From Trigonopsis variabilis (Eukaryota > Ascomycota > Trigonopsidomycetes > Trigonopsidales > Trigonopsidaceae): 64,000 nt of DNA. Made by a program: the position numbers and the translations under genes. This document shows positions 1 through 64,000 of the stretch, piece by piece; the first letter of the stretch is position 1, and each line of letters opens with the position of its first letter. The notes below the pieces were generated by a model. The model made no database searches. It was not told the origin of the DNA and saw only the letters and a list, made by a program, of their open reading frames with translations. Location: the NCBI GenBank assembly GCA_003707065.3, contig PPXM03000006.1, positions 248,001-312,000 of the forward strand, in the 5' to 3' direction.

Positions 1-342
1 ATTCACACAAACTCGAATAACTACAAGAGCACAGGCACAGTTATCGAGGTGAGTCATTGTGGTTGCGTTGAAAGAGTGGTGCGCACGCCTTTCTAATTTA
101 TCTTGTGGGCCCGGCAGCAGAGACCACTGCGTGGAAAGGGTGTAAGTCAAGCGAGAGTGTTGATGTAAGCTTATGCGAGAAAGAGGTAATACTGAGCAAT
201 GCAAGTCTTGTAACGTAATTAAGCTATTAGTCATGTATAGATGGATACAGAAGGTCTTCTCCTGAGCTCTAGTCTCCTGTAACGTCGGTGTCCACTTTGG
301 TTGCCATCACGAGTGTCAAGCTACATCGAAACAAAATTTTCA
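1..342 (+). promoter_or_regulatory. 5' region of the lysyl-tRNA synthetase gene
   Basis: No coding frame is visible. A donor-like GTGAGT at 49-54 and an AG after a pyrimidine/AT stretch at 229-230 could bound a 5'UTR intron. A short upstream ORF (ATG at 233, stop at 261-263) would lie in the leader if that splice is used. The frame of the downstream CDS is closed by a TAA at 280-282, so no longer N-terminus comes directly from contiguous sequence; a spliced mitochondrial leader exon to the left of the window cannot be excluded. Confidence 0.4.
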
Positions 343-2151
343 ATGGCAGATCCAGTCCAGGAGATTACAGAACAATTACAAAAGACTTACTTAGATCCTG
401 TTACCGGTGAGCAGGTTTCAAAGTCTGAGCTCAAGCGACGAGAAAAGCAGCGAGCTCTTGAAGCGAAGCGAGCCGAGAAGGTAAGACAAGCCCAAATGAT
501 TCAGACCACTAACTAGGTATAGAAGGCTGCCGCTGCTGCCAATAATAGCGAAGCCTCCTCAAAGGCAAAGAAGACGGGCGAAGAGGAAGAAGAGTTGACT
601 CCGAATCAGTACTATGAGATCCGAAGTCGCCATATCAACGCTCTGCGAGAATCCAAGAACCCTTCACCTTATCCTCATAAGTTCCATGTGACTATAGGAA
701 TCGACGAGTTTAATGAGAAATATGCTTCCCTCGAGCGAGGACAGACTTTACCTGAGGAGACCGTTTCCATTGCTGGCCGTGTTCGAGTGGTGCGATCAGC
801 TGGAGCTAATTTAATTTTCTACCAAGTTCATGGCCAAGGTTCGCAAGTCCAAGTCATGGCTCAGTCTCAAGATTGTACTGGGGACTTTGCTGCCATGAAC
901 GAACATATTCGTCGAGGAGATATCATTGGTGTCAAGGGTTTCCCTGGCCGAACTCAACCGAAGAAAGGAGGCGAAGGCACGGTTTCCGTTTTCGCGCGAG
1001 AGATCGTTTTGCTTTCTCCTTCATTACGAATGCTACCCAACGAAGTCGTTTATACCAAGAATGGACGAAAGGGCGGGTTCACCGACATGGAAAGTCGATA
1101 TCGACAACGATACGTTGATCTAATCATGAATGAAAAGGTCCGCAACAAGTTCCTTATCCGGTCCAAGATCGTTCAGTACATGCGACATTACTTTGATAGC
1201 CACGGATTTGTCGAGGTCGAAACTCCTATGATGAATATGATTGCTGGCGGTGCTACGGCGAAGCCGTTTGTCACGCATCACAACGAGCTCGATATGGATC
1301 TCTTCATGCGTGTTGCTCCCGAACTTTACCTCAAGATGCTTGTCGTTGGAGGGCTTGAGCGGGTCTACGAAATTGGTCGACAGTTCCGCAACGAAGGCAT
1401 CGATCTGACTCACAATCCCGAGTTCACCACCTGCGAGTTTTACCAGGCTTATGCTGACGTCTACGATCTGATGGATATCACCGAAGAACTATTCAGTGGT
1501 ATGGTCAAAAGCATCACTGGCTCTTACAAGATTGCTTATCAACCTGAAGGCCCCGAGGGTCGCGAGATCGAGATTGATTTCTCTCGTCCCTGGAAACGAC
1601 TCGACATGATCACTACTCTTGAAGAGCGCCTTGGTGTCAAATTCCCTCCCGGAGACCAACTGCATACAGCCGAGACCGGTGAGTTCCTTCTCAAAATACT
1701 CAAGCAACACAATCTCCAATGCTCGCCTCCTCTGACCAACGCGCGAATGCTTGATAAACTTGTCGGAGAGTTCCTTGAAGACACCTGCATCAACCCCACT
1801 TTTATCTTTGGACACCCTCAGATGATGTCTCCTCTGGCCAAATATCACCGCGACATTCCTGGTCTGTGCGAGAGATTCGAGGTCTTTGTCGCTACAAAGG
1901 AGATCTGCAACGCCTACACCGAGTTGAATGATCCCTTTGACCAGCGGGCTCGATTCGAAGAGCAAGCTCGTCAAAAGGACCAAGGTGACGATGAAGCTCA
2001 GCTCATCGATGAGAACTTCTGTCAAGCTCTCGAGTTCGGCCTCCCTCCCACTGGAGGATGGGGTGCCGGCATCGACCGACTGGCCATGTTCCTCACCAAC
2101 TCTCACTCTATTCGTGAAGTGTTGCTTTTCCCTGCTATGAAGCCTGAATAA
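343..2151 (+). CDS. KRS1: lysyl-tRNA synthetase, cytoplasmic (class II)
   Basis: Charges tRNA-Lys with lysine for translation. Two exons, 343-480 and 523-2151, around a 42-nt intron (GTAAGA ... CTAAC ... TATAG) give 588 aa, the usual length for eukaryotic cytosolic LysRS. The first about 75 residues form a Lys/Arg/Ala-rich extension typical of the eukaryotic enzyme (tRNA binding). Next come an OB-fold anticodon-binding domain ([14 protein letters not shown]) and the class II core with motif 2 ([13 protein letters not shown], about residue 335) and motif 3 ([13 protein letters not shown], about residue 560). The start is the first ATG after an in-frame stop. No separate mitochondrial form is seen here. 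Confidence 0.96.
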
Positions 2152-2303
2152 ATGTAGATGGCATGTATCATAGATGTTAGAGCTTTATTTGGGTCGTTTC
2201 ACTCCTGATTCCGTAGACTTTGTATCTCTTCGGTGGGGCTCGCCCTGTAGTTGCAATCCACCTACCTCCTCGTCATCACCATCATCGGCTTCACCACGCA
2301 ACT

Positions 2304-3086
2304 ATGACAAGGCTGTCTTCGGACGACCTTCGGCCAATAGACCCAGTTCCAATTGAGGACGACTCCAAGGACGATAAGTCAGAGCCAGGCGCTTTAAAAG
2401 ACCATCTCCGTCGCTCGATCCAGCGGTCTTGTTACTCGATCCAGAAATATTCCGCCTATGGTTTTGCTCTCTTTGGGGCTCTTCATATTGCAAACACCCT
2501 GATTGTACCGTCAGCGACATTTTCTGAGGATTCTGCAAATAGTTTCCTACTTTTGGCCAGAGAGGTCTACGCCGGTTCCCCGGTGACAGAGACCGTGTTG
2601 GTGGGAGGAACTCTAGCGGCCCACGTCATCTCTGGTTTGATCTTGAGGTCTATAAGAATATGGCGCGATATAGATTGGTATGGAGCTCGGCGGCGTGTGA
2701 AAATGGGGCCTTTGGCTCTTTCTGGATACCTTAGTCTGATCTGTGTCGTTGCCCACTTGTCTCATGTCCGCTGGGGTCCCCAGTATTTTGGGGTCACCCG
2801 CGATATGATCAATTTCGATTTCATATCTAGGGGCTTTTCTCGTCACCCTTGGCTTTCAACCTTGTTTTACTCTGTTCTAAGTACGGCGGCCATCTTCCAT
2901 ATGACTCTAGGGGCTTGCCGATATCTAAGAATAAGCCCTCCGTCCCGGAAACGGATCTTGAAACACGTGGCAGCTCTCATGCTTCCAGCGCTCGTGATAT
3001 CTTTACGGCTTTATCTCAAAGCTGGCCGAAATATGGGGCTCGCAGCCAGGGGATATGACGCAATTTACGCAAAATTGAGACTCTAA
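2304..3086 (+). CDS. MCP1: Mcp1-like mitochondrial membrane protein
   Basis: A 260-aa, intronless, multi-spanning protein. An acidic N-terminus (residues 1-40) is followed by at least four hydrophobic segments: near YSAYGFALFGALHIANTL, a helix after TVLVGGTLAAHVISGL, LALSGYLSLICVVAHL, and LFYSVLSTAAIFHMTLGA. The spacing, with His residues inside the helices (LHIANT, AHVISG, AHLSHVRWG), matches the fungal Mcp1/DUF1691 family. In budding yeast that protein sits in the mitochondrial outer membrane, suppresses loss of the ER-mitochondria tether ERMES and recruits the lipid transporter Vps13. Function here is by family resemblance. The start is the first ATG in frame; a longer open frame runs upstream without an ATG. 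Confidence 0.72.
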   Translation: MTRLSSDDLRPIDPVPIEDDSKDDKSEPGALKDHLRRSIQRSCYSIQKYSAYGFALFGALHIANTLIVPSATFSEDSANSFLLLAREVYAGSPVTETVLVGGTLAAHVISGLILRSIRIWRDIDWYGARRRVKMGPLALSGYLSLICVVAHLSHVRWGPQYFGVTRDMINFDFISRGFSRHPWLSTLFYSVLSTAAIFHMTLGACRYLRISPPSRKRILKHVAALMLPALVISLRLYLKAGRNMGLAARGYDAIYAKLRL

Positions 3087-3687
3087 TAATCTTCATCCAT
3101 CTGATTTTGCATAAAGTGGAATAGTCAGACAAAATATGGATGCTTTGATACTAACTAGCCCGTTAGCTTAGTATCCCCTGTTCTCCCATTGGCCCATGGT
3201 ACGTCCTTCTCAGCGCCTAAGGCCGACTCTACATAGCAACGCAGTAGAAATTAATGAATGCTTGTCTAGTGTTGCAGCTGAAAGTCTTGAATACCTGCTA
3301 GCTAGTTCACGACTTTTTGACCTGTCTCTCTGACTGGCTTTCAGGGTATAATTGCTGCATCTCAAGAATAAGGTGACGGTTCGACCACTACTTCTACAGT
3401 GTGAGAATCGAATAAGTTTTGGTAGTGTGAATATTGACAAAGTGTGCCAATAGTATCGTATATGCCTAAGCTTAGACTTGGTGAAGAGCATCATAACTCC
3501 ATCTACTAGTGCGTTGTTTGTAAATCCCAGAGGCATCAATTATTTGAACTTTCATGTCCCACTGAGCTTTCAGATTCCATTATTGCATACATTCTACGTT
3601 TCATGCAAAAAGAATGCGACTCAACCGCGTCTACCCACCAGTTTAAGTGACAGAATAAGATCAGCCATGCCTCGCTTTGGCCCAATG
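3087..3687. other. intergenic region between convergent genes
   Basis: Holds the 3' ends of the Mcp1-like gene (+) and the Mam3-like gene (-). ORFs in it are short, with no recognisable protein. I see no tRNA, repeat or mobile element. Confidence 0.6.
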
Positions 3688-5593
3688 TCAGCTATGGCCC
3701 TTGGTGCCGTTATGACGATGACTTCGGAAAGATTCATCTGATCCATCATCTGCGCTCTCACTTTGCTGGATAACAGTCTTTGGCACTCCCCCAACGTTCA
3801 CCACGCTTTCAATCAGTCCGTTACTTAAAACAGACGTTGAAGGCATAACACTATCTTGGCTGGCCGAGCGTCGCCCTTGGTTGCTGATGTCAATTGCAAA
3901 CGAATGGTCGACAGCACCCTGTTCGGTGCTGTGGATGATACCATGGTTAGTGACGATGTGTCCACCATGTGCAGATCCGTAATCCCGATCATTCTGAGCA
4001 GACGTGCGGCCACTATTTGAGTTCAGCAAAGGCTCGTTTGACCCCACCGATCCATATAGGGCTCCATTTTCATGAGAAGGTCGGTCTTCGCTATCGGCAA
4101 GTGACGCGCGACTAGTATCAGCAACAGCGGCTTTAATTTTCACTTTGGTATTCTGAGTGATCTTGGGGTTCGAAGCCGGGTTCTTTGGATTCAGCTTGTG
4201 CGTCTTTATGGACGGCAAGGAAGAAGCCAGATATTCGCCATGACTCTTTTGGGTGCCGCTACCTGAATGGTTCTGAAGATACTGGGCATAGCTGCGTTTA
4301 GAAAACGGGCCTGGGTGGACACGTCGAATGGCGCGATGTACGTCGACGTAGACGTCGCTTTCATCGACGATCTCTTCCCCAATTAGCTCCTCAATGACGT
4401 CTTCCAAAGTCAAGACTCCAATAGCTCCGGTAGACTCACCAGGCGTGCGAGATACAACAACCATATGTGACTTTCCTTCTTGGAAATAGTTGAGAATGTT
4501 CAAACAAGACGTATCCGGAGCAGTTTCTGGTAAAGTAGCCAGAGGAAAAGAAGATATAGATAGAGCGTCCTCAGGGTCGTAAGAGATAAGAATCCTAACT
4601 AGCAACATTCCCACGAAATTCAACGGTTCACCTGGGGCATGGATTGGAATTCTCGAGTAACCAGCTTTCAAGATTTTCTCCACTGTTGCCTCGTCCAAAA
4701 TATCATCCGAGGACATGGTGAAGACATCTTCTATCGGCGTCATAATTTGGCATACTTCCTTCTCTTTAAGATCCAAGACCGCAGAGATGATCGTCACTTC
4801 ATCTTCGCTAAGCCGTTCGACCCCCATGGTTCGATGGAGCGTGACTAAAGTCTTCAACCCCGCCTTTCGGTAAAGTGTTCCATGACCTTCACCAAGGGCC
4901 CAATCCAAGAGTAAGGCAATAGGATAGGCGATAGGGTACAAAAAGTACATTAGACCTAGCACAAAAGGAGAAAACATCGCGCCAATCTGGAGACCATATC
5001 GAACGCATAAGGACTGGGGAATGATCTCTCCAAAAATGACAATAGAGGCAGTTGAGGTGACCACAGCAGCTAGGCCACCGCCTAGACAGCGATCCAAAAC
5101 TACTGGGAGAGTCTCGTTGGTAATGACATTGCTCACTGTCGTCAGTCTCTGGCTATCGGCTATAAGGCCATGGCTTACATAAAAGCGTCACAAGCACCCA
5201 GTGCTTGCCTCGTTTCAATAATCTCAGCACCGTCGAGGCTGCTTTCTTCTCCCACGGTTCACCAGATTGTGAAATCACTTGTAACTGTCCCGGTTAGTTG
5301 TCCCAAGGAATTTTTTCTCACGTAGATTTCATCTTGACCCATTAAACCGAGAGTCAGTCCTGGTAATTAGATCAAAACCTCAAGCATAGCTCTTGCGTAC
5401 CTGCAAATACACCTCCTAGAAGAACTAGAATGGTGGAACAGATGATGTAAAACATCTTGCTGCCGTCATTCTCATACCCTGGCTCCGCATCTTCAAAGGC
5501 TTTAATAGGATGGGCATATATATACCGGGTAAATATTGAAGATAAATAGATTAATTTGACAACTCCAGTTGCAGGAGAATATCTCAAGCTCAT
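3688..5593 (-). CDS. MAM3: Mam3/CNNM-family protein (DUF21 plus CBS pair)
   Basis: Four exons on the minus strand: 5593-5401, 5359-5322, 5284-5179 and 5135-3688, giving 594 aa. The small 38-nt exon 2 restores the family signature [18 protein letters not shown] across the first junction; exon 3 encodes the [10 protein letters not shown] and [15 protein letters not shown] block. The product has an N-terminal hydrophobic segment, a DUF21/CNNM membrane domain (about residues 45-215), then two CBS domains ([14 protein letters not shown] ... [20 protein letters not shown]), and a Ser/Asn-rich tail of about 200 residues. Yeast Mam3 is a vacuolar protein linked to metal (Mg, Mn, Co) sensitivity; animal CNNMs control Mg2+ transport. 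The splice sites were chosen because they alone keep this conserved core open. Confidence 0.88.
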
Positions 5594-5862
5594 CCAAGTC
5601 TGGAAGTCTAGTTGGTTGTTAAGGTCTGTTCGTCGTTGCGCTGCAGACTAGCAGTCCGACCTAATACATGCACGTGTTTCGGACCGAGACAAGAAAAGAT
5701 TGCTCCCTCTTGGGCTAAGCTTGAAATAGCTGTACTAAAACGTTAGAATCTCTTTAATCTACGTCATGGCTTACAATATCCACACAGATGATGCTTTACG
5801 GTGGTAATCATTAAAGGTCACTCGTTATGTAGCACGTTTTCATTCTAAACTCCTCCGTCATG

Positions 5863-7427
5863 CTAATGCTTGAATGATCGCTCGATAATCTTTGTAAGAT
5901 CTTCAACCAAATGGGCATCGTCTGCAAGACTATCTAAGGGAGCGAGGCTGAGAACTCGTCGCTGGGGAAGGGTTCCAGCGACAAGGCCAGGAACGTCGGC
6001 CTGGGAGAAGCCAAGATCAGTTAAACCGCTAGGCTGGTCTCCAAGGTTCTCCAAGAACTTCTTGATACCCTCGCCTAGAAGTTCTCCAGCCGACTCTCTC
6101 TTGGCATTCGAGATGTCAACGCCAAAAACTTCGGCCGCTTTGAGATGTCGGTCAGGGTTACTGGGTCCAGTGAACGTAAAGACAGCAGGAGCAGTCACGG
6201 CGACACTGACGCCATGAGGAATAATAGGATGGTCGACTTTGTAGCCAGGGTGTTTATAGCCGTGGTTCATACCAGAGATGGGATAAGAAATACCGTGGCA
6301 GAGATGGACACCGGCATTACCAAAACCAATTCCAGCCAAGGTGGCTGCCAATAACATCTTTTCCTGGGCTTCGTAGTCTTCAGGGTCCTTAACACTTCGA
6401 GGAAGATACTCGACTGTCATCTTGAGGGCAGCAAATGAGAAAATGTCGGAGATGGGGTTGGCTCCCTGGTAAGCAGGACGTTGGATAGGGTTGGCAGGAC
6501 GCGGGACTCGCTCGTTGAAAGGAATAGCGGTCCAGCTTTCGAGAGAGTGGCAAAGGACATCTAAACCGGATGATGATTTGACTTGAGAAGGCATTGATCG
6601 AGTATTGATGGGGTCCACGACGCCCAACAAAGGCTTGAGGTTTCGGTGTGCGATACCAGTCTTTGCTTTCTTGTCCACGATATCAAAGATAGCAGTACCA
6701 GTAGTTTCTGAACCAGTTCCTGCCGTGGTGGGAACAGCAACTAAGGGGTGAATCTTTCGATCAACCACTTTACCACCACCCATAGGGGCGTTAACAAAGT
6801 CCATCACGTCATTCTCGGGATAGATCTGCATCAGATTTGCGATCTTTGCAGTGTCAATGACCTTCGAGTTAGAAGCCAATTCTTCGGGTGCCACTTACCG
6901 AACCTCCGCCAACAGCAAGGTATGCATCAGGTTGAGTATCTCTGGCCCACTGAATAGCCTTTCGAACGCTAGAAAAGTCAGTCGCTGTACCGATCAAAGA
7001 CTTACGCGGGGTCCTTGGGCTCAATCCGAACATCACTGAAAACAGAGTACTTCAATCCTTGGCTTTCAAGCGCTTCCCGAGCCAAGTCCATGGGTTCAAG
7101 ATTGAGAATATTATTGTCGGTAAAGACCGCAATATGCTTGGCTCCCATGTTGCTAAAATCCATTCCGACCTCCTTGGTCACTCCCGGTCCATAACGGATG
7201 TTGCTGGCTGCCATCTCGAAGGCATACTCCTTTTCAGGAGCACTGCTTGGAGATGCCATCGACCGGCGAGATCCTTTGACCACGTCGAGGGCGGCAGAGA
7301 GAACTCCGCGGCTAGCCCGACCGGCAGTGCAGACATGACAAGGACAAGACGAAGAATGGTTCTGGATCGTTCGCAGCAATCCTGCAGCACGAGATCTAGC
7401 GGAAGCAGCTTGGCGGATTATGGTCAT
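5863..7427 (-). CDS. ADHFE1: mitochondrial hydroxyacid-oxoacid transhydrogenase
   Basis: Catalyses cofactor-free hydride exchange: 4-hydroxybutyrate plus 2-oxoglutarate to succinate semialdehyde plus D-2-hydroxyglutarate. Exons 7427-7006, 6968-6899 and 6861-5863 give 496 aa. The 70-nt middle exon completes the nucleotide-binding motif VGGGSVIDTAK across the second splice, confirming both introns (38 and 37 nt). The iron-dependent alcohol dehydrogenase fold is clear, with metal-ligand His regions near HLCHGISYPISG and HPIIPHGVSVAV. The first about 60 residues are Arg/Ser/Ala-rich with few acidic residues, as in a mitochondrial presequence. The gene is divergent from the inositol-type transporter across a 1.7-kb gap. 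Confidence 0.93.
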
Positions 7428-9120
7428 TGTGGTTCAATTGAAGAGAATCAGGGAGATAGGCAGAAGGAATCGCTTTTATAGGGAGTGATCGGTAATGTGG
7501 GGGAGGTGCGCCGGAATAGGAAAGCCGTTGGGACAACTTTGGCTTGGCGTTTGGCTCTCGCGCGCTTACTCCATCTTCCCCAGATCTATACCCCGCACAG
7601 TATATAAACTAAGGGCACTGGCCAGCGATAAAGACATGCTGCCAGCAATGATAGAGTAAGCATCCAAGTTTCCATCAGTCAAGCGTGCTACAGGGAGCCA
7701 TAGTTGCAACGGAGCATCCGAAGCTCACCACCTGCAGTAAGGGACAAGGCGTAAAATAAGTTACTCTTTTTGGAAGAAAGGAACGTTATTGCTTTTAGAT
7801 AGTTTGTACTGGGTCTGAATTGCATAAAAGTTTCTATTTAAGCCCTAGTAAAAAGGTTCTAGTCTGACTGATTCGCTTACAGTATGGAATGTCCATTTAT
7901 TCGTGGCCTCGAGGGAGAAAAAGGGGGGTATACCGATTCCAAAAACGGTAACACTTCCGAGAGAAAGTGATGGCTGAGGTGATATCTATTGACCACGCAG
8001 ACGCGAGCTCTGAATCTCTTATCGCAAGCATCTCCTGCTTAGCGACAGTGTGTCTCTTTTGCTCTTGTAGGCCAGTAGCTATGTACGAATGGAAACAGAC
8101 CAGAGTTAATGTGGAGTAAATTCGAAATCTACTATAATAGACCTTGGGATTTTTGATCAATTAAGGCTCTACAAGACTTTGACTCGTCAAATTCCCCCGG
8201 TCTCTCCCGAAAATTGGATTTTCGGAATTGACTCCATGAACCGGGAGAGCACGTTGACGAGAATATTTGACACAGCAGCAATACCTCAGACCCATCCTAC
8301 GTTCCCCTCAGTTGGATTAAATAGGTCAACAGAGATGACCCATTCTTTTTCGAGCTCCTTGTGTTATAAGACTCTTTACGATAACCTCTGCTAATTGTCA
8401 TAATTGTCACCCGACACATAGCTGTCTTCTGAGTGGTAGCTTGCTAAAGCAGTAAATTCCACAGTATTGTCGACTCTATCGACCTAGACAATATAGGAAA
8501 CTGTTCAGACATCTATCTCGTCATTGTGACCAGACAGTAGTGGTCTGTAGAGATCCACAATTCGAGGTCTTACGCAGAAGATTATATTTTGCGAGCAAGA
8601 TGGTTAAATGGAGTGACTTAGGAAAGACGGTTGACTTCAATTATCATTTGCCTTTACATTGTTCATGTGACCCACCCTCGCACAGACCTTGTGTTGAACT
8701 TTCCAGAACGAGACTTTTGTTGTGTCGACCATTTTCGGGAATGTTCCAAGGCAAGCTCTCTGAGTCAAGAAACCCGGTTCGCCAGGCCAAGGCTACCAAA
8801 TTGTAGCAATTTAACAGACGGCTGTAGAGATTGAGAAAACACAAACCTTTGCAAACACCTGGGAGCGCTTAGCACCAAAGCAAGTCCCAGTCTGACCTTC
8901 AGTCACGTGACAATACAGTACGGAATAACTGAGCGCGTGCCCGGCAACGATTCCTCCCACTAATTACCACATCGTTTAACCACTCGAATAAACGAACCAC
9001 GTCTTTATCTTTCAATCATTCAAAAACTCTAGGGTTTTCGATAGAAAGCAATTACTAAGCAGATTTTCGCGTTCTCTCGTTCACTACCGAAGATTTTAGG
9101 TATCCTGGCCGAAAACTCAG
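7428..9120. promoter_or_regulatory. 1.7-kb divergent intergenic region (ADHFE1 / inositol-type transporter)
   Basis: No convincing gene: all frames break into fragments below 90 aa without family signatures. A TATA-like TATATAAA lies at 7601-7608, about 175 nt upstream of ADHFE1. Toward the transporter I see CATGTGA at 8664-8670 (resembling the yeast UAS-INO core) and TCACGTGA at 8903-8910, a perfect bHLH-type E-box 211 nt before the transporter ATG. An inverted repeat CCGAAAA-TTGGA-TTTTCGG occupies 8207-8225. The length of the gap suggests a heavily regulated promoter. Confidence 0.5.
8903..8910. promoter_or_regulatory. palindromic E-box TCACGTGA upstream of the transporter
   Basis: Exact CACGTG core with TCA/TGA flanks, 211 nt before the ATG at 9121. 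Fungal bHLH regulators (Cbf1, Ino2/Ino4, SREBP types) bind such sites. Whether it is used here is inference. Confidence 0.35.
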
Positions 9121-10794
9121 ATGGCTAAAGTTTCAGCGGAACATGACGGAGGTGTTTCTGTTCAATCTGTAAGCAGTGAATCACAAACAATCAAAGATGG
9201 TGCAAACAATTCCTTTGATGAAGGCCCATATGTCCGTGACGGGTCTGATTCCGCTTATCCTATTCCTGTCAGTAATGCAAATATCGAGGCTGCTCCTTTG
9301 AATCCGTTTATTTTCATCTTGACTGGGGTTGCTTCTCTATCTGGATTTATGTTTGGCTATGATACCGGTTATATTTCTGCTTCCTTGGTTCAGATGGGTA
9401 CCGACCTTGGCCACGTTCTCACGTCTGGTGATAAATCTCTTATCACTTCAGCTCTAAGTTTGGGCGCTTTGTTGGGAGGAGTTATTGCTGGTTGGATCGC
9501 GGATGTCATCGGTCGAAAGTGGGTCATTTTGATTGCTAATTCTCTCTTCATCGTCGGAGCCAGCTTGCAGACAAGCGCTCACCATGTGTGGCCCATGATA
9601 GTCGGGCGGTTCATCATGGGCTGGGGAGTCGGTCTGGCAAGTTTGCTGGCACCTCTCTACATCTCTGAACTGGCTCCTTCCCGATTCAGAGGGCGATTGG
9701 TCGTCATGAACGTCATGGCAATCACCGGAGGTCAAGTAGTCGCGTATGCTGTTGGTGCCGGCTTGGAGCATGTCAATAACGGATGGAGAATCCTGGTGGG
9801 TCTAAGTATGATTCCTGCTACGATCCAGGCGATCATGTTCATTTTCATGCCCGACACTCCTCGCTATCTTGTTGCCAAAGGACGGTTTGACGAGGCTCGC
9901 AAGGTTATCAAGATGTCTTATTCGAGATCAACCCAGGAGGAAGTCGATCGACATGTCCAGAATCTCATCACCGGTAACAAGGATATCTTTCCCGAAGTTA
10001 GCGGGTTTAAAAAATTCTTTCTATTATTGAAGATGCTCCACACTGTCCCCTCTAACTTTCGGGCTTTGATCATTGCCTGTGGTCTCCAGGGCTTACAGCA
10101 ATTTTGTGGTTTCAATACTTTGATGTACTACTCTGCTACTATATTCCAAACAGTCGGATTCGATAACGCTACTGCCACGTCACTGATTATCGCTGGTACG
10201 AATTTTGTGTTTACGTGTGTGGCCTTTGTTATTATCGACAAAGTTGGCCGACGGCGCATGCTTCTTTGCACAGTGTGGGGCATGTCTGCGGGCATGATCA
10301 TTTGCGCTATTGCGTTCCATTTTCTGCCTCACGGAGATGATGCCTACGATAATCCTTGGGGAAAGCTCATTCTCGCATCGATGATCATATACGTTGCCTT
10401 TTATACTTCTGGCATAGGTAATGTTCCCTGGCAACAGAGTGAACTGTTTCCCATGTCTGTTCGAGGATTGGGCACTGGTATTTCAACCGCTTGCAACTGG
10501 GCAGGTAATTTGGTCATCAGCTCTACCTTCCTGACGATGTTGAATAATATAACTCCTACTGGTACCTTTGCCTTCTTTGCAGCTCTGTGTGCTGTCGGTG
10601 AAGTTTTTGTTTTCTTCTGCTACCCAGAGACCGCCGGCATTCCGCTCGAGGAGATCCAGCACTTGCTGACTGGTGGCTTCAATGTCAGAGAAAGCGAGCG
10701 ATTAAGCAGAGAATGGCGTCGCCAGAATAAGGCTGACAGTCTTGCTAGAAGGGATGAAGAAATTTCCAGAGAAAATAACTCTGACGTCCTCTAG
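9121..10794 (+). CDS. ITR1: myo-inositol-type sugar transporter (MFS)
   Basis: A 557-aa intronless, 12-TM major facilitator protein of the sugar-porter family that would import inositol by H+ symport at the plasma membrane. It has a hydrophilic N-terminus (about 60 residues), GYDTGYISASL in TM1, the loop motif GWIADVIGRKWV, PLYISELAPSRFRGRL after TM4, MPDTPRYLVAKGR after TM6, LQGLQQFCGFNTLMYYS in TM7 and CYPETAGIPLEEIQ after TM12. The D-T-G-Y-I-S and E-L-A-P signatures and DTPR (rather than ESPR) are those of fungal ITR-type inositol permeases more than hexose carriers. Substrate is inferred. The C-terminal tail is charged. Confidence 0.88.
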   Translation: MAKVSAEHDGGVSVQSVSSESQTIKDGANNSFDEGPYVRDGSDSAYPIPVSNANIEAAPLNPFIFILTGVASLSGFMFGYDTGYISASLVQMGTDLGHVLTSGDKSLITSALSLGALLGGVIAGWIADVIGRKWVILIANSLFIVGASLQTSAHHVWPMIVGRFIMGWGVGLASLLAPLYISELAPSRFRGRLVVMNVMAITGGQVVAYAVGAGLEHVNNGWRILVGLSMIPATIQAIMFIFMPDTPRYLVAKGRFDEARKVIKMSYSRSTQEEVDRHVQNLITGNKDIFPEVSGFKKFFLLLKMLHTVPSNFRALIIACGLQGLQQFCGFNTLMYYSATIFQTVGFDNATATSLIIAGTNFVFTCVAFVIIDKVGRRRMLLCTVWGMSAGMIICAIAFHFLPHGDDAYDNPWGKLILASMIIYVAFYTSGIGNVPWQQSELFPMSVRGLGTGISTACNWAGNLVISSTFLTMLNNITPTGTFAFFAALCAVGEVFVFFCYPETAGIPLEEIQHLLTGGFNVRESERLSREWRRQNKADSLARRDEEISRENNSDVL

Positions 10795-11194
10795 GCCCTC
10801 TAGAGGGTTGAGGATACCTGATTTTCGATTTTTGAATGATCAGATCCATCATACTAATAAACTTTATCACTTTATAATTTAATGGTGCATGATTTGAGAT
10901 GTTTCGAAATTTGATTGGATGGGCGCAAGGAAATTGGTTTATTGGGCGTTAATAATTTGTCATTAAAGCGGGCTAGAGTTGATTGGAATTTTCCGTCTGG
11001 TGCAACAGACGCAGACCTAGCTCGACTTTTAGATCACTATCTTCTTCTCTTGTAGCCGATTCCACGATGCGGATGGAACATGATTCATGTGCGTAATTAA
11101 TTAAAACAGAGGATAATTTTTAATAAAGAACATGATGAGAGTCATTATAATATACAAGACGAAGGATTTTCTAGTTGTTTCACGGTTCTAACCT
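10795..11194. other. intergenic region between convergent genes
   Basis: 3' flanks of the transporter (+) and SPF27 (-). A palindromic CCCTCTAGAGGG sits at 10797-10808, just after the transporter stop. AT-rich stretches follow, as expected of polyadenylation regions. No gene is seen. Confidence 0.5.
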
Positions 11195-11815
11195 CTACTC
11201 GTTTCGGAGCATTCGAATTTCCGCCTCTAGTTGCAAATTCGCAAGGTTAGCTTGCAAAAGCCTATCGACACCATCACGCCAGCGTTGATCGAGGTACTGA
11301 AATTTATCTTTAGATGCAAGTTGCAGTCGTTTCCGGTGCGCGTTTATAGCCTCGATTTCTTGCTCCAGCGCTTCCAGAGCATCTTGAGAAGGCCTTAGCA
11401 CATCGTTTTCAAGAATATCATTGCCAATAAGCCATTGGTTCTTGCCGTATTCGGACAACAAATCAAGATTTTGTTTCCTATCTTTGGATAACTCCAGTAG
11501 AGCACAAGCGTGCTCTATAGCTTGCTCTGATTTATCGTTAGGGTTTATTTCGTATCTGGCTAAATCTATCCCTGTAATGTGCTGGCCGCTGCCAGCATTT
11601 GAGATCGCTTCCTCAAGTAGAGAAGAGAGGGCAGGTTCTTTAAGAGGAGGAATGGCAGCGTGAGGAGAACAGAGAGGGAAGGATCTTAGTTCACTATCAA
11701 CCAGCTGGTCAACACTTTTCCTCGTTGAGTCCAGTAGGGGTTTATCTATGTCTATACCACAGTTAGAGAGAGCTCCAGGCCAAATAATGGACTTACAAGG
11801 TAAAGAATCTGCCAT
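11195..11815 (-). CDS. pre-mRNA-splicing factor SPF27 (BCAS2/Cwf7)
   Basis: A 206-aa intronless protein of the BCAS2 family, a core part of the Prp19/CDC5L (NineTeen) complex that activates the spliceosome. Visible family features are the ERY-like segment ITGIDLARYEINP, the coiled-coil middle with LLELSKDRKQNLDLLSEYG and NQWLIGNDILENDV, and the conserved C-terminal heptads (LEALEQEIEAINAHRKRLQL, LANLQLEAEIRMLRNE). Length matches human BCAS2 (225 aa) and fission yeast Cwf7 (187 aa). It shares a 231-nt divergent promoter with Snf7. Confidence 0.82.
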   Translation of the reverse strand: MADSLPCKSIIWPGALSNCGIDIDKPLLDSTRKSVDQLVDSELRSFPLCSPHAAIPPLKEPALSSLLEEAISNAGSGQHITGIDLARYEINPNDKSEQAIEHACALLELSKDRKQNLDLLSEYGKNQWLIGNDILENDVLRPSQDALEALEQEIEAINAHRKRLQLASKDKFQYLDQRWRDGVDRLLQANLANLQLEAEIRMLRNE

Positions 11816-12046
11816 GGCTAGAGACTCAGGAGAAGAAATCGAGAGCTAATTAATTCTAAACAGACTGCTATATAGGCTCAAGCGGCTTCAAGAACGAGGA
11901 TCGTACCCAAAATAGAGATTGCGCTATTGTCGAAGAGAACAGAGACTCGGTTAGCTGCGGTTGTTAGGCGCCACCAGGTTACGGCGGTAGATAACAACAT
12001 CTCCAGTTGAGGAGAGGAGGAACAAGAGATTGAAAATCGAATCAGT

Positions 12047-12841
12047 ATGTGGGGATACTTGTTTGGTGGAGGCAGTCAAACGAAGAAAGATGCGCCTAAG
12101 AAAGCGATCATAGAGATGCGGACTCATCTTGAGACGTTAGCGAAGAAGGAGAAGCATTTGGAAGGATTGATAGCAGAACAAGAGAATCTTGCCCGGAAGA
12201 ACGTTAATACGAATAAAACAAGTAAGTTTTTGTGCAGGAGATCATGTCTAAGAGTGTGTGGCTAACATCAATTTTTGCGATCTTACGAAGAGAGGTGAAG
12301 AGGCCGAGTTAGTCATTTTACTGAGCAAGGCTAAATGGATCTTCATTGACCTTTGGGATCGTTTGACGAGATAGTTGCTAAAAATGCTCTTAAAAGGAAG
12401 AAGCAATATGAGACCGAACTGATCAAACTACAGGGACAGATCACGAATTTGGAGACTCAATGCAATACACTAGAATCGGCGAATCTCAATCTGGAGACCA
12501 TGAAGATCATGCAACAAGGAGCAAAGGCTATGAAGAATATTCATGGGCCTCTTGATATTGATAAGGTCGACGCTACATTGGATGATATCCGTGAACAGGT
12601 AGCCCTATCGGATGAGATTTCCGATGCCATTTCTAGGCCATTAGGTCAAGATGTTGACGAAGATGAACTAGATGAGGAATTAGAGAACTTGGAACAGGAA
12701 ATGTTGGATGAACGAATGGTCAGTGCAGGCCCAACGCCGGTGAGCAAATTACCTACTGCACCGGTGGAAGAACCAGCAACAGCAGTCTCTGATGATGAAG
12801 AAGAGGAGCTACGTAAACTCCAACAAGAGATGGCTCTGTGA
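12047..12841 (+). CDS. SNF7: ESCRT-III subunit Snf7/Vps32
   Basis: Main polymerising subunit of ESCRT-III, acting in multivesicular body formation and membrane scission. Exons 12047-12221 and 12375-12841 around a 153-nt intron give 213 aa. The junction NTNKT-I-AKNALKRKKQYE matches yeast Snf7 residue for residue in length. Conserved parts: basic N-terminal helix (MWGYLFGG), SANLNLETM, QGAKAMKNIH, DIDKVDATLDDIREQ, EISDAISRPLGQDVDEDEL, and a C-terminal MIM1-like helix ending EEELRKLQQEMAL for Vps4 binding. The intron is longer than its neighbours, so a further intronic element is possible. Confidence 0.95.
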
Positions 12842-13297
12842 TGATTATGACTCGACCAGCAAATCGGCGAGTAGGGTACTGATCGCCAAACTCCATCCGG
12901 CGACGTCCCTCCTCGTCTGTTTACTGGAGCCAACATTCCTTATATGTTATTCCTTTATGGTGTTTGTGTGTGACTATTGTTTACTGTGAGATTTTTGATG
13001 TAATACATGATGCTATTGGTTCCATAGTGGCTATTGTCATCACTTTTCCCATTTGTTCTGTAGTTGGCTGATTCATTTCCTTACTATGTTACACGGTGCT
13101 TAATAGAGGATTCAGGAATGTAGAAGGAATGGTAGATATGAATACACAGTAGGTAGAGATTCTCTTTCACACTGAATGCTCGCCCTTCAGCCCTCCAGCT
13201 CGCTGTTCTTGGTAAGTAGTCAGTTGTACAAGTCTATTAGCAGCAAGTGCACTATTTTCTGCTGCTTTTTCTACCTGCCAGTCAGAGCGTACGGAAG
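12842..13297 (+). other. intergenic region with a probable 5'UTR intron
   Basis: 3' flank of Snf7, then the likely promoter and leader of the small gene starting at 13298. A donor GTAAGT at 13212 and an acceptor CTGCCAG ending at 13281 define a good 70-nt intron. If the ATG at 13176 in the upstream exon is used instead, it yields only a 25-residue product. Confidence 0.4.
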
Positions 13298-13496
13298 ATG
13301 TCTGCCTTCTACAACCATTTTAACTACCTCAAAGAGCATATGGACATTCACTACAAATATAAACCACAACTGTGGTATGCTCGTCTCTCGCGGGATTGCG
13401 TAAATGTCTGAAGAGACTAGGTACCCGGAGCAGTTATTCAAGGCTGTGCGTAGACATCTGCCTCAGCCTTTAGCGACAGTTCCCATCTGGGGGTGA
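13298..13496 (+). CDS. small spliced ORF of unknown function
   Basis: I do not recognise this product. Exons 13298-13374 and 13421-13496, joined over a 46-nt GTATGC...CTAG intron, encode 50 aa beginning MSAFYNHFNYLKEHMDIHYK and ending LATVPIWG. Codon use in exon 1 looks coding (rich in TTC, TAC, AAC, CTC, GAG), and the 5'UTR intron just upstream supports a real transcript. No TM segment, no cysteine pair and no known motif. It ends 30 nt before the PKA regulatory subunit ATG, so it could be an upstream reading frame or an alternative 5' part of that mRNA; the reading frames do not join cleanly. Confidence 0.35.
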
Positions 13497-13526
13497 CGCC
13501 TCCTTCTTTCAGACCAGCCGCTAACC

Positions 13527-14489
13527 ATGAGCACCGAAGAAGAACGAGATGTGGTGACCGACCTGCCAATTGGCCAATTTCGAAACTTTTCTTTTGCAGG
13601 AGAGACGGCTGTGGGTGATCGGGCTGTTGGAGCCCTACCGCAGAACTACTCTCGAATGCGACGAGAGAGCGTTAGTGCCGAAACGATCACGCCTTCCAAG
13701 ACGAGCTCATGGACACCTCCGGTATATCCCAAGACGGCCAAGCAATTGGAGCGGTTACGAGCAAGTATTGAAGGGAATTTTTTATTTCGAAGCATCGATG
13801 ATGATGCGTTGAGTTTGGTGTTGGGTGCGATGGAGGAAGTTGATCCGTCATCAACGAAAGCAGGCAAGGAAGTTATCAAACAGGGAGATACGGGAGATTT
13901 CTTTTACGTGGTTGAAAGTGGAGAATTTGATGTGATCAAAGATGGACAACATGTGGGAACAGTCACAAGTGGAGGATCGTTTGGAGAACTGGCGCTCATG
14001 TATAATGCTCCTCGGGCGGCGACAGTGAAATGTACTAAAGATTCTCAACTTTGGCGGCTCGACCGGTTAACATTCAGACAGATTCTTTTGGATCGGACGA
14101 CTCAAAAACGCAACATGTATGAAAAACTTCTACAAGCGGTTCCAGTTCTCAGTTCGCTGGAGCCCTATCAACGAGCGAAACTGGCAGATGCTCTTGAAAC
14201 CAAATCTTACGAACCTGGCAAGGCGATAATCAATGAAGGTGATACAGGAGACAAGTTCTACATCATAGAGAGTGGTCAAGCTGACGTGATCAAATCGGAG
14301 AAAGGTCTCGTAAAGACATTGACTGCTGGTGATTACTTTGGCGAACTAGCGCTCTTGTTTGATCAACCGCGGCAAGCCTCTGTCATTGCAAAGACCAAAC
14401 TCAAAGCTGCCATCCTTCAGCAAAATGGGTTCGAACGCCTATTAGGTCCTGTTGTTCAGGAAAAATTACGAAGTTTAGCGCCAAAGTGA
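13527..14489 (+). CDS. cAMP-dependent protein kinase regulatory subunit
   Basis: Binds and inhibits the PKA catalytic subunit until cAMP is bound. The 320-aa frame has the inhibitor site RRESVS (residues 45-50; Ser at the phospho-site, as in RII/fungal types) and then two cyclic-nucleotide-binding domains. Their phosphate-binding cassettes are GGSFGELALMYNAPRAATV and GDYFGELALLFDQPRQASV, each with the Glu and Arg that hold cAMP. Fungal homologues are usually 400-500 aa and begin with a dimerisation/docking helix pair; I find none here or upstream. A pyrimidine-rich acceptor (CTTCTTTCAG) ends at 13506, so an upstream exon is possible, but an in-frame TGA lies just before it. Confidence 0.93.
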   Translation: MSTEEERDVVTDLPIGQFRNFSFAGETAVGDRAVGALPQNYSRMRRESVSAETITPSKTSSWTPPVYPKTAKQLERLRASIEGNFLFRSIDDDALSLVLGAMEEVDPSSTKAGKEVIKQGDTGDFFYVVESGEFDVIKDGQHVGTVTSGGSFGELALMYNAPRAATVKCTKDSQLWRLDRLTFRQILLDRTTQKRNMYEKLLQAVPVLSSLEPYQRAKLADALETKSYEPGKAIINEGDTGDKFYIIESGQADVIKSEKGLVKTLTAGDYFGELALLFDQPRQASVIAKTKLKAAILQQNGFERLLGPVVQEKLRSLAPK

Positions 14490-15068
14490 GAAAGATCTGG
14501 CTTATTTCTTGAACCCCTTGCTAGAGGATCGACAAGGTATGATATTAGCTCTTTGACCGCGGGCATGCTCTTGCGATTGTTCATTCTTTTGGAAGCTCAG
14601 GATATAATGTCCGGTCCCTTGCGTGCATCGCTTCCTGGCCCCTATCGCACCATGACGGAAAATGCTCGTTGACCAAAATTGTATAGCAGTAGCTACGACC
14701 CTGGCAAACAGTCACGACTCTGCTCTAGACAGTTACTTGCTTTTTACACCTCGGTTGGATAATTTATATTAGTATATTTATGTACGTCTTGTAAGGTCTG
14801 CTGTAGTCTCTGCGGTGTGACATTATCGCCCAGCTTGAATAAGCCATTACACTGAAACTATCAACTGTTCGTACAGTGAAGTAACACAGCAGGCGTTTTA
14901 AATAAGATCTTCTTCAGTTATTGTGTGCCGGTTTGGACTTGAAACGAGGTTGGCTCGAGGCAATTGGACGTTGCTGGCAATGGGAAGGAAGGTCAAGTGA
15001 CCGGCCACCTCAACCAAGAAAAAGACCCCACGCCACTGTGCAACAACCACCAACTCTCTTTGGACATC
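14490..15068 (+). other. intergenic region
   Basis: 3' flank of the PKA subunit gene and promoter of the CBM48 gene. AT-rich around 14755-14790 (likely 3' end formation). Short ORFs only; no RNA gene or repeat is seen. Confidence 0.5.
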
Positions 15069-16805
15069 ATGCCTACTTATACATTTACATGGTAAGTTCT
15101 GCGCAAGTTCGTCGCAGGATAAGCGCTTGCATTGAATCAAGCTGCGATAATTACACCGTGATATTTTTCTTTGGGTCTCAATTGATTTAGCGATGAATGG
15201 ATTATATCATTGACGAGCTGTTCACTTTAAAAAGACAGAACGAGTTACTGACATTACTTAGGACTAAACCTGCTTCAGATGTTTACGTCACTGGTACTTT
15301 TGATAACTGGTCTAAAACTTTGCCTTTGGTTCAACGCGCCGATGGCACTTTTTCGTTGACAGTGCCTTTGAGAGATGACGAACCCATTTATTACAAGGTA
15401 AGCCTCCAGATCAAGTCTTGAAGAAGAGAATTCTGCTCAGCCGTCTGTTGATTTGTTATTTGTTTGTGCAGTTGAGTATTGTGTTTCATATTACTGTCTC
15501 CTGCTGGTTCTCATGTCTGAGCCTCGTAAGGCGCTCCATAGTCATTACAAGCGAGCGCCGTGCAATGGAGATGGACACTTGGAAAACCTGTGACCCTATG
15601 TTATGATGCTCTGGACAAGCGATAACTTGACTTCTGGATATATATTTCCATTTTATTGGTTAGCTAACTTGATGCAGTACGTCGTTGACGACAAATGGAT
15701 CACCGATCCTTCTGCTCATATAGAGCGTGACTCGTCCGGTAACGAGAACAACGTATTAAGAGCTGCGGATTTGGACTACTCTCCTGTTATCCCTGAAAGT
15801 GGTCTCCCAGTGGGTCACACCAACACCGCATCATCGAAACGTCAGGATGCTGCGCCCACTGTGATGCCCACTGAGACCCCTAATTTCCTTGGTACTCCGG
15901 GTCCTGTCATTCCTCAAAATGCTTCGGAGATCAAAGAATTTTCTGAAGTTTCCACCGTGGATCCTAAATCTCTCAACACACCCGAGGTCAAGAAAGCGTC
16001 AAAGAGCAAAGGAAAGAAGAAGAAGAAGTCGACCAAGAAGAAGTCCTCCGGTTCCAAACTGGAAAAGTCGGCCTCTAGTTCTGATGATGCAACGCCCAAA
16101 TCTGATGTGAATGCTATCCCTGGTGGCATCGCTGGTGAAACAGATATCCCAGCTACCTCTGCCTCTGTTGCACCAGAGGCCGAGAAAAATATTGACCCTC
16201 CTTCGAAGGATGTTCTTGAGGGCAGTTCTGGCGTAGAAGCTAGCTCTGCTCTTGCGAACGCCAAGGCTAGTGCGATCGAGACCGCTCCCGTCGATGCTAT
16301 CAAAAGTGAGACTTCCAAGGTTCTCGGTTCTGATTCTACCAATCCTGTTAAAGGTGCCGATTTTGATCCCACGACCGGTGAACCCAAGGCCAAACCTGTT
16401 ACCGGGGATTCTTCCGAGGTTAAATCTAGCCTTCTGGTTTCTGAAGCAAAGGACACTGTGGACAAAGCAGTACCTACTCCAGAAATTAAAGAGCCTGAAC
16501 CCGCTGTTGCTGAGACGGCAGCTGAGCCGGTCGGCGTGTCCGCCCCTGCTGCCGCTGCTGCTCCATCGTCCTCCATTCAAGCTGCAGAGGCACAAGCAGC
16601 TAGCACTACTAAACCCGCCACGGACTCTAAAGTTCAGGAACCACTCAAGTCTAAACCTGCGACCGAACCTAAGACCCAGGAAGCAGGCAGTGCTAAACCT
16701 GAGAGCAAACCCACTGGCTCCGAACCTGCGAGCACCGAGCCCGCCAAGAAGAAGAAGAAGGGTTTCATGGGCAGGATTAGGAAGGCTTTGTCGCAAGCAT
16801 TTTAG
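15069..16805 (+). CDS. CBM48/AMPK-beta-like glycogen-binding domain protein
   Basis: Exons 15069-15091, 15262-15397 and 15678-16805 give 428 aa. The first 23-nt exon joins to make MPTYTFTWTKPASDVYVTG; the next junction makes EPIYYKYVVDDKW. Together they form a complete N-terminal CBM48 domain (residues 1-95; TGTFDNWSKTLPL, ITDPSAH, SGNENNVL), as in the Crp1/Mdg1 family and AMPK beta subunits. The remaining 330 residues are disordered: a Lys-rich block (KSKGKKKKKSTKKKSS), a long Ala/Glu/Pro/Ser/Lys stretch, and a basic amphipathic end KKKKKGFMGRIRKALSQAF. No catalytic domain. Yeast Mdg1/Crp1 touch on pheromone signalling and DNA-structure binding; the role here is unknown. Introns of 170 and 280 nt are long for this window. 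Confidence 0.82.
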
Positions 16806-17245
16806 GCTTTTCTGGTCCACAATCATCCCCTCTACCTGGCTATAAATGTCGGGCTTCCTTTATTGGGTTTGCTGGATAGCAAGACTGAGTCTATGCGACT
16901 CAGAGAGTGTATTATGTTTTATTTATTTATTGTATTATGTATCCAACTTCCTTTAGTATGTATCGTCTACCTGGTAAAGGCTATGTTGCCATTGATCGAT
17001 GCCTCTCGTAAATAGACGCTTCTCGTAATTCTTGTATTCTTGCATGAGATAAATATGTCAGTCCTTGCTAGGTGTGCTATAGCTTGATTATAACTGCTCC
17101 AGTGCACTACTTTACTGGTTTCTGTAGTGCATAGTGTGCGCATTACCGAACACATTCCAGCAACAACCTCAATCAAGCTTCCTGTCACAATCCAAAACGA
17201 AAAAAGAATAAAGTAAATCCAAAAAAAATAGCAAAAAAGAAAGTT
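16806..17245. other. intergenic region
   Basis: 3' flank of the CBM48 gene and 3' side of the tRNA-Trp gene (minus strand). AT-rich with poly-A runs that are T-runs on the tRNA strand. No ORF of note. Confidence 0.5.
17221..17238 (-). terminator. RNA polymerase III terminator of tRNA-Trp
   Basis: On the minus strand the tRNA 3' end is followed within 8 nt by a run of six T (17238-17233) and shortly after by eight T (17228-17221), the usual Pol III stop signal. Confidence 0.75.
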
Positions 17246-17337
17246 GACACGGACAGGAATTGAACCTGCAACCATTCGATTGACCCTCGTACTAGACGAC
17301 GCTGGAGTCGAAAGCTCTACCATTGAGCCACCGCATC
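17246..17337 (-). tRNA. tRNA-Trp(CCA) with a 21-nt intron
   Basis: The full cloverleaf can be drawn: acceptor GATGCGG / CCGTGTC (two G-U pairs), D arm GCTC-AATGGTA-GAGC, anticodon stem TTCGA / TCGAA, loop CT-CCA-G, T arm GCAGG-TTCAATT-CCTGT. Anticodon CCA is at 17305-17303. The intron (17301-17281) starts one base after the anticodon, at the canonical 37/38 site. Mature length is 71 nt before CCA addition. The internal A and B boxes are present in the D and T arms. Confidence 0.95.
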
Positions 17338-18249
17338 ACTTGTTGTTGTCGCTATGTCTTGCTAGCACTATTACACCTATTATTGCTTACTAAGTTTGGT
17401 AGTTACTTTTGCCCTGCACTTTTACTTAATTTTTTTCTCTTCTTTGGTAGTTTTGAGTTTGAGCTTTATAATATTTCTTGCAAAGTGTCAAAGTCTTGCG
17501 GACCTTTGATACAGGTGAACAAAGTTGTCATGTCTATCCTGGTTATCCTGTTCTGTCTGTCAGTAAAACCTAAGAAATTCATCCTCACGCTTCTCCAAAT
17601 GATGACATCCAGAAATCAATTTCTCTTGACAGGCTAATTGGGGCGAGAAAAGTACAGAGCAAGTGGAGCGCATGTACGGGCCAATTATGGCCAAGTGTGA
17701 TAGCAGTCGGTAGGGTGTCAGGAACGAGAGAATCAATGTACATGACAGTTGAAACCACACAGAGTGGTTTTCCGCAAAGCCTTCATCTTCTAGCCATGAG
17801 ATACGTGTACATATCCTAAGAAACAGCTGTCTGAGTAGTACATGGAATACACAAGACAGAATACACAATACCTTCCACAACAACCATGTTAATATATTAT
17901 ATCATAAATGTGTCACTAGCAGATCAACAGTTCTAAATAGCTCCTCAAAGAGAGTCTCTAGTAGCATGTCAGACAAGATCAGCGGATGTGTCCAACACCA
18001 CTTTGAGGAGCAGGAGAGAGTCTGGCATCTAAGGCTAACACGACTACTTCAGGGAACACGAACGCTACCAAACAACTGGTGAAAAGAAAATCTTAAGAGC
18101 TTAAAATCCCTAGAAATTAAGGCGGCCGCATAAGACGAGAAGAAGTTATCTGATCTCGTCTCGTCGTAACCTGACGCAAATGACGTTACCGCTATTTGCT
18201 GAATCATCCATTTCCACATTCACCCTTTATACACAAACAGTTCGACACA
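17338..18249. promoter_or_regulatory. intergenic region and Dabb-gene promoter
   Basis: Upstream of the tRNA 5' end and of the Dabb-domain gene. Only short, unrelated ORFs. An inverted repeat AGACGAGA / TCTCGTCT with a 13-nt loop lies at 18133-18161, about 90 nt before the Dabb ATG, followed by another TCGTCG copy, and may be an operator. Confidence 0.45.
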
Positions 18250-18582
18250 ATGGCCATCACTCATGTTGTCTTGATCAAACTGAACGAAAATACGACCTCA
18301 GAGAGCGAGAAGATTTTCATTCAAGGACTGAAAGACTTGAAGAATTTATGCAAGAAGGATGGCAAGCCTTACATTCTGTCGTTTGAATCCGGCGAAAACG
18401 TCTCAATCGAAGGGCTGAACCACGGATACAGCTATGGAATGGTGTCCAAGTTCCAAAGCAAGGAAGACCGAGACTATTACGTTAAACATGATGCTGATCA
18501 CGTTGCCTATGTTAAGAAAGTTGGTGAACTCATTAAAGCTGGCCAAGGTGATATCCTTGTTCTTGATTTTGAATCCTCTTAA
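18250..18582 (+). CDS. stress-responsive Dabb (A/B barrel) domain protein
   Basis: A single-domain 110-aa protein. The start MAITHVVLIKL, the middle SFESGENVSIEGLNHGYSYG and the end YYVKHDADHVAYVKKVGEL match the dimeric alpha-beta barrel Dabb family, whose members include stress-induced plant HS1 proteins and small lyase/cyclase-like enzymes. The conserved H-x-V near the start and the K-x-D-x-D-H-V-A-Y segment are present. The actual substrate is unknown. The next ATG upstream is in another short segment and lacks homology, so 18250 is preferred. It ends 119 nt from the convergent pyridoxal reductase gene. Confidence 0.85.
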   Translation: MAITHVVLIKLNENTTSESEKIFIQGLKDLKNLCKKDGKPYILSFESGENVSIEGLNHGYSYGMVSKFQSKEDRDYYVKHDADHVAYVKKVGELIKAGQGDILVLDFESS

Positions 18583-18701
18583 GCGAGTTTAGTAGGAAGA
18601 AATAGAAATTAATCTTCAGATAGTGTGGAAGTACGAAATTACAGGCAGCAGCAGCCAGGTTCAGACGTATGACTAACGGCAACTCAAAAGCATTCATTGA
18701 A

Positions 18702-19737
18702 CTAAGCAAACAACAACTTCGTAGCAAATTCAGGATAGCGAAGACCCTGGACTGGGAAAGAGAGCACCAATTTCTCGATTTTCTCAAAGACGGCCTCCGG
18801 CAAAGGATCAAGCTGGGCATAATTCTCCTCGACTCGGGCAACAGTAGTACATCCTGGAATAGGCAGGATATTCAGACCAGGGATTCTGTTGTTAAACTTG
18901 AGAATCCAAAGGAGAGCCAGCTGCGCAGGAGTGATGTGTAGCTTGTTGGCTTCTTCCTGCAGGGCTTCGACGAGTTTGAGATTCGACTCTAGATTGTCTC
19001 CTTGAAATCGGGGCACGAGATGTCGGAAATCGCCTTCAGGAATCTCTTTGGACGACTTGATCTGTCCGGTAAGGAACCCTCGTCCAAGGGGAGAGTAGGC
19101 AACCACGGGGATGTCGAGCTTGGCACATGTCTCGAGCACTCCATTCTTTAGTGCTTCTTGTTCCCAGATGGAGAACTCAATCTCTACCGCAGAGATAGGA
19201 TGAACTTTATTGGCACGTTCGATAGTCTTGGCGCTAACTTCGCTCAGAGAAATCCCACCAATCTTTCCTGCCTTGACATACTCGGCAATGGCTGCAATTG
19301 TAGTTTCAATGGGGACGTCAGGGTCAACTCGGGCGGCCTCAAAAAGATCGACTTTCTTGTTGGGTAGGAGACTTAGAATATTATCAATCGATCTCTTGAC
19401 TCCTTCGGGGGAGCCATCAGGGTGAAGAGTCTGAAGATTTACTCCGCCTTTGATTGATAGAACCACCTTATCTGCGTACTCAGGATTCGCGGTAAAGAAG
19501 CGATTGAGAAGCTTCAAGTTGAGCGTAGGCTCCGGTGCTCCATAGAACTCGCCTCCGTTCCAAAACTTGGCTCCCTTGGCATAGGCTGCCTTCAACACTG
19601 CAAAGGCTTGTTCATCAGGGGTCTGATTGGCTCTCCTAGCGCTGTTAGTATTCGACTTTTCGATCTGCTCCTTACCAGGTAAAGCCCATGAGGCCAAAAC
19701 CGAGTTTACCAACGTCTTTGCCGAGAACTTGTACCAT
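18702..19737 (-). CDS. plr1: pyridoxal reductase, aldo-keto reductase family
   Basis: NADPH-dependent reduction of pyridoxal to pyridoxine in vitamin B6 salvage. Exons 19737-19676 and 19635-18702 around a 40-nt intron carrying a perfect TACTAAC branch site give 331 aa (fission yeast Plr1 has 333). The AKR barrel is complete: N-terminal GKLGFGLMGFTW across the splice, catalytic Tyr in GGEFYGAPE, catalytic Lys in LSIKGGV, GISLSEVSAKTIERA, AYSPLGRGFLTG and cofactor segment ILPIPGCTTVARVEEN. The usual catalytic His position reads EAARVDPD, the Arg-containing variant expected of the AKR8/Plr1 group. Function is inferred from this similarity. Confidence 0.9.
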
Positions 19738-20715
19738 TTTATATTATAAGATTTAACTTGATCTGTTATACTGTTCTTCGCGCAGCCGTCGCTTTAAATA
19801 TTTACCGATTATTATCGGTACGCGTACCATCGTCAAAGCCCTGGCGTAAATCCGTTGCGATACGGCCGACCGACGGCTTTACACGTCACCTCGGGAATAG
19901 CCAACACAAAGACTTTTCCGAGCTACTTTGGTAAATTATACTAGTTTTACTTGTCACAGGTAAATGAAAGCCGTAATTCTCGGATATAAGACCGTTCATA
20001 CGCCTATTTACCATCATATGATGCCACCGTTGACGAACCAAACGGGATGAGTACACGCGTCAATCTCTTTACTTCTCTTGAAGCATACGCCGAAGAATTC
20101 ATACTATCAGACAAGGGCCGTTGGATCGAGCTTCTACACCGAGGAGCACAGCATCAAAATGGGGCATGGCTTTGGGGCATAGCAATTGATTGGTTTTCAA
20201 AGCCTTGAATGGGCTCAGAGCTATGACACCTCATCTCTCGAAGTGTATTATTCATTCGCAGTGCAGTTGTAAGGCCCGCCTCCCTCAGACGGTGCCTTTC
20301 ACGACCATTTGCTAACCTCAACACAAGCCCTCAGCATCTACATTTTGCATTTTTAGTCCAGCATTTTCGGTGAGTTGTATTTAAAACTAGGATTCCCGCA
20401 TGACAGGACTGTTGTGCTTTCTCTGTGGGCCACTCTGAGGACAACAATGGGCGATCTGGTAACACAAGGCTGCGTCGACAGGAGTGAATGTCAAGAGCTC
20501 TGCGAGCTTATGCTAACAAGACTGCATCCCAAACCCCTCACGCCTTCAATTCACTCTTGTGAGCCGTCCATAACCGGGAGAATGTTCTAATCTGATTACT
20601 CTAAACCGTTTTTGCTCTCGCCGGGCACGATTCGCCCGCAACGGGCAGCGCCCACGTGACTGTGGGGCCCAAATGGCATCACCACCTGATCCGCCGTTTT
20701 GATCAACCCACGGCG
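19738..20715. promoter_or_regulatory. divergent promoter region (pyridoxal reductase / P5C dehydrogenase)
   Basis: No gene is seen in this 978-nt gap. Near the reductase lies ACCGAT-TATT-ATCGGT, overlapping the palindrome GGTACGCGTACC (19804-19828). Near the dehydrogenase lies GCCCG-CAA-CGGGC (20634-20646), then an E-box CACGTG about 60 nt before the ATG. Such CGG/CCG arrays suit zinc-cluster regulators. Confidence 0.45.
19804..19828. promoter_or_regulatory. overlapping palindromes upstream of pyridoxal reductase
   Basis: A 6-bp-arm inverted repeat (ACCGAT, loop TATT, ATCGGT) runs into a perfect 12-bp palindrome GGTACGCGTACC. It is about 67-91 nt upstream of the reductase ATG, in the expected core-promoter zone. 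Function is unknown. Confidence 0.4.
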
Positions 20716-22513
<1,798 letters not shown>

Positions 22514-22808
22514 ACGGGGCACGCAGACCCTGTTGCGAAGGTGAATGTTACGGGACCAGGGCAGATCAGTTGGGCAAGAATGGATCCCGTTACATTAAAA
22601 GAAAACCAGACATGGGACTAGCGATGCCTTTGTCTATAACTTTAAAATACACATGGAGAACAAAAGCGTACAATGTAGAGAGCAAAAATACACGGAAATT
22701 ATGAGAAATGACCGACAACACCCATGGTTCAAGGAATGCAAATGAAGGGAGAACGATAAGATCGTTTTTATCGGCGCCTGTACCGACGATGCGCAAGGAG
22801 GAAGGAAA

Positions 22809-23417
22809 TTATTCTTTTTGAGGAGGATCACTGTCGGGAAGCCCGCCAATGAGGTCTAAATCCAGGTTTTCAAATTCAGACTGACCTGGTTTCTGCAAGA
22901 CATGCTGCTTTTCGCGGTCAAGGTGTTGCAAACACGCTGCTCCCGAGTCGCCAATGTAAGCCTTGAACGTCGTTAGGTGAGGCTCTTCACTGTCGCGGGT
23001 AGGAGAGCGCGATGATGGTTTTTGACGCTCGGGAGGTGTGGAAAGGAAATGAGAGGGTTGAACGGCTTCGACAGTTGGAGACTCAATGGTGACATAGATT
23101 TCAGGGACATTTGAACTGGTAGGTTTATTAAATATTCGGTCTTTGAGTGCTGCCAGCCGAGGTAGGGACCATCTTTGCCTGTTGTCACGAGACAGCCATT
23201 CTTTATCGTCGATGTCTGATTCTTCGTCTGAATCGTAGTCGAGCGTGTCCGATTTGCGAGTCAACTTGCGGGCAAGCTCTCTTCGCTCGCAATCGTGAGG
23301 TCCCCATGGAAGTCGATGTCTTCTATTGAGCATCCAGATCCCCACTGCCAAGCAGGTCAAACCGAAGCCGAGAGTAAACGCTATGCATAGTCCAAGGCCA
23401 AGAGGAGAAAGGGTCAT
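22809..23417 (-). CDS. unknown single-pass membrane protein
   Basis: Not recognised. The 202-aa frame starts at the ATG at 23417 and has one strong hydrophobic segment (residues about 7-32, LGLGLCIAFTLGFGLTCLAVG) close to the N-terminus, followed by basic residues (NRRHRLPW), then a cytosol-like polar region rich in Asp/Glu/Ser (DYDSDEESDIDD) and Pro. The end carries ENLDLDLIGGLPDSD. An N-terminal anchor with a disordered tail is the only safe description. Convergent with PUT2. Confidence 0.5.
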   Translation of the reverse strand: MTLSPLGLGLCIAFTLGFGLTCLAVGIWMLNRRHRLPWGPHDCERRELARKLTRKSDTLDYDSDEESDIDDKEWLSRDNRQRWSLPRLAALKDRIFNKPTSSNVPEIYVTIESPTVEAVQPSHFLSTPPERQKPSSRSPTRDSEEPHLTTFKAYIGDSGAACLQHLDREKQHVLQKPGQSEFENLDLDLIGGLPDSDPPQKE

Positions 23418-24007
23418 CACTAATGAATCCAGCTAGGATCCTGTATCATAAATTCGGCCAGACCGGATCAAGACTTGGGAAAGGATGATTATGTTTCTAT
23501 TTGCCCTGGGGACGCGAACCGTGTTACCAGGGGGCGGGTTTTGTATGTCTCAATAATTCCCAATTGGGAAACGTTGTCATACACACCCGGCACCGCGTTG
23601 CCTAATCCGGACAGAAGACGCGCCTCCTTTGAGAGGCTGGTTGCTAAATAAAGAAACGGCAGGACGATGGAAAGAGAAAAGCTGGTCACAAAGAGATTCG
23701 AGGCGCGTAAAGAAAACGATGATCCAGAGCGGTTTATTCGTAACATTCCATGGACGTCTTGGAGACAGTTCAAGGTTCCAAGAGATATTAATAGCACCAA
23801 AGGCCCAAGTCCAGTTCTGCTTTGGGTTGGTGAGTGTAGGCGGGTGTATCTATACATAGATGGCCCGTTTTAGATAGACAGAATGGAGCCATCGGATATA
23901 TTACAATATTTGTGGAACAGACAGCTCATATACAACTGAAGCCATCAACGAATTTCTGCGCTACCTACTCTGGTGTCCATATGTTACATAGAATGTATAT
24001 ACAATCA
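23418..24007. other. intergenic region
   Basis: Upstream of the one-TM protein and downstream of the permease, both on the minus strand. A short tRNA-like string near 23505-23520 lacks the required T-loop bases. No gene is supported. Confidence 0.5.
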
Positions 24008-25664
24008 TCAATGGTCGTGATCATCGATATCGACCGTAGGGATTCTTTCTCGATAAGCGGACTTTTTCCCGAGTTTGGAGAGAACCCATTGAAAGAGAGG
24101 CAGCTGCTTCCAACTAACATGAGCTCGCCACAGATACAGAGGAACGCCGACGATGAGAAAGACCAAGACCAAGGTAGAGGCAAGGGGAGCTTGGAAGATG
24201 CCTCTCGACACGAGAAAGAGTGCCACGCAGCAAAAGAGAATGGGAGTGATGAGAAAGCACCGATAGGGACGGTCGAGATGAGGCTCTTTGACTCGAAGGA
24301 TGATCAGGCCCAGCACGGTGAGGAAATAGAAAAAGTACTGGGCGATGCCGTAGAAGGTGAGTAAGGTGGAAAAGGACCCAAGGAGAACATAGATGGTCGA
24401 TAGGCCCGCCTGTAATAGAAACGAATTGATGGGGGTCTTTGTTTTGGCGTTCAACGTCGAAAAGGCGAGGGGAAGATAGCCTTGCTTTGCAGCTACATAG
24501 GCCAGTCGAGACGACGTGAAGATGGTCGAGTTGAGGGCCCCAAAACAAGACAGAGCAACCATGACAGCAAACAAAATTCGGCCTAGGCGGCCTAGAATGG
24601 CCTGCCCAAACAGAATTCCGACGCTGTTGGACGACGCAATTTCGTCCTTGGTGAGCACGGCCAGGTATCCGGCGTTGGCGGCGCAGAAACAGACAATGAC
24701 CAGTGGCATGGCCACATGAATGACTCTAGGGATGTCTTTCTTTGCGTCTTTCATCTCGGCAGCCACAAAATTCATGTTATCCCACCCGTCAAACGCCCAC
24801 AGGGCTGCGTAGAATGCAATGGCATAGTTGCCTAAGTTCGTGCTCGATCCTTCCCACAGAGGTCCTCCAAGACTACCATGGCCATGTCCGGTGATGAAGA
24901 AGACAAAGCCAACAACTGTGATCAAGATCAAGGCCGCGACCTTGAGCACAAGAAAGACTGCCCCCAAATGATTGCTCCACTGAGTCGAGACGCTGTTTAG
25001 CAGCGTCACAACCAGCAGTGCGGCCACTGCAAAGGCCTTGTCGGCCCAGATGGGCGGATTAGAGGATTGCAGAATGGCTCGGCAGACGTACTCGCCAAAC
25101 ACGACGGCGATGATGGCCGTGCTCCCGGGCTTGGCCACAAAAATGGACATGAACGAGTACAGAAAAGAAGCCAGCGGCCCAATTATGTATTGTAAATATG
25201 ACTGAGGGCCTCCGTTTAAGGGGATGGCGCTGCCCAACTCGGCGTAGGACGCTGCCCCCGTCCAGGCAAGCAGCCCGGCAATGAACCAAACTAAAAACGT
25301 GCATCCCACCGAGCCAACGTTAGCAATGACCTGGCCAGGGGAAGAAAAGATCCCCGATCTGTCGTTAGGTGGACAATCCCATCCTTACTCACCCTATCTG
25401 CAGCCCTATCACTAGACCCAACCCGTGCAGAAATGTGAGCTGTTTTTGAGATTCTAGATTATCCACAGTGCCCAGGTCCGTCGTGGCCGATAAGGGAATG
25501 ACGACATCGCCGAAATCAGTGAAACTAGCAAACGATCTCCGAGGAGGAGTGCCAAAGTCATTCGAGTTGACTGGCGACAGATTTCGGGGACTTGGGCTCC
25601 CAGAGCCTTCATTTTCTGACGTCGCTAGCGACGCTAATTCTATCGAAGCTCGACTTGCGTCCAT
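24008..25664 (-). CDS. LAT/Mup1-type amino-acid permease
   Basis: Exons 25664-25393 and 25358-24008 around a 34-nt intron give 540 aa. The junction creates the defining TM1 motif GLQIGSGIFSSPGQV, where the unwound helix binds the amino-acid backbone. About 12 TM segments follow; WAFDGWDNMNFVAAEMKD (TM6 region) and PINSFLLQAGLSTIYVLLG are family landmarks. The 85-residue N-tail is Ser/Asp/Pro-rich and could hold ubiquitin-dependent endocytosis signals. Closest relatives by motif are fungal methionine/LAT permeases (Mup1, YAT/LAT group); the substrate is uncertain. Confidence 0.9.
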
Positions 25665-26200
25665 CTGGACGTCTTTTGCTTGTTTTCCTCGGGCTCGTCT
25701 TGGTCGTCCCTACAAGGCGAAGCACAAGTAACTCAACAACGCTCGACCATTCGAGAGCGCACAGCTAGAGTCGTTTCTATGAGCCGACTGCAGCTTCAAT
25801 TACGAGAGACAAGGGAACTTTGTGAGCATGAACCTATAGCAAAAGAAAAGGTAGGTAACTGACTTGCTCTGGGCTCTGAGACTTTGGAACAGTGGGACTC
25901 TGATGATTAGTTGACCCATCTTGAGCTGTGCAGACAAGACAAACTAACTACACTCGTGCCTATGCTTCACTGTCTCACTTGTACTCGTGCCACGAGTATA
26001 GGGACCACCCCCCACAGGACGTACGCTCCACTGCAAGACGTGCATTCCTTGAGAACCCCACCTATAAAGACAGCTCATAGTGACTACGTAGACTGCCATT
26101 GCTGAATAGACTTGGACGTACGGCATAGTTTCCAGGAGACCTTTTCCGACTGTCTCAACAGGGAGCGTCACGCTGGAGCCAACGCGCCCTCTGCTCGTCC
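25665..26200. promoter_or_regulatory. divergent promoter region (permease / PSF1)
   Basis: 536 nt between two divergent genes. A 24-codon start (ATG at 25782, ending before GTAGGT at 25853) with a possible acceptor at 25910 looks exon-like but leads into sequence with no recognisable protein, so I do not call a gene. Confidence 0.45.
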
Positions 26201-26831
26201 ATGTACGGAGATCTGGCGAATAAGCTCATCCAAGAAGCAAAGCGAGCAAAAAGCCTTGATTACATTCCTCAGTATGACCAGGAGCTAGTGCAGGCGATCG
26301 TTCGAGAGACCAAAGAGCTGGCGAGAATCACGGTAGGGTTGAGGGAGAAGGCGCGAGAAGCCAGGAAAAATGGAGACTTGACGGCGGAAAAACAAAACAT
26401 GTGCGGAATGCTAGTGCATCAAATGTGCCTTGAACGGTGTAAACGGTGTCTCTTGGCCTACGAGAAGCAGCGGGCCGATCGTATGGATGATGGAGTATGG
26501 AACGGGCTTCAAACATCGTCCAGTCTGTCTTCTTCGGGGCTCAATGCCGAGGAGCAAGAGTACTTTAGGTCTTATTCGGATGTCGTGGCTGACATTAAAG
26601 GAGATTGGACTGATATTGATCTTACAGGCTCGCTGACACCTCCAAAGGATCTCTTTATAGACGTCCGTGTCCTGCAAGATGCGGGGGAAATCCAGACTGA
26701 ATATGGGTATGGTGCAGTGTGACCACTTTACTAACGTTAGTGTGCTTGTTCTTACGAAAAACAGTCAGTTCCACGTCCGCCAAGGCGACGTCGATAGACT
26801 CATCAAGCAAGGGATCCTCCAGCGACTGTGA
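26201..26831 (+). CDS. PSF1: GINS complex subunit Psf1
   Basis: Part of the CMG (Cdc45-MCM-GINS) replicative helicase. Exons 26201-26706 and 26765-26831 around a 58-nt intron with an ACTAAC branch site give 190 aa (typical 190-210). The N-terminal helical A domain starts MYGDLANKLIQEAKRA and includes KQNMCGMLVHQMCLERCKRC; the acidic linker has AEEQEYFRSYSDVVADIKG. The second exon supplies the C-terminal B domain QFHVRQGDVDRLIKQGILQR, which is essential in Psf1 for GINS/Cdc45 binding and confirms the intron. Confidence 0.93.
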
Positions 26832-27013
26832 CGATGTGACGACTGTATAGTGTGCTTATGACCTTATGTATAATGTTGGCATTTTGTATTATAGTATTGG
26901 GGGAATAGAATGGCTAATCTCGCGCCTACTTGTGCGTATACAATCGCGTGAAGAATGACCGAATGCAGGTTGATCCTAATATACAAACTAAATGCATGAA
27001 AGCTTCAGAGGCG

Positions 27014-30000
27014 CTACTTTGCCATGACATCCACGTACCGGTTCCTCGCGTTGCGCTTTCCTCTTCTCGACCCAGGAGCGGGAGTAGATGATGATCCCAG
27101 CAAGTCATCAAGGTCTCCAGGAGTAGACCGTCCTGGAGGTTTGGAAGGCAGCCCTGCTGATGGAGGACCGGAGGGAGGGCCTGCAGAGGGAGGCACAGCT
27201 GAAGGAGGAGGTACAGCACCTGCTGGTGGACTGACTGGAGTCGCAGCAGATGGCGGTGTTTCTGAAGGCGGTTGACTGACAGGCTCGCGGGCAGGAGGAG
27301 CTGCCGATGCAGCGGGAGCTGACTTCTTTTTGGATGACGGAGGAGGAGGTAGAGAAGAAGCCGTTGAGTTGTCGAGGTCAGACGTCTTATTGACCCAGCG
27401 ACCAAGATCTTTGTCAAAATAGAACTTGCTTTCCTCTCCCAACTTGGCCTTGTACACTTTAGGCTGGTTAGCGGTGTCTCCGCCCTTTCGCAGCCAGGAG
27501 AACCATCCTTTCTTGTCGTGATGGTCTTCTAGAATTGTTAGCCATATCTACAGTTTCTAGCACTCACCTTTGGGTTTCGTGTCTTCCTTTTTATCTTTGG
27601 GCTTGGGTTTCGTGCTTAGGCTCAGATCTTCATCCTCGCCTTGGTCGTCCTCTGGTACTTGCGCTGGTCTGTCGACCGGCGTCGAGCTCTGGGATCCAAA
27701 ATCTGGAACTATCGCACCAGTACTAATAAACTCGCCCGATACATCTTCCTCTCCACCCTCTCCCTCTCTTTCTTCCTCTGGCTCATCGTAAACTTGGCCA
27801 TAGGAAGGAGGCTCATAACTGTAGCCTGGCTGAGCCGACGACGCTGGGGATAGCTCGTCCTGAACGGTTTCTTCTTCGATATCTCCGTTCCACGAACTCT
27901 GCTTACTCTCTTGCGCAGTATAGTCATCGCTGACTAGAGGAGTAAGACCGGCTGAAGGAGGGCGCTCAAAATACCCAGCCGAGTCTTCTTCGACCGCGCT
28001 CGTAGGCTCATAGCTTTCCACCGCAGCTTTATGGGCTGTAGCAACTGGGCTGTATGGGTTATAGCGAGACTTCGCTCGAGGTTTATCGGGAACAGGAGAA
28101 GAGCGCTGGTCGAGATCTGGCGAAGGTGCCGCAGATGTCGAAGACAGTCTCCTAGTAGAATGCAAGACCGGACTTGAAGATACGCTGTCATTCGAAAGCG
28201 CAGGAGGAGCATAGGCACCAACATGTGACGTCGACGCGGCGCGTTTGCCAGTGGGAAGGTAGCGACTCGCCGAATTTGTTCTCGAAGGAGGGAGCACAGG
28301 CTGCTTTGATGACTGAGACTCTGCACCCGGTGGCGCATATTTTGATCGCAGGTTTGGAACACTAGGAGGATGGTGCCCCAGCCGGCCTAGTTCCGGTGTC
28401 TGTTGAGGACTGGGAGACGCTCTTGATCCAAGCGTCGATAGATCCAGCTCCGAATGAACTCGTGCCGGACCATCCCGCCCGACTTTATTGAATCTGCCAT
28501 CATCCAAGGTCAGTTGGTTGCTTTCGCTGTCATCATCTCCGGCAACAAATTTCACCAAACTCTTATCAAGACTGGTCCACATCCTGTCAAGCTTCGGTTT
28601 GGAGATGTTACGGGAAAACCAGCCACTGCCAACATCGCGCGTAGGATTCTCAGAAAACAAATTGAGATACTCCTTGACACGGAGCTGGACGATTTCGGGA
28701 ACGACAAAGAATTTTGAAATGGCCTTGAACTGTAGCAACAAGTACTCCATATACTTGGATGCTTCGGTTGTATATCCCAAATCAGCCAGCGCCATTCCGT
28801 GATAGAGTTTGTAAGGCAACAAATGGAGCATTGGCCCCGCTGGATTGGCAGGATTCAACAGCAAGATATACTCGAGAATTTCGCTGAGAATCACCGCTTC
28901 GAGATTACTCGAGGCTGAAGCTTGGGATCCCAAAAGTGCGAAATTAGAATCATCTTTTGCTGGACCCCATTTAGTAAGAGGGTACGCAAACAGATAGCAC
29001 GCATGGGCTCCGCTGGTGAGCGCTTTAGCTTTTAGAGCATCCCCAAATTTCAACAAGGCCTCTTGGTCTTTTGGTGATCGACTCAAGAGAATGGTCTCGA
29101 GGATAGACCGCCACTCTGTAGAAATCGACGAGTAGTCGGCATTCAAAAGAGGATTCAACGCAGCCAGTGAATCTCCTCCAAAGCCAGAGAAGACCTCGTA
29201 GATAAAAGCCAAGTCGCCCGCTCCTTTTCCAAACGACAAGACCTCTGCTTCAAGAAACTCCTTGACAACCGTCCTCCACAAATCAGGACTGGCACCACTA
29301 CTCAGTAACAATGCATGTCCAAACAGTTTCTTATCAAGGGCATAATAGATAGCACCGCCCTTGTCTCCTTTCATCAAATACTCTCGAATAGCATTGAGAT
29401 CCTCGCTATTCAGCGTCCGGCCTCCCAACTGATTGGCTTCCTGCTTCTTCATGTACAGATCATAAGGCATCAATCCAGCACTGTGACCCGAAACCAAGCC
29501 CTCTTCGTTTTCGTGGTCTTGAACAGGCCCATGGAATAGCTCCTTGATAGACTTTCCTCCGTCCGCGTTAGCCACTGCATTGAAATCATGCTTCAGCAGA
29601 TATCTCAGGATTTTCCACAGGATCAACGTCGAGTTTTTCTTTGAAAACTCACTTCCTTCCGTAGACTCTTCCTGTTGGGATAACTCTTTAATTATATTAT
29701 CCATGTACTTTTCCAATTCTTTCTTCTTTGCTTTGTTGATGCCTTTCGATCCAGGGGTCAACAGGGGGCCTGGAAATTTATCGAGATGGAACGGAACCTT
29801 GACCAGTTTCTTGACATGTTTGATTTGCAGTTCGGCCGGTGTCGAGGACCCAAAGGCAAGCTCAGGCTGACGGATGTAGATAGCGGTCCCATTGAAGCCC
29901 CAACAGAAAACCGGATACTTGCGCTCAATATTGTGTGGGATGTTGTTGGTAGCTTGAACTGCGGGCGGAGACACAGAAGGGCCACTAGGTACTGCCGCTG

Positions 30001-32335
30001 ATGCAGGAGGTGCACGTGGAAGAGAACCTTCAGAAGATGGTTCAACGTGCGGTTTCTGCAACAGTGGCTTTTTCGAAAGAGGAGGTGAGGAAAGAGCAGC
30101 AGGAGCACGCGCAGGTGCAGCAGGTGGTTTACTCACAGCAGGCGAGACGGGAGAAGAAATGCGAGCGGGAATGGATTTTGGTTTACCCAGTAACTCATCC
30201 AGAGGGACATCCATGGATACCTGTCTTATAAGAGGCTTTTTCGGAGGACCTTGAGAAACAGGAGGAGGTCGAGATGCTGGGGGAGGGCCAGAGATGCCCA
30301 AGCCTGAATTGGATTTTGGAGCTTCGGGAGGTCCTTGCTGCAAGGGACGGTTAAGCTCGCCATAGAGAGAACCTGTGGGAGACTGTAACTGAGGAGGACT
30401 CGCTGGTTTATAACTGCTAGTTCGTCGTGCAATAGACTGGTTATGGCGAGAGATCAACTCAGTCTCTTTCTGCAAAACGTCGATGGGAAAGTCGTATGCA
30501 TAAGAGGAGCCAGTCCTAGTTTCCAATCGCGGTTTTGGAGGATTTTGCACTGGATTTGTCGCTCCAGTTCTAGTCTGGGGAAAGGTGTTGACTGGGGCAG
30601 GAAAACTGGGCAGAAAACTCGGCTGCAGAGGGATCTGAGCCTGACGTTGAGGCTCATTTTCCCCTAGAAGTTCGTCATCATCATTTAGAAAGGCAAACTT
30701 GTCAAAAGTATTAGTTGCGTTTCCTTGAGTTGTGCTTCCCGCCGCCTCTTCATTTGTATCCTCGTCCAATAACTCATCATCCCCAAAGATAGATGAAAAG
30801 ACCTCTGCCGCTTTATTCGGCTGGATACTCTCCTCAGGTCGAGTCTCCATTGGTTGGGACCCGCCAAGATTGTCAAAAAAGTTGTCCCCCGAAGTTTGAA
30901 AAAAGGCCGTGCTCTCGGTCGTCGTTGCCATACTCCTCTGCTCATTTTCAACCATTTTAGAGTCCTCAGCAATTGCCTGAGACAAATTAGTGTCAGCCAC
31001 TGGTGTTGCACCAGCAATTGATTCAAAAAAGTCGGCCCCTGGTACGGCAGAGCTGCTCCTAGCTTCAAACAGAGTTGTAGATTCGGGGTTCTCGAGGGCT
31101 TTGGCTGCTAATTCGAAAAAGGAAGAATCTTTGTCCGCGTCAGGAACCTTGGCCTTCGGGTTGAAGAAAGCGGTCTCGCCAGTGGCCTCATCATCTTGAT
31201 CTTTGGAATCAAAAGGGTCATATGATGAGATTATTGAAGGATTCTCATCAACAGCTTCTGAGGGTTGATTTATCTCACTAGATTCGATGACTTCACTCTG
31301 ATAATCCTGAGATTCAGGCGCTTTGTTATCTGGCTCTTGAGACAATACTTCAGGTTCAAATGTATCGAATCCATCTCCAGCTGGTATACTAGATTGCTCA
31401 GTGTATGAAGCAGTCGTAGTTAATTCTGACAAGTCCTGATCTTCACTTGCATCTCCATTGATCGCTTCCATACTAGCCGCAGACATTTTGCTGACTTCAC
31501 TTTCGGAAGGAAAGAGACCCACAGATCCAGTACGAGCGGCACTATAAGCAGATTCAAGGATTATATCGTTTGCAATGATGTCGGTGGCCTCCTTCTCACT
31601 CCCAAACGACTTTTGCTGTTCGCTTTGTATCGACCCTCCACTTGATGTTAAGTCATGCGTTATTTCTTCCTCTTGTTCAGGCTCAGATACTTTGGTAGTC
31701 TCAGCAACCGGGTCATTGTTCTCTATGGGTTCATTAAGGTCATCCATAGTATCAATTTCACCGACCTGCCGCTCAAACTGCTCTAGTTGTTGTTCAGGCT
31801 GCTCTAGCTGCGCTGGTTGTTGATCTCGCTCCACTGGCTGCTGTTCAGACTGGAGTAGCTCTTGCGACAGTTCCACTAGTTCCTGTTCTGGCTCCATCAG
31901 CTCTTGTTCGGGTTCCACCAATTCTTGTTCTGGCTCTACTAGTTCTTGTTCCGGCTCCAATGACCCCAGACTCTCATTAACATCCTCACCTGTACCTTGG
32001 GAAACGACACTTACGGTTGACTCAAACCTCTCAATATCATCACCAGGAATTCGTGACGTGTTTGAAGGTGAGAGAACGCGGCTGGGCACGTCCTGAGTCT
32101 CTGATAGAGTTGAAGATTCATAAAGCTCATCTTTTCCGCTTATTGATTTCGGCAACAGGAGGTTTTCTTGCTCTGTTGTTTCATCATCTGGTGGTATGAC
32201 TTTGGTAGACTCGTCAAGAGGAAGATGTATCTCGCTCTCTGGCTGATTGATCTCCTTTTTGGTCTCGAGGGAGTCGAGGCTGTCAGCTACCTCAGATGAA
32301 TTGCTCACATGAATGTGATCTATTTTAGTCAGCAT
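27014..32335 (-). CDS. SEC16: COPII scaffold protein Sec16
   Basis: Organises ER exit sites and regulates the Sar1/COPII cycle. Exons 32335-27568 and 27528-27014 around a 39-nt intron give 1760 aa. The N-terminal about 800 residues are acidic and disordered with repeated EPEQELV units and FF-containing blocks (SSFFELAAKAL, ADFFESIAG, DNFFDNLGG). The conserved central domain begins NIERKYPVFCWGFNGTAIY, followed by the ACE1-type helical repeat (LLKHDFNAVA, HALLLSSGASPDLWRTVVKE). The last exon carries the conserved C-terminal KKGWFSWLRKGG and KAKLGEESKFYFDKDLGRW that bind Sec23/Sec12 partners in yeast. A possible extra 5' exon lies at 32766-32967 (see that entry); with it the protein would be 1832 aa. 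Confidence 0.93.
31790..31960 (-). repeat. tandem EPEQELV coding repeat in SEC16
   Basis: Imperfect 24-nt units encode EPEQELVE repeated about four times, then degenerate Glu/Gln-rich units (SQELLQSE, EQQPVERDQ, EQPEQQLEQ). Unit similarity at the DNA level suggests recent slippage or unequal exchange. Confidence 0.75.
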
Positions 32336-32739
32336 AATCTTTTTAGATGCTGATGTCCTCTTGTGGATCCTCCTTGCTCAGAGCACAAACCAGTCCTCAG
32401 ACTGATCCCCAATTGTCGTAGATAATTAGACAAAAAAATAAACAAGGTAATAAACAAGGTACAGAATTCTTACAGAGAAAAATGGCGATAGAGAAACGAG
32501 AGTCAGGAGACAGGAAACTAGGCAAGTCTGAAATGACTTCAATTGTAGGGTGAAGGACGCTTAATTAATATCAAAGTAGCCACTTTGAGTTTTTAAATAG
32601 ACCTGATATGATATGCGCCTATAATATCCACGAAATTTGTCTGCATTGGATACTCCCAGCGTACTGGGCTTTTAAATACCCCCGAGCTCGCGAGATTTAG
32701 GGGCCAGCAGCTCAGAATTCGAGCCAAGAGGAAAAGACA
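32336..32739 (-). promoter_or_regulatory. probable SEC16 promoter and leader
   Basis: On the minus strand this region has two TATTTAAAA boxes (32585-32610 and near 32670), a C/T-rich stretch and a possible leader intron (GTAAGAATTC ... GGGGATCAG). That favours transcription starting here, with the SEC16 ATG at 32335, over splicing from the upstream exon. Confidence 0.4.
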
Positions 32740-32967
32740 TCACAAATATAAATCATGCAACCTACCTTCAGAAGCAATTCCAGGAGCATTGGAACGTGAC
32801 TTTTCAAGATCAATGGGATCAGGGGCTATGTCGTCGTGCCCCTTTGGTGGATCAATTATCGGCAGTTGCACGGTAGAATTACCCCCAAAAGCAGTCGCGT
32901 CGGGCTTAATGGCATCCGTCTCTTTTCCATCAGAAGGAGATGAGGATGATTCTGGTGGAAGAGCCAT
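32740..32967 (-). CDS. short ORF, possible alternative first exon of SEC16
   Basis: Encodes MALPPESSSSPSDGKETDAI and further polar residues. A good donor GTAGGT follows codon-phase-1 sequence at 32766. An acceptor ACATCAG ending at 32350 would join it in frame to the SEC16 ORF 14 nt upstream of its ATG, via a 416-nt intron, unusually long for this window. Unspliced, the ORF stops at 32740 after 75 aa. Composition (Ser/Pro/Asp) resembles the Sec16 N-terminus. Whether it is a first exon or an independent small gene is open. Confidence 0.35.
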   Translation of the reverse strand: MALPPESSSSPSDGKETDAIKPDATAFGGNSTVQLPIIDPPKGHDDIAPDPIDLEKSRSNAPGIASEGRLHDLYL

Positions 32968-33377
32968 TAAGGATGCTGATAATGTAGATTGAACCTAAGA
33001 TTCAGAACGGTGTAACTCTCCCACGATGGTTGCCAAGGGGACTCCGACTTGACACCAAGTCCTCGTGTCACTAATAACTATTGAAAGGAAGATTAAATTC
33101 TTTTTCTACACGCCGGATTCTATCTACAAGACGCGTTACGTATAGTCTCGTATTAGATGCTGGTATTACAAGTCGAATCAGGGAAATCGGTATCCAGCGC
33201 ACCAGACATCGTCGGGCGTGGAACAATGAACAAACATCACAAATAAGACCTGATATGGCAAACTTGGATTCGGTAGCTCATAATCGTAGAAAAGAAGAGC
33301 GTGCTCTAGATATAATGTGCTGTCATTTCTGTTATTTGCCAGCAAGCATGAGTTATCGCGCTTGATCAGACTCTAAT

Positions 33378-33821
33378 CTAAGTATGACTGAATATCTCAG
33401 AATCGTCATCGATAACTTTCTTGGGCTCAAGATAATCCACTTGACTGTCTTCAATGTCATCCAGTCTGGTGTCGCTCTCGACTTCGCGCAATAACTCATT
33501 CGATTCCGCGTCAGTTTCCACCCTTGGACCAGCGTCATCGTCCGAAAAAGAAGTATCCAGCGGAGGAGCCTTTTGCACTTGCGGCTGAGGAGAAGCAAGA
33601 GTTTTATCAGATCCCATGAACTCATACGAGTCATCGATTTCATTGGAAGGCAAGTCTTCTCCTAGAGAGCGATCTTCGTTTTCGTCCAAGCTGGTCTCCT
33701 GCTGAATTTCACCGAGTAAAGCTCCAGCTTGTTGAGGCGTTTCAAGCTTGAACTCGGATCCCATCTCATTCTCAACAGCTTCTTCGCTAATCCCAGTCTT
33801 GGCCTCTTCCTTTTCGCTCAT
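33378..33821 (-). CDS. acidic protein of unknown function
   Basis: A 147-aa ORF, very rich in Glu/Asp (about one third) and probably disordered; no known domain. Notable segments are DDSYEFMGSDK and DTSFSDDDAGP. Codon use looks coding. It lies upstream of SEC16 on the same strand, and Sec16 proteins have acidic N-termini, so it may be an upstream exon, but I find no convincing donor before its stop. It is divergent from TIM10 across 585 nt. Confidence 0.4.
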   Translation of the reverse strand: MSEKEEAKTGISEEAVENEMGSEFKLETPQQAGALLGEIQQETSLDENEDRSLGEDLPSNEIDDSYEFMGSDKTLASPQPQVQKAPPLDTSFSDDDAGPRVETDAESNELLREVESDTRLDDIEDSQVDYLEPKKVIDDDSEIFSHT

Positions 33822-34406
33822 ACTGACCCCAAGTAGCTATTATGTCGATATGGGTTCGTGTCCTCCCTCCCAGCAAGTCTGGTAACACTTGGGTCCCCCG
33901 CTAGACATGCTAAGACTCCAGCAAACAACAACTATTTCGTGGCCAAAACGATGACTAGACTGGAGTAATGCATCCATCTGCGCCTATGTATACTATATGA
34001 TACTATATTGAGCACTTTTTGGGTCCTCAATCTTCTGGTCTACCTTGGCATTGTCAATTGGCGTCACCATATTCAGGATATGTCAGCTAAAATACGAACA
34101 AAGTGCAGCATTGAGCCAGAATCGATATTATATTAGCTGTAGAGGATCATCAATCCTGTGCCTGCCGTACGGTTTGTGTCTGAGTCTCTCCACAGTTGAT
34201 ACAATTGCTTACGTAGCTAGAACATTACGCAACATGGCTGTAAAAATAAAACCTACAAAGTCACAGTGCTATACATAGCAATCAGTAATCTATGGTCAAT
34301 ACTCTTCTAAGTCATTTCCGTGAGATAGGTGGACACTTCGGCGTCCCTGAGTCTCCCCAATCTGGTTGTAGCGGTACCGGATCACTAAAACTTTTCAACC
34401 GCCATC
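33822..34406. promoter_or_regulatory. divergent intergenic region (acidic ORF / TIM10)
   Basis: No gene or RNA is seen; short ORFs only. Confidence 0.45.
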
Positions 34407-34765
34407 ATGTCTTTATTCGGAATCGGAGGTCAAAGTGGTACTGTGAACCCTCAGAAACTGGCTGCGGCCGAAATGGAACTTGACCTTGTCACTGACATGT
34501 TCAATCGGTGTGTTAAACGGACCAATCGTGCTGACTTGTAGCGTGATCTCCTCGTGCCAGAAGAAATGTATCGGCGCCCAGTACGGTGATGTCGAACTCT
34601 CCAAGGGCGAAAGCGTGTGTGTGGACCGATGTGTGGCCAAATATTTCGATGTGAACGTCAAAGTCGGCGAGGTAAGTGTCTGCAGCAGCCTGACTGGGCT
34701 AACTTCTCCAGACTCTACAAACTTTCAAAGGTCCCGGTCAAGGCCAAGGTTTCCCAGGAATGTAA
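34407..34765 (+). CDS. TIM10: mitochondrial small Tim chaperone Tim10
   Basis: With Tim9 forms the hexameric intermembrane-space chaperone that carries hydrophobic carrier proteins to the TIM22 complex. Three exons, 34407-34507, 34542-34671 and 34712-34765, give 94 aa. The twin CX3C motifs are CQKKC and CVDRC, separated by 16 residues, and CVAKYFDVNVKVGE is the Tim10-specific helix end (Tim9 differs). Introns are 34 and 40 nt with CTGAC and CTAAC branch sites. The short tail is Gly/Gln-rich (KGPGQGQGFPGM). Imported and oxidised by Mia40. Confidence 0.95.
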
Positions 34766-34865
34766 TGTATATAAATTCTGTGAATTAATCTACGATCTCA
34801 ACATATTTCCTTTTCGTGCTTGTTGAAGTCACAGTCCCAAAACTCCCAAAAGAAAAAAACGCCAA

Positions 34866-36959
34866 TCACAACCATCCCAACAGTCTCTGCGAGAGCATTT
34901 GAAATAACCCGGTTGGATACGAATCCCGATTGTCTCTGCTTTTCTTGATCTCGTCTGTCCGCCGCTCCAAGTCGGCCACTTTGGATGTAAATGTAGCAAC
35001 GGCGTCTTCAGCATCGCGAAGGTTTGACTCAATCACTCGCATCTCGTAATTCAGCCTGGCCGACGTTGCATCGAGAGCAGTGACATCGGCACCCAACTTA
35101 GCCTCGGTCACGGTGTTCTCTCGGAATCGCATTTGGACAACCTCGAGAGCCTTGACACTTTCCTGCCGCAGATGGCTAACCCGATTGATCTCGCTTTCAA
35201 ACTGTGCCGTCACCGCGTCCTGTTGCACCAGTAAATCAACCACATGTCTTCTCGTGTCCAGAGTCTCTTTCACCAAATTGAGGATTTTCGTCGACGCCAA
35301 CTCTGGGGGAACTTCCCAGTCCAACACAGCATCTTCCACCAACGAGAAGCTCATTGTCCGACAAAAAGACCGATAGGGAGGCAAGACAGGCTCACTTTCT
35401 AACGCTTCTGCTGATCGGGAACGTCGAAGATGATTACTTCGAAACCAATTCTCGTCCTCATAGTCTACACCTGAATAACATGACTCGTCTTCACAAGCAT
35501 GCGAGAATGTGGGATAGAGATCATAGTTTTCAACCAAGCTGCCGTCATGTGCTGGTGTGCCTTCTGCAGACCAGTAACCGTCTTCAATTTCATGGCGCGC
35601 CCCTGAGAGCTCGTCCAACTTATCAGTCAAAGCGCCTGCAGTATCGGGAGCATCCACCGCGGTCCAGTTATGACGTCTCTTTGGCAGACTTTTGAGCTTT
35701 TCAACCCCAAACCGAAAAGTTGCATCAGTCCGACTTCGGTAGCGGTGGCTGCCTCTTCGTCCATCGACTCCATCGCGATGACGACCCCTTCGCGACAGGC
35801 GAGATTCCAAAATAAAGGTTCTGTGGGAATTTTCAAATAGTGGGTCTGTCGAGAAATGCGGGCATTCACCCTTGCCCAGCCATAAGCGTTTCATTCTGTC
35901 GCCTTGGAGGTGTCGAAGGAGTTGAGAAAGATCCATTGTTTCCGAGTCGGAAGGATAGTGAGTGGCCGACCCAGAGAGATCACGGACGGTGTTTTTAACA
36001 ACTTTGGTCAACACTGAGCGGTCGGCAGCGTCTGACTTGGCGGTTAGTCGAAATAAAGTCTTTTCCGTAGCATGGTCAATCTTCTTGCTCGTCTCGAGCT
36101 TGTGCTGTTTTTGGAAATGCTTAAGGGCTCGACGGAAGCCTGGTGGGTCAAATGGATCCTTTGGAGCGGGGGCACCAACAAAAGCCAGCCGTAAGCGAAC
36201 GCTCAAGACAAAGCCCAGCAAAGCTGCCACTGTACAAGGTCCCAGAATGCCATCTGGTGGATCAGTACCAAATCGATGGTAAGCATGTCTAGACCACCAA
36301 ACTCTTAGAGCTGCTTCGGTTTTATCACACAGTAGACCATCTGCATATTCCAGCGGCAGCAAATCATAGTAGAACAGAGCGATCTGAGAGATGCGGACCA
36401 ATTCCACCACCGAAAAGTCAAAAGGAACAGAAGGTGACGTTTTATATAGGAAAAGAAACTTATCTTCGCTGGCATCCGTTGCTGGTCCCAAGGTCAAACC
36501 AGATCGGCCTCCACAGTTCAACCGCCTCAAGTTCTCATTTACCATGAAGAAACCCCAAACTTGTCTCATGTATCCTCCAGGGACGTGAATAATTGTCAGG
36601 CTAGACGGAAAGGAAGCCAAATTAGTCACATAGATGATGCCCAGAGGAGTGTTCTTTGGTCGAGCATGTTCTCTCTCCAGCTCCTGGATATAGGTCTGTA
36701 GCTCAAAGGACCAGCTCGATTTATCACTAGGAATCGAGATATGGGCACAGATAACGGCCTGATCTGCTGCTCCCGTATAAGATATAATCACCCGGTTGAC
36801 GTTCTCTCGCGAACACGCCCATTGCTCCACTATGTATTCATCATACCCGATTATTGGCTCCCGCTCTTTTATCAGGGTACACCCGCCGCCTGCTATAATG
36901 GCTTGAACAGCCATAAGATCGGGAATGAGCAGCTGCTCACTCGCATCCTTTTCGGACAT
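34866..36959 (-). CDS. Stb6/Stb2-like protein
   Basis: A 697-aa protein whose N-terminal 290 residues match the fungal Stb6-type domain: IIGYDEYIVEQWACSR, LGIIYVTNLASFPSSLTIIH, MVNENLRRLNCGGRSGLTL, YADGLLCDKTEAALRVWW, LGPCTVAALLGFVLSVR. Yeast Stb2 and Stb6 were found as Sin3-binding proteins and associate with the Rpd3L-type deacetylase, so a chromatin role is likely, though thinly documented. The middle (residues 330-520) is polar and disordered; the C-terminal 130 residues are a predicted coiled coil ending in a hydrophobic LFQMLSQRLLGWL. The true ATG is at 36959; the frame upstream lacks an ATG. Confidence 0.8.
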   Translation of the reverse strand: MSEKDASEQLLIPDLMAVQAIIAGGGCTLIKEREPIIGYDEYIVEQWACSRENVNRVIISYTGAADQAVICAHISIPSDKSSWSFELQTYIQELEREHARPKNTPLGIIYVTNLASFPSSLTIIHVPGGYMRQVWGFFMVNENLRRLNCGGRSGLTLGPATDASEDKFLFLYKTSPSVPFDFSVVELVRISQIALFYYDLLPLEYADGLLCDKTEAALRVWWSRHAYHRFGTDPPDGILGPCTVAALLGFVLSVRLRLAFVGAPAPKDPFDPPGFRRALKHFQKQHKLETSKKIDHATEKTLFRLTAKSDAADRSVLTKVVKNTVRDLSGSATHYPSDSETMDLSQLLRHLQGDRMKRLWLGKGECPHFSTDPLFENSHRTFILESRLSRRGRHRDGVDGRRGSHRYRSRTDATFRFGVEKLKSLPKRRHNWTAVDAPDTAGALTDKLDELSGARHEIEDGYWSAEGTPAHDGSLVENYDLYPTFSHACEDESCYSGVDYEDENWFRSNHLRRSRSAEALESEPVLPPYRSFCRTMSFSLVEDAVLDWEVPPELASTKILNLVKETLDTRRHVVDLLVQQDAVTAQFESEINRVSHLRQESVKALEVVQMRFRENTVTEAKLGADVTALDATSARLNYEMRVIESNLRDAEDAVATFTSKVADLERRTDEIKKSRDNRDSYPTGLFQMLSQRLLGWL

Positions 36960-37356
36960 GTCGTGATGCACAGTTGTTACAGCTCACAAAGGGACTCTAG
37001 CTGGAGGCGTCAGGGTTAATACGGTCACACGCTAATGTGCTTGTAATGATTGTGAAGAGCAAGTTATAAACGTATAGAAGGGATGCGAATGAGAGGGAGA
37101 TAATCGTAATTGAAGGAAGGATGACAGAGAGGCTATAGTACTATGTAATCTACTACATATCAGCTCTCGAAAATACCACCGAGAGAGCGTCAGTTGATCG
37201 AATTGAAGAATTCTCTTAAATGTTATCCCGTCCAGCAGCCATAGCGAACCACTATAGTCTAGGAAGCCGAGGTAGGCGACGTAGAGTCAGAGTGGCCATC
37301 GGTTGCCCGGGAACGATCCAGACGAGCATCGGTTCGCAAGCATCTCAACTCACCTA
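36960..37356. promoter_or_regulatory. divergent promoter region (STB6-like / RMD5)
   Basis: 397 nt between two divergent starts. AT-rich centre; no gene is seen. Confidence 0.45.
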
Positions 37357-38502
37357 ATGGAGTCGATCCTCTCTGAGCAGGAGAAATTAGAAAAGAAAGT
37401 CACTTATGACCACTGTCTAGCCGATATCGATGCGTTTACGCTACAGTTAGGCCATATAAAGGCCAAGGTGGAGACTCAAGGCCTGGAGGCCAAAGACGGG
37501 GTTCTGCTCCAAGCGGCGGCTAACAAGTGGGAGAAGGATATCCATAGCCATGAGAAGGAGGTATACGGAGGATTGTCAAAGTTCGGCAAGGCCTTAGATA
37601 AGTCGTTCAAGGGAGCCGATATCATGAGCGGATACCGGGCTGAAGCGTTTAACGACTCTAAAGGTCGCGAACTTGTCGACTATGCAATCGCCATGCATCT
37701 CAATAGAGAGGGAGACTTTGATTTAGCTCAGGAATTTGCCAAAGAGGCGGGTTTGCCTGATACGCTGCCTTTCCAAGATCAGTTCCGAGAACTAAACTCG
37801 ATTGTGGATGCTTTCCAGGGACACAATCTAGTCCCAGCTATAGAATGGGCGCATCAACATAGAGATGCTCTTGCTGACAGGGGAAGCAGTCTTGAGTTTG
37901 AACTCCACAAGCTCAACTTCATCTCAATCTTGAACTCGAGCGACAAGCCAGGGCCTGCCATCCAGTATGCCCAGCAGAACTTTGCTCAGTTCGACCCAGC
38001 ATTTTCATCTGAAATCTACAAACTAATGTCTGCCTTGTGTTTCCGTCAAGACTTGGAGAACTCTCCCTACCGTGATATCTTCTATGCCGAAGATCCATGG
38101 AACCATGCCATCAACATCTTTCTCAACGAATACTGCTCTCAAAAGGGCCTCACGTTTGACTCTCCCCTTAACATGGCCACAGCAGCTGGCTCAATTGCGC
38201 TGCCGACCCTGCTTAAGGTGGCCAATTTGATGAAAGCCAAGCATACAGAGTGGAATAGTCTGGAGGAACTGCCGGTGTCGTTGCCTTTACCACCCTCGTT
38301 TCATTTCCATCCCGTTTTTGTTTGCCCAGTGTCCAAAGAACAGACTACGGAGAACAATCTACCAAACATGTTGCCCTGTGGCCATGTAATTGCTGCTGAT
38401 AGTCTTGCCAAATTAACACGGGGCAATCCTAAACATCGGTTCAAGTGTCCTTACTGCCCAAACGAGTCAACAGGACAGCAGGCAGTCACGGTATATTTCT
38501 AA
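37357..38502 (+). CDS. RMD5: GID/CTLH E3 ligase subunit Rmd5 (Gid2)
   Basis: RING-type catalytic subunit of the GID/CTLH ubiquitin ligase, which in yeast destroys gluconeogenic enzymes when glucose returns. Intronless, 381 aa (human RMND5A 391). N-terminal helices are followed by a LisH-like stretch (ELVDYAIAMHLNREGDFDLA), the CTLH domain (LNSIVDAFQGHNLVPAIEWA to FELHKLNFISIL), CRA helices, and the degenerate C-terminal RING (FVCPVSKEQTTENN, MLPCGHVIAADSLAKLTRG, FKCPYCPNE). The RING has Cys/His spacing of the Rmd5 kind with some zinc ligands replaced. Start is the first ATG in frame. FBP1, a classical GID substrate, lies about 9 kb away. Confidence 0.94.
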   Translation: MESILSEQEKLEKKVTYDHCLADIDAFTLQLGHIKAKVETQGLEAKDGVLLQAAANKWEKDIHSHEKEVYGGLSKFGKALDKSFKGADIMSGYRAEAFNDSKGRELVDYAIAMHLNREGDFDLAQEFAKEAGLPDTLPFQDQFRELNSIVDAFQGHNLVPAIEWAHQHRDALADRGSSLEFELHKLNFISILNSSDKPGPAIQYAQQNFAQFDPAFSSEIYKLMSALCFRQDLENSPYRDIFYAEDPWNHAINIFLNEYCSQKGLTFDSPLNMATAAGSIALPTLLKVANLMKAKHTEWNSLEELPVSLPLPPSFHFHPVFVCPVSKEQTTENNLPNMLPCGHVIAADSLAKLTRGNPKHRFKCPYCPNESTGQQAVTVYF

Positions 38503-38633
38503 TGGGTATGTTTTGGTTTGGTTTATTGGAGTTAGAGTTTCAAACAGTTATCCGGTTTAATCAATTATGTAGTTTATCGTACACAGAGAGACACTGGTTT
38601 TGTCGTCACACACCTGCTTTCCCTAGCAGGCTT

Positions 38634-39441
38634 CTACCGCCTCCTCACATTCTTCCACTTGTATACCACCCCATTTTCAGTCACAATCTTTTTCTTGTCA
38701 CCCTTTCCCATCAGTTGTCGTTGGACTTCCATCTTTCGCTCGACTTTGCCAAGCTCTTTGTCCCGAACCATATGTGCAATGGCCTTGCGTAGTACTCGAG
38801 CCCGTTTCTGCGACCGAATGTATTGTTTTCCACTGCCCTCGGCTTCCACATCCTGGTCTACACTCTCGAGCTGGGACAAGTGGAGTCGGTTCGAAGAGTC
38901 TAAAAGATCGGGATGAGTATCGAAATAAGTAGCCGGGTCGAATGACTGTTGTTCTTGCTGACTATCAACAAAAACTGTGTGCTTTCTCTTATCTTCATCT
39001 TCTCCTTGGGCAATTTCAACCACTGACAGGGCTGATGTGTCTTGCATCTTCTCTGTCTGACTCCGCTCCTTTGCCCTCAGGCTTCGAATATAATTGGCAT
39101 CTTGAGTTTTGAGCAGTTTTGCCGCATCGTTGCTTAAATCATGAAACGCAGTGTCATCGCCTCGGTTTTTGATCCTTCGTCCTGCGGAATCGGTCCGCGC
39201 ATTTTGCATAGCATGGTAGAATTCATCCGGATTCCTCTCCTTGGCCTTTTCTCTTAGAATCCGTAGCTTTTGCTCCTTGGCGTGAAAACTTTGAGCTCGA
39301 AGAACATAGTCCTAGAGGTTAGAGCCTTTTTGAACTCTTCCATACCTTGTGCTTTTCCAGCAACCCTAGTCGACTTCTTTCTTTGGGCTGAGCTCTTTCT
39401 CGATGCTGCTTTTTCGCAATGTTGAGCCTTCTCCCTGACAT
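38634..39441 (-). CDS. UTP11: U3 snoRNP (SSU processome) protein Utp11
   Basis: Needed for 18S rRNA maturation in the nucleolus. Exons 39441-39346 and 39311-38634 around a 34-nt intron give 257 aa (human 253). Conserved N-terminus: RERAQPKERSRLGLLEKHKDY across the splice, then RILREKAKERNPDEFYHAM. Other family marks are GDDTAFHDLSND, RSLRAKERSQTEKMQ, THPDLLDSSNRL and the basic C-terminus KKIVTENGVVYKWKNVRRR. Tail to tail with RMD5 (131 nt apart). Confidence 0.95.
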
Positions 39442-40108
39442 GGTGAGAAATTCTTTTGGTTGGGAGTTACACGGACGGTGATGAACAGGCTCGATGTCCA
39501 ACGCTGGAAGTGAGCAGCAACCGAGTTTGGGAACGACGCGCGTGTAGATTACAGAGAGACCTATTATAGAAAGCACTTGAAATGAGTGAGATGATTGCAA
39601 GTGGAAGGCATTTGTGAAGAGGATGGAGATCTGCCTGAACGAGTTTTCTGTTTTTAATTATCCTTGGGAGCTTCGCCTTAACGAGCTTTGCTGCTAGTAT
39701 TATTCTCGATTTGTAGGTAAGCCATCTTAAACATCTCAAAGATCATATACCTATATGCCTGGCAGATGGCTTACTAGTCTCCTTACCGAGAGACGTTTGT
39801 CTTGTCAAGCAATTCAGACCTTGTAGTGAAAAGAGACAAGAATACATCTAATAGCCCAAAAAGAAAATAGTACACAACAGAAAGACAGAATTGACTGCAC
39901 ACTACTTTAAATATAATTACAAACTACGGGGAGATCAGATCAAAAGAAAGTCATTCACAAGTTCTGGAGCCAGATGTTGCCCCATTGCGGGCTTAGCGGT
40001 TCTTCACAAAGCCAAGATTCTTATAAGACTGAAAATCAACACATGCAAGACCCGGCAACTATATAAAGTCCCCACGTATTGTACATCGAGGCAAACCGAG
40101 GTAGGTCC
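39442..40108. promoter_or_regulatory. divergent promoter region (UTP11 / CMC1)
   Basis: 667 nt; no ORF with known similarity. Purine-rich around 39830-39950. Confidence 0.45.
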
Positions 40109-40564
40109 ATGTACAGAGCGGTGTTGCCAAGGGAGGATCCAACAGTGGGATCACCTTCTCCAGCGACGACAGTGACTGCCGACTCTGTCAGAGCCATGAG
40201 CGAGGAAGAAAACAAACCAAAAAATGACGAGGGAAAGAAGCAGTATCGGCGGGGGAGAGAGATTCCAGCGTGGTTTATGTCTGGCCCTGAAGAGACCGAG
40301 GTCTTCAAGCGGGCTGAGATCCGAGCCCAGAGAATATGCAAAGATGAGTTGAAAGTCTATATGGATTGCATGCGAGGCCGGACGCTGACAGTTTCCAAAT
40401 GTAATGGGTTACGAGAAGCCTATGTTCGATGTATGAGGCCCAATATGACGAGAGAGAACATTGACGTTGTACGAGCAGAATATCTGGCGGAAAAAAGAGG
40501 CATTACTATCCCCGTTAATGTGCCCGACGAAGTGCATCCCAACGATCCTAAAAAAGAAGACTGA
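40109..40564 (+). CDS. CMC1: Cmc1-family twin CX9C mitochondrial protein
   Basis: An intermembrane-space protein for cytochrome c oxidase (Cox1/Cu) assembly, oxidised via Mia40. The core has two CX9C motifs, C-KDELKVYMD-C and C-NGLREAYVR-C, in a helical hairpin preceded by IPAWFMSGPEETEVFKRAEIRAQR, as in Cmc1. From the first ATG (40109) it is 151 aa. A second in-frame ATG at 40196 would give 122 aa, closer to the usual size; the extra 29 residues are Thr/Ser/Pro-rich and may be leader. Intronless. Confidence 0.85.
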   Translation: MYRAVLPREDPTVGSPSPATTVTADSVRAMSEEENKPKNDEGKKQYRRGREIPAWFMSGPEETEVFKRAEIRAQRICKDELKVYMDCMRGRTLTVSKCNGLREAYVRCMRPNMTRENIDVVRAEYLAEKRGITIPVNVPDEVHPNDPKKED

Positions 40565-40684
40565 GAGATTGATCAGTGTATCCTGGTGAGAGAGCGCAAG
40601 TGGCTGCCCATGGGCGAAAGCTACAGATTGTAAATAGAAATGAAGATCCAGAACACAAAGATATACACTAACAATACAAACAAA

Positions 40685-41278
40685 TCATTCTCCGTTTCCA
40701 TTCTTCGAGTTAGTAGGAAGCCGCCAAAAGACTCACCATTTGTTCCATCTCAACGTCCAAGTCCCAGTCAGGGGCAGTCAAACAGTACTAACAGTTAGAG
40801 GCCATGACCATTATATATAAGATACCTTTTCAGGGGGGAGCCTTAGACCCCATACTGGGTTTACGGCCGGCAAAGGACGCCGGTTTCGTTCCTGGGCCAG
40901 CTTGAGCATCAGCTCTTTAGGAGGAACCGGTTTAAACTGATAATTGGTCCAACCTGCAACGGCCATTCGAATATCCTCAACTGTCAACGTCTGGGAGTTG
41001 GACGCCCCATTTGTTCCCTTGGCATGATCGTTGTAAATCAGCGCATCTTGGAGGATGGCATAGGTATACCCTGCCAAGTCAGTCTCATCACTAAGTCCCA
41101 TCTTACGGTACGCAAAATCCATCAGCTGTAAAGGAACCCGGTCATCATAAGAATCAATTCCTAACGATGCCAGAATGAGATGCAACAATCGAGCATCTCT
41201 TGGTATCGATGCTCCCATTTCCATACTCTCGTCCTGGTCTATTCCTTCAGTGCGATCCCCATCATTAGACTGCGTCAT
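40685..41278 (-). CDS. TAF9: TFIID/SAGA subunit TAF9
   Basis: Histone-fold partner of TAF6 in TFIID and SAGA. Exons 41278-40826, 40787-40737 and 40702-40685 give 173 aa. The histone fold starts ARLLHLILASLGIDSYDDRV; LTVEDIRMAVAGWTNYQF and PPKELMLKLAQERNRRPLP are strongly conserved and continue over the first splice into LPPEKYCLTAPDWDLDVE. The last intron is only 34 nt but has GTGAGT and a perfect TACTAAC; splicing it adds NGNGE, whereas retention adds VSLLAASY. The first intron is 38 nt. It shares a 163-nt divergent promoter with the SelK homologue. Confidence 0.92.
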
Positions 41279-41441
41279 CTCTGGAACGTATCTCGACGAG
41301 CTCGGAGTTTTCTGTATGGCTATGACAAGACTCTATTGAGAAGGACTTCAGTTCAAGACTCTCCCACCGCGACCACCCTTACTAGTCCCATCGTGGCAAC
41401 CACTACAACCGCGGAAATACGCTCATCATTTCTACATAAAT
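41279..41441. promoter_or_regulatory. bidirectional promoter (TAF9 / SelK homologue)
   Basis: Only 163 nt separate the two ATGs, so the core promoters must lie close together or overlap. No TATA box is obvious. Confidence 0.5.
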
Positions 41442-41755
41442 ATGACTAAATACGTCGTTCGAGGCCAGTTATCCGATAGCCCTTCCATTTCACAGCGAAT
41501 CACCGGGTTTGCATCTGGTTCTGTTCAGTTCGTCGGGTTATATTTGACTTCACTTTTCTCAGTAAGGATCATTTCTGGCGACGATCTTGTCTAACCGTCT
41601 AGTTTGACCCGGTCGAATCAGCACTCGGTTCATCGTTTGCAAATACTCGACGTCAGCCATCCCGTCCATCCAATGGGTCTTCTGGTTCTAAGCCTGGACG
41701 ACGACTAGGGACAGTCGATGATATTCGAAGTCCTCCCTGTCCAAGTTGTCGTTAA
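41442..41755 (+). CDS. selenoprotein K homologue, cysteine form
   Basis: Exons 41442-41561 and 41603-41755 around a 41-nt intron give 90 aa. Layout matches SelK: a short N-terminus (MTKYVVRGQLSDSPSIS), one TM helix (FASGSVQFVGLYLTSLFS), then a Gly/Arg/Pro/Ser-rich tail with SKPGRRLGTVDDIRSPP, corresponding to the PPRRMGRINHLRGPSPPP segment of animal SelK, and a last CPSCR where animals have GGUGR. Animal SelK sits in the ER and helps ER-associated degradation and protein palmitoylation. No selenocysteine is needed here; both terminal Cys codons are TGT. Call based on arrangement as well as sequence. Confidence 0.78.
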
Positions 41756-42054
41756 AGCTTGGGTAGATTGCGTGTTTAAAGGTGTTTACTAGGAATTATT
41801 GATAGAATTTATTTTTATCTATGGAAACTACTCACTTGATTCTTCAGTGGAGATATTGCTGCAGAGGTAAAGAAGGTTGCTCTGTCTCTTTCTAAGTTCC
41901 TCAAATCCCAAATCTCTTACTGTAGCTAGACAAGAACAATATATAGCTCATGTGAGATCTTTTTTACCCGCCATTTTCGTAGTTTACCCTTTGTAGTCGC
42001 ACCGCCTGATCTGGTCACTGCTGTGTAACGCTCCCAAACCGACCGCATCCCGTC

Positions 42055-42816
42055 ATGAAACGGGTCGGCCTCCAAGCCTTTAGTGATAAAGATCGTCAAC
42101 AGTTCCTCGACTTGGGCCAGGCATTGACTGAACGGCATATCAATGAGTTGTCAACTCAACTTTCGGTGTTTCAGAACCTCCTGGCCCATTTCGCTTCCGA
42201 ACATGCCCAACAAATCAAGTCCGACCCCGTCTTCCGCTCTCAATTTGTCTCGATATGCTCTTCCATAGGAGTGGATCCTCTGGCTTCTTCATCCAATAAA
42301 CCTTCCTCGATATGGGCCCAGCTGGGTCTCAGTAAAGAAGTCGGCGATTACTATTTCGAGCTTGCCATTCGAATCGTCGAGATCTGCCAGCGCACTAAGA
42401 GTGAGAATGGAGGATTGATCTCGTTTGACAGTGTCAAGAAACACCTGGCAGACCCCAAGTCAAACGTCAATCCGATAGACGTTCGAACTCAAGATATAAA
42501 GAAGGCGGTAGAGTCTCTTGAGCCACTAGAAGGAGGGTTCGAAATCGTCGACCTATCTTCGACTCATTCTAGAAAAGATCCAGACTCGAACCTTATGATT
42601 CGAAGCGTTCCTACCGAATTCAACTCTGATCAGACGGACGTGCTTAAAGTCACCCAGATCCTGGGTTATGCTAGTGTCTCCATCCTCAAGGACAATCTTG
42701 GATGGTCTCACGATCGATCTATTACTGTTCTCAATCAAATGCTGGCTGATGGTCTTCTATGGCTGGACTCTCATGGCTCTGCTATTCTCTATTGGTCTCC
42801 TTCGAGCGTTTTCTGA
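42055..42816 (+). CDS. SNF8: ESCRT-II subunit Snf8/Vps22
   Basis: Part of the Y-shaped ESCRT-II complex (Vps22, Vps36, two Vps25) in endosomal sorting. Intronless, 253 aa (human 258, yeast 233). The N-terminal coiled coil LTERHINELSTQLSVFQNLL precedes two winged-helix domains: SSIWAQLGLSKEVGDYYFEL, RIVEICQRTKSENGGLISF, and the C-terminal KVTQILGYASVSILKDNLGW, VLNQMLADGLLWLD. The frame begins directly at the family's start (usually M-R/K-R-x-G-L). Confidence 0.94.
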   Translation: MKRVGLQAFSDKDRQQFLDLGQALTERHINELSTQLSVFQNLLAHFASEHAQQIKSDPVFRSQFVSICSSIGVDPLASSSNKPSSIWAQLGLSKEVGDYYFELAIRIVEICQRTKSENGGLISFDSVKKHLADPKSNVNPIDVRTQDIKKAVESLEPLEGGFEIVDLSSTHSRKDPDSNLMIRSVPTEFNSDQTDVLKVTQILGYASVSILKDNLGWSHDRSITVLNQMLADGLLWLDSHGSAILYWSPSSVF

Positions 42817-43109
42817 ATGCCGACTTTCGTCCTTTATTCAGCCCTCTTTCCCACTCTTGACGAGCCCTTGTGCACCGACTGTGACATCGCGTCTTTGTAT
42901 TGGCTTGCGGCATCGTTCGTCTATAGCGCCGAACGCCATAATCAGGGTTGGTACTTATACTCTTCTGGATACATGAGGTGAGTGGTGCCCGCCCTCTTAA
43001 TACGTGGAGGTAGCGAATTACTGTTCCAAGAGGACAGCAAAAGCTGCTGTCTCTGTACGTTCATCAATATATCGTACAACAGAGTATCCTATCACTCTAT
43101 TCTATTAAA

Positions 43110-45644
43110 CTACATAGCGTCCATTCGAATCTTCACCGCCATCCGGTGAGCATCTAGTCCTTCTAACTTGGCGACCGTCATGACAGCCGGTCCAATCGTC
43201 CGTAGGCCTTCTGCGCTCAATTCTTGGGCAGTGATGTGTTTCATAAACGTGCCCGTATTCACACCAGAGTACATGCGAGCGTAGCCGTAGGTAGGGAGAG
43301 TATGATTGGTGCCTGAAGAGTAATCACCACAGGACTCTGGAGACCACGGTCCCAAGAACACGCTACCGGCGTGCTCAACTTGCGAAAGGAGCTCCTTGGA
43401 GGAGATATTTGACGATTGGATGATCAAATGCTCGGGAGCGTATCGATTGCTAAGCTTCAGAGCGTCTTCTAAAGTCTTGACGCGAAGTGTAAACGAATGG
43501 GCAATTGATCCCCGGATAATGTCCACCCGAGGTAATGCCATGGCCTGGTTGTGTAATTCCTCTTCGATCTTGTTCAGTTCCTCGTCGCTCAAGTCAACGG
43601 CAATGAGGATGACCTGAGAATCCACGCCGTGTTCAGCCTGAGAAAGAAGATCCGACGCGACAAACGCGGGATTAGCAGTCCTGTCAGCAACGACCAACAC
43701 CTCTGAGGGGCCAGCAGGCATATCGATAGCAACTGGACTCGAAGGATCATTTTGGACATACATTTTCGCTGCAGTCACAAACTGATTACCAGGACCGAAG
43801 ACCTTATCACACTTAGGCACAGACTCAGTTCCATAAGCCAAGGCTCCGATAGCCTGAGCACCACCGGCAAGGACAATCGACTTGGCACCCACTTTATGGG
43901 CAATGTACACGATTTCAGGAGTAATTGTGCCGTCAGGACGAGGAGGAGATGCAAAAACTATATTCTTACATCCCGCAACTTGGGCAGGGACACCAAGCAT
44001 TATAGCCGTTGAAGGTAGGACGGCCGTTCCACCGGGTACATAAAGACCCACCGATTCAATGGCTCTTGCGAATCGCGAGCAGACCACTCCTGGAACAGTC
44101 TCGACAACCAGAGGTGCTTTATCTAACTGGGCGGCGTGGAACTTGCGGACATTCTCGATTGACAGGTCGAGCGCCTTAGCAACTTCAGGAGAGATCTTCA
44201 TTAGTTCAGCAGGAAAAGGAGCCTTGATGACAGGTGACTGTAGCTTGACTTTATCGAATTGAGCAGTCAGCCTTATAAGCGCAGCATCGCCTTCTGTACG
44301 GACTGCGTCCAGAATGGGAGTGACGAGCTTCATAATATCAGCACCTTTTCGAATAGGACGAGTCAAGTAGCGAGTAAGATCGGAACTAGCAATATCGAAT
44401 GCGTCTACTCGCTCCATTTTGATCAGCCCGTCGGCTTTCGGGCCAACCTTTTCTTCCGCTTTGGGTTCCGGCTTGGCCTCCTCTTTGATCCACTTCTGCT
44501 TCGCATCGCCCTTCCGACGACTGATTTTCCTTGATTTGGCGTTGAGGTTTCTTTCCACGTCTCGAACGGTGACGCCGCTCTTGATCACTTTGGCAAGAGC
44601 AAAGTAAAGGAGATCGGCAGCTTCCCAAGCGACGTCATCTTTAGACTGGGCTTCAGTCAGTTCTTCAGCCTCCTCCATGATCTTTGCAGTGAGCAACTTG
44701 GAGTCATTGAATATTCTATGAGTATATGATCCAGCAGGAGCAGTTTCGAGTCTTGACACCAATGTCTCCTCCAACGCCTGCAGACCGTCGCTTGGTCCAA
44801 AACACGATAATGTATTCAGATGACAGAATCCAGCACCAGCTTGCTCCACAACGAATTTCAGACAATCGCCATCACAGTCGAGGGCAACGGACAAGAGCTT
44901 TTGAGTGGCCCCGCTCGTAGCACCCTTGTACCAGAGCCCGTGTTTCCGGGATTGATAGACGCCGGTCTGTGTTCGAAAGGCCTCGCTAACACTCTTGGGT
45001 GAAGAATAAACCAGTCCCAGTGAATGCCCTGCTTCATCTGTCACCAAAGTCGTATATAGTCCATCAGGACGGTCCGTCTTTGCGTATCCTAGCCAGATCT
45101 CTGCAGCTGATTGAGCTGAAAGAGATGCACCACTGACAACAATAATTGCTTCTGCCTTGACTAGTGCAGCCTGAACTTTTTCATTGGGAACGTTAGATCC
45201 AAAATCAACCAACACGTGACGGGAGCCGCCGTCAGCCAATAGCTTTCCACTCAAAGATTCTGACAGACTCGAGATAGTAGAGATCAATTCAGGCTGGTAC
45301 TTTAAATATACACCCGCCGCTGATTCAATCACAGCAGCATCAAGCTCAGCACCATCAGATAGAACGACGAGACGACTTGGAGGAACCCCAGCCGATGATA
45401 GCGCTTCAACAGCTGAAGGAGCCACAATGATAATCAGAGCTCCTGCATCTAACAGAGAAATAAGTTGATCCACGGTGTATGAGCCGTGAGAGCAATCGAC
45501 AATGAAATCGACTTGGCCAAAATTTTTCTTGATAAAAGCAGCCGACTGAGAAGCATCTAGTGCCGGGATGATCTCGTATCCTAGCACTGAAAGCTCAGGA
45601 GCAACAAGCTCCAACTTCTCCGACCGAGCGATCAAAGGAATCAT
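43110..45644 (-). CDS. HIS4: trifunctional histidine biosynthesis protein His4
   Basis: One intronless 844-aa polypeptide carries three steps of histidine synthesis. After a fungal N-terminal domain (about 200 residues), the phosphoribosyl-AMP cyclohydrolase has GLWYKGATSGATQKLLSVAL and GAGFCHLNTLSCFG (metal Cys/His). The phosphoribosyl-ATP pyrophosphohydrolase has KIMEEAEELTEA and DVAWEAADLLYFAL. After a Lys/Glu/Pro linker, the NAD-dependent histidinol dehydrogenase has GLYVPGGTAVLPSTAIM, GAQAIGALAYGT and IDMPAGPSEVLVVAD. Length compares with about 800-870 aa for fungal His4. Often under general amino-acid control; no clear TGACTC element is evident in the 150-nt upstream gap. Confidence 0.97.
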   Translation of the reverse strand: MIPLIARSEKLELVAPELSVLGYEIIPALDASQSAAFIKKNFGQVDFIVDCSHGSYTVDQLISLLDAGALIIIVAPSAVEALSSAGVPPSRLVVLSDGAELDAAVIESAAGVYLKYQPELISTISSLSESLSGKLLADGGSRHVLVDFGSNVPNEKVQAALVKAEAIIVVSGASLSAQSAAEIWLGYAKTDRPDGLYTTLVTDEAGHSLGLVYSSPKSVSEAFRTQTGVYQSRKHGLWYKGATSGATQKLLSVALDCDGDCLKFVVEQAGAGFCHLNTLSCFGPSDGLQALEETLVSRLETAPAGSYTHRIFNDSKLLTAKIMEEAEELTEAQSKDDVAWEAADLLYFALAKVIKSGVTVRDVERNLNAKSRKISRRKGDAKQKWIKEEAKPEPKAEEKVGPKADGLIKMERVDAFDIASSDLTRYLTRPIRKGADIMKLVTPILDAVRTEGDAALIRLTAQFDKVKLQSPVIKAPFPAELMKISPEVAKALDLSIENVRKFHAAQLDKAPLVVETVPGVVCSRFARAIESVGLYVPGGTAVLPSTAIMLGVPAQVAGCKNIVFASPPRPDGTITPEIVYIAHKVGAKSIVLAGGAQAIGALAYGTESVPKCDKVFGPGNQFVTAAKMYVQNDPSSPVAIDMPAGPSEVLVVADRTANPAFVASDLLSQAEHGVDSQVILIAVDLSDEELNKIEEELHNQAMALPRVDIIRGSIAHSFTLRVKTLEDALKLSNRYAPEHLIIQSSNISSKELLSQVEHAGSVFLGPWSPESCGDYSSGTNHTLPTYGYARMYSGVNTGTFMKHITAQELSAEGLRTIGPAVMTVAKLEGLDAHRMAVKIRMDAM

Positions 45645-45796
45645 GGCTGAAGCGTGGAGTGAGTCAGATAAGATTCGGGTAACGGTCGAGAAAAATTAGA
45701 ATAGGCCAGGCAAGCGTTACACCATCGGACAGTGCGCTCTTTACTCTTATCTCAGGCAGTCAAGCATCGCTTGCCACACATATCTATGAATATACA

Positions 45797-47125
45797 CTAT
45801 TTACAAAGGATAGGATGAATGTCTTGGGGCAAATCGTAGATAAAGAGCCGATCAGTTATTCGAGAATCAGTCACCACCGGCTGCACCCATTCGCCGTTCT
45901 TGGCTTTAGACTGGGCCACCCATTTCTTTGGCCAGTCTTGTTCTTCAATGATATCAATGTCTTCGTCTCCTTTGGCGAACGGGCGGGTGTGTCCAAGAAC
46001 GACAGCCACAGTTGCTCCACAAGACTCATCAGCAACATACCGTTGGTTGAAGAACCGATAGATACGAATGGGGAGGTTAAGAAACCCTAGAATATGGGGT
46101 TGAGGCACCACTCCCTGTGCCTCTATGTATGCTCGCGAGAATTCACTAGGCAACGACGCATTCGAGTACTCGCTAGGTAGTATATATGGTTTCTCGATCT
46201 TGGGTCTCTCCTTGGCTTTCTTATCAGCTTCTGACTGGCCTGGTGTTTGGCCCTCTGGTAGGTTTTCTGAGGCTGACTCAGTCGAGCCGTCCTTTGCTAG
46301 ACTGTTTTCTCCTTCTGGTTGTAATGAGTCTGCAGGGCCAATGGCGATTCGAGTATCCTCGGGTTCTGAAGCTTTTTCAGAAGTTGTAGAACCATTTGAC
46401 GATAGGTCTGACTCTTGGATCTCAGCGACCTTAGGTTCCTCTTTCTTCTCTGGTTTTTCTAACGGCCCTAGCCATCCTTCATGCATGCCTTGCATGTATT
46501 CTTTATAGGCGCCTCGGCCCACGCAGATGATTCCTCCAACCGCATCTTGTTGAATATCGGGAATGGCCTCGCCCAGTTTCTCATTGTAGCCAAAAGTCTT
46601 ATCGACCAGACCGCTTCTCCGTTTCTCACGGATTTTTTCGGCGACAATGTGCCGAATTTCTCCCTGCTGATAGCCAACTTTGACATCAAAGTCCACAGCT
46701 GATGCTGTCAAGATGGGCTGTTTGCGTTAGCCACGTCCTCGAGATCTGTCATTCGTACCTTAACATATTGCGTGAAATGGTCCAATCCATGATCCAAGTA
46801 ATCTCCAGGAGGAGGAGTAACAAATACAGTGACCCTTCGAGGAAGTTGAGTAACGTCCTGCAAGTTAGCACCAACTTGAGCCGTCTTGCCCTACCATAGG
46901 CTCTCTGGCAAGATATGAAACCCGGTCTTTCCATTCTTGTCTCACGCGTCTCCTCTCTTTGCGATCATACCACCACAAACCAGTCACGGCAGACACCGTT
47001 CCAAGGAAGATGCACCAATTCCTTGAAGGGAGACGAAATCGCGGGAGGCCCAGTGCTTTCAAAGCCGGGTTCTGAGGTTTCTCTTTTGGTTTCGACTGAC
47101 TAGAATCAGGAGAACTTTCACTCAT
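45797..47125 (-). CDS. TIM54: TIM22 translocase subunit Tim54
   Basis: Inner-membrane subunit of the TIM22 carrier translocase; in yeast it also aids Yme1 assembly. Exons 47125-46895, 46857-46759 and 46717-45797 give 416 aa, with introns of 37 and 41 nt, both with GCTAAC branch sites. The N-terminal TM (NWCIFLGTVSAVTGLWWYD) is followed by RRVRQEWKDRVSYLA, then VTVFVTPPPGDYLDHGLDHF in exon 2 and KPILTASAVDFDVKVGYQQG over the second splice. The middle is a Ser/Glu-rich insert; the end PIRIYRFFNQRYVADESC is conserved. The open frame upstream of 47125 has no ATG. Confidence 0.93.
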
Positions 47126-47327
47126 TTGCCTGTCGTTCAGGAGAAAAGAGTTGGCCGGTCGCCTGTAGCTCTGGTAATGGCGAAAATTTCCAAGGAGGGT
47201 AACGGCCACCTCATGAGGGACTACGGTGTATAAGATGTCAGAGAAATGGACGTACTAATGTGTAAAACTCGGCAAAAAATTGAGTGAAATGATAATAAAT
47301 TCATAGCTGGTTCGATACAAAGAAAAA

Positions 47328-48376
47328 TCACTTGTGTTTGGCAAAGATGGTAAGGACCTTCTCGATTTCACCTGCACTTCCGAGCCAAACGCCCGTTCGG
47401 TCGTGGATATGAGCAGGGACTTTGTCGAGGATATGTTGGTGACCATCGGTAGCTATGCCACCGGCTTGCTCAATAAGCATGGCCATAGGGAAACCTTCAT
47501 ACAAGAGACGCAGTTTGCCGTTCGCACTCTTCTTATCGCCAGGATAAGCGAAAAGACCGCCGTAGAGGATGGTACGATGGACATCAGCAACCATAGAACC
47601 GATGTAACGAGCAGAATAGGGCTTTCCTTCAGTGGGGAACTTGAAAGAGTGGAAGATCTCCTTGGTGGCATCATCCCAGTACATGCTATTGCCTTCATTG
47701 ACAGAGTAGATCGATCGCTTAAAAGGAAGTTTGAGGTTGGGGTGAGTAAGGATGAATTCGCCTATAGACGTGTCTAGGGTGAATCCATTGACGCCATTAC
47801 CGGTTGTCAAAACAAGGTTGGAGCTGGCACCGTACATGGTATAGCCAGCAGCGATCATATCACGACCAGAGCGAAGGACATCGGCTTCAGATCCTTGGGA
47901 ATGGTCGGGCTAAAAGTTAGAAGACACACGGAAGCAATACATACCAATCGGAAAATACCAAAGATGGTACCAACACTGACGCCAGCATCAAGGTTACTCG
48001 ATCCATCAATGGGATCGCAAACAACAGCGTATCGGCCATCGCCCGGGAAAATGATCAGCTCTTCTTGTTCCTCCGAGACTAGAACCTTCACTTTCCCACT
48101 GGCCTTCATGGCATTGACAAAGATCTCGTCGCCAATCACGTCCAGCTTCTTCTGAGCATCTCCGGTCGAATTGGAGCCACCAGCAAGACCAAGGAGATTG
48201 ACAAGAGTGGCGCGTCGAATGTTGTACGCAATAGCCTTGAAAGCAAATTGCAGACTATTCAAAAGGATGGTGAAGTCACCAGTAGCAGCTGATCCAGCCT
48301 TTTGCTGCTCGGTGAGGATGAACCTGGTCAAGGTTATAATATCAGTTTCAACGGGAGCTCCAGTTTGAGAAGACAT
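47328..48376 (-). CDS. FBP1: fructose-1,6-bisphosphatase
   Basis: Removes the 1-phosphate of fructose-1,6-bisphosphate in gluconeogenesis. Exons 48376-47945 and 47909-47328 around a 35-nt intron give 337 aa (yeast 348). The active site is clear: metal site EEQEEL and DPIDGSSNLDAGVSVGT, then TGNGVNGFTLD, RYIGSMVADVHRTILYGG, and KLRLLYEGFPMAMLIEQAGG. The N-terminus is MSSQTGAPVETDI; there is no Pro at position 2, the residue used by the yeast GID Pro/N-degron. Upstream (minus-strand sense) are a TCACGTGA box at 48548-48555 and CCGGC/GCCGG repeats. Confidence 0.96.
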
Positions 48377-48779
48377 GATCGTTCAATTGATTAACAGTTT
48401 GGATGAAAACAGCAAGTTATAACACACAAATGGATGATAGACTAGGGTCGCGATCTCGTTCGAAAAGAGGGGCCTGTCTAATGAACACGTCTGGGGTAAG
48501 CACTCTCGACGGGGCACCGGCTTGCTACTGCCGGGAGGAGGCGGAGGTCACGTGAGCGTACGGCAGGGATCGGGGATCTTTATAAGCTTACGAAGAGCAC
48601 TATAGCGCGTAGCGAGCAGACCAGACACTTACGACTTTAGAACTGGTCTCTTGCAGATCCGGGTTAAGCAAGTAGAAGCTATAACGTAATAAGAGGGGCG
48701 AGGCTGAAAAGGGGCGGGTAGTGATTATGGTACCGCGGGAGTAACTATGAGCACGCGCCTTAAAGGGTGTAACGAAAAC
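48377..48779. promoter_or_regulatory. divergent promoter region (FBP1 / snoRNA host gene)
   Basis: Contains TCACGTGA at 48548-48555, an inverted CCGGC ... GCCGG at 48520-48536, and a TTTATAAG box near 48580. These could serve carbon-source control of FBP1. No gene is seen. Confidence 0.45.
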
Positions 48780-48837
48780 TTTTCCTTCCCTCAACTGCGA
48801 TCATGTCTGGTAAGTCTTCAATGTTGCTTAAACAGGT

Positions 48838-48923
48838 CCTTTTCATGATGATCCAACAAACAATTTTCAAACTAGAGTATATGAATCTAATGATCATAGT
48901 TTTTTACACTGATATCTAAAAGG
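48838..48923 (+). ncRNA. candidate box C/D snoRNA 1 (orphan)
   Basis: Box C ATGATGA at 48845-48851, box D CTGA at 48909-48912, terminal stem CCTTTT (48838-48843) with AAAAGG (48918-48923). It lies inside the intron 48810-48958, about 40 nt before its branch site. I could not match its guide sequence to rRNA at the correct spacing. Confidence 0.65.
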
Positions 48924-49051
48924 CCTTGACCTTTGTCGAGTCTGAATGCTAACTATAGTTACGGCCTGATATTTGTAGAATATAGTCGATTCTTTGTCTA
49001 TTTAGTAATGAAAAGGTAAGTGCATCACTGTTTGATTGTCCAGGATATAAG

Positions 49052-49139
49052 ACTGTGCGGAGATGATAAAAAATAACAAGTTGGAATTACCTGCTGAACT
49101 TTTCTGTGGATAACGTTAGGCTGCTTTCCTGAGCACAGT
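49052..49139 (+). ncRNA. box C/D snoRNA 2, predicted guide to 18S U578 (snR77 type)
   Basis: A perfect 7-bp terminal stem, ACTGTGC / GCACAGT, encloses box C-like ATGATAA (49063-49069), D' CTGA (49094-49097) and D CTGA (49129-49132). The guide before D' (49079-49091, AGTTGGAATTACC) pairs over 13 nt (one G-U) with the 530-loop segment GGUAAUUCCAGCU of 18S rRNA. The base five nucleotides upstream of D' faces the U of GGUAA, yeast U578, the known snR77 / SNORD65 site. Intron 49016-49184. Confidence 0.8.
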
Positions 49140-49204
49140 TATCTGGACATGACATATTTTCTTATTTTGATGCTAATCTTCTAGTGAGTTTTTTTTGTTT
49201 GTTT

Positions 49205-49303
49205 AGTCGCTCTTTTCTGATGACTCTTGCACTGGGCACCGATATATATTATATGAGTGACAGGCATTTAGTGGGCCTAGAAAACCCACGTTACTGATTG
49301 ACT
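49205..49303 (+). ncRNA. candidate box C/D snoRNA 3 (orphan)
   Basis: Box C TGATGA at 49218-49223 and box D CTGA at 49294-49297, with a short AGTC/GACT closing stem. Internal hairpin GTGGG ... CCCAC near the 3' side. No target recognised by eye. Confidence 0.55.
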
Positions 49304-49357
49304 TATTGGACTTGCTCCTTTTACAATGACTGGTAGAGCCAAACTAACATAATTTAG

Positions 49358-49455
49358 TGTTTTTGATGATTGACTCTTGCGTAGATGTCTCAGTTTGGAA
49401 ATGATGTTTGTGATGATTTTGGAATTTTAAAGACAAGCATATGTCTGAACTCGAT
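49358..49455 (+). ncRNA. box C/D snoRNA 4, predicted guide to 18S A28 (snR74/U27 type)
   Basis: Box C TGATGA at 49364-49369, a C'-like GTGATGA at 49410-49416, and box D CTGA at 49445-49448. The guide AGACAAGCATATG (49431-49443) is exactly complementary over 13 nt to CAUAUGCUUGUCU near the 5' end of 18S rRNA. The fifth base upstream of box D (49440) pairs with A28 in yeast numbering, the known target of snR74 (human U27). Its intron boundaries are not clear. Confidence 0.82.
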
Positions 49456-49530
49456 TGAAGAGAAAATCCATGTCTGAAACGTCGCCTTTTTTCATATTTT
49501 ACTATAAAGGTGAGCCTATCCATTAGCGGA

Positions 49531-49637
49531 CTCTAGTCTATAATGATGAATATCCACAACTCACGACGGTCGACTGCGTCCAATTGGACTTTGATGAGAA
49601 TCGCCTGTGACAAGGCGTGGTGCTGAATATTACAGAG
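49531..49637 (+). ncRNA. candidate box C/D snoRNA 5 with 25S complementarity
   Basis: Box C ATGATGA (49543-49549), C'-like TGATGA (49592-49597), D CTGA (49623-49626), closing CTCT/AGAG. The segment CTCACGACGGTC (49560-49571) is complementary to the conserved large-subunit rRNA sequence GACCGUCGUGAG. A clean D' box after it is lacking, so the exact methylation site is not predicted. Inside intron 49510-49679. Confidence 0.65.
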
Positions 49638-49798
49638 TCTTTGTTTTTTCTCTGCCTCAACTAACATCAGACAATTTAGGTATATGGGGACTATCTCCGC
49701 TGTAATGACTGTGAAATACAGAATGCCCATATTATAAATACTCCCGTGTTTAACGTACATCACTCTCTTTGGACGTATCTTGCCGCCCTTTAGTTTAC

Positions 49799-50660
49799 TT
49801 AATTGGCCTTGTGCCGGCCTCTCTTTGACCTTGCTCGAGTCTTCTGAAACTCCTCCTCGGTAGGCTCCTCTAGCGACTCGTCGGCCACGCCATACTTTGC
49901 TTCCAATTTCTCAAACAGACTACTCATTCTCTGGTTCTGGCGAGACCGGATCAAAGCTGTCAGTGACTCCTCATCTTTGATTTTTTTGTCGACTCCCAAC
50001 GATTCTGCTAGTTGCTTGGCTTCTTTGGCTTCTTTCTTCGCCGCTCGCAGTCGTTTCTTTTGCTTGCGAAGCCCATCCTTTTCATATCGTCGATAGCTCT
50101 TGACAGATTTATCCTTGATTGCCTGGTCAATGATCTTGCAGAATCGATCATAGTCTTCCTGAGGGTCTGAATGTAGAACATTCTCGAAAATAACGTCCAT
50201 GTCGCCTTCAGATTCGCGGTACCACTTGAGGACGTCAGCTTCTTCCTCTCCCGATGCTGCACTCTGTTAGCCTGCTTTCCCTACCCAGCTTACCTCTGTA
50301 TTCCTTTTTATCTTCTTCAATCATTTTTTTGGTCAAAGTCTTTGCGTACATCGTTTTAAAGAATTCGCTCCATGAGAACCCATCACCATCGTCTTCGAGT
50401 TCGGCTAACGAGCCTGTCCTATCATATCGTTCCCGTCGCTTGGGATTTTCTAGCACCGAATAAGCAAACGTAATTTTTTGAAACTCCTTGGTCATCTCTT
50501 CCCGCTTCTCAGCGTCCACTTTATCGGGATGAGTCTTTAGTGCCTGTCTTCGATAGGCTCGCCGGATGTCTTTGATATCGCACGATTTGTCAATGCCCAA
50601 AACTTCATACGGGTTTATTTCTTGGAATTCGTCCACCAGATCTTCGTTTATGTCTGCCAT
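49799..50660 (-). CDS. DNAJC9-like J-domain protein
   Basis: Exons 50660-50294 and 50256-49799 around a 37-nt intron give 274 aa (human DNAJC9 260). The J domain is at residues 15-85: NPYEVLGIDKSCDIKDIRRA, HPDK, then KITFAYSVLENPKRRERYDR. The second part, EEEADVLKWYRESEGDMDVI and DPQEDYDRFCKIIDQAI, is the DNAJC9-specific region that in humans chaperones histones H3-H4 as an Hsp70 co-factor. The C-terminus is very basic. The acceptor used is the second AG after the CTAAC, the only one keeping YRASGEEEADV in frame. Confidence 0.9.
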
Positions 50661-51250
50661 CTTGGGGTTGTGTAGTCAAACAGTCGACGCGTTTAATATA
50701 ACCCACCCCGCTACGTGGTTTAGTTAGGCGCAACCAAGCCTTCCTTACTAAAACAGACGGGCCCAAGACGGTACCAGACAAAGAAACATCAGACATTTGG
50801 CCAGCCACACTCGACTGATCTACGTAATAAATATTCTACTTAGTACTATCAGGGAGTCTTTACCATCATATAGCTTCTATTCATTCAAATTGTAACTTGC
50901 GCCCGTCTTTGACGTCGTGTCTTTGACAAATCTTCTTTGATCATCCATCCTAGTGGGGCCACAAGTGTTTGACCGGGCCCCGGTCGTCGACATCACCGGT
51001 GTCTTGTGGCAACAAGGAAATACCCATCTAGTCTTCAAGCGAATTGAAGAATAGATTCATCCGTATCCTATCTCCTTTTCCAAGGCGAGGATTACACGTT
51101 GAGGACTGTCTGGATCTCTGGCTTGTCTACTGTTCAGTCATCCAAGTCGCCAGTGACAGCGTTTAGGCGAGACTGTTAGAAAGGTAAGGCGGATGATCCA
51201 TCGGTTGATCGAGCACGACTAACTTCAGCTAGAGTTGATATCGGTTCATT
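50661..51250. promoter_or_regulatory. divergent promoter region (DNAJC9-like / YME1)
   Basis: 590 nt with no gene. Purine-rich donor-like strings near 51180 and an AG near 51229 could mark a YME1 leader intron. Confidence 0.4.
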
Positions 51251-53479
51251 ATGTCGTTATTGATTGGGTTCAGGCCGTTTGCAAGACTCGGTTTGCAATC
51301 AAGCGGTGCTTTATCGAGAAATGGCCTTAGAGCCTATGTTAGAGATACTGCTTTTAAGGTGAGTAATTCGAGCTGGTGTGACTTGATAGACCATCAGCTT
51401 GGCTTATTGGTTTATTGTCTGCACCAGTGACGGTAATGAATTATTTGGCTGACGTTTTCATAGGCGGGTTCTGCCAGGCTATTTTCTTGTCAACTTCCTC
51501 AACAGAATCTTTTTAGATCCGGTCCAAATAGATCGTCCGTTCCGGTTCATAACATCTTCTCTCGATCCAAGCCGTTTTCTCTGTTTAGAAAGACTCCACC
51601 TTCGATTGAAGAACTGAGTCGGCTAGAATATCAAGCCAATGTTAATCCCAGTGATCCTACTGTTCAAACCAAGTTTTATGAAAAGTTGATGGAAGCTGGC
51701 TATCCTCAGTTGGTCGTTTCTCGCTACAAGACGCCCGGGATCGCTGCTGATGAGAACGCCACCAAGATCTATAACCAAGCTCTTGATATCGTCGCAGGAC
51801 TCATCAGCAGTCAGACTATTCGAGGAAACTTGAATAACCTGACCACGGCCAACCTCTTGTCTGGCAATAAAGCCATTCCCGTGTCCATCGAGGAATCTCA
51901 TCTCAGTCTATTTCTCAAGTTTCTCAGAATGGTCATTTTCATCGGCATCTTTTGGTATATCATCACCGCAGCGTCATCTTTCCTCGGAGAGGTCATTGTC
52001 AGAGCCGGAAATGGTACCACAGAACTGGGAGGCAATAATTCCGCAGTCAACAAGACTGCGCAAACAGTTCGGTTCTCTGATGTCCAAGGCTGTGACGAGG
52101 CCAAGGCTGAAGTCCAAGAACTAGTCGATTTCCTTAAGGAACCCGATCGTTTTGCAAATTTGGGTGGAACCATGCCTAAAGGTGTCCTTCTTACTGGCCC
52201 TCCTGGAACCGGTAAAACGCTTCTAGCCCGAGCTGTTGCTGGAGAAGCGGGCGTCCCTTTTTTCAGTGCAAGTGCAAGTGAATTTGAGGAAATGTACGTG
52301 GGTGTAGGTGCTAAGCGTGTTCGAGAACTTTTCAAGAACGCTCGCGAAAGTGCTCCTGCCATCATTTTCATAGACGAGATCGATGCAGTAGGCGGTCGCC
52401 GAAGAACAAGAGAAGGCTACTATAACCAGACTCTGAATCAGCTTCTCATTGAAATGGATGGCTTCACCCCCAACTCTGGAGTCATCGTCATGGCAGCTAC
52501 TAACTTTGTCGATGGCCTTGATAAAGCGTTGATCCGACCCGGTCGATTCGATAAAACAGTAGTCATGGAGCTGCCAGATGTTCGTGGTCGAGCGGCCATC
52601 ATTCGACACTATATGAAAGGTATCGAAGCCTCCCCAACGGTAGACATCAATGTCCTTGCTCGTGCTACGCCTGGTTTTTCTGGAGCCCAGTTGAAGAATA
52701 TGATCAATTTGGCTGCTATCCAAGCTTCCAAGGAGCGGTCTCCTAACGTCGGCGACAAACAGCTCGAGTGGGCCAAGGACCGTATTATTATGGGAGCCGA
52801 ACGTACTAGTATGGTGCTTACCGAAGAGTCTCGAAGGAATACTGCTTTCCATGAGGCCGGCCATGCTATTGCTGCCATGTATACTGAAGGCTCCGATCCC
52901 CTTTACAAAATCACTATCTTGCCCAGAGGGCATGCTCTAGGAGTCACCTCACGGTTACCCAAGATGGATAAGGTGGACACGACCAAGGAAGAGCTGATTG
53001 CCTCTCTTGATGTTGCCATGGGAGGTCGTATTGCTGAGGAAATCCTTCGAGGAGACCTCCATGTTACGTCGGGTTGTTCGTCTGATTTGCAGCAGGCAAC
53101 TAACGTCGCCAAACATATGGTGACCGCATTTGGAATGTCCGACAAGGTGGGACTTGTAAATCTCGATGACGACTGGAGTACGTGGAGCTCAGAGACGCGC
53201 CGGCTGGCAGAGGAGGAGATGCGAAGGTTGTTGAATGAGTCGAGCGAGAGAACGATGAACCTTTTGAAGACGCGAAGAGTGGAGCTACAGCGGCTGGCAG
53301 AAGCGCTGATTGAGTACGAGACTCTTTCTGGTGAAGAGGCGCACAAAGTCTGCCGAGGTGAGGCGATCGATCGCACTGCGCATCGGTCGAATGTCGTTGT
53401 GAAGGAGTCTGATCCTTTTAGCGTCCCGCCTACCTCGAAACCCCAGACGTTGAGCAAGGTGACGGATGCATGTGCCTAA
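51251..53479 (+). CDS. YME1: mitochondrial i-AAA protease Yme1
   Basis: ATP- and zinc-dependent FtsH-type protease of the inner membrane facing the intermembrane space. Exons 51251-51358 and 51464-53479 around a 105-nt intron give 707 aa (yeast 747). Arg-rich presequence ([14 protein letters not shown]); one TM ([18 protein letters not shown]); AAA module with Walker A GPPGTGKT, Walker [24 protein letters not shown], pore-loop EMYVGVGA; metalloprotease site [11 protein letters not shown] (about residue 499), distal Asp in ATNVAKHMV region. A single TM and IMS-type N-domain indicate Yme1 rather than m-AAA (two TMs). Confidence 0.96.
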
Positions 53480-53721
53480 AGAAAGGCGGCACCTACTAAT
53501 GTTGTGATAGAAGCATCTTGGTTCTTTGATTCTTCTTTTCCGTCAAAGACATGACGTGTATATAAATGTCAACGATAATGTCCTACAAGATTACCAAAAA
53601 TACCGATCCTTTTCTATTGTACAAACATTCCCAGACATAAACAGTGTTTCTCGTAACAGTGAGTAGTGAAAAAAAGCCCATATATAAATCAGGATAAAGA
53701 CCAAAATGACAACAGCGAGCT

Positions 53722-56700
53722 TTAGCCGTCAGAGTGATGATATTTTTTAAGGATCGTGGCCAACTCGCTTCTCCTAACAGGTTTTCCAAGGAAGTCTTGC
53801 ATGCCACTTTCAAGGCAGAGGTTTGTATTGAACTCATCGGTAAAGGCGCTGGTAGCGACTATCGGATAGGTGTATCCGAGGCTTCGTATTTCCCTAGTGG
53901 CCTGGATACCGTCCATAAGAGGCATTTGCACATCCATTAGAATAAGATCGTAATGGGTGTTCTGCGCCATCGCTTGTTTAACTTTTTCCAACGCCTCGAG
54001 ACCATTATTGGCCAAGTCGATATTGCTGACTCCTTCCAGTTTGAGCATTTTCTTCGCCACAAGTTGGTTGATATTGTTGTCGTCTGCAATGAGGACAGTA
54101 TTATTATTGTGAGAGCCATTTGGTTGCTGCTGTGGCTTTCCTTGGCTGTTTGTGTCATCCTCCAAGAGAAGATTGGGACGCACTCTCGACGCCTGCTTGG
54201 CCTTATCATCGACTTGTGCCTGAGAAAGAGAAGCGGCAGCAGCAGCAGCAGCAGCAGCGGGAGCAAGTACATTCGAAAGATCAGGAAGCTGAGTGGGGGT
54301 GTCAAATGAAGATGAGGAGCTTCGAGGGTTTGATCCAGCCTTGCTATCACACGTGGAGGGAACCCGTAAAGACAACTGGATATAATCATCAGGAGAAACT
54401 GTCTCGGGTAAGACGAAGGACTGATTGACAAGAAGGGGTACAGTAAACGTAAACACACTTCCTTGACCAAGTTCAGAGGAGACGGAAAGGCTTCCTCCCA
54501 TTCCGGAGGCCAATTGTCGACAAATAGCCAAACCAAGTCCGACGCCGCTAAATTTCTTTGAAAAAGTCAGATCACCTTGAACAAAAGGATCAAAAATCCG
54601 CGACATGACGTCTTTAGACATTCCAGGACCAGTATCTTTGACAGAAAATTCCACCAGGTACCACGAATATTGGGAGTTTGTGCTTGATCATGAGATATCC
54701 GACCCAGCTGTGGATGAAGGACTGTCAAGATTGTCGGCTGATGAGAATACCTCAGCCATATCAGGCAGTTGTTCTGGTTTCAACGGAAAAGCTTTCTTTT
54801 CAGATAACTCCGACCCTGGAGTTTCTGACGACGATGACAACGCCTCCTTGTGGTCCACAATAATCGATTGTTTTTCCAGATAGTCCGAGTCTGTTTCCGA
54901 ATTTGCCTTTGGCGAGCAAGCCAGACTTTCATCAGAGACCAAGCTTGACATCTTGATTTTCGGCTTATGAGTTGGAGATAGGACGCGGATGGAGACAGTT
55001 ATTTTGTCACGTTCCTCGCAAAACTTGATGCTATTGCTGATCAGATTGCCTAAGATCTGCATTAGCCGTCTCCAGTCGGTATTCAGCTTTGCAGTAAGGA
55101 ATGACCTAGGAGACACAATGACAGAGTAATCCAACACAGAGCTCTCAGCTTTCTTACTGAACATCCGGACGAGTTGGTCGGTGAACTCCTGAGTCTCAAA
55201 CTCGGAATTTTCGAGACTCACCGGCCCAGACTGAGACTTGGTATACATGAGAAGGTCCGAGAAAAGACAAAGGAGGAATTCTCCCGACTTCATGATGACT
55301 CGGAGGTTTTGTTTCATTTCCTCATTTTCAGTTTCCTGAAGGCATGTTTCGGCAAGTCCCAGAATTGCATTCAATGGCGTCCTCAATTCGTGACTTATAT
55401 TCGCCAGAAACAGAGTTTTAGTGCGACTGGCATTTTCAGCCACCGTCTTGGCATCTTCTAGTTGTTTGGTTCGAGTTCGAACTCTATCTTCTAGGGTATT
55501 GTATTGATCGGTCAAAGCAATGACCATATTGTTGTAAACTCCGGTGAAATCGGTGAGTTCATTCCGAATAAAGGGATGAGGCTCTTTGACAGTATCAGGA
55601 ATGATCGTGTCAGACGGCCCGTCTGGGTCTGGATCCGAGTTGGGGTGTTTATCGTCATAGTTGCCTTGTATGGCAGCCCTTTTCTCAGCCTGCAGAGCAG
55701 CATTGGCCACCAACAAGATAGGCCGTGAGCTGAGGTGGACGACGAGATAGGTGAACAAACAGGCGGCAAAACCAACGACAAATCCGGTGATCAGCGATAC
55801 GTTTCGCAGTTTGAGGATAGGCTGCTTGACCTCCTTCTTATCTTGCTGGATCACCACCAGGAAGCAAGTGCCAAAGTAGGTAAAAGAAGAATAGCCAAAA
55901 GGACCGCCTGACATCAAGGTCGTACTCGACGAAGATTCGGCTGATCCGTATTTAGTGACGTTAGTGCTATGAGTTATATTCAAAATATTAGCGATTGCAG
56001 CTGCTTCAGGGCCGTCAGGCAAGACGACTTGGTTGCCTAATTCTTCAGATGAAGATGACAGCATCTCAACTGTCGAGATCTGCGACGCATATTGCGGATA
56101 GGGAGCAAAGATGAATAGCTCGGTATCGTTTCCAAGCCCAACACGATTCTTATTGTTGATCGCTGCTGCAAACACATCGACCGTCAACAAAAACGTGAAA
56201 TAGCCGATATTGGTGTCATTGGTGTATTTATTGGATGCGACCGGCAAGGTATAAGATAGCAGAGCTTGCGATCCAGTCACAAATGGACCCATGATTAACT
56301 CGTTCGATTGCACATAGCTTTTAGTCAACGTGGTACCCTCTAGTCCCGGGGGAGTGGTATTATCAGATGTGTAATTCTGGAACGCAGCCAAGGGGAAAAG
56401 GGTCAAGTCATCTTTATGAAAGACAATGTGATCGTCGTCGTCGTCGTAGACATACACTGGCGTCATGGAAGCGTCATACAGCACGCAGCCGATGATGACA
56501 GGAAACTTGACGAGAATCTGATAAATTGTAGATTCCAGCGTTAGCACTTCATTCAGAGATGTGGCAGAGTCATTCATCGAAGGCGCCAGCTGTAGAAAAT
56601 CCGTCACCGCGCTCGTCGACGAAGTCCACGACATCTCGTAGACGTATTCATTCAGAATCTCCTCCAGTTGAGAAGCTTTTAAATGAGCCACTGTTTCCAG

Positions 56701-57125
56701 CAAATCGCCCCTCAGGCTCATCATCGAATTCCTAGCTATGACATTCTATCTCTGGTTAGTTGAAGAAGAAGACGGTAATCGCGCAGAAAACAGAAAGGTT
56801 CAACGCCGATATTGACACTATCGGCCCTCGAGCAAAGATATACAGCACAGACATACAGACTTTGTGGACGACAGAGTCGTAGACCAGCCACGAAAATCTC
56901 TTCTCCGGGAAAAGCAAGCGAAAAGAAAGAGGGTAGAAAACTTACCGTAACAACTCCCAAAATGATAAACCCAATAACCACACAAATGCAAACGACCAAA
57001 GTAACCTGTAAACGAATCCCAATAAAGACTCCTCGTTTCTTCCTTCCCTCCCTTATTTTCCAATCATAATCATGTGCTCTTGACCGTCCTTTCCGTCGGC
57101 TCAAAGCCGACCGGAGAGATACCAT
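53722..57125 (-). CDS. SLN1: SLN1-type hybrid histidine kinase with an in-frame TGA
   Basis: Membrane osmosensor kinase feeding the Ypd1-Ssk1-HOG relay. Exons 57125-56946 and 56745-53722 around a 200-nt intron; the frame is open for 1067 codons except one TGA (54690-54688, codon 746). Order: TM1 (residues 35-60), extracellular domain, TM2 (VSLITGFVVGFAACLFTYLV), HAMP-like helix, H-box NISHELRTPLNAILG (His about 512), N-box GNLISNSIKFC, acidic linker containing the TGA, G1 DTGPGM, G2 GVGLGLAICRQL, then a receiver with ADDNNINQ, Asp about 998 in LMDVQMPLMDG, and the invariant Lys in GKPVRR. All boxes after the TGA are intact. No splice pair that removes the TGA in frame is visible. Read-through, a strain variant or a sequence error remain possible; stopping there gives 745 aa without G-boxes or receiver. 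Confidence 0.9.
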
Positions 57126-57980
57126 GAACTTTAGATCTCTGAACAGTAGTCAGCAAAGATTTTAATGAGTACGTTGCTACACGGTGGGTCGTCTGTCCCT
57201 TGTATATGACATGATACGAGAACTCCGCTACGTTGCCTGTTTGGGATTTTGCTCTGTAAATCTCGATCTTACCCGCCCAACGCAGATAGGCCACGTTGCA
57301 AAGAAATGTTTTGGCTTTCGAGTTAGAATTATGTTGTTTTGGGTGTATATTTGTTGGCATTCTTTTTTAGTGGTCTTTTATCCTACTAGTACTGATATCG
57401 CAGCTTACGGTTACGTTGGGGGCGATTTGCGGTTCTAGATCGAGAACCGGATGTCCGTTTTGGGATATCACCACTTTCTCGACAGCACAAGTCAGGCACC
57501 AGATCGAGCGCCTAATGAGACGAAGAGAGATCCTATTGCGGAAAAGGCAAAAAATTTAAAGTTCACAAGCATGTAATCCATCTCTTTTAGAGACAGCTAG
57601 TATCTTGATGCCGTAAGATGACGCTATGAGAAAGAACAAACGCAGATCATCAGTCTAGGCAGACGGGCTCGTTTCTTGTTCTTATCGATAAAACGTAAAC
57701 CCTGGTAATCGGAATATTATGCAGCAATCACAATAAAGCTTTGCTGTTATATCCAGTCCGGCGATCGTTCCCCGCCAGGTGCCTTCGTCCTCTGATATCG
57801 GGAGCTCCCACTAGGACAGGTAGTGGGGGGACCGCTGTGGGGCGGTTCTGAATTAGAACCGAGGAAATAGGCTTGCTACTAGAACCTAGTCGTTGCCCAG
57901 GCTCGACTGGCGCTGGGCTACCATAGCAACCGAGTGAAATTTCTTAGTCTGTCACCAAAAAGTTCCCGCCTAATAACATA
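57126..57980. promoter_or_regulatory. divergent promoter region (SLN1-like / eIF3h)
   Basis: 855 nt without a gene. Close to eIF3h are two small inverted repeats, GGTTCT-GAATT-AGAACC (57844-57860) and ACTAG-AAC-CTAGT (57878-57890), within a G/C-rich stretch. Confidence 0.45.
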
Positions 57981-59152
57981 ATGGATCAGATTCCAGACCA
58001 TTTAATGTAAGTGCATGCCATCTTTGGCTTGTTCTTGCTAATCATAGTTCCGAGTCCGTTCCCGTCGAGAAAGTCCGCGTGGATTCAGGGGTAAGGAGTG
58101 CTTTTCTCCCTGGTTCGTTCGTTGGTGTTTGCTCTTCGACGCCAGGCAGAAGGGTTATCTTTTTGACCATAGCTGACTTGTAGGTTGCTTTGAAAATCGC
58201 CCGTCACGCCTCGGAGTCCTTCCCCGTGTCGGTTAGTGGACAGCTCCTAGGTCTTGATCTTGAGGGGACTCTCGAGATCACCCATTCGTTCCCCTTTGCT
58301 CATTATGCAAATACCAATGATGATTCAGCGGCCGCGGCTGCGCCATTGGTTCAGGCCAATGTCAAGTACTCTGATGAAATGATCCGCCAGCTCAAGACTA
58401 CCAAAGTTGCTACCAATATCGCTGGCTTCTATCTAAGTAGCTGGGTTGGAAATATCGTCAGTCAAGCACTTGTCAACACGCTTTTGCAATATCATACCAA
58501 CACTGATGGTAAAAGTGTTGTCCTTGTCATCGACCCTGCTGCATCCACCCTAGGCTCGCTTTCTTTAAAAGCTTTCCGACTGAGCGAGACCTTTCTCAAA
58601 GTCCAGGCTACTAATAAATTCACCTCTGAAACGTTAAGTGCCAATGAGTTAACGTACCAGGACATCTTCGAGGAGCTGCCCGTCGAGCTTCACAGCTCCA
58701 ACTTGACCAACCGGTTCATCGACCAGCTCGACATTGGCACCACCAACGTCGACAAGTCTTGTTGCAAACTAACCCCCAACTTCGACGTCCTTGATATCTC
58801 AATCGACCCTTATTTGGAAAAGAATGTCCAGCTCCTTCTCGATTCCCTCGATGATTATTTGTTTGATCAATCTAATTATCAATACTACCAACGCCAACTT
58901 GCTCGTGAGCAGGCGAAAATAATCCAATGGCAGACAAAGACAAAATCTGAGAACCAGCAGCGAGCTAGCCAGGGTCAGCCTCAAGTATCTGAGGACGGAT
59001 GGAAGTCTATCTATAAGCTTCCTACCGAGCCTTCTCGGCTTGATAACCTTCTTCTATCTAATCAACTTGAGATCTACTGTGATCAGATAGAAAAGTTCAG
59101 CGCCTCCCTTGCTCCTAAGCTGTTTGCGGTGGAAAAGGCAATCGAGCCATGA
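57981..59152 (+). CDS. translation initiation factor eIF3 subunit h
   Basis: MPN-core subunit of eIF3, on the 43S pre-initiation complex. Exons 57981-58006, 58048-58090 and 58184-59152 give 345 aa (human 352). The spliced start reads MDQIPDHLISESVPVEKVRV, then DSGVALKIARHASE; SVSGQLLGLDLEGTLEITH is the MPN strand pattern, and VATNIAGFYLSSWVGNIVSQ follows. The JAMM zinc ligands (HxHx7-10D) are absent, as expected for a non-catalytic MPN protein. The C-terminal half is helical (QLAREQAKIIQWQTKTK). Budding yeast lacks this subunit. Confidence 0.94.
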
Positions 59153-59320
59153 GTGATTGTCGAGCATTTGCAGTAAAATGGTTATGATGGATTGAAAAGT
59201 GGTGATGTATTGATACGATAAAATCGATGTTTCTTGGTCCTTTGTTGACGCGTGTATTTTTGTTGTGCTACCATTCTCTTGCCGTAAATCCCATCAATAT
59301 TATACATTCTAAGAAACAGA

Positions 59321-60586
59321 TTAAAACACAAATGCGGAAGACCCTCCCAATGAACCCGACGATTTGCGTCGATGACCCGGCCCGAGTTTTGAATGAGTAA
59401 TCTCTCGAGGCTCCACTCTGTCCATCATAATAGGCGACAGAAGACTTTCCTCAAACATGGTACCCAATGGTGCGCTAGACGGAGCGCTTGACAGCTCCTT
59501 GTGGTCGTCGAGTGTGGCGGAAAAGACTGATCGAGCGTCAGAGAGACGGTCGCTGCCAGAAAATGACTTGACAGCGCCAGCTCGTAACAATTTAGACCAA
59601 TCCATGAGTTGATAAATAAGATTCATGTTGGGTCCAATGACAGGAGAACGAGACTTGACCCAACTATAAGCGCGATTGACGTCCCATAAACGCTCTCGCA
59701 TCACATAGGCAACCACCAGCGACGCCGACCGGGATACTCCACACTGACAATGAACAAGAACACGTTTGCCAGCCGAGATTCGAGAGTGGATAAGCTGGGT
59801 AAGGTCAGACAAGTCTTTGACGACAGGATAAGTATGATCCCATGGGATATGGACATATTCAGGCGTGGCGAGTGAGGGAGATTGAGAAGGAGGAGAGACA
59901 ATAAACGAGTCTAGAGGTTTAAACGGATTCTCTAGTTCATTAGCGACGTTAATGACCACGTCGAAAGAGGACGCTGTCTCCAGGGAAGGTTCAGAGTATA
60001 GAAATAATTTGCCAGGAATGACATCGACGGGTCCCGTAGGGTAGTAGATCTTTCCGGCGCTAGCATCGTCATTCAACGGTTCATAGTTTGCCAGAAAGGA
60101 TTCGTCATCGCCCCCGCTCGACGACCTTGGAGGCTTCTCAAGAATTGTCGACTGGAGATCGCCATCCAAAAGCTGCGGGGTAGGGGAAGCGCAGCTAGGA
60201 ACTTTAATCTTGAGTGGCGTATGTTTAGAAGAAGACGATCCTGACGACGAGAAAGAGGAATTGTGAGGGTCAAAGGGAGACTTTAAAGCCTTGGCAGAAC
60301 CGGGAGTAGGAAGGCCGGAATCGTAATTGAAGTGACAAGGTTGACCAGAATGGTCAATCGTGAAAGAAAAACAGGATTGGGGTTTATCTGCCCGTCCTCC
60401 TTCATCTCGTAGCGGCCGCGCAAGAGGCACGAGATTCAAAGATAGCTTTTTATTGTTCCGCGCCCTTTTTGGGGGAGTCCTACTTCGCTCCGCGGGCCAC
60501 GTAAACGACGGAAATGGAGTAGGCTGACTGGCACTAGATGCATCAGGAGAATGGCACTCGAGGTACCGAGGCATTATACTTGACAT
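59321..60586 (-). CDS. dual-specificity MAP-kinase phosphatase-like protein
   Basis: Intronless, 421 aa. The N-terminal 180 residues are Ser/Pro-rich with basic stretches (PPKRARNNKK) and short Lys motifs (TPLKIKVPS) that could dock a MAP kinase. The catalytic DSP domain spans about residues 185-345: PGKLFLYSEPSLETASSFDV, general-acid Asp in IPWDHTYP, P-loop VLVHCQCGVSRSASLV (HCX5R), and NPxAYSWVKSRSP-like helix AYSWVKSRSPVIGPN. The Ser-rich C-tail follows. Resembles fungal Msg5/Cpp1-type phosphatases, which turn off MAP-kinase pathways. First ATG chosen; the frame upstream starts without one. Confidence 0.88.
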   Translation of the reverse strand: MSSIMPRYLECHSPDASSASQPTPFPSFTWPAERSRTPPKRARNNKKLSLNLVPLARPLRDEGGRADKPQSCFSFTIDHSGQPCHFNYDSGLPTPGSAKALKSPFDPHNSSFSSSGSSSSKHTPLKIKVPSCASPTPQLLDGDLQSTILEKPPRSSSGGDDESFLANYEPLNDDASAGKIYYPTGPVDVIPGKLFLYSEPSLETASSFDVVINVANELENPFKPLDSFIVSPPSQSPSLATPEYVHIPWDHTYPVVKDLSDLTQLIHSRISAGKRVLVHCQCGVSRSASLVVAYVMRERLWDVNRAYSWVKSRSPVIGPNMNLIYQLMDWSKLLRAGAVKSFSGSDRLSDARSVFSATLDDHKELSSAPSSAPLGTMFEESLLSPIMMDRVEPREITHSKLGPGHRRKSSGSLGGSSAFVF

Positions 60587-62354
60587 ATCGTCAACACAAC
60601 ACAAAGCTCACGATGAAGGATAGAAATGCTCTCCAGCAAGCAACTGAGAAAGACGAATTCTGCAGGCTTTTAAACTTAACCTGCTCTTATCAGATCCGTC
60701 TTATTAGAGGATGACACAAGATGGCAAAGGCAAAGTCCACGGGGAAGGGCGAGGCAATAATCGGGATAGAGTCGCTCAGCTTGGGGCGACAAAATCGAAA
60801 TGCAGGGCAGTCAGACAATAAGGTACGAGGAAAAGATGTTGAGATTGAAAGGAAGCAGTGAGGAAGTAATCGGATAAATTGGACGACCCTGTTATGAATT
60901 TTGCCTCGAGTCCTATGCCCCGATGTTTACTTGTGGCCTTTGCCCAGGTAAGCCTTATGCCAAAAGAAGGGACCGTTACATGGAGACGATAAGACGTGGT
61001 TTGGGAGTGGAGGCGGATTCAGTCTACAGAGCGTGATTGGGAGATGGCGAACTAGATTGACAGGTTAAAAGGCTAATGAATCAGTTGGAGAGGAAGGACT
61101 TCAAAAGGAGAATAAAACGGAAGTGGTCGAACGTTTAAACGTGAACCATGTCTAGAGGGCCCTCTAGAAGCAACGACAAAATCGATGGCTCAGACGTAGA
61201 TACTCACTAGGCCTACTAAAGGCAGCCGCACTAGAAGAGCAAGATGCTATTTTTACTGTCAAACACATGTAATAATTAATTACTAATTGCTCCAGACTGC
61301 TCTACACACCTCATTCACTTGTCTTGTGTTTGTCGTTAGTAATGGCCCTGGGGCCAAAAGATTAAGGAACGGATACTAAGAAAGGCAACTGGTGAACCTT
61401 TTTCAGCCGCTTAATGAGATGGCTAGGAAATAAGTCAATCATTGGAACTAGTCGTATATATAAGCGATCGTCAAACGGCCAGTCAGACTCCCTTTGTCTG
61501 CCCTATTTTCACGTCTTGCTTAACTATTGCAGGAGCAATGGGCCCATATACCCAAGATGACTGGGCCAACCATGCCGTTCCGCTGTAGTTTCCACCCGCT
61601 TGGCGCATCTCCCACTGAGTCTAGACCGAGTCTCAAGACCCTTTCACGTAGCGCTTTCCGCATCAGCGAATCCTTCCATCACTGCCATCGCTCGCTCTTC
61701 TTATTGTTGTGATATGTTCTATATTTAGGCCCGCTTGTTACTGTGTTTTTGGTGCCCCGATTATCGCGACAATGACATTCTCTTTACTTTGGGGCCATCA
61801 GGGGTCAGGGGAGGTTGGAGTCTAGAACGATCCGACATGCAATGCAACCCTGATTGGGAAACATGACTACATATCCGTTTATTGCTTTCGAGCCTTGTTT
61901 TGCATCAAGTCACAACACAAAAAGGCCGCAACAAAGAGGCACCACAATAGAAGCTTTAGACCAGAACAGAGTTTCGGTACTAAGCGGAATTTTTTTTGTT
62001 GAGTTTGTAGAGGAAAGCAAAGCCATTGTACGCTGGCTGGAAAGAAGAATGGTGATCAAGTCCAAAGGTACAAGGATAATAGATCCAACGCAAGTGAAGT
62101 AGGTCTAACCTAATAGAGGAGATCTAGTCGAAAAGGCACACGCATAAGGTCTAGATGATCTGTGCCTGGCCTTTATCTTAACGATACAAAGGAATACAAA
62201 GGACTACAAAGGAAAGCAAAGAAAGATACCCATTCTCTCCAGTCAACAAAATGATTTACATTGAATACGTTGCTAGCGATCCAAAAGTGCCACATGATTA
62301 ATATTTAGTGTAAAGATCATCTACGTCCGTGAAGCCTCTGAATGCAATCGATAG
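60587..62354. promoter_or_regulatory. 1.77-kb gene-free region upstream of the phosphatase
   Basis: The longest gap in the window. No ORF above 82 aa and none with recognisable features. Purine-rich blocks occur at 60700-61100. A perfect 18-bp palindrome lies at 61151-61168, a TATATATAAG box at 61454-61463, and an imperfect direct repeat of GGAATACAAAGGACTACAAA units at 62190-62220. It may hold a long phosphatase promoter or an undetected non-coding RNA. Confidence 0.45.
61151..61168. repeat. 18-bp perfect palindrome
   Basis: TCTAGAGGGCCCTCTAGA reads the same on both strands. A shorter version, CCCTCTAGAGGG, occurs after the inositol-type transporter at 10797-10808. Function unknown. Confidence 0.7.
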
Positions 62355-63383
62355 CTAGTCTTCCGTCGGTGGAATGCCCACCGATTCGGCCGACACCTTG
62401 TCTTCCTCGTCGTCGTCGTCATCATCATCATCATCGTCGTCGTCGTCTGAGTTTTCCACCGTATCGCCCTTTACATCTTCGTCCGCATCTGAGGATGCTT
62501 TCGTGTATCCTCTGGGAAGCGTCACCGCCATTCTATCGCCATTAGCCCGCCAGTTCCGCCGATCTCGAAATCGGGATGCAGGCCGTTGCCCCAGCTGTGA
62601 TCGGTTAAACGATGACGATCGAGATAGATTGATTGTTGGGTCTCCATTGATCGACCGTCGGGCCCTAGACAGAGAAGGGGTGTCAGAGAGTTGGCTGACG
62701 TTTTCCTGTAGTTTCATATCACACAGTTCATTAGCTAGGGCTGCAATAGATCGCATAATTTGGGCCGTTCGTTCGGGCGAACTAGGAAGGCTGTCGCAAG
62801 CGTCTTCATGGATCCGTGAGCTATTAAGAGCCACCTCTCGTAACCGAACATATAGTTCGGGGTTTAGATGAGCATGCGCTCTCCCCATTGCATTTTCAAG
62901 CATGTCTTCTTCCAATCCAAATCGTTCGGCTCTCAGATCAGCTATAGCCAGCGATGATGGTCTGCTTAGCCGCCGCTCGAGATCCCTCGAAGCCGACAAT
63001 GGCCTGTCATCTTGGGCCTGGTAGGCCGATTGGGAACGTAGTTCTAGTCTATTTAATCGGTCTCGAAGCTCACTTAGTTCGGACCACACAGCGGCCGGGG
63101 GACTGGATTGACTGGCAGGAGAATGAAGGGGGTCGGATCCAAGAAGAGGACGGGAAGAGCGAGGAGGTATTCGGGAGTATTTATCTAGAAAAGGACGAGA
63201 ACTCAGTTCAGATGGTGTTGCATCGTGTTTTGAGAGAGAAGTATAGGAATGACGATAGCCTGCGCGAGAAGGAGCGCCTTCTGATTCCATGACCTCGCTT
63301 ATCCCCGGCGACGACGATACAAAGGACTGTCTTGATAGACGTGACTTCTGTCGAAAGGGAAACTGATTGTCGGACGGCAACAT
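62355..63383 (-). CDS. unknown Ser/Arg-rich protein with poly-Asp tail
   Basis: Not recognised. Intronless, 342 aa, hydrophilic throughout. Residues 1-95 are Ser/Arg/Pro-rich; the segment PPAAVWSELSELRDRLNRLE (about residue 95) starts a short coiled coil and looks like the conserved core; a second helical part (MRSIAALANELCDMKLQEN) follows. The C-terminal 40 residues are acidic with 13 consecutive Asp encoded by a GAT/GAC run. Many SRP serine clusters may be phosphorylated. Possibly a coiled-coil cytoskeletal or nuclear protein, but no function can be given. Confidence 0.6.
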   Translation of the reverse strand: MLPSDNQFPFRQKSRLSRQSFVSSSPGISEVMESEGAPSRAGYRHSYTSLSKHDATPSELSSRPFLDKYSRIPPRSSRPLLGSDPLHSPASQSSPPAAVWSELSELRDRLNRLELRSQSAYQAQDDRPLSASRDLERRLSRPSSLAIADLRAERFGLEEDMLENAMGRAHAHLNPELYVRLREVALNSSRIHEDACDSLPSSPERTAQIMRSIAALANELCDMKLQENVSQLSDTPSLSRARRSINGDPTINLSRSSSFNRSQLGQRPASRFRDRRNWRANGDRMAVTLPRGYTKASSDADEDVKGDTVENSDDDDDDDDDDDDDEEDKVSAESVGIPPTED

Positions 63384-64000
63384 CGCGTTCTGCGAGCGTT
63401 AATGTAGATTGAATGAATCAAGGGATAACGTTTGAGTTCCAGAGCCCTCAACAACGACAAGCACGCTCGTCACTAAAGATTGACCTGCGATCCGCAGATA
63501 ATGACTCAAGTGGATCCTCTATAAAGCGAAACCTGAGGTGTTTAGATAAGTTTCGAGCGTTGGCTGGGAGCTCTGTAGCGAGACACGCCAGACCGACACG
63601 GAAATGTATCTATCTGCTGTCTTGTTCAACTCAGAGGGTAAAATACAAGCAACGCGTTCCAGACCTAACTTTGCCTTCGTAGCGTGCAGGCGAGTCATTT
63701 GGTTCGAGATATTTAGAATTGAGTTCTCAAGGACCCAAACAATACTCATACTTGAGCTTGAAACTGACTCCAATGGTCGCATTTCAATCTGCAACATTTT
63801 TCGCTTTTCCCAGCTACGAGTCATTTGCTACTCACTCCACCCAATACACTCAGAGAATGCTCTTTGTGGATTGTAATTCTTCCAGCTGTTGTCCATCTCC
63901 GTCCTCGTCAACTGAGATTCATCAGCGAAGATTTATGTGGCCAGATGACGTCTGCAGTATACGCCAATGGAAAAAGATCACCATAGTCATCTTGTCAAAA
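63384..64000. other. upstream flank, gene-poor end of window
   Basis: Upstream of the poly-Asp protein. Short unrelated ORFs only. A frame open to the window edge begins with ATG at 63864 on the plus strand (46 codons, Ser/Cys-rich start); it could be the first part of a further gene but has no supporting feature. Confidence 0.35.

Follow-up and report, generated by a model that had tools for sequence, protein, structure and literature searches.

Fungal snoRNA cluster I and its predicted spliced non-coding host gene in a budding yeast

Are the five box C/D snoRNA candidates that a first-pass annotation placed at 48780..49700, beside FBP1, carried in the introns of a non-coding host of the UHG/GAS5 kind, or are they cut from an unspliced polycistronic precursor? 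That annotation had set such a host against the rule that C/D clusters of yeasts are usually unspliced. The rule holds for Saccharomyces and its close relatives, but in the other fungi analysed cluster I is wholly or mostly intronic (PMC3596301; PMC2780460 and PMC5033589, both cited here, like PMC8469720 and the Blastobotrys paper below, for part of their text). We analysed the locus within a window of 64,000 nucleotides, the whole stretch of DNA to which plain coordinates refer, and conclude that it is very probably (about 0.9) a spliced, non-coding host gene carrying fungal snoRNA cluster I (snR78-77-76-74-73). This figure is for the cluster and the splicing of its host; the nested splicing order and the exonic snR74 discussed below lie outside it. 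The cluster is flanked by two minus-strand genes, FBP1 (47328-48376) and a DNAJC9-like gene (49799-50660). In FBP1, the ORFs flanking a 35-nt candidate intron with donor GTATGT match the N- and C-terminal parts of FBPase. In the DnaJ gene, the ORFs flanking a candidate intron of 37 nt (donor GTAAGC) match DnaJ and DNAJC9 domains.

All five candidates are present on the plus strand at 48.8-49.7 kb, where a covariance search with Rfam matched five elements with outermost limits of 48841 and 49628:

48841..48921, plus strand: snR78-like C/D snoRNA (Rfam RF01176, 35.1 bits, E 0.0025; below the cut-off of 48)
49054..49140, plus strand: snR77-like C/D snoRNA, snoR77Y (Rfam RF01178, 42.4 bits; below the cut-off of 52)
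49216..49301, plus strand: snR76 C/D snoRNA (Rfam RF01209, 64.3 bits; above the cut-off of 55)
49402..49484, plus strand: snR74/U27-like C/D snoRNA (Rfam SNORD79 38.4 and SNORD27 37.9 bits; below the cut-offs of 47 and 52)
49536..49628, plus strand: snR73 C/D snoRNA (Rfam RF01207, 61.6 bits; above the cut-off of 37)

The gathering score is reached by two of the five, snR76 and snR73, while the snR78-like, snR77-like and snR74-like elements stay below it. The snR76 element is the sole genome match at E <= 0.001 (best 56 of 560 candidates scored). Along the locus the elements run 78-77-76-74-73, collinear with cluster I (snR78-77-76-75-74-73-72) with snR75 and snR72 absent, and this agrees with the published order in other fungi (PMC3596301). 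The first-pass annotation had recognised a C/D cluster but missed its conserved identity as snR78-72.

We compared the D-like boxes with the 18S rRNA of the same genome, which is readable for its first 717 nt; the rDNA is N from there on (C5 from 345001 to the end of the read stretch at 350000). The D' guide of the snR77-like element forms a 13-nt duplex with this 18S opposite U573 (own numbering), and that of the snR74-like element a 13-nt duplex opposite A28, each equalled in 0 of 300 shuffles. U573 corresponds to Um575, the snR77 site in Neurospora, and A28 is given as the snR74/U27 site (PMC2780460). No family named snR74 is among the Rfam matches at the locus, and we assign the fourth element to snR74 on the grounds that its D' guide points at this A28. 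The remaining 12 of 14 D-like boxes gave shuffle p >= 0.13 against the 717 nt, as expected for guides with other targets. Since the rDNA is N beyond this point, the large-subunit (LSU) guides of snR78, snR76 and snR73 are assigned from their Rfam matches. Orthology to the cluster I members is thus backed by an 18S target for snR77 and snR74, and by one thing, the Rfam match, for snR78. The closing stems described earlier can be drawn but are weak (p 0.01-0.84, or 0.03-0.29 with wider flanks), the terminal stem of snR76 being the weakest, and given these p values they carry no claim here.

Neither snR75 nor snR72 gave an Rfam match at the locus at E 10. In the 11.35-Mb genome, the best of 10 snR75 matches scored 15.7 bits against a cut-off of 40 (best 56 of 1,796 candidates scored), and 8 of 14 control genomes also give matches in the same loose search. 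In Y. lipolytica and Euascomycetes, snR78 and snR72 have become one fused RNA (PMC3596301). The snR78/72 double guide of Y. lipolytica and Pezizomycotina is marked by a D guide directed at the LSU site of snR72. At the gathering score, Rfam returned one tRNA and no snoRNA from 280 kb of other stretches. Elsewhere in the genome, a relative of U14 (SNORD14) at C8:367827-367936 scored 54.2 bits, below the cut-off of 64. The window also holds a minus-strand tRNA gene (17243-17338) with an apparent intron of ~25 nt and an anticodon that ARAGORN leaves uncertain.

To describe the splice signals, we counted donors as GTRAGY and acceptors as CTAAY-N(1-15)-YAG over 48780-49760, using patterns chosen after the locus was seen. 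The plus strand has four donors (GTAAGT at 48810, GTAAGT at 49016, GTGAGT at 49184 and GTGAGC at 49510) and five acceptors, giving four ordered pairs whose branch point and acceptor sets end at 48958, 49184, 49357 and 49670 (or 49679); the minus strand gives one pair. The resulting model leaves out the fifth acceptor-like motif (48887), which falls within the snR78-like element:

48780..48809, plus strand: exon 1 of the predicted host RNA, with a pyrimidine-rich start, ending ATGTCTG next to donor GTAAGT; 5' end provisional
48810..48958, plus strand: predicted intron 1, 149 nt, branch point GCTAAC, acceptor TATAG (consensus sites)
48959..49015, plus strand: predicted exon 2, 57 nt, ending ...AAAAG, delimited by predicted sites
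49016..49184, plus strand: predicted intron 2, 169 nt, internal intron of the putative nested pair, branch point GCTAAT, acceptor TCTAG
49184..49357, plus strand: predicted intron 3, ~174 nt, external intron, its donor sharing G49184, branch point ACTAAC, acceptor TTTAG
49358..49509, plus strand: predicted exon with the snR74-like RNA, 152 nt, ending TATAAAG
49510..49670, plus strand: predicted intron 4, 161 nt (170 nt with the acceptor at 49679), branch point ACTAAC
49680..49760, plus strand: predicted last exon, starting at 49671 or 49680, 3' end provisional, converging on the minus-strand DnaJ gene

The ordered splice signals of the first reading are borne out by both controls. A four-pair chain was seen in 0 of 20,000 order-1 Markov simulations and in 0 of 1,064 further slices of 980 nt, which overlap and were taken on both strands from the window and from 200 kb of contig C1; the highest number among these slices was two, in seven of them. 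Four of the five snoRNAs (snR78, 77, 76 and 73) lie within predicted introns, so that the intronic placement proposed earlier stands while its count of three does not. The geometry of the four introns is similar: donor and box C are 34-45 nt apart, box D and acceptor 44-60 nt. Among 21 non-overlapping candidate introns of coding genes in the window and 200 kb of C1, some of them doubtful, 10 have GTRAGY donors and 16 have CTAAY branch points, fractions that are not free of bias, as candidates were first selected by the looser GTRNGY and CTRAY. The donor and branch-point types of the host introns are common to these candidates, including those of FBP1 and the DnaJ gene.

A long ORF, which the first-pass annotation had named as evidence against its view of a region without coding potential, is absent: the longest stop-free run in 48780-49700 is 54 codons on the plus strand and 62 on the minus strand. 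It is extremely improbable that the locus is a protein-coding gene or an accidental set of C/D-like motifs. An ATG starts in exon 1, but the spliced frame that it opens ends after five codons (MSVTA). A coding gene is ruled out because the stop-free runs, at most 62 codons, are short, and the Rfam and 18S matches argue against chance motifs. The sequence gives good support to a multi-intron non-coding host of UHG/GAS5 type, splice motifs being present and a long ORF absent, with the departure that one of the five snoRNAs looks exonic. With its orthologous snoRNAs in collinear order, the locus is an unexceptional fungal cluster I whose host is probably of the UHG type. The pathway that we infer for it would begin with transcription of the host; four snoRNAs would then be freed by splicing, debranching and exonuclease trimming down to the C/D snoRNP. 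The mature snoRNAs would direct 2'-O-methylation of rRNA at 18S U573 and A28 (by pairing) and at LSU sites (by homology).

The same snoRNA order is found in the cluster of S. cerevisiae, and snR74 lacks its own GTRAGY donor. Both observations would also suit an unspliced polycistronic precursor that is cut between the snoRNAs by RNase III (Rnt1), as in S. cerevisiae, with the splice-like motifs as relics, and at 49327 there is a single weak hairpin of the [AU]GNN type, which has 5 Watson-Crick pairs. However, all four splice sets are intact and hairpins of the AGNN type do not mark the intervals between the snoRNAs in excess. With at least 5 Watson-Crick pairs there is one at the locus, compared to a mean of 1.15 per 981-nt slice of the window, and there is none with at least 6 (mean 0.4) or at least 7 pairs (mean 0.14); since this background is low, the lack of enrichment is weak evidence. 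In addition, the best HIS4 matches of this yeast fall outside Saccharomyces. On the intact splice sets and the hairpin counts, we do not favour a precursor cleaved by Rnt1 and consider it quite improbable.

Within the spliced host, snR74 stands apart. A search for GTRAGY donors from 49185 to 49509 found none, and the one looser GTRNGY donor there, at 49271, is inside snR76. Because of this absence snR74 appears exonic (49358-49509), and we think it rather likely that it is released from an exon. According to the cited part of PMC5033589, only one snoRNA across clusters I and II is exonic in Y. lipolytica, and exonic and intronic members are mixed in cluster I of Candida.

The introns of snR77 and snR76 have one base in common. 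G49184 is both the last base of the snR77 intron acceptor and the first base of the snR76 donor GTGAGT. Removal of the snR77 intron joins ...AAAAG to TGAGTTTT, which recreates GTGAGT from G49015 of the upstream exon. If the snR76 intron were removed first, the product would read CTA^TG and the snR77 acceptor would be destroyed. In the description of (D1,2) stwintrons given in the cited part of PMC8469720, the unit starts with GGT and an internal intron splits the external donor between G and URWGY. The locus shares both features, with GGT at 49015-49017 and a donor split between G and TGAGT, G49015 and TGAGT coming together once the internal intron is gone; here, each of the two predicted introns holds a snoRNA. 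These features suggest that the two introns are probably a (D1,2) stwintron in which the snR77 intron is spliced out ahead of the snR76 intron. The internal snR77 intron would leave first and rebuild the external donor, so that the snR76 intron can follow. Whether this amounts to a snoRNA-bearing (D1,2) stwintron in cluster I with obligate 5'-to-3' splicing, such that snR76 can be freed only after snR77, is in our judgement an even bet.

A comparable arrangement, 'nested' splicing with a negative-size exon, is published for cluster II (snR57-55-61) of Candida (PMC5033589, in the part cited), where likewise one G is shared and the donor is rebuilt by the G of the upstream exon. The Candida case is backed by RNA-seq, whereas the present one concerns cluster I and is read from sequence alone. 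The second nested pathway of that source seems unavailable here, since taking out the snR76 intron first yields CTA^TG.

Across 528 kb of strand, 2 of 332 acceptor-like motifs overlap a donor by 1 nt, this locus counted. The other instance, on contig C1 (L015:7052), has no snoRNA match and was judged to be chance; its sole Rfam match at E 1, to a bacterial leader, falls far short of the cut-off. The overlap at 49184 could thus be chance as well, and the host could be spliced in the ordinary way, with snR77 and snR76 in one large intron (49016-49357) or with snR74 intronic through weak sites. A single donor with alternative acceptors is allowed by PMC3596301, and an acceptor-like ACTATAAAG lies upstream of 49510. 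Against such splicing, both overlapping sites fit the consensus and keep the usual spacing from their snoRNAs, the last base of the upstream exon is the G that (D1,2) splicing requires, and snR74 lacks an upstream GTRAGY. We regard this variant as unlikely, though well short of improbable, and retain the nested order as the probable one.

In its families, their order and its non-coding multi-intron host, the locus resembles the intronic cluster I of Yarrowia lipolytica, Candida and Neurospora crassa (PMC3596301; PMC5033589 and PMC2780460 in part). The missing snR72 (shared with many fungi), the exonic-looking member and the lost exon are also common to other fungi, as far as these sources go. 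What differs is the missing snR75 and the nested junction between snR77 and snR76. Cluster I is all intronic in Euascomycetes, Basidiomycota and Rhizopus oryzae. In Archiascomycetes and in some hemiascomycetes, Saccharomyces and its kin excepted, it lies mostly in single introns. It is not spliced in Saccharomyces and its near relatives, and the same survey reports lost exons and introns that directly adjoin one another (PMC3596301). Published precedents exist for clusters in introns outside Saccharomyces, for exons that are small or missing, for nested splicing, for the loss of snR72 and for members in exons (PMC3596301, with the cited parts of PMC5033589 and PMC2780460). Neurospora hosts are called UHG-like in PMC2780460, and the cited part of the Blastobotrys genome paper gives 33 C/D snoRNAs and 914 introns and does not go into clusters. 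The likeness to mammalian UHG/GAS5, taken over from the fungal papers, would lie in a non-coding host with one snoRNA per intron; the snoRNA content differs, and one member here looks exonic. By titles and abstract openings, none of the papers listed on cluster I and snoRNA stwintrons (15 of 90 in one listing) describes this locus.

The best-scoring HIS4 match is from Magnusiomyces paraingens (62% over 97% of the query), and the top identity among the best 120 of 2,595 matches is 67% over 79%, from Ogataea angusta. These matches place the yeast near Magnusiomyces, Geotrichum, Trichomonascus, Lipomyces and the like, yeasts that branch early among budding yeasts. The snR76 target is one that we take, from its family, to lie on the large subunit. 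The locus leaves the general view unchanged and extends the record of intronic cluster I outside Saccharomyces and its kin by a budding yeast that is only distantly related to them. As a compact locus that would combine ordinary introns, a nested pair and a probably exonic snoRNA, it may be useful for testing the course of exon loss. If true, the obligate order would couple the dosage of two guides for rRNA methylation, one directed at 18S and the other at the large subunit.
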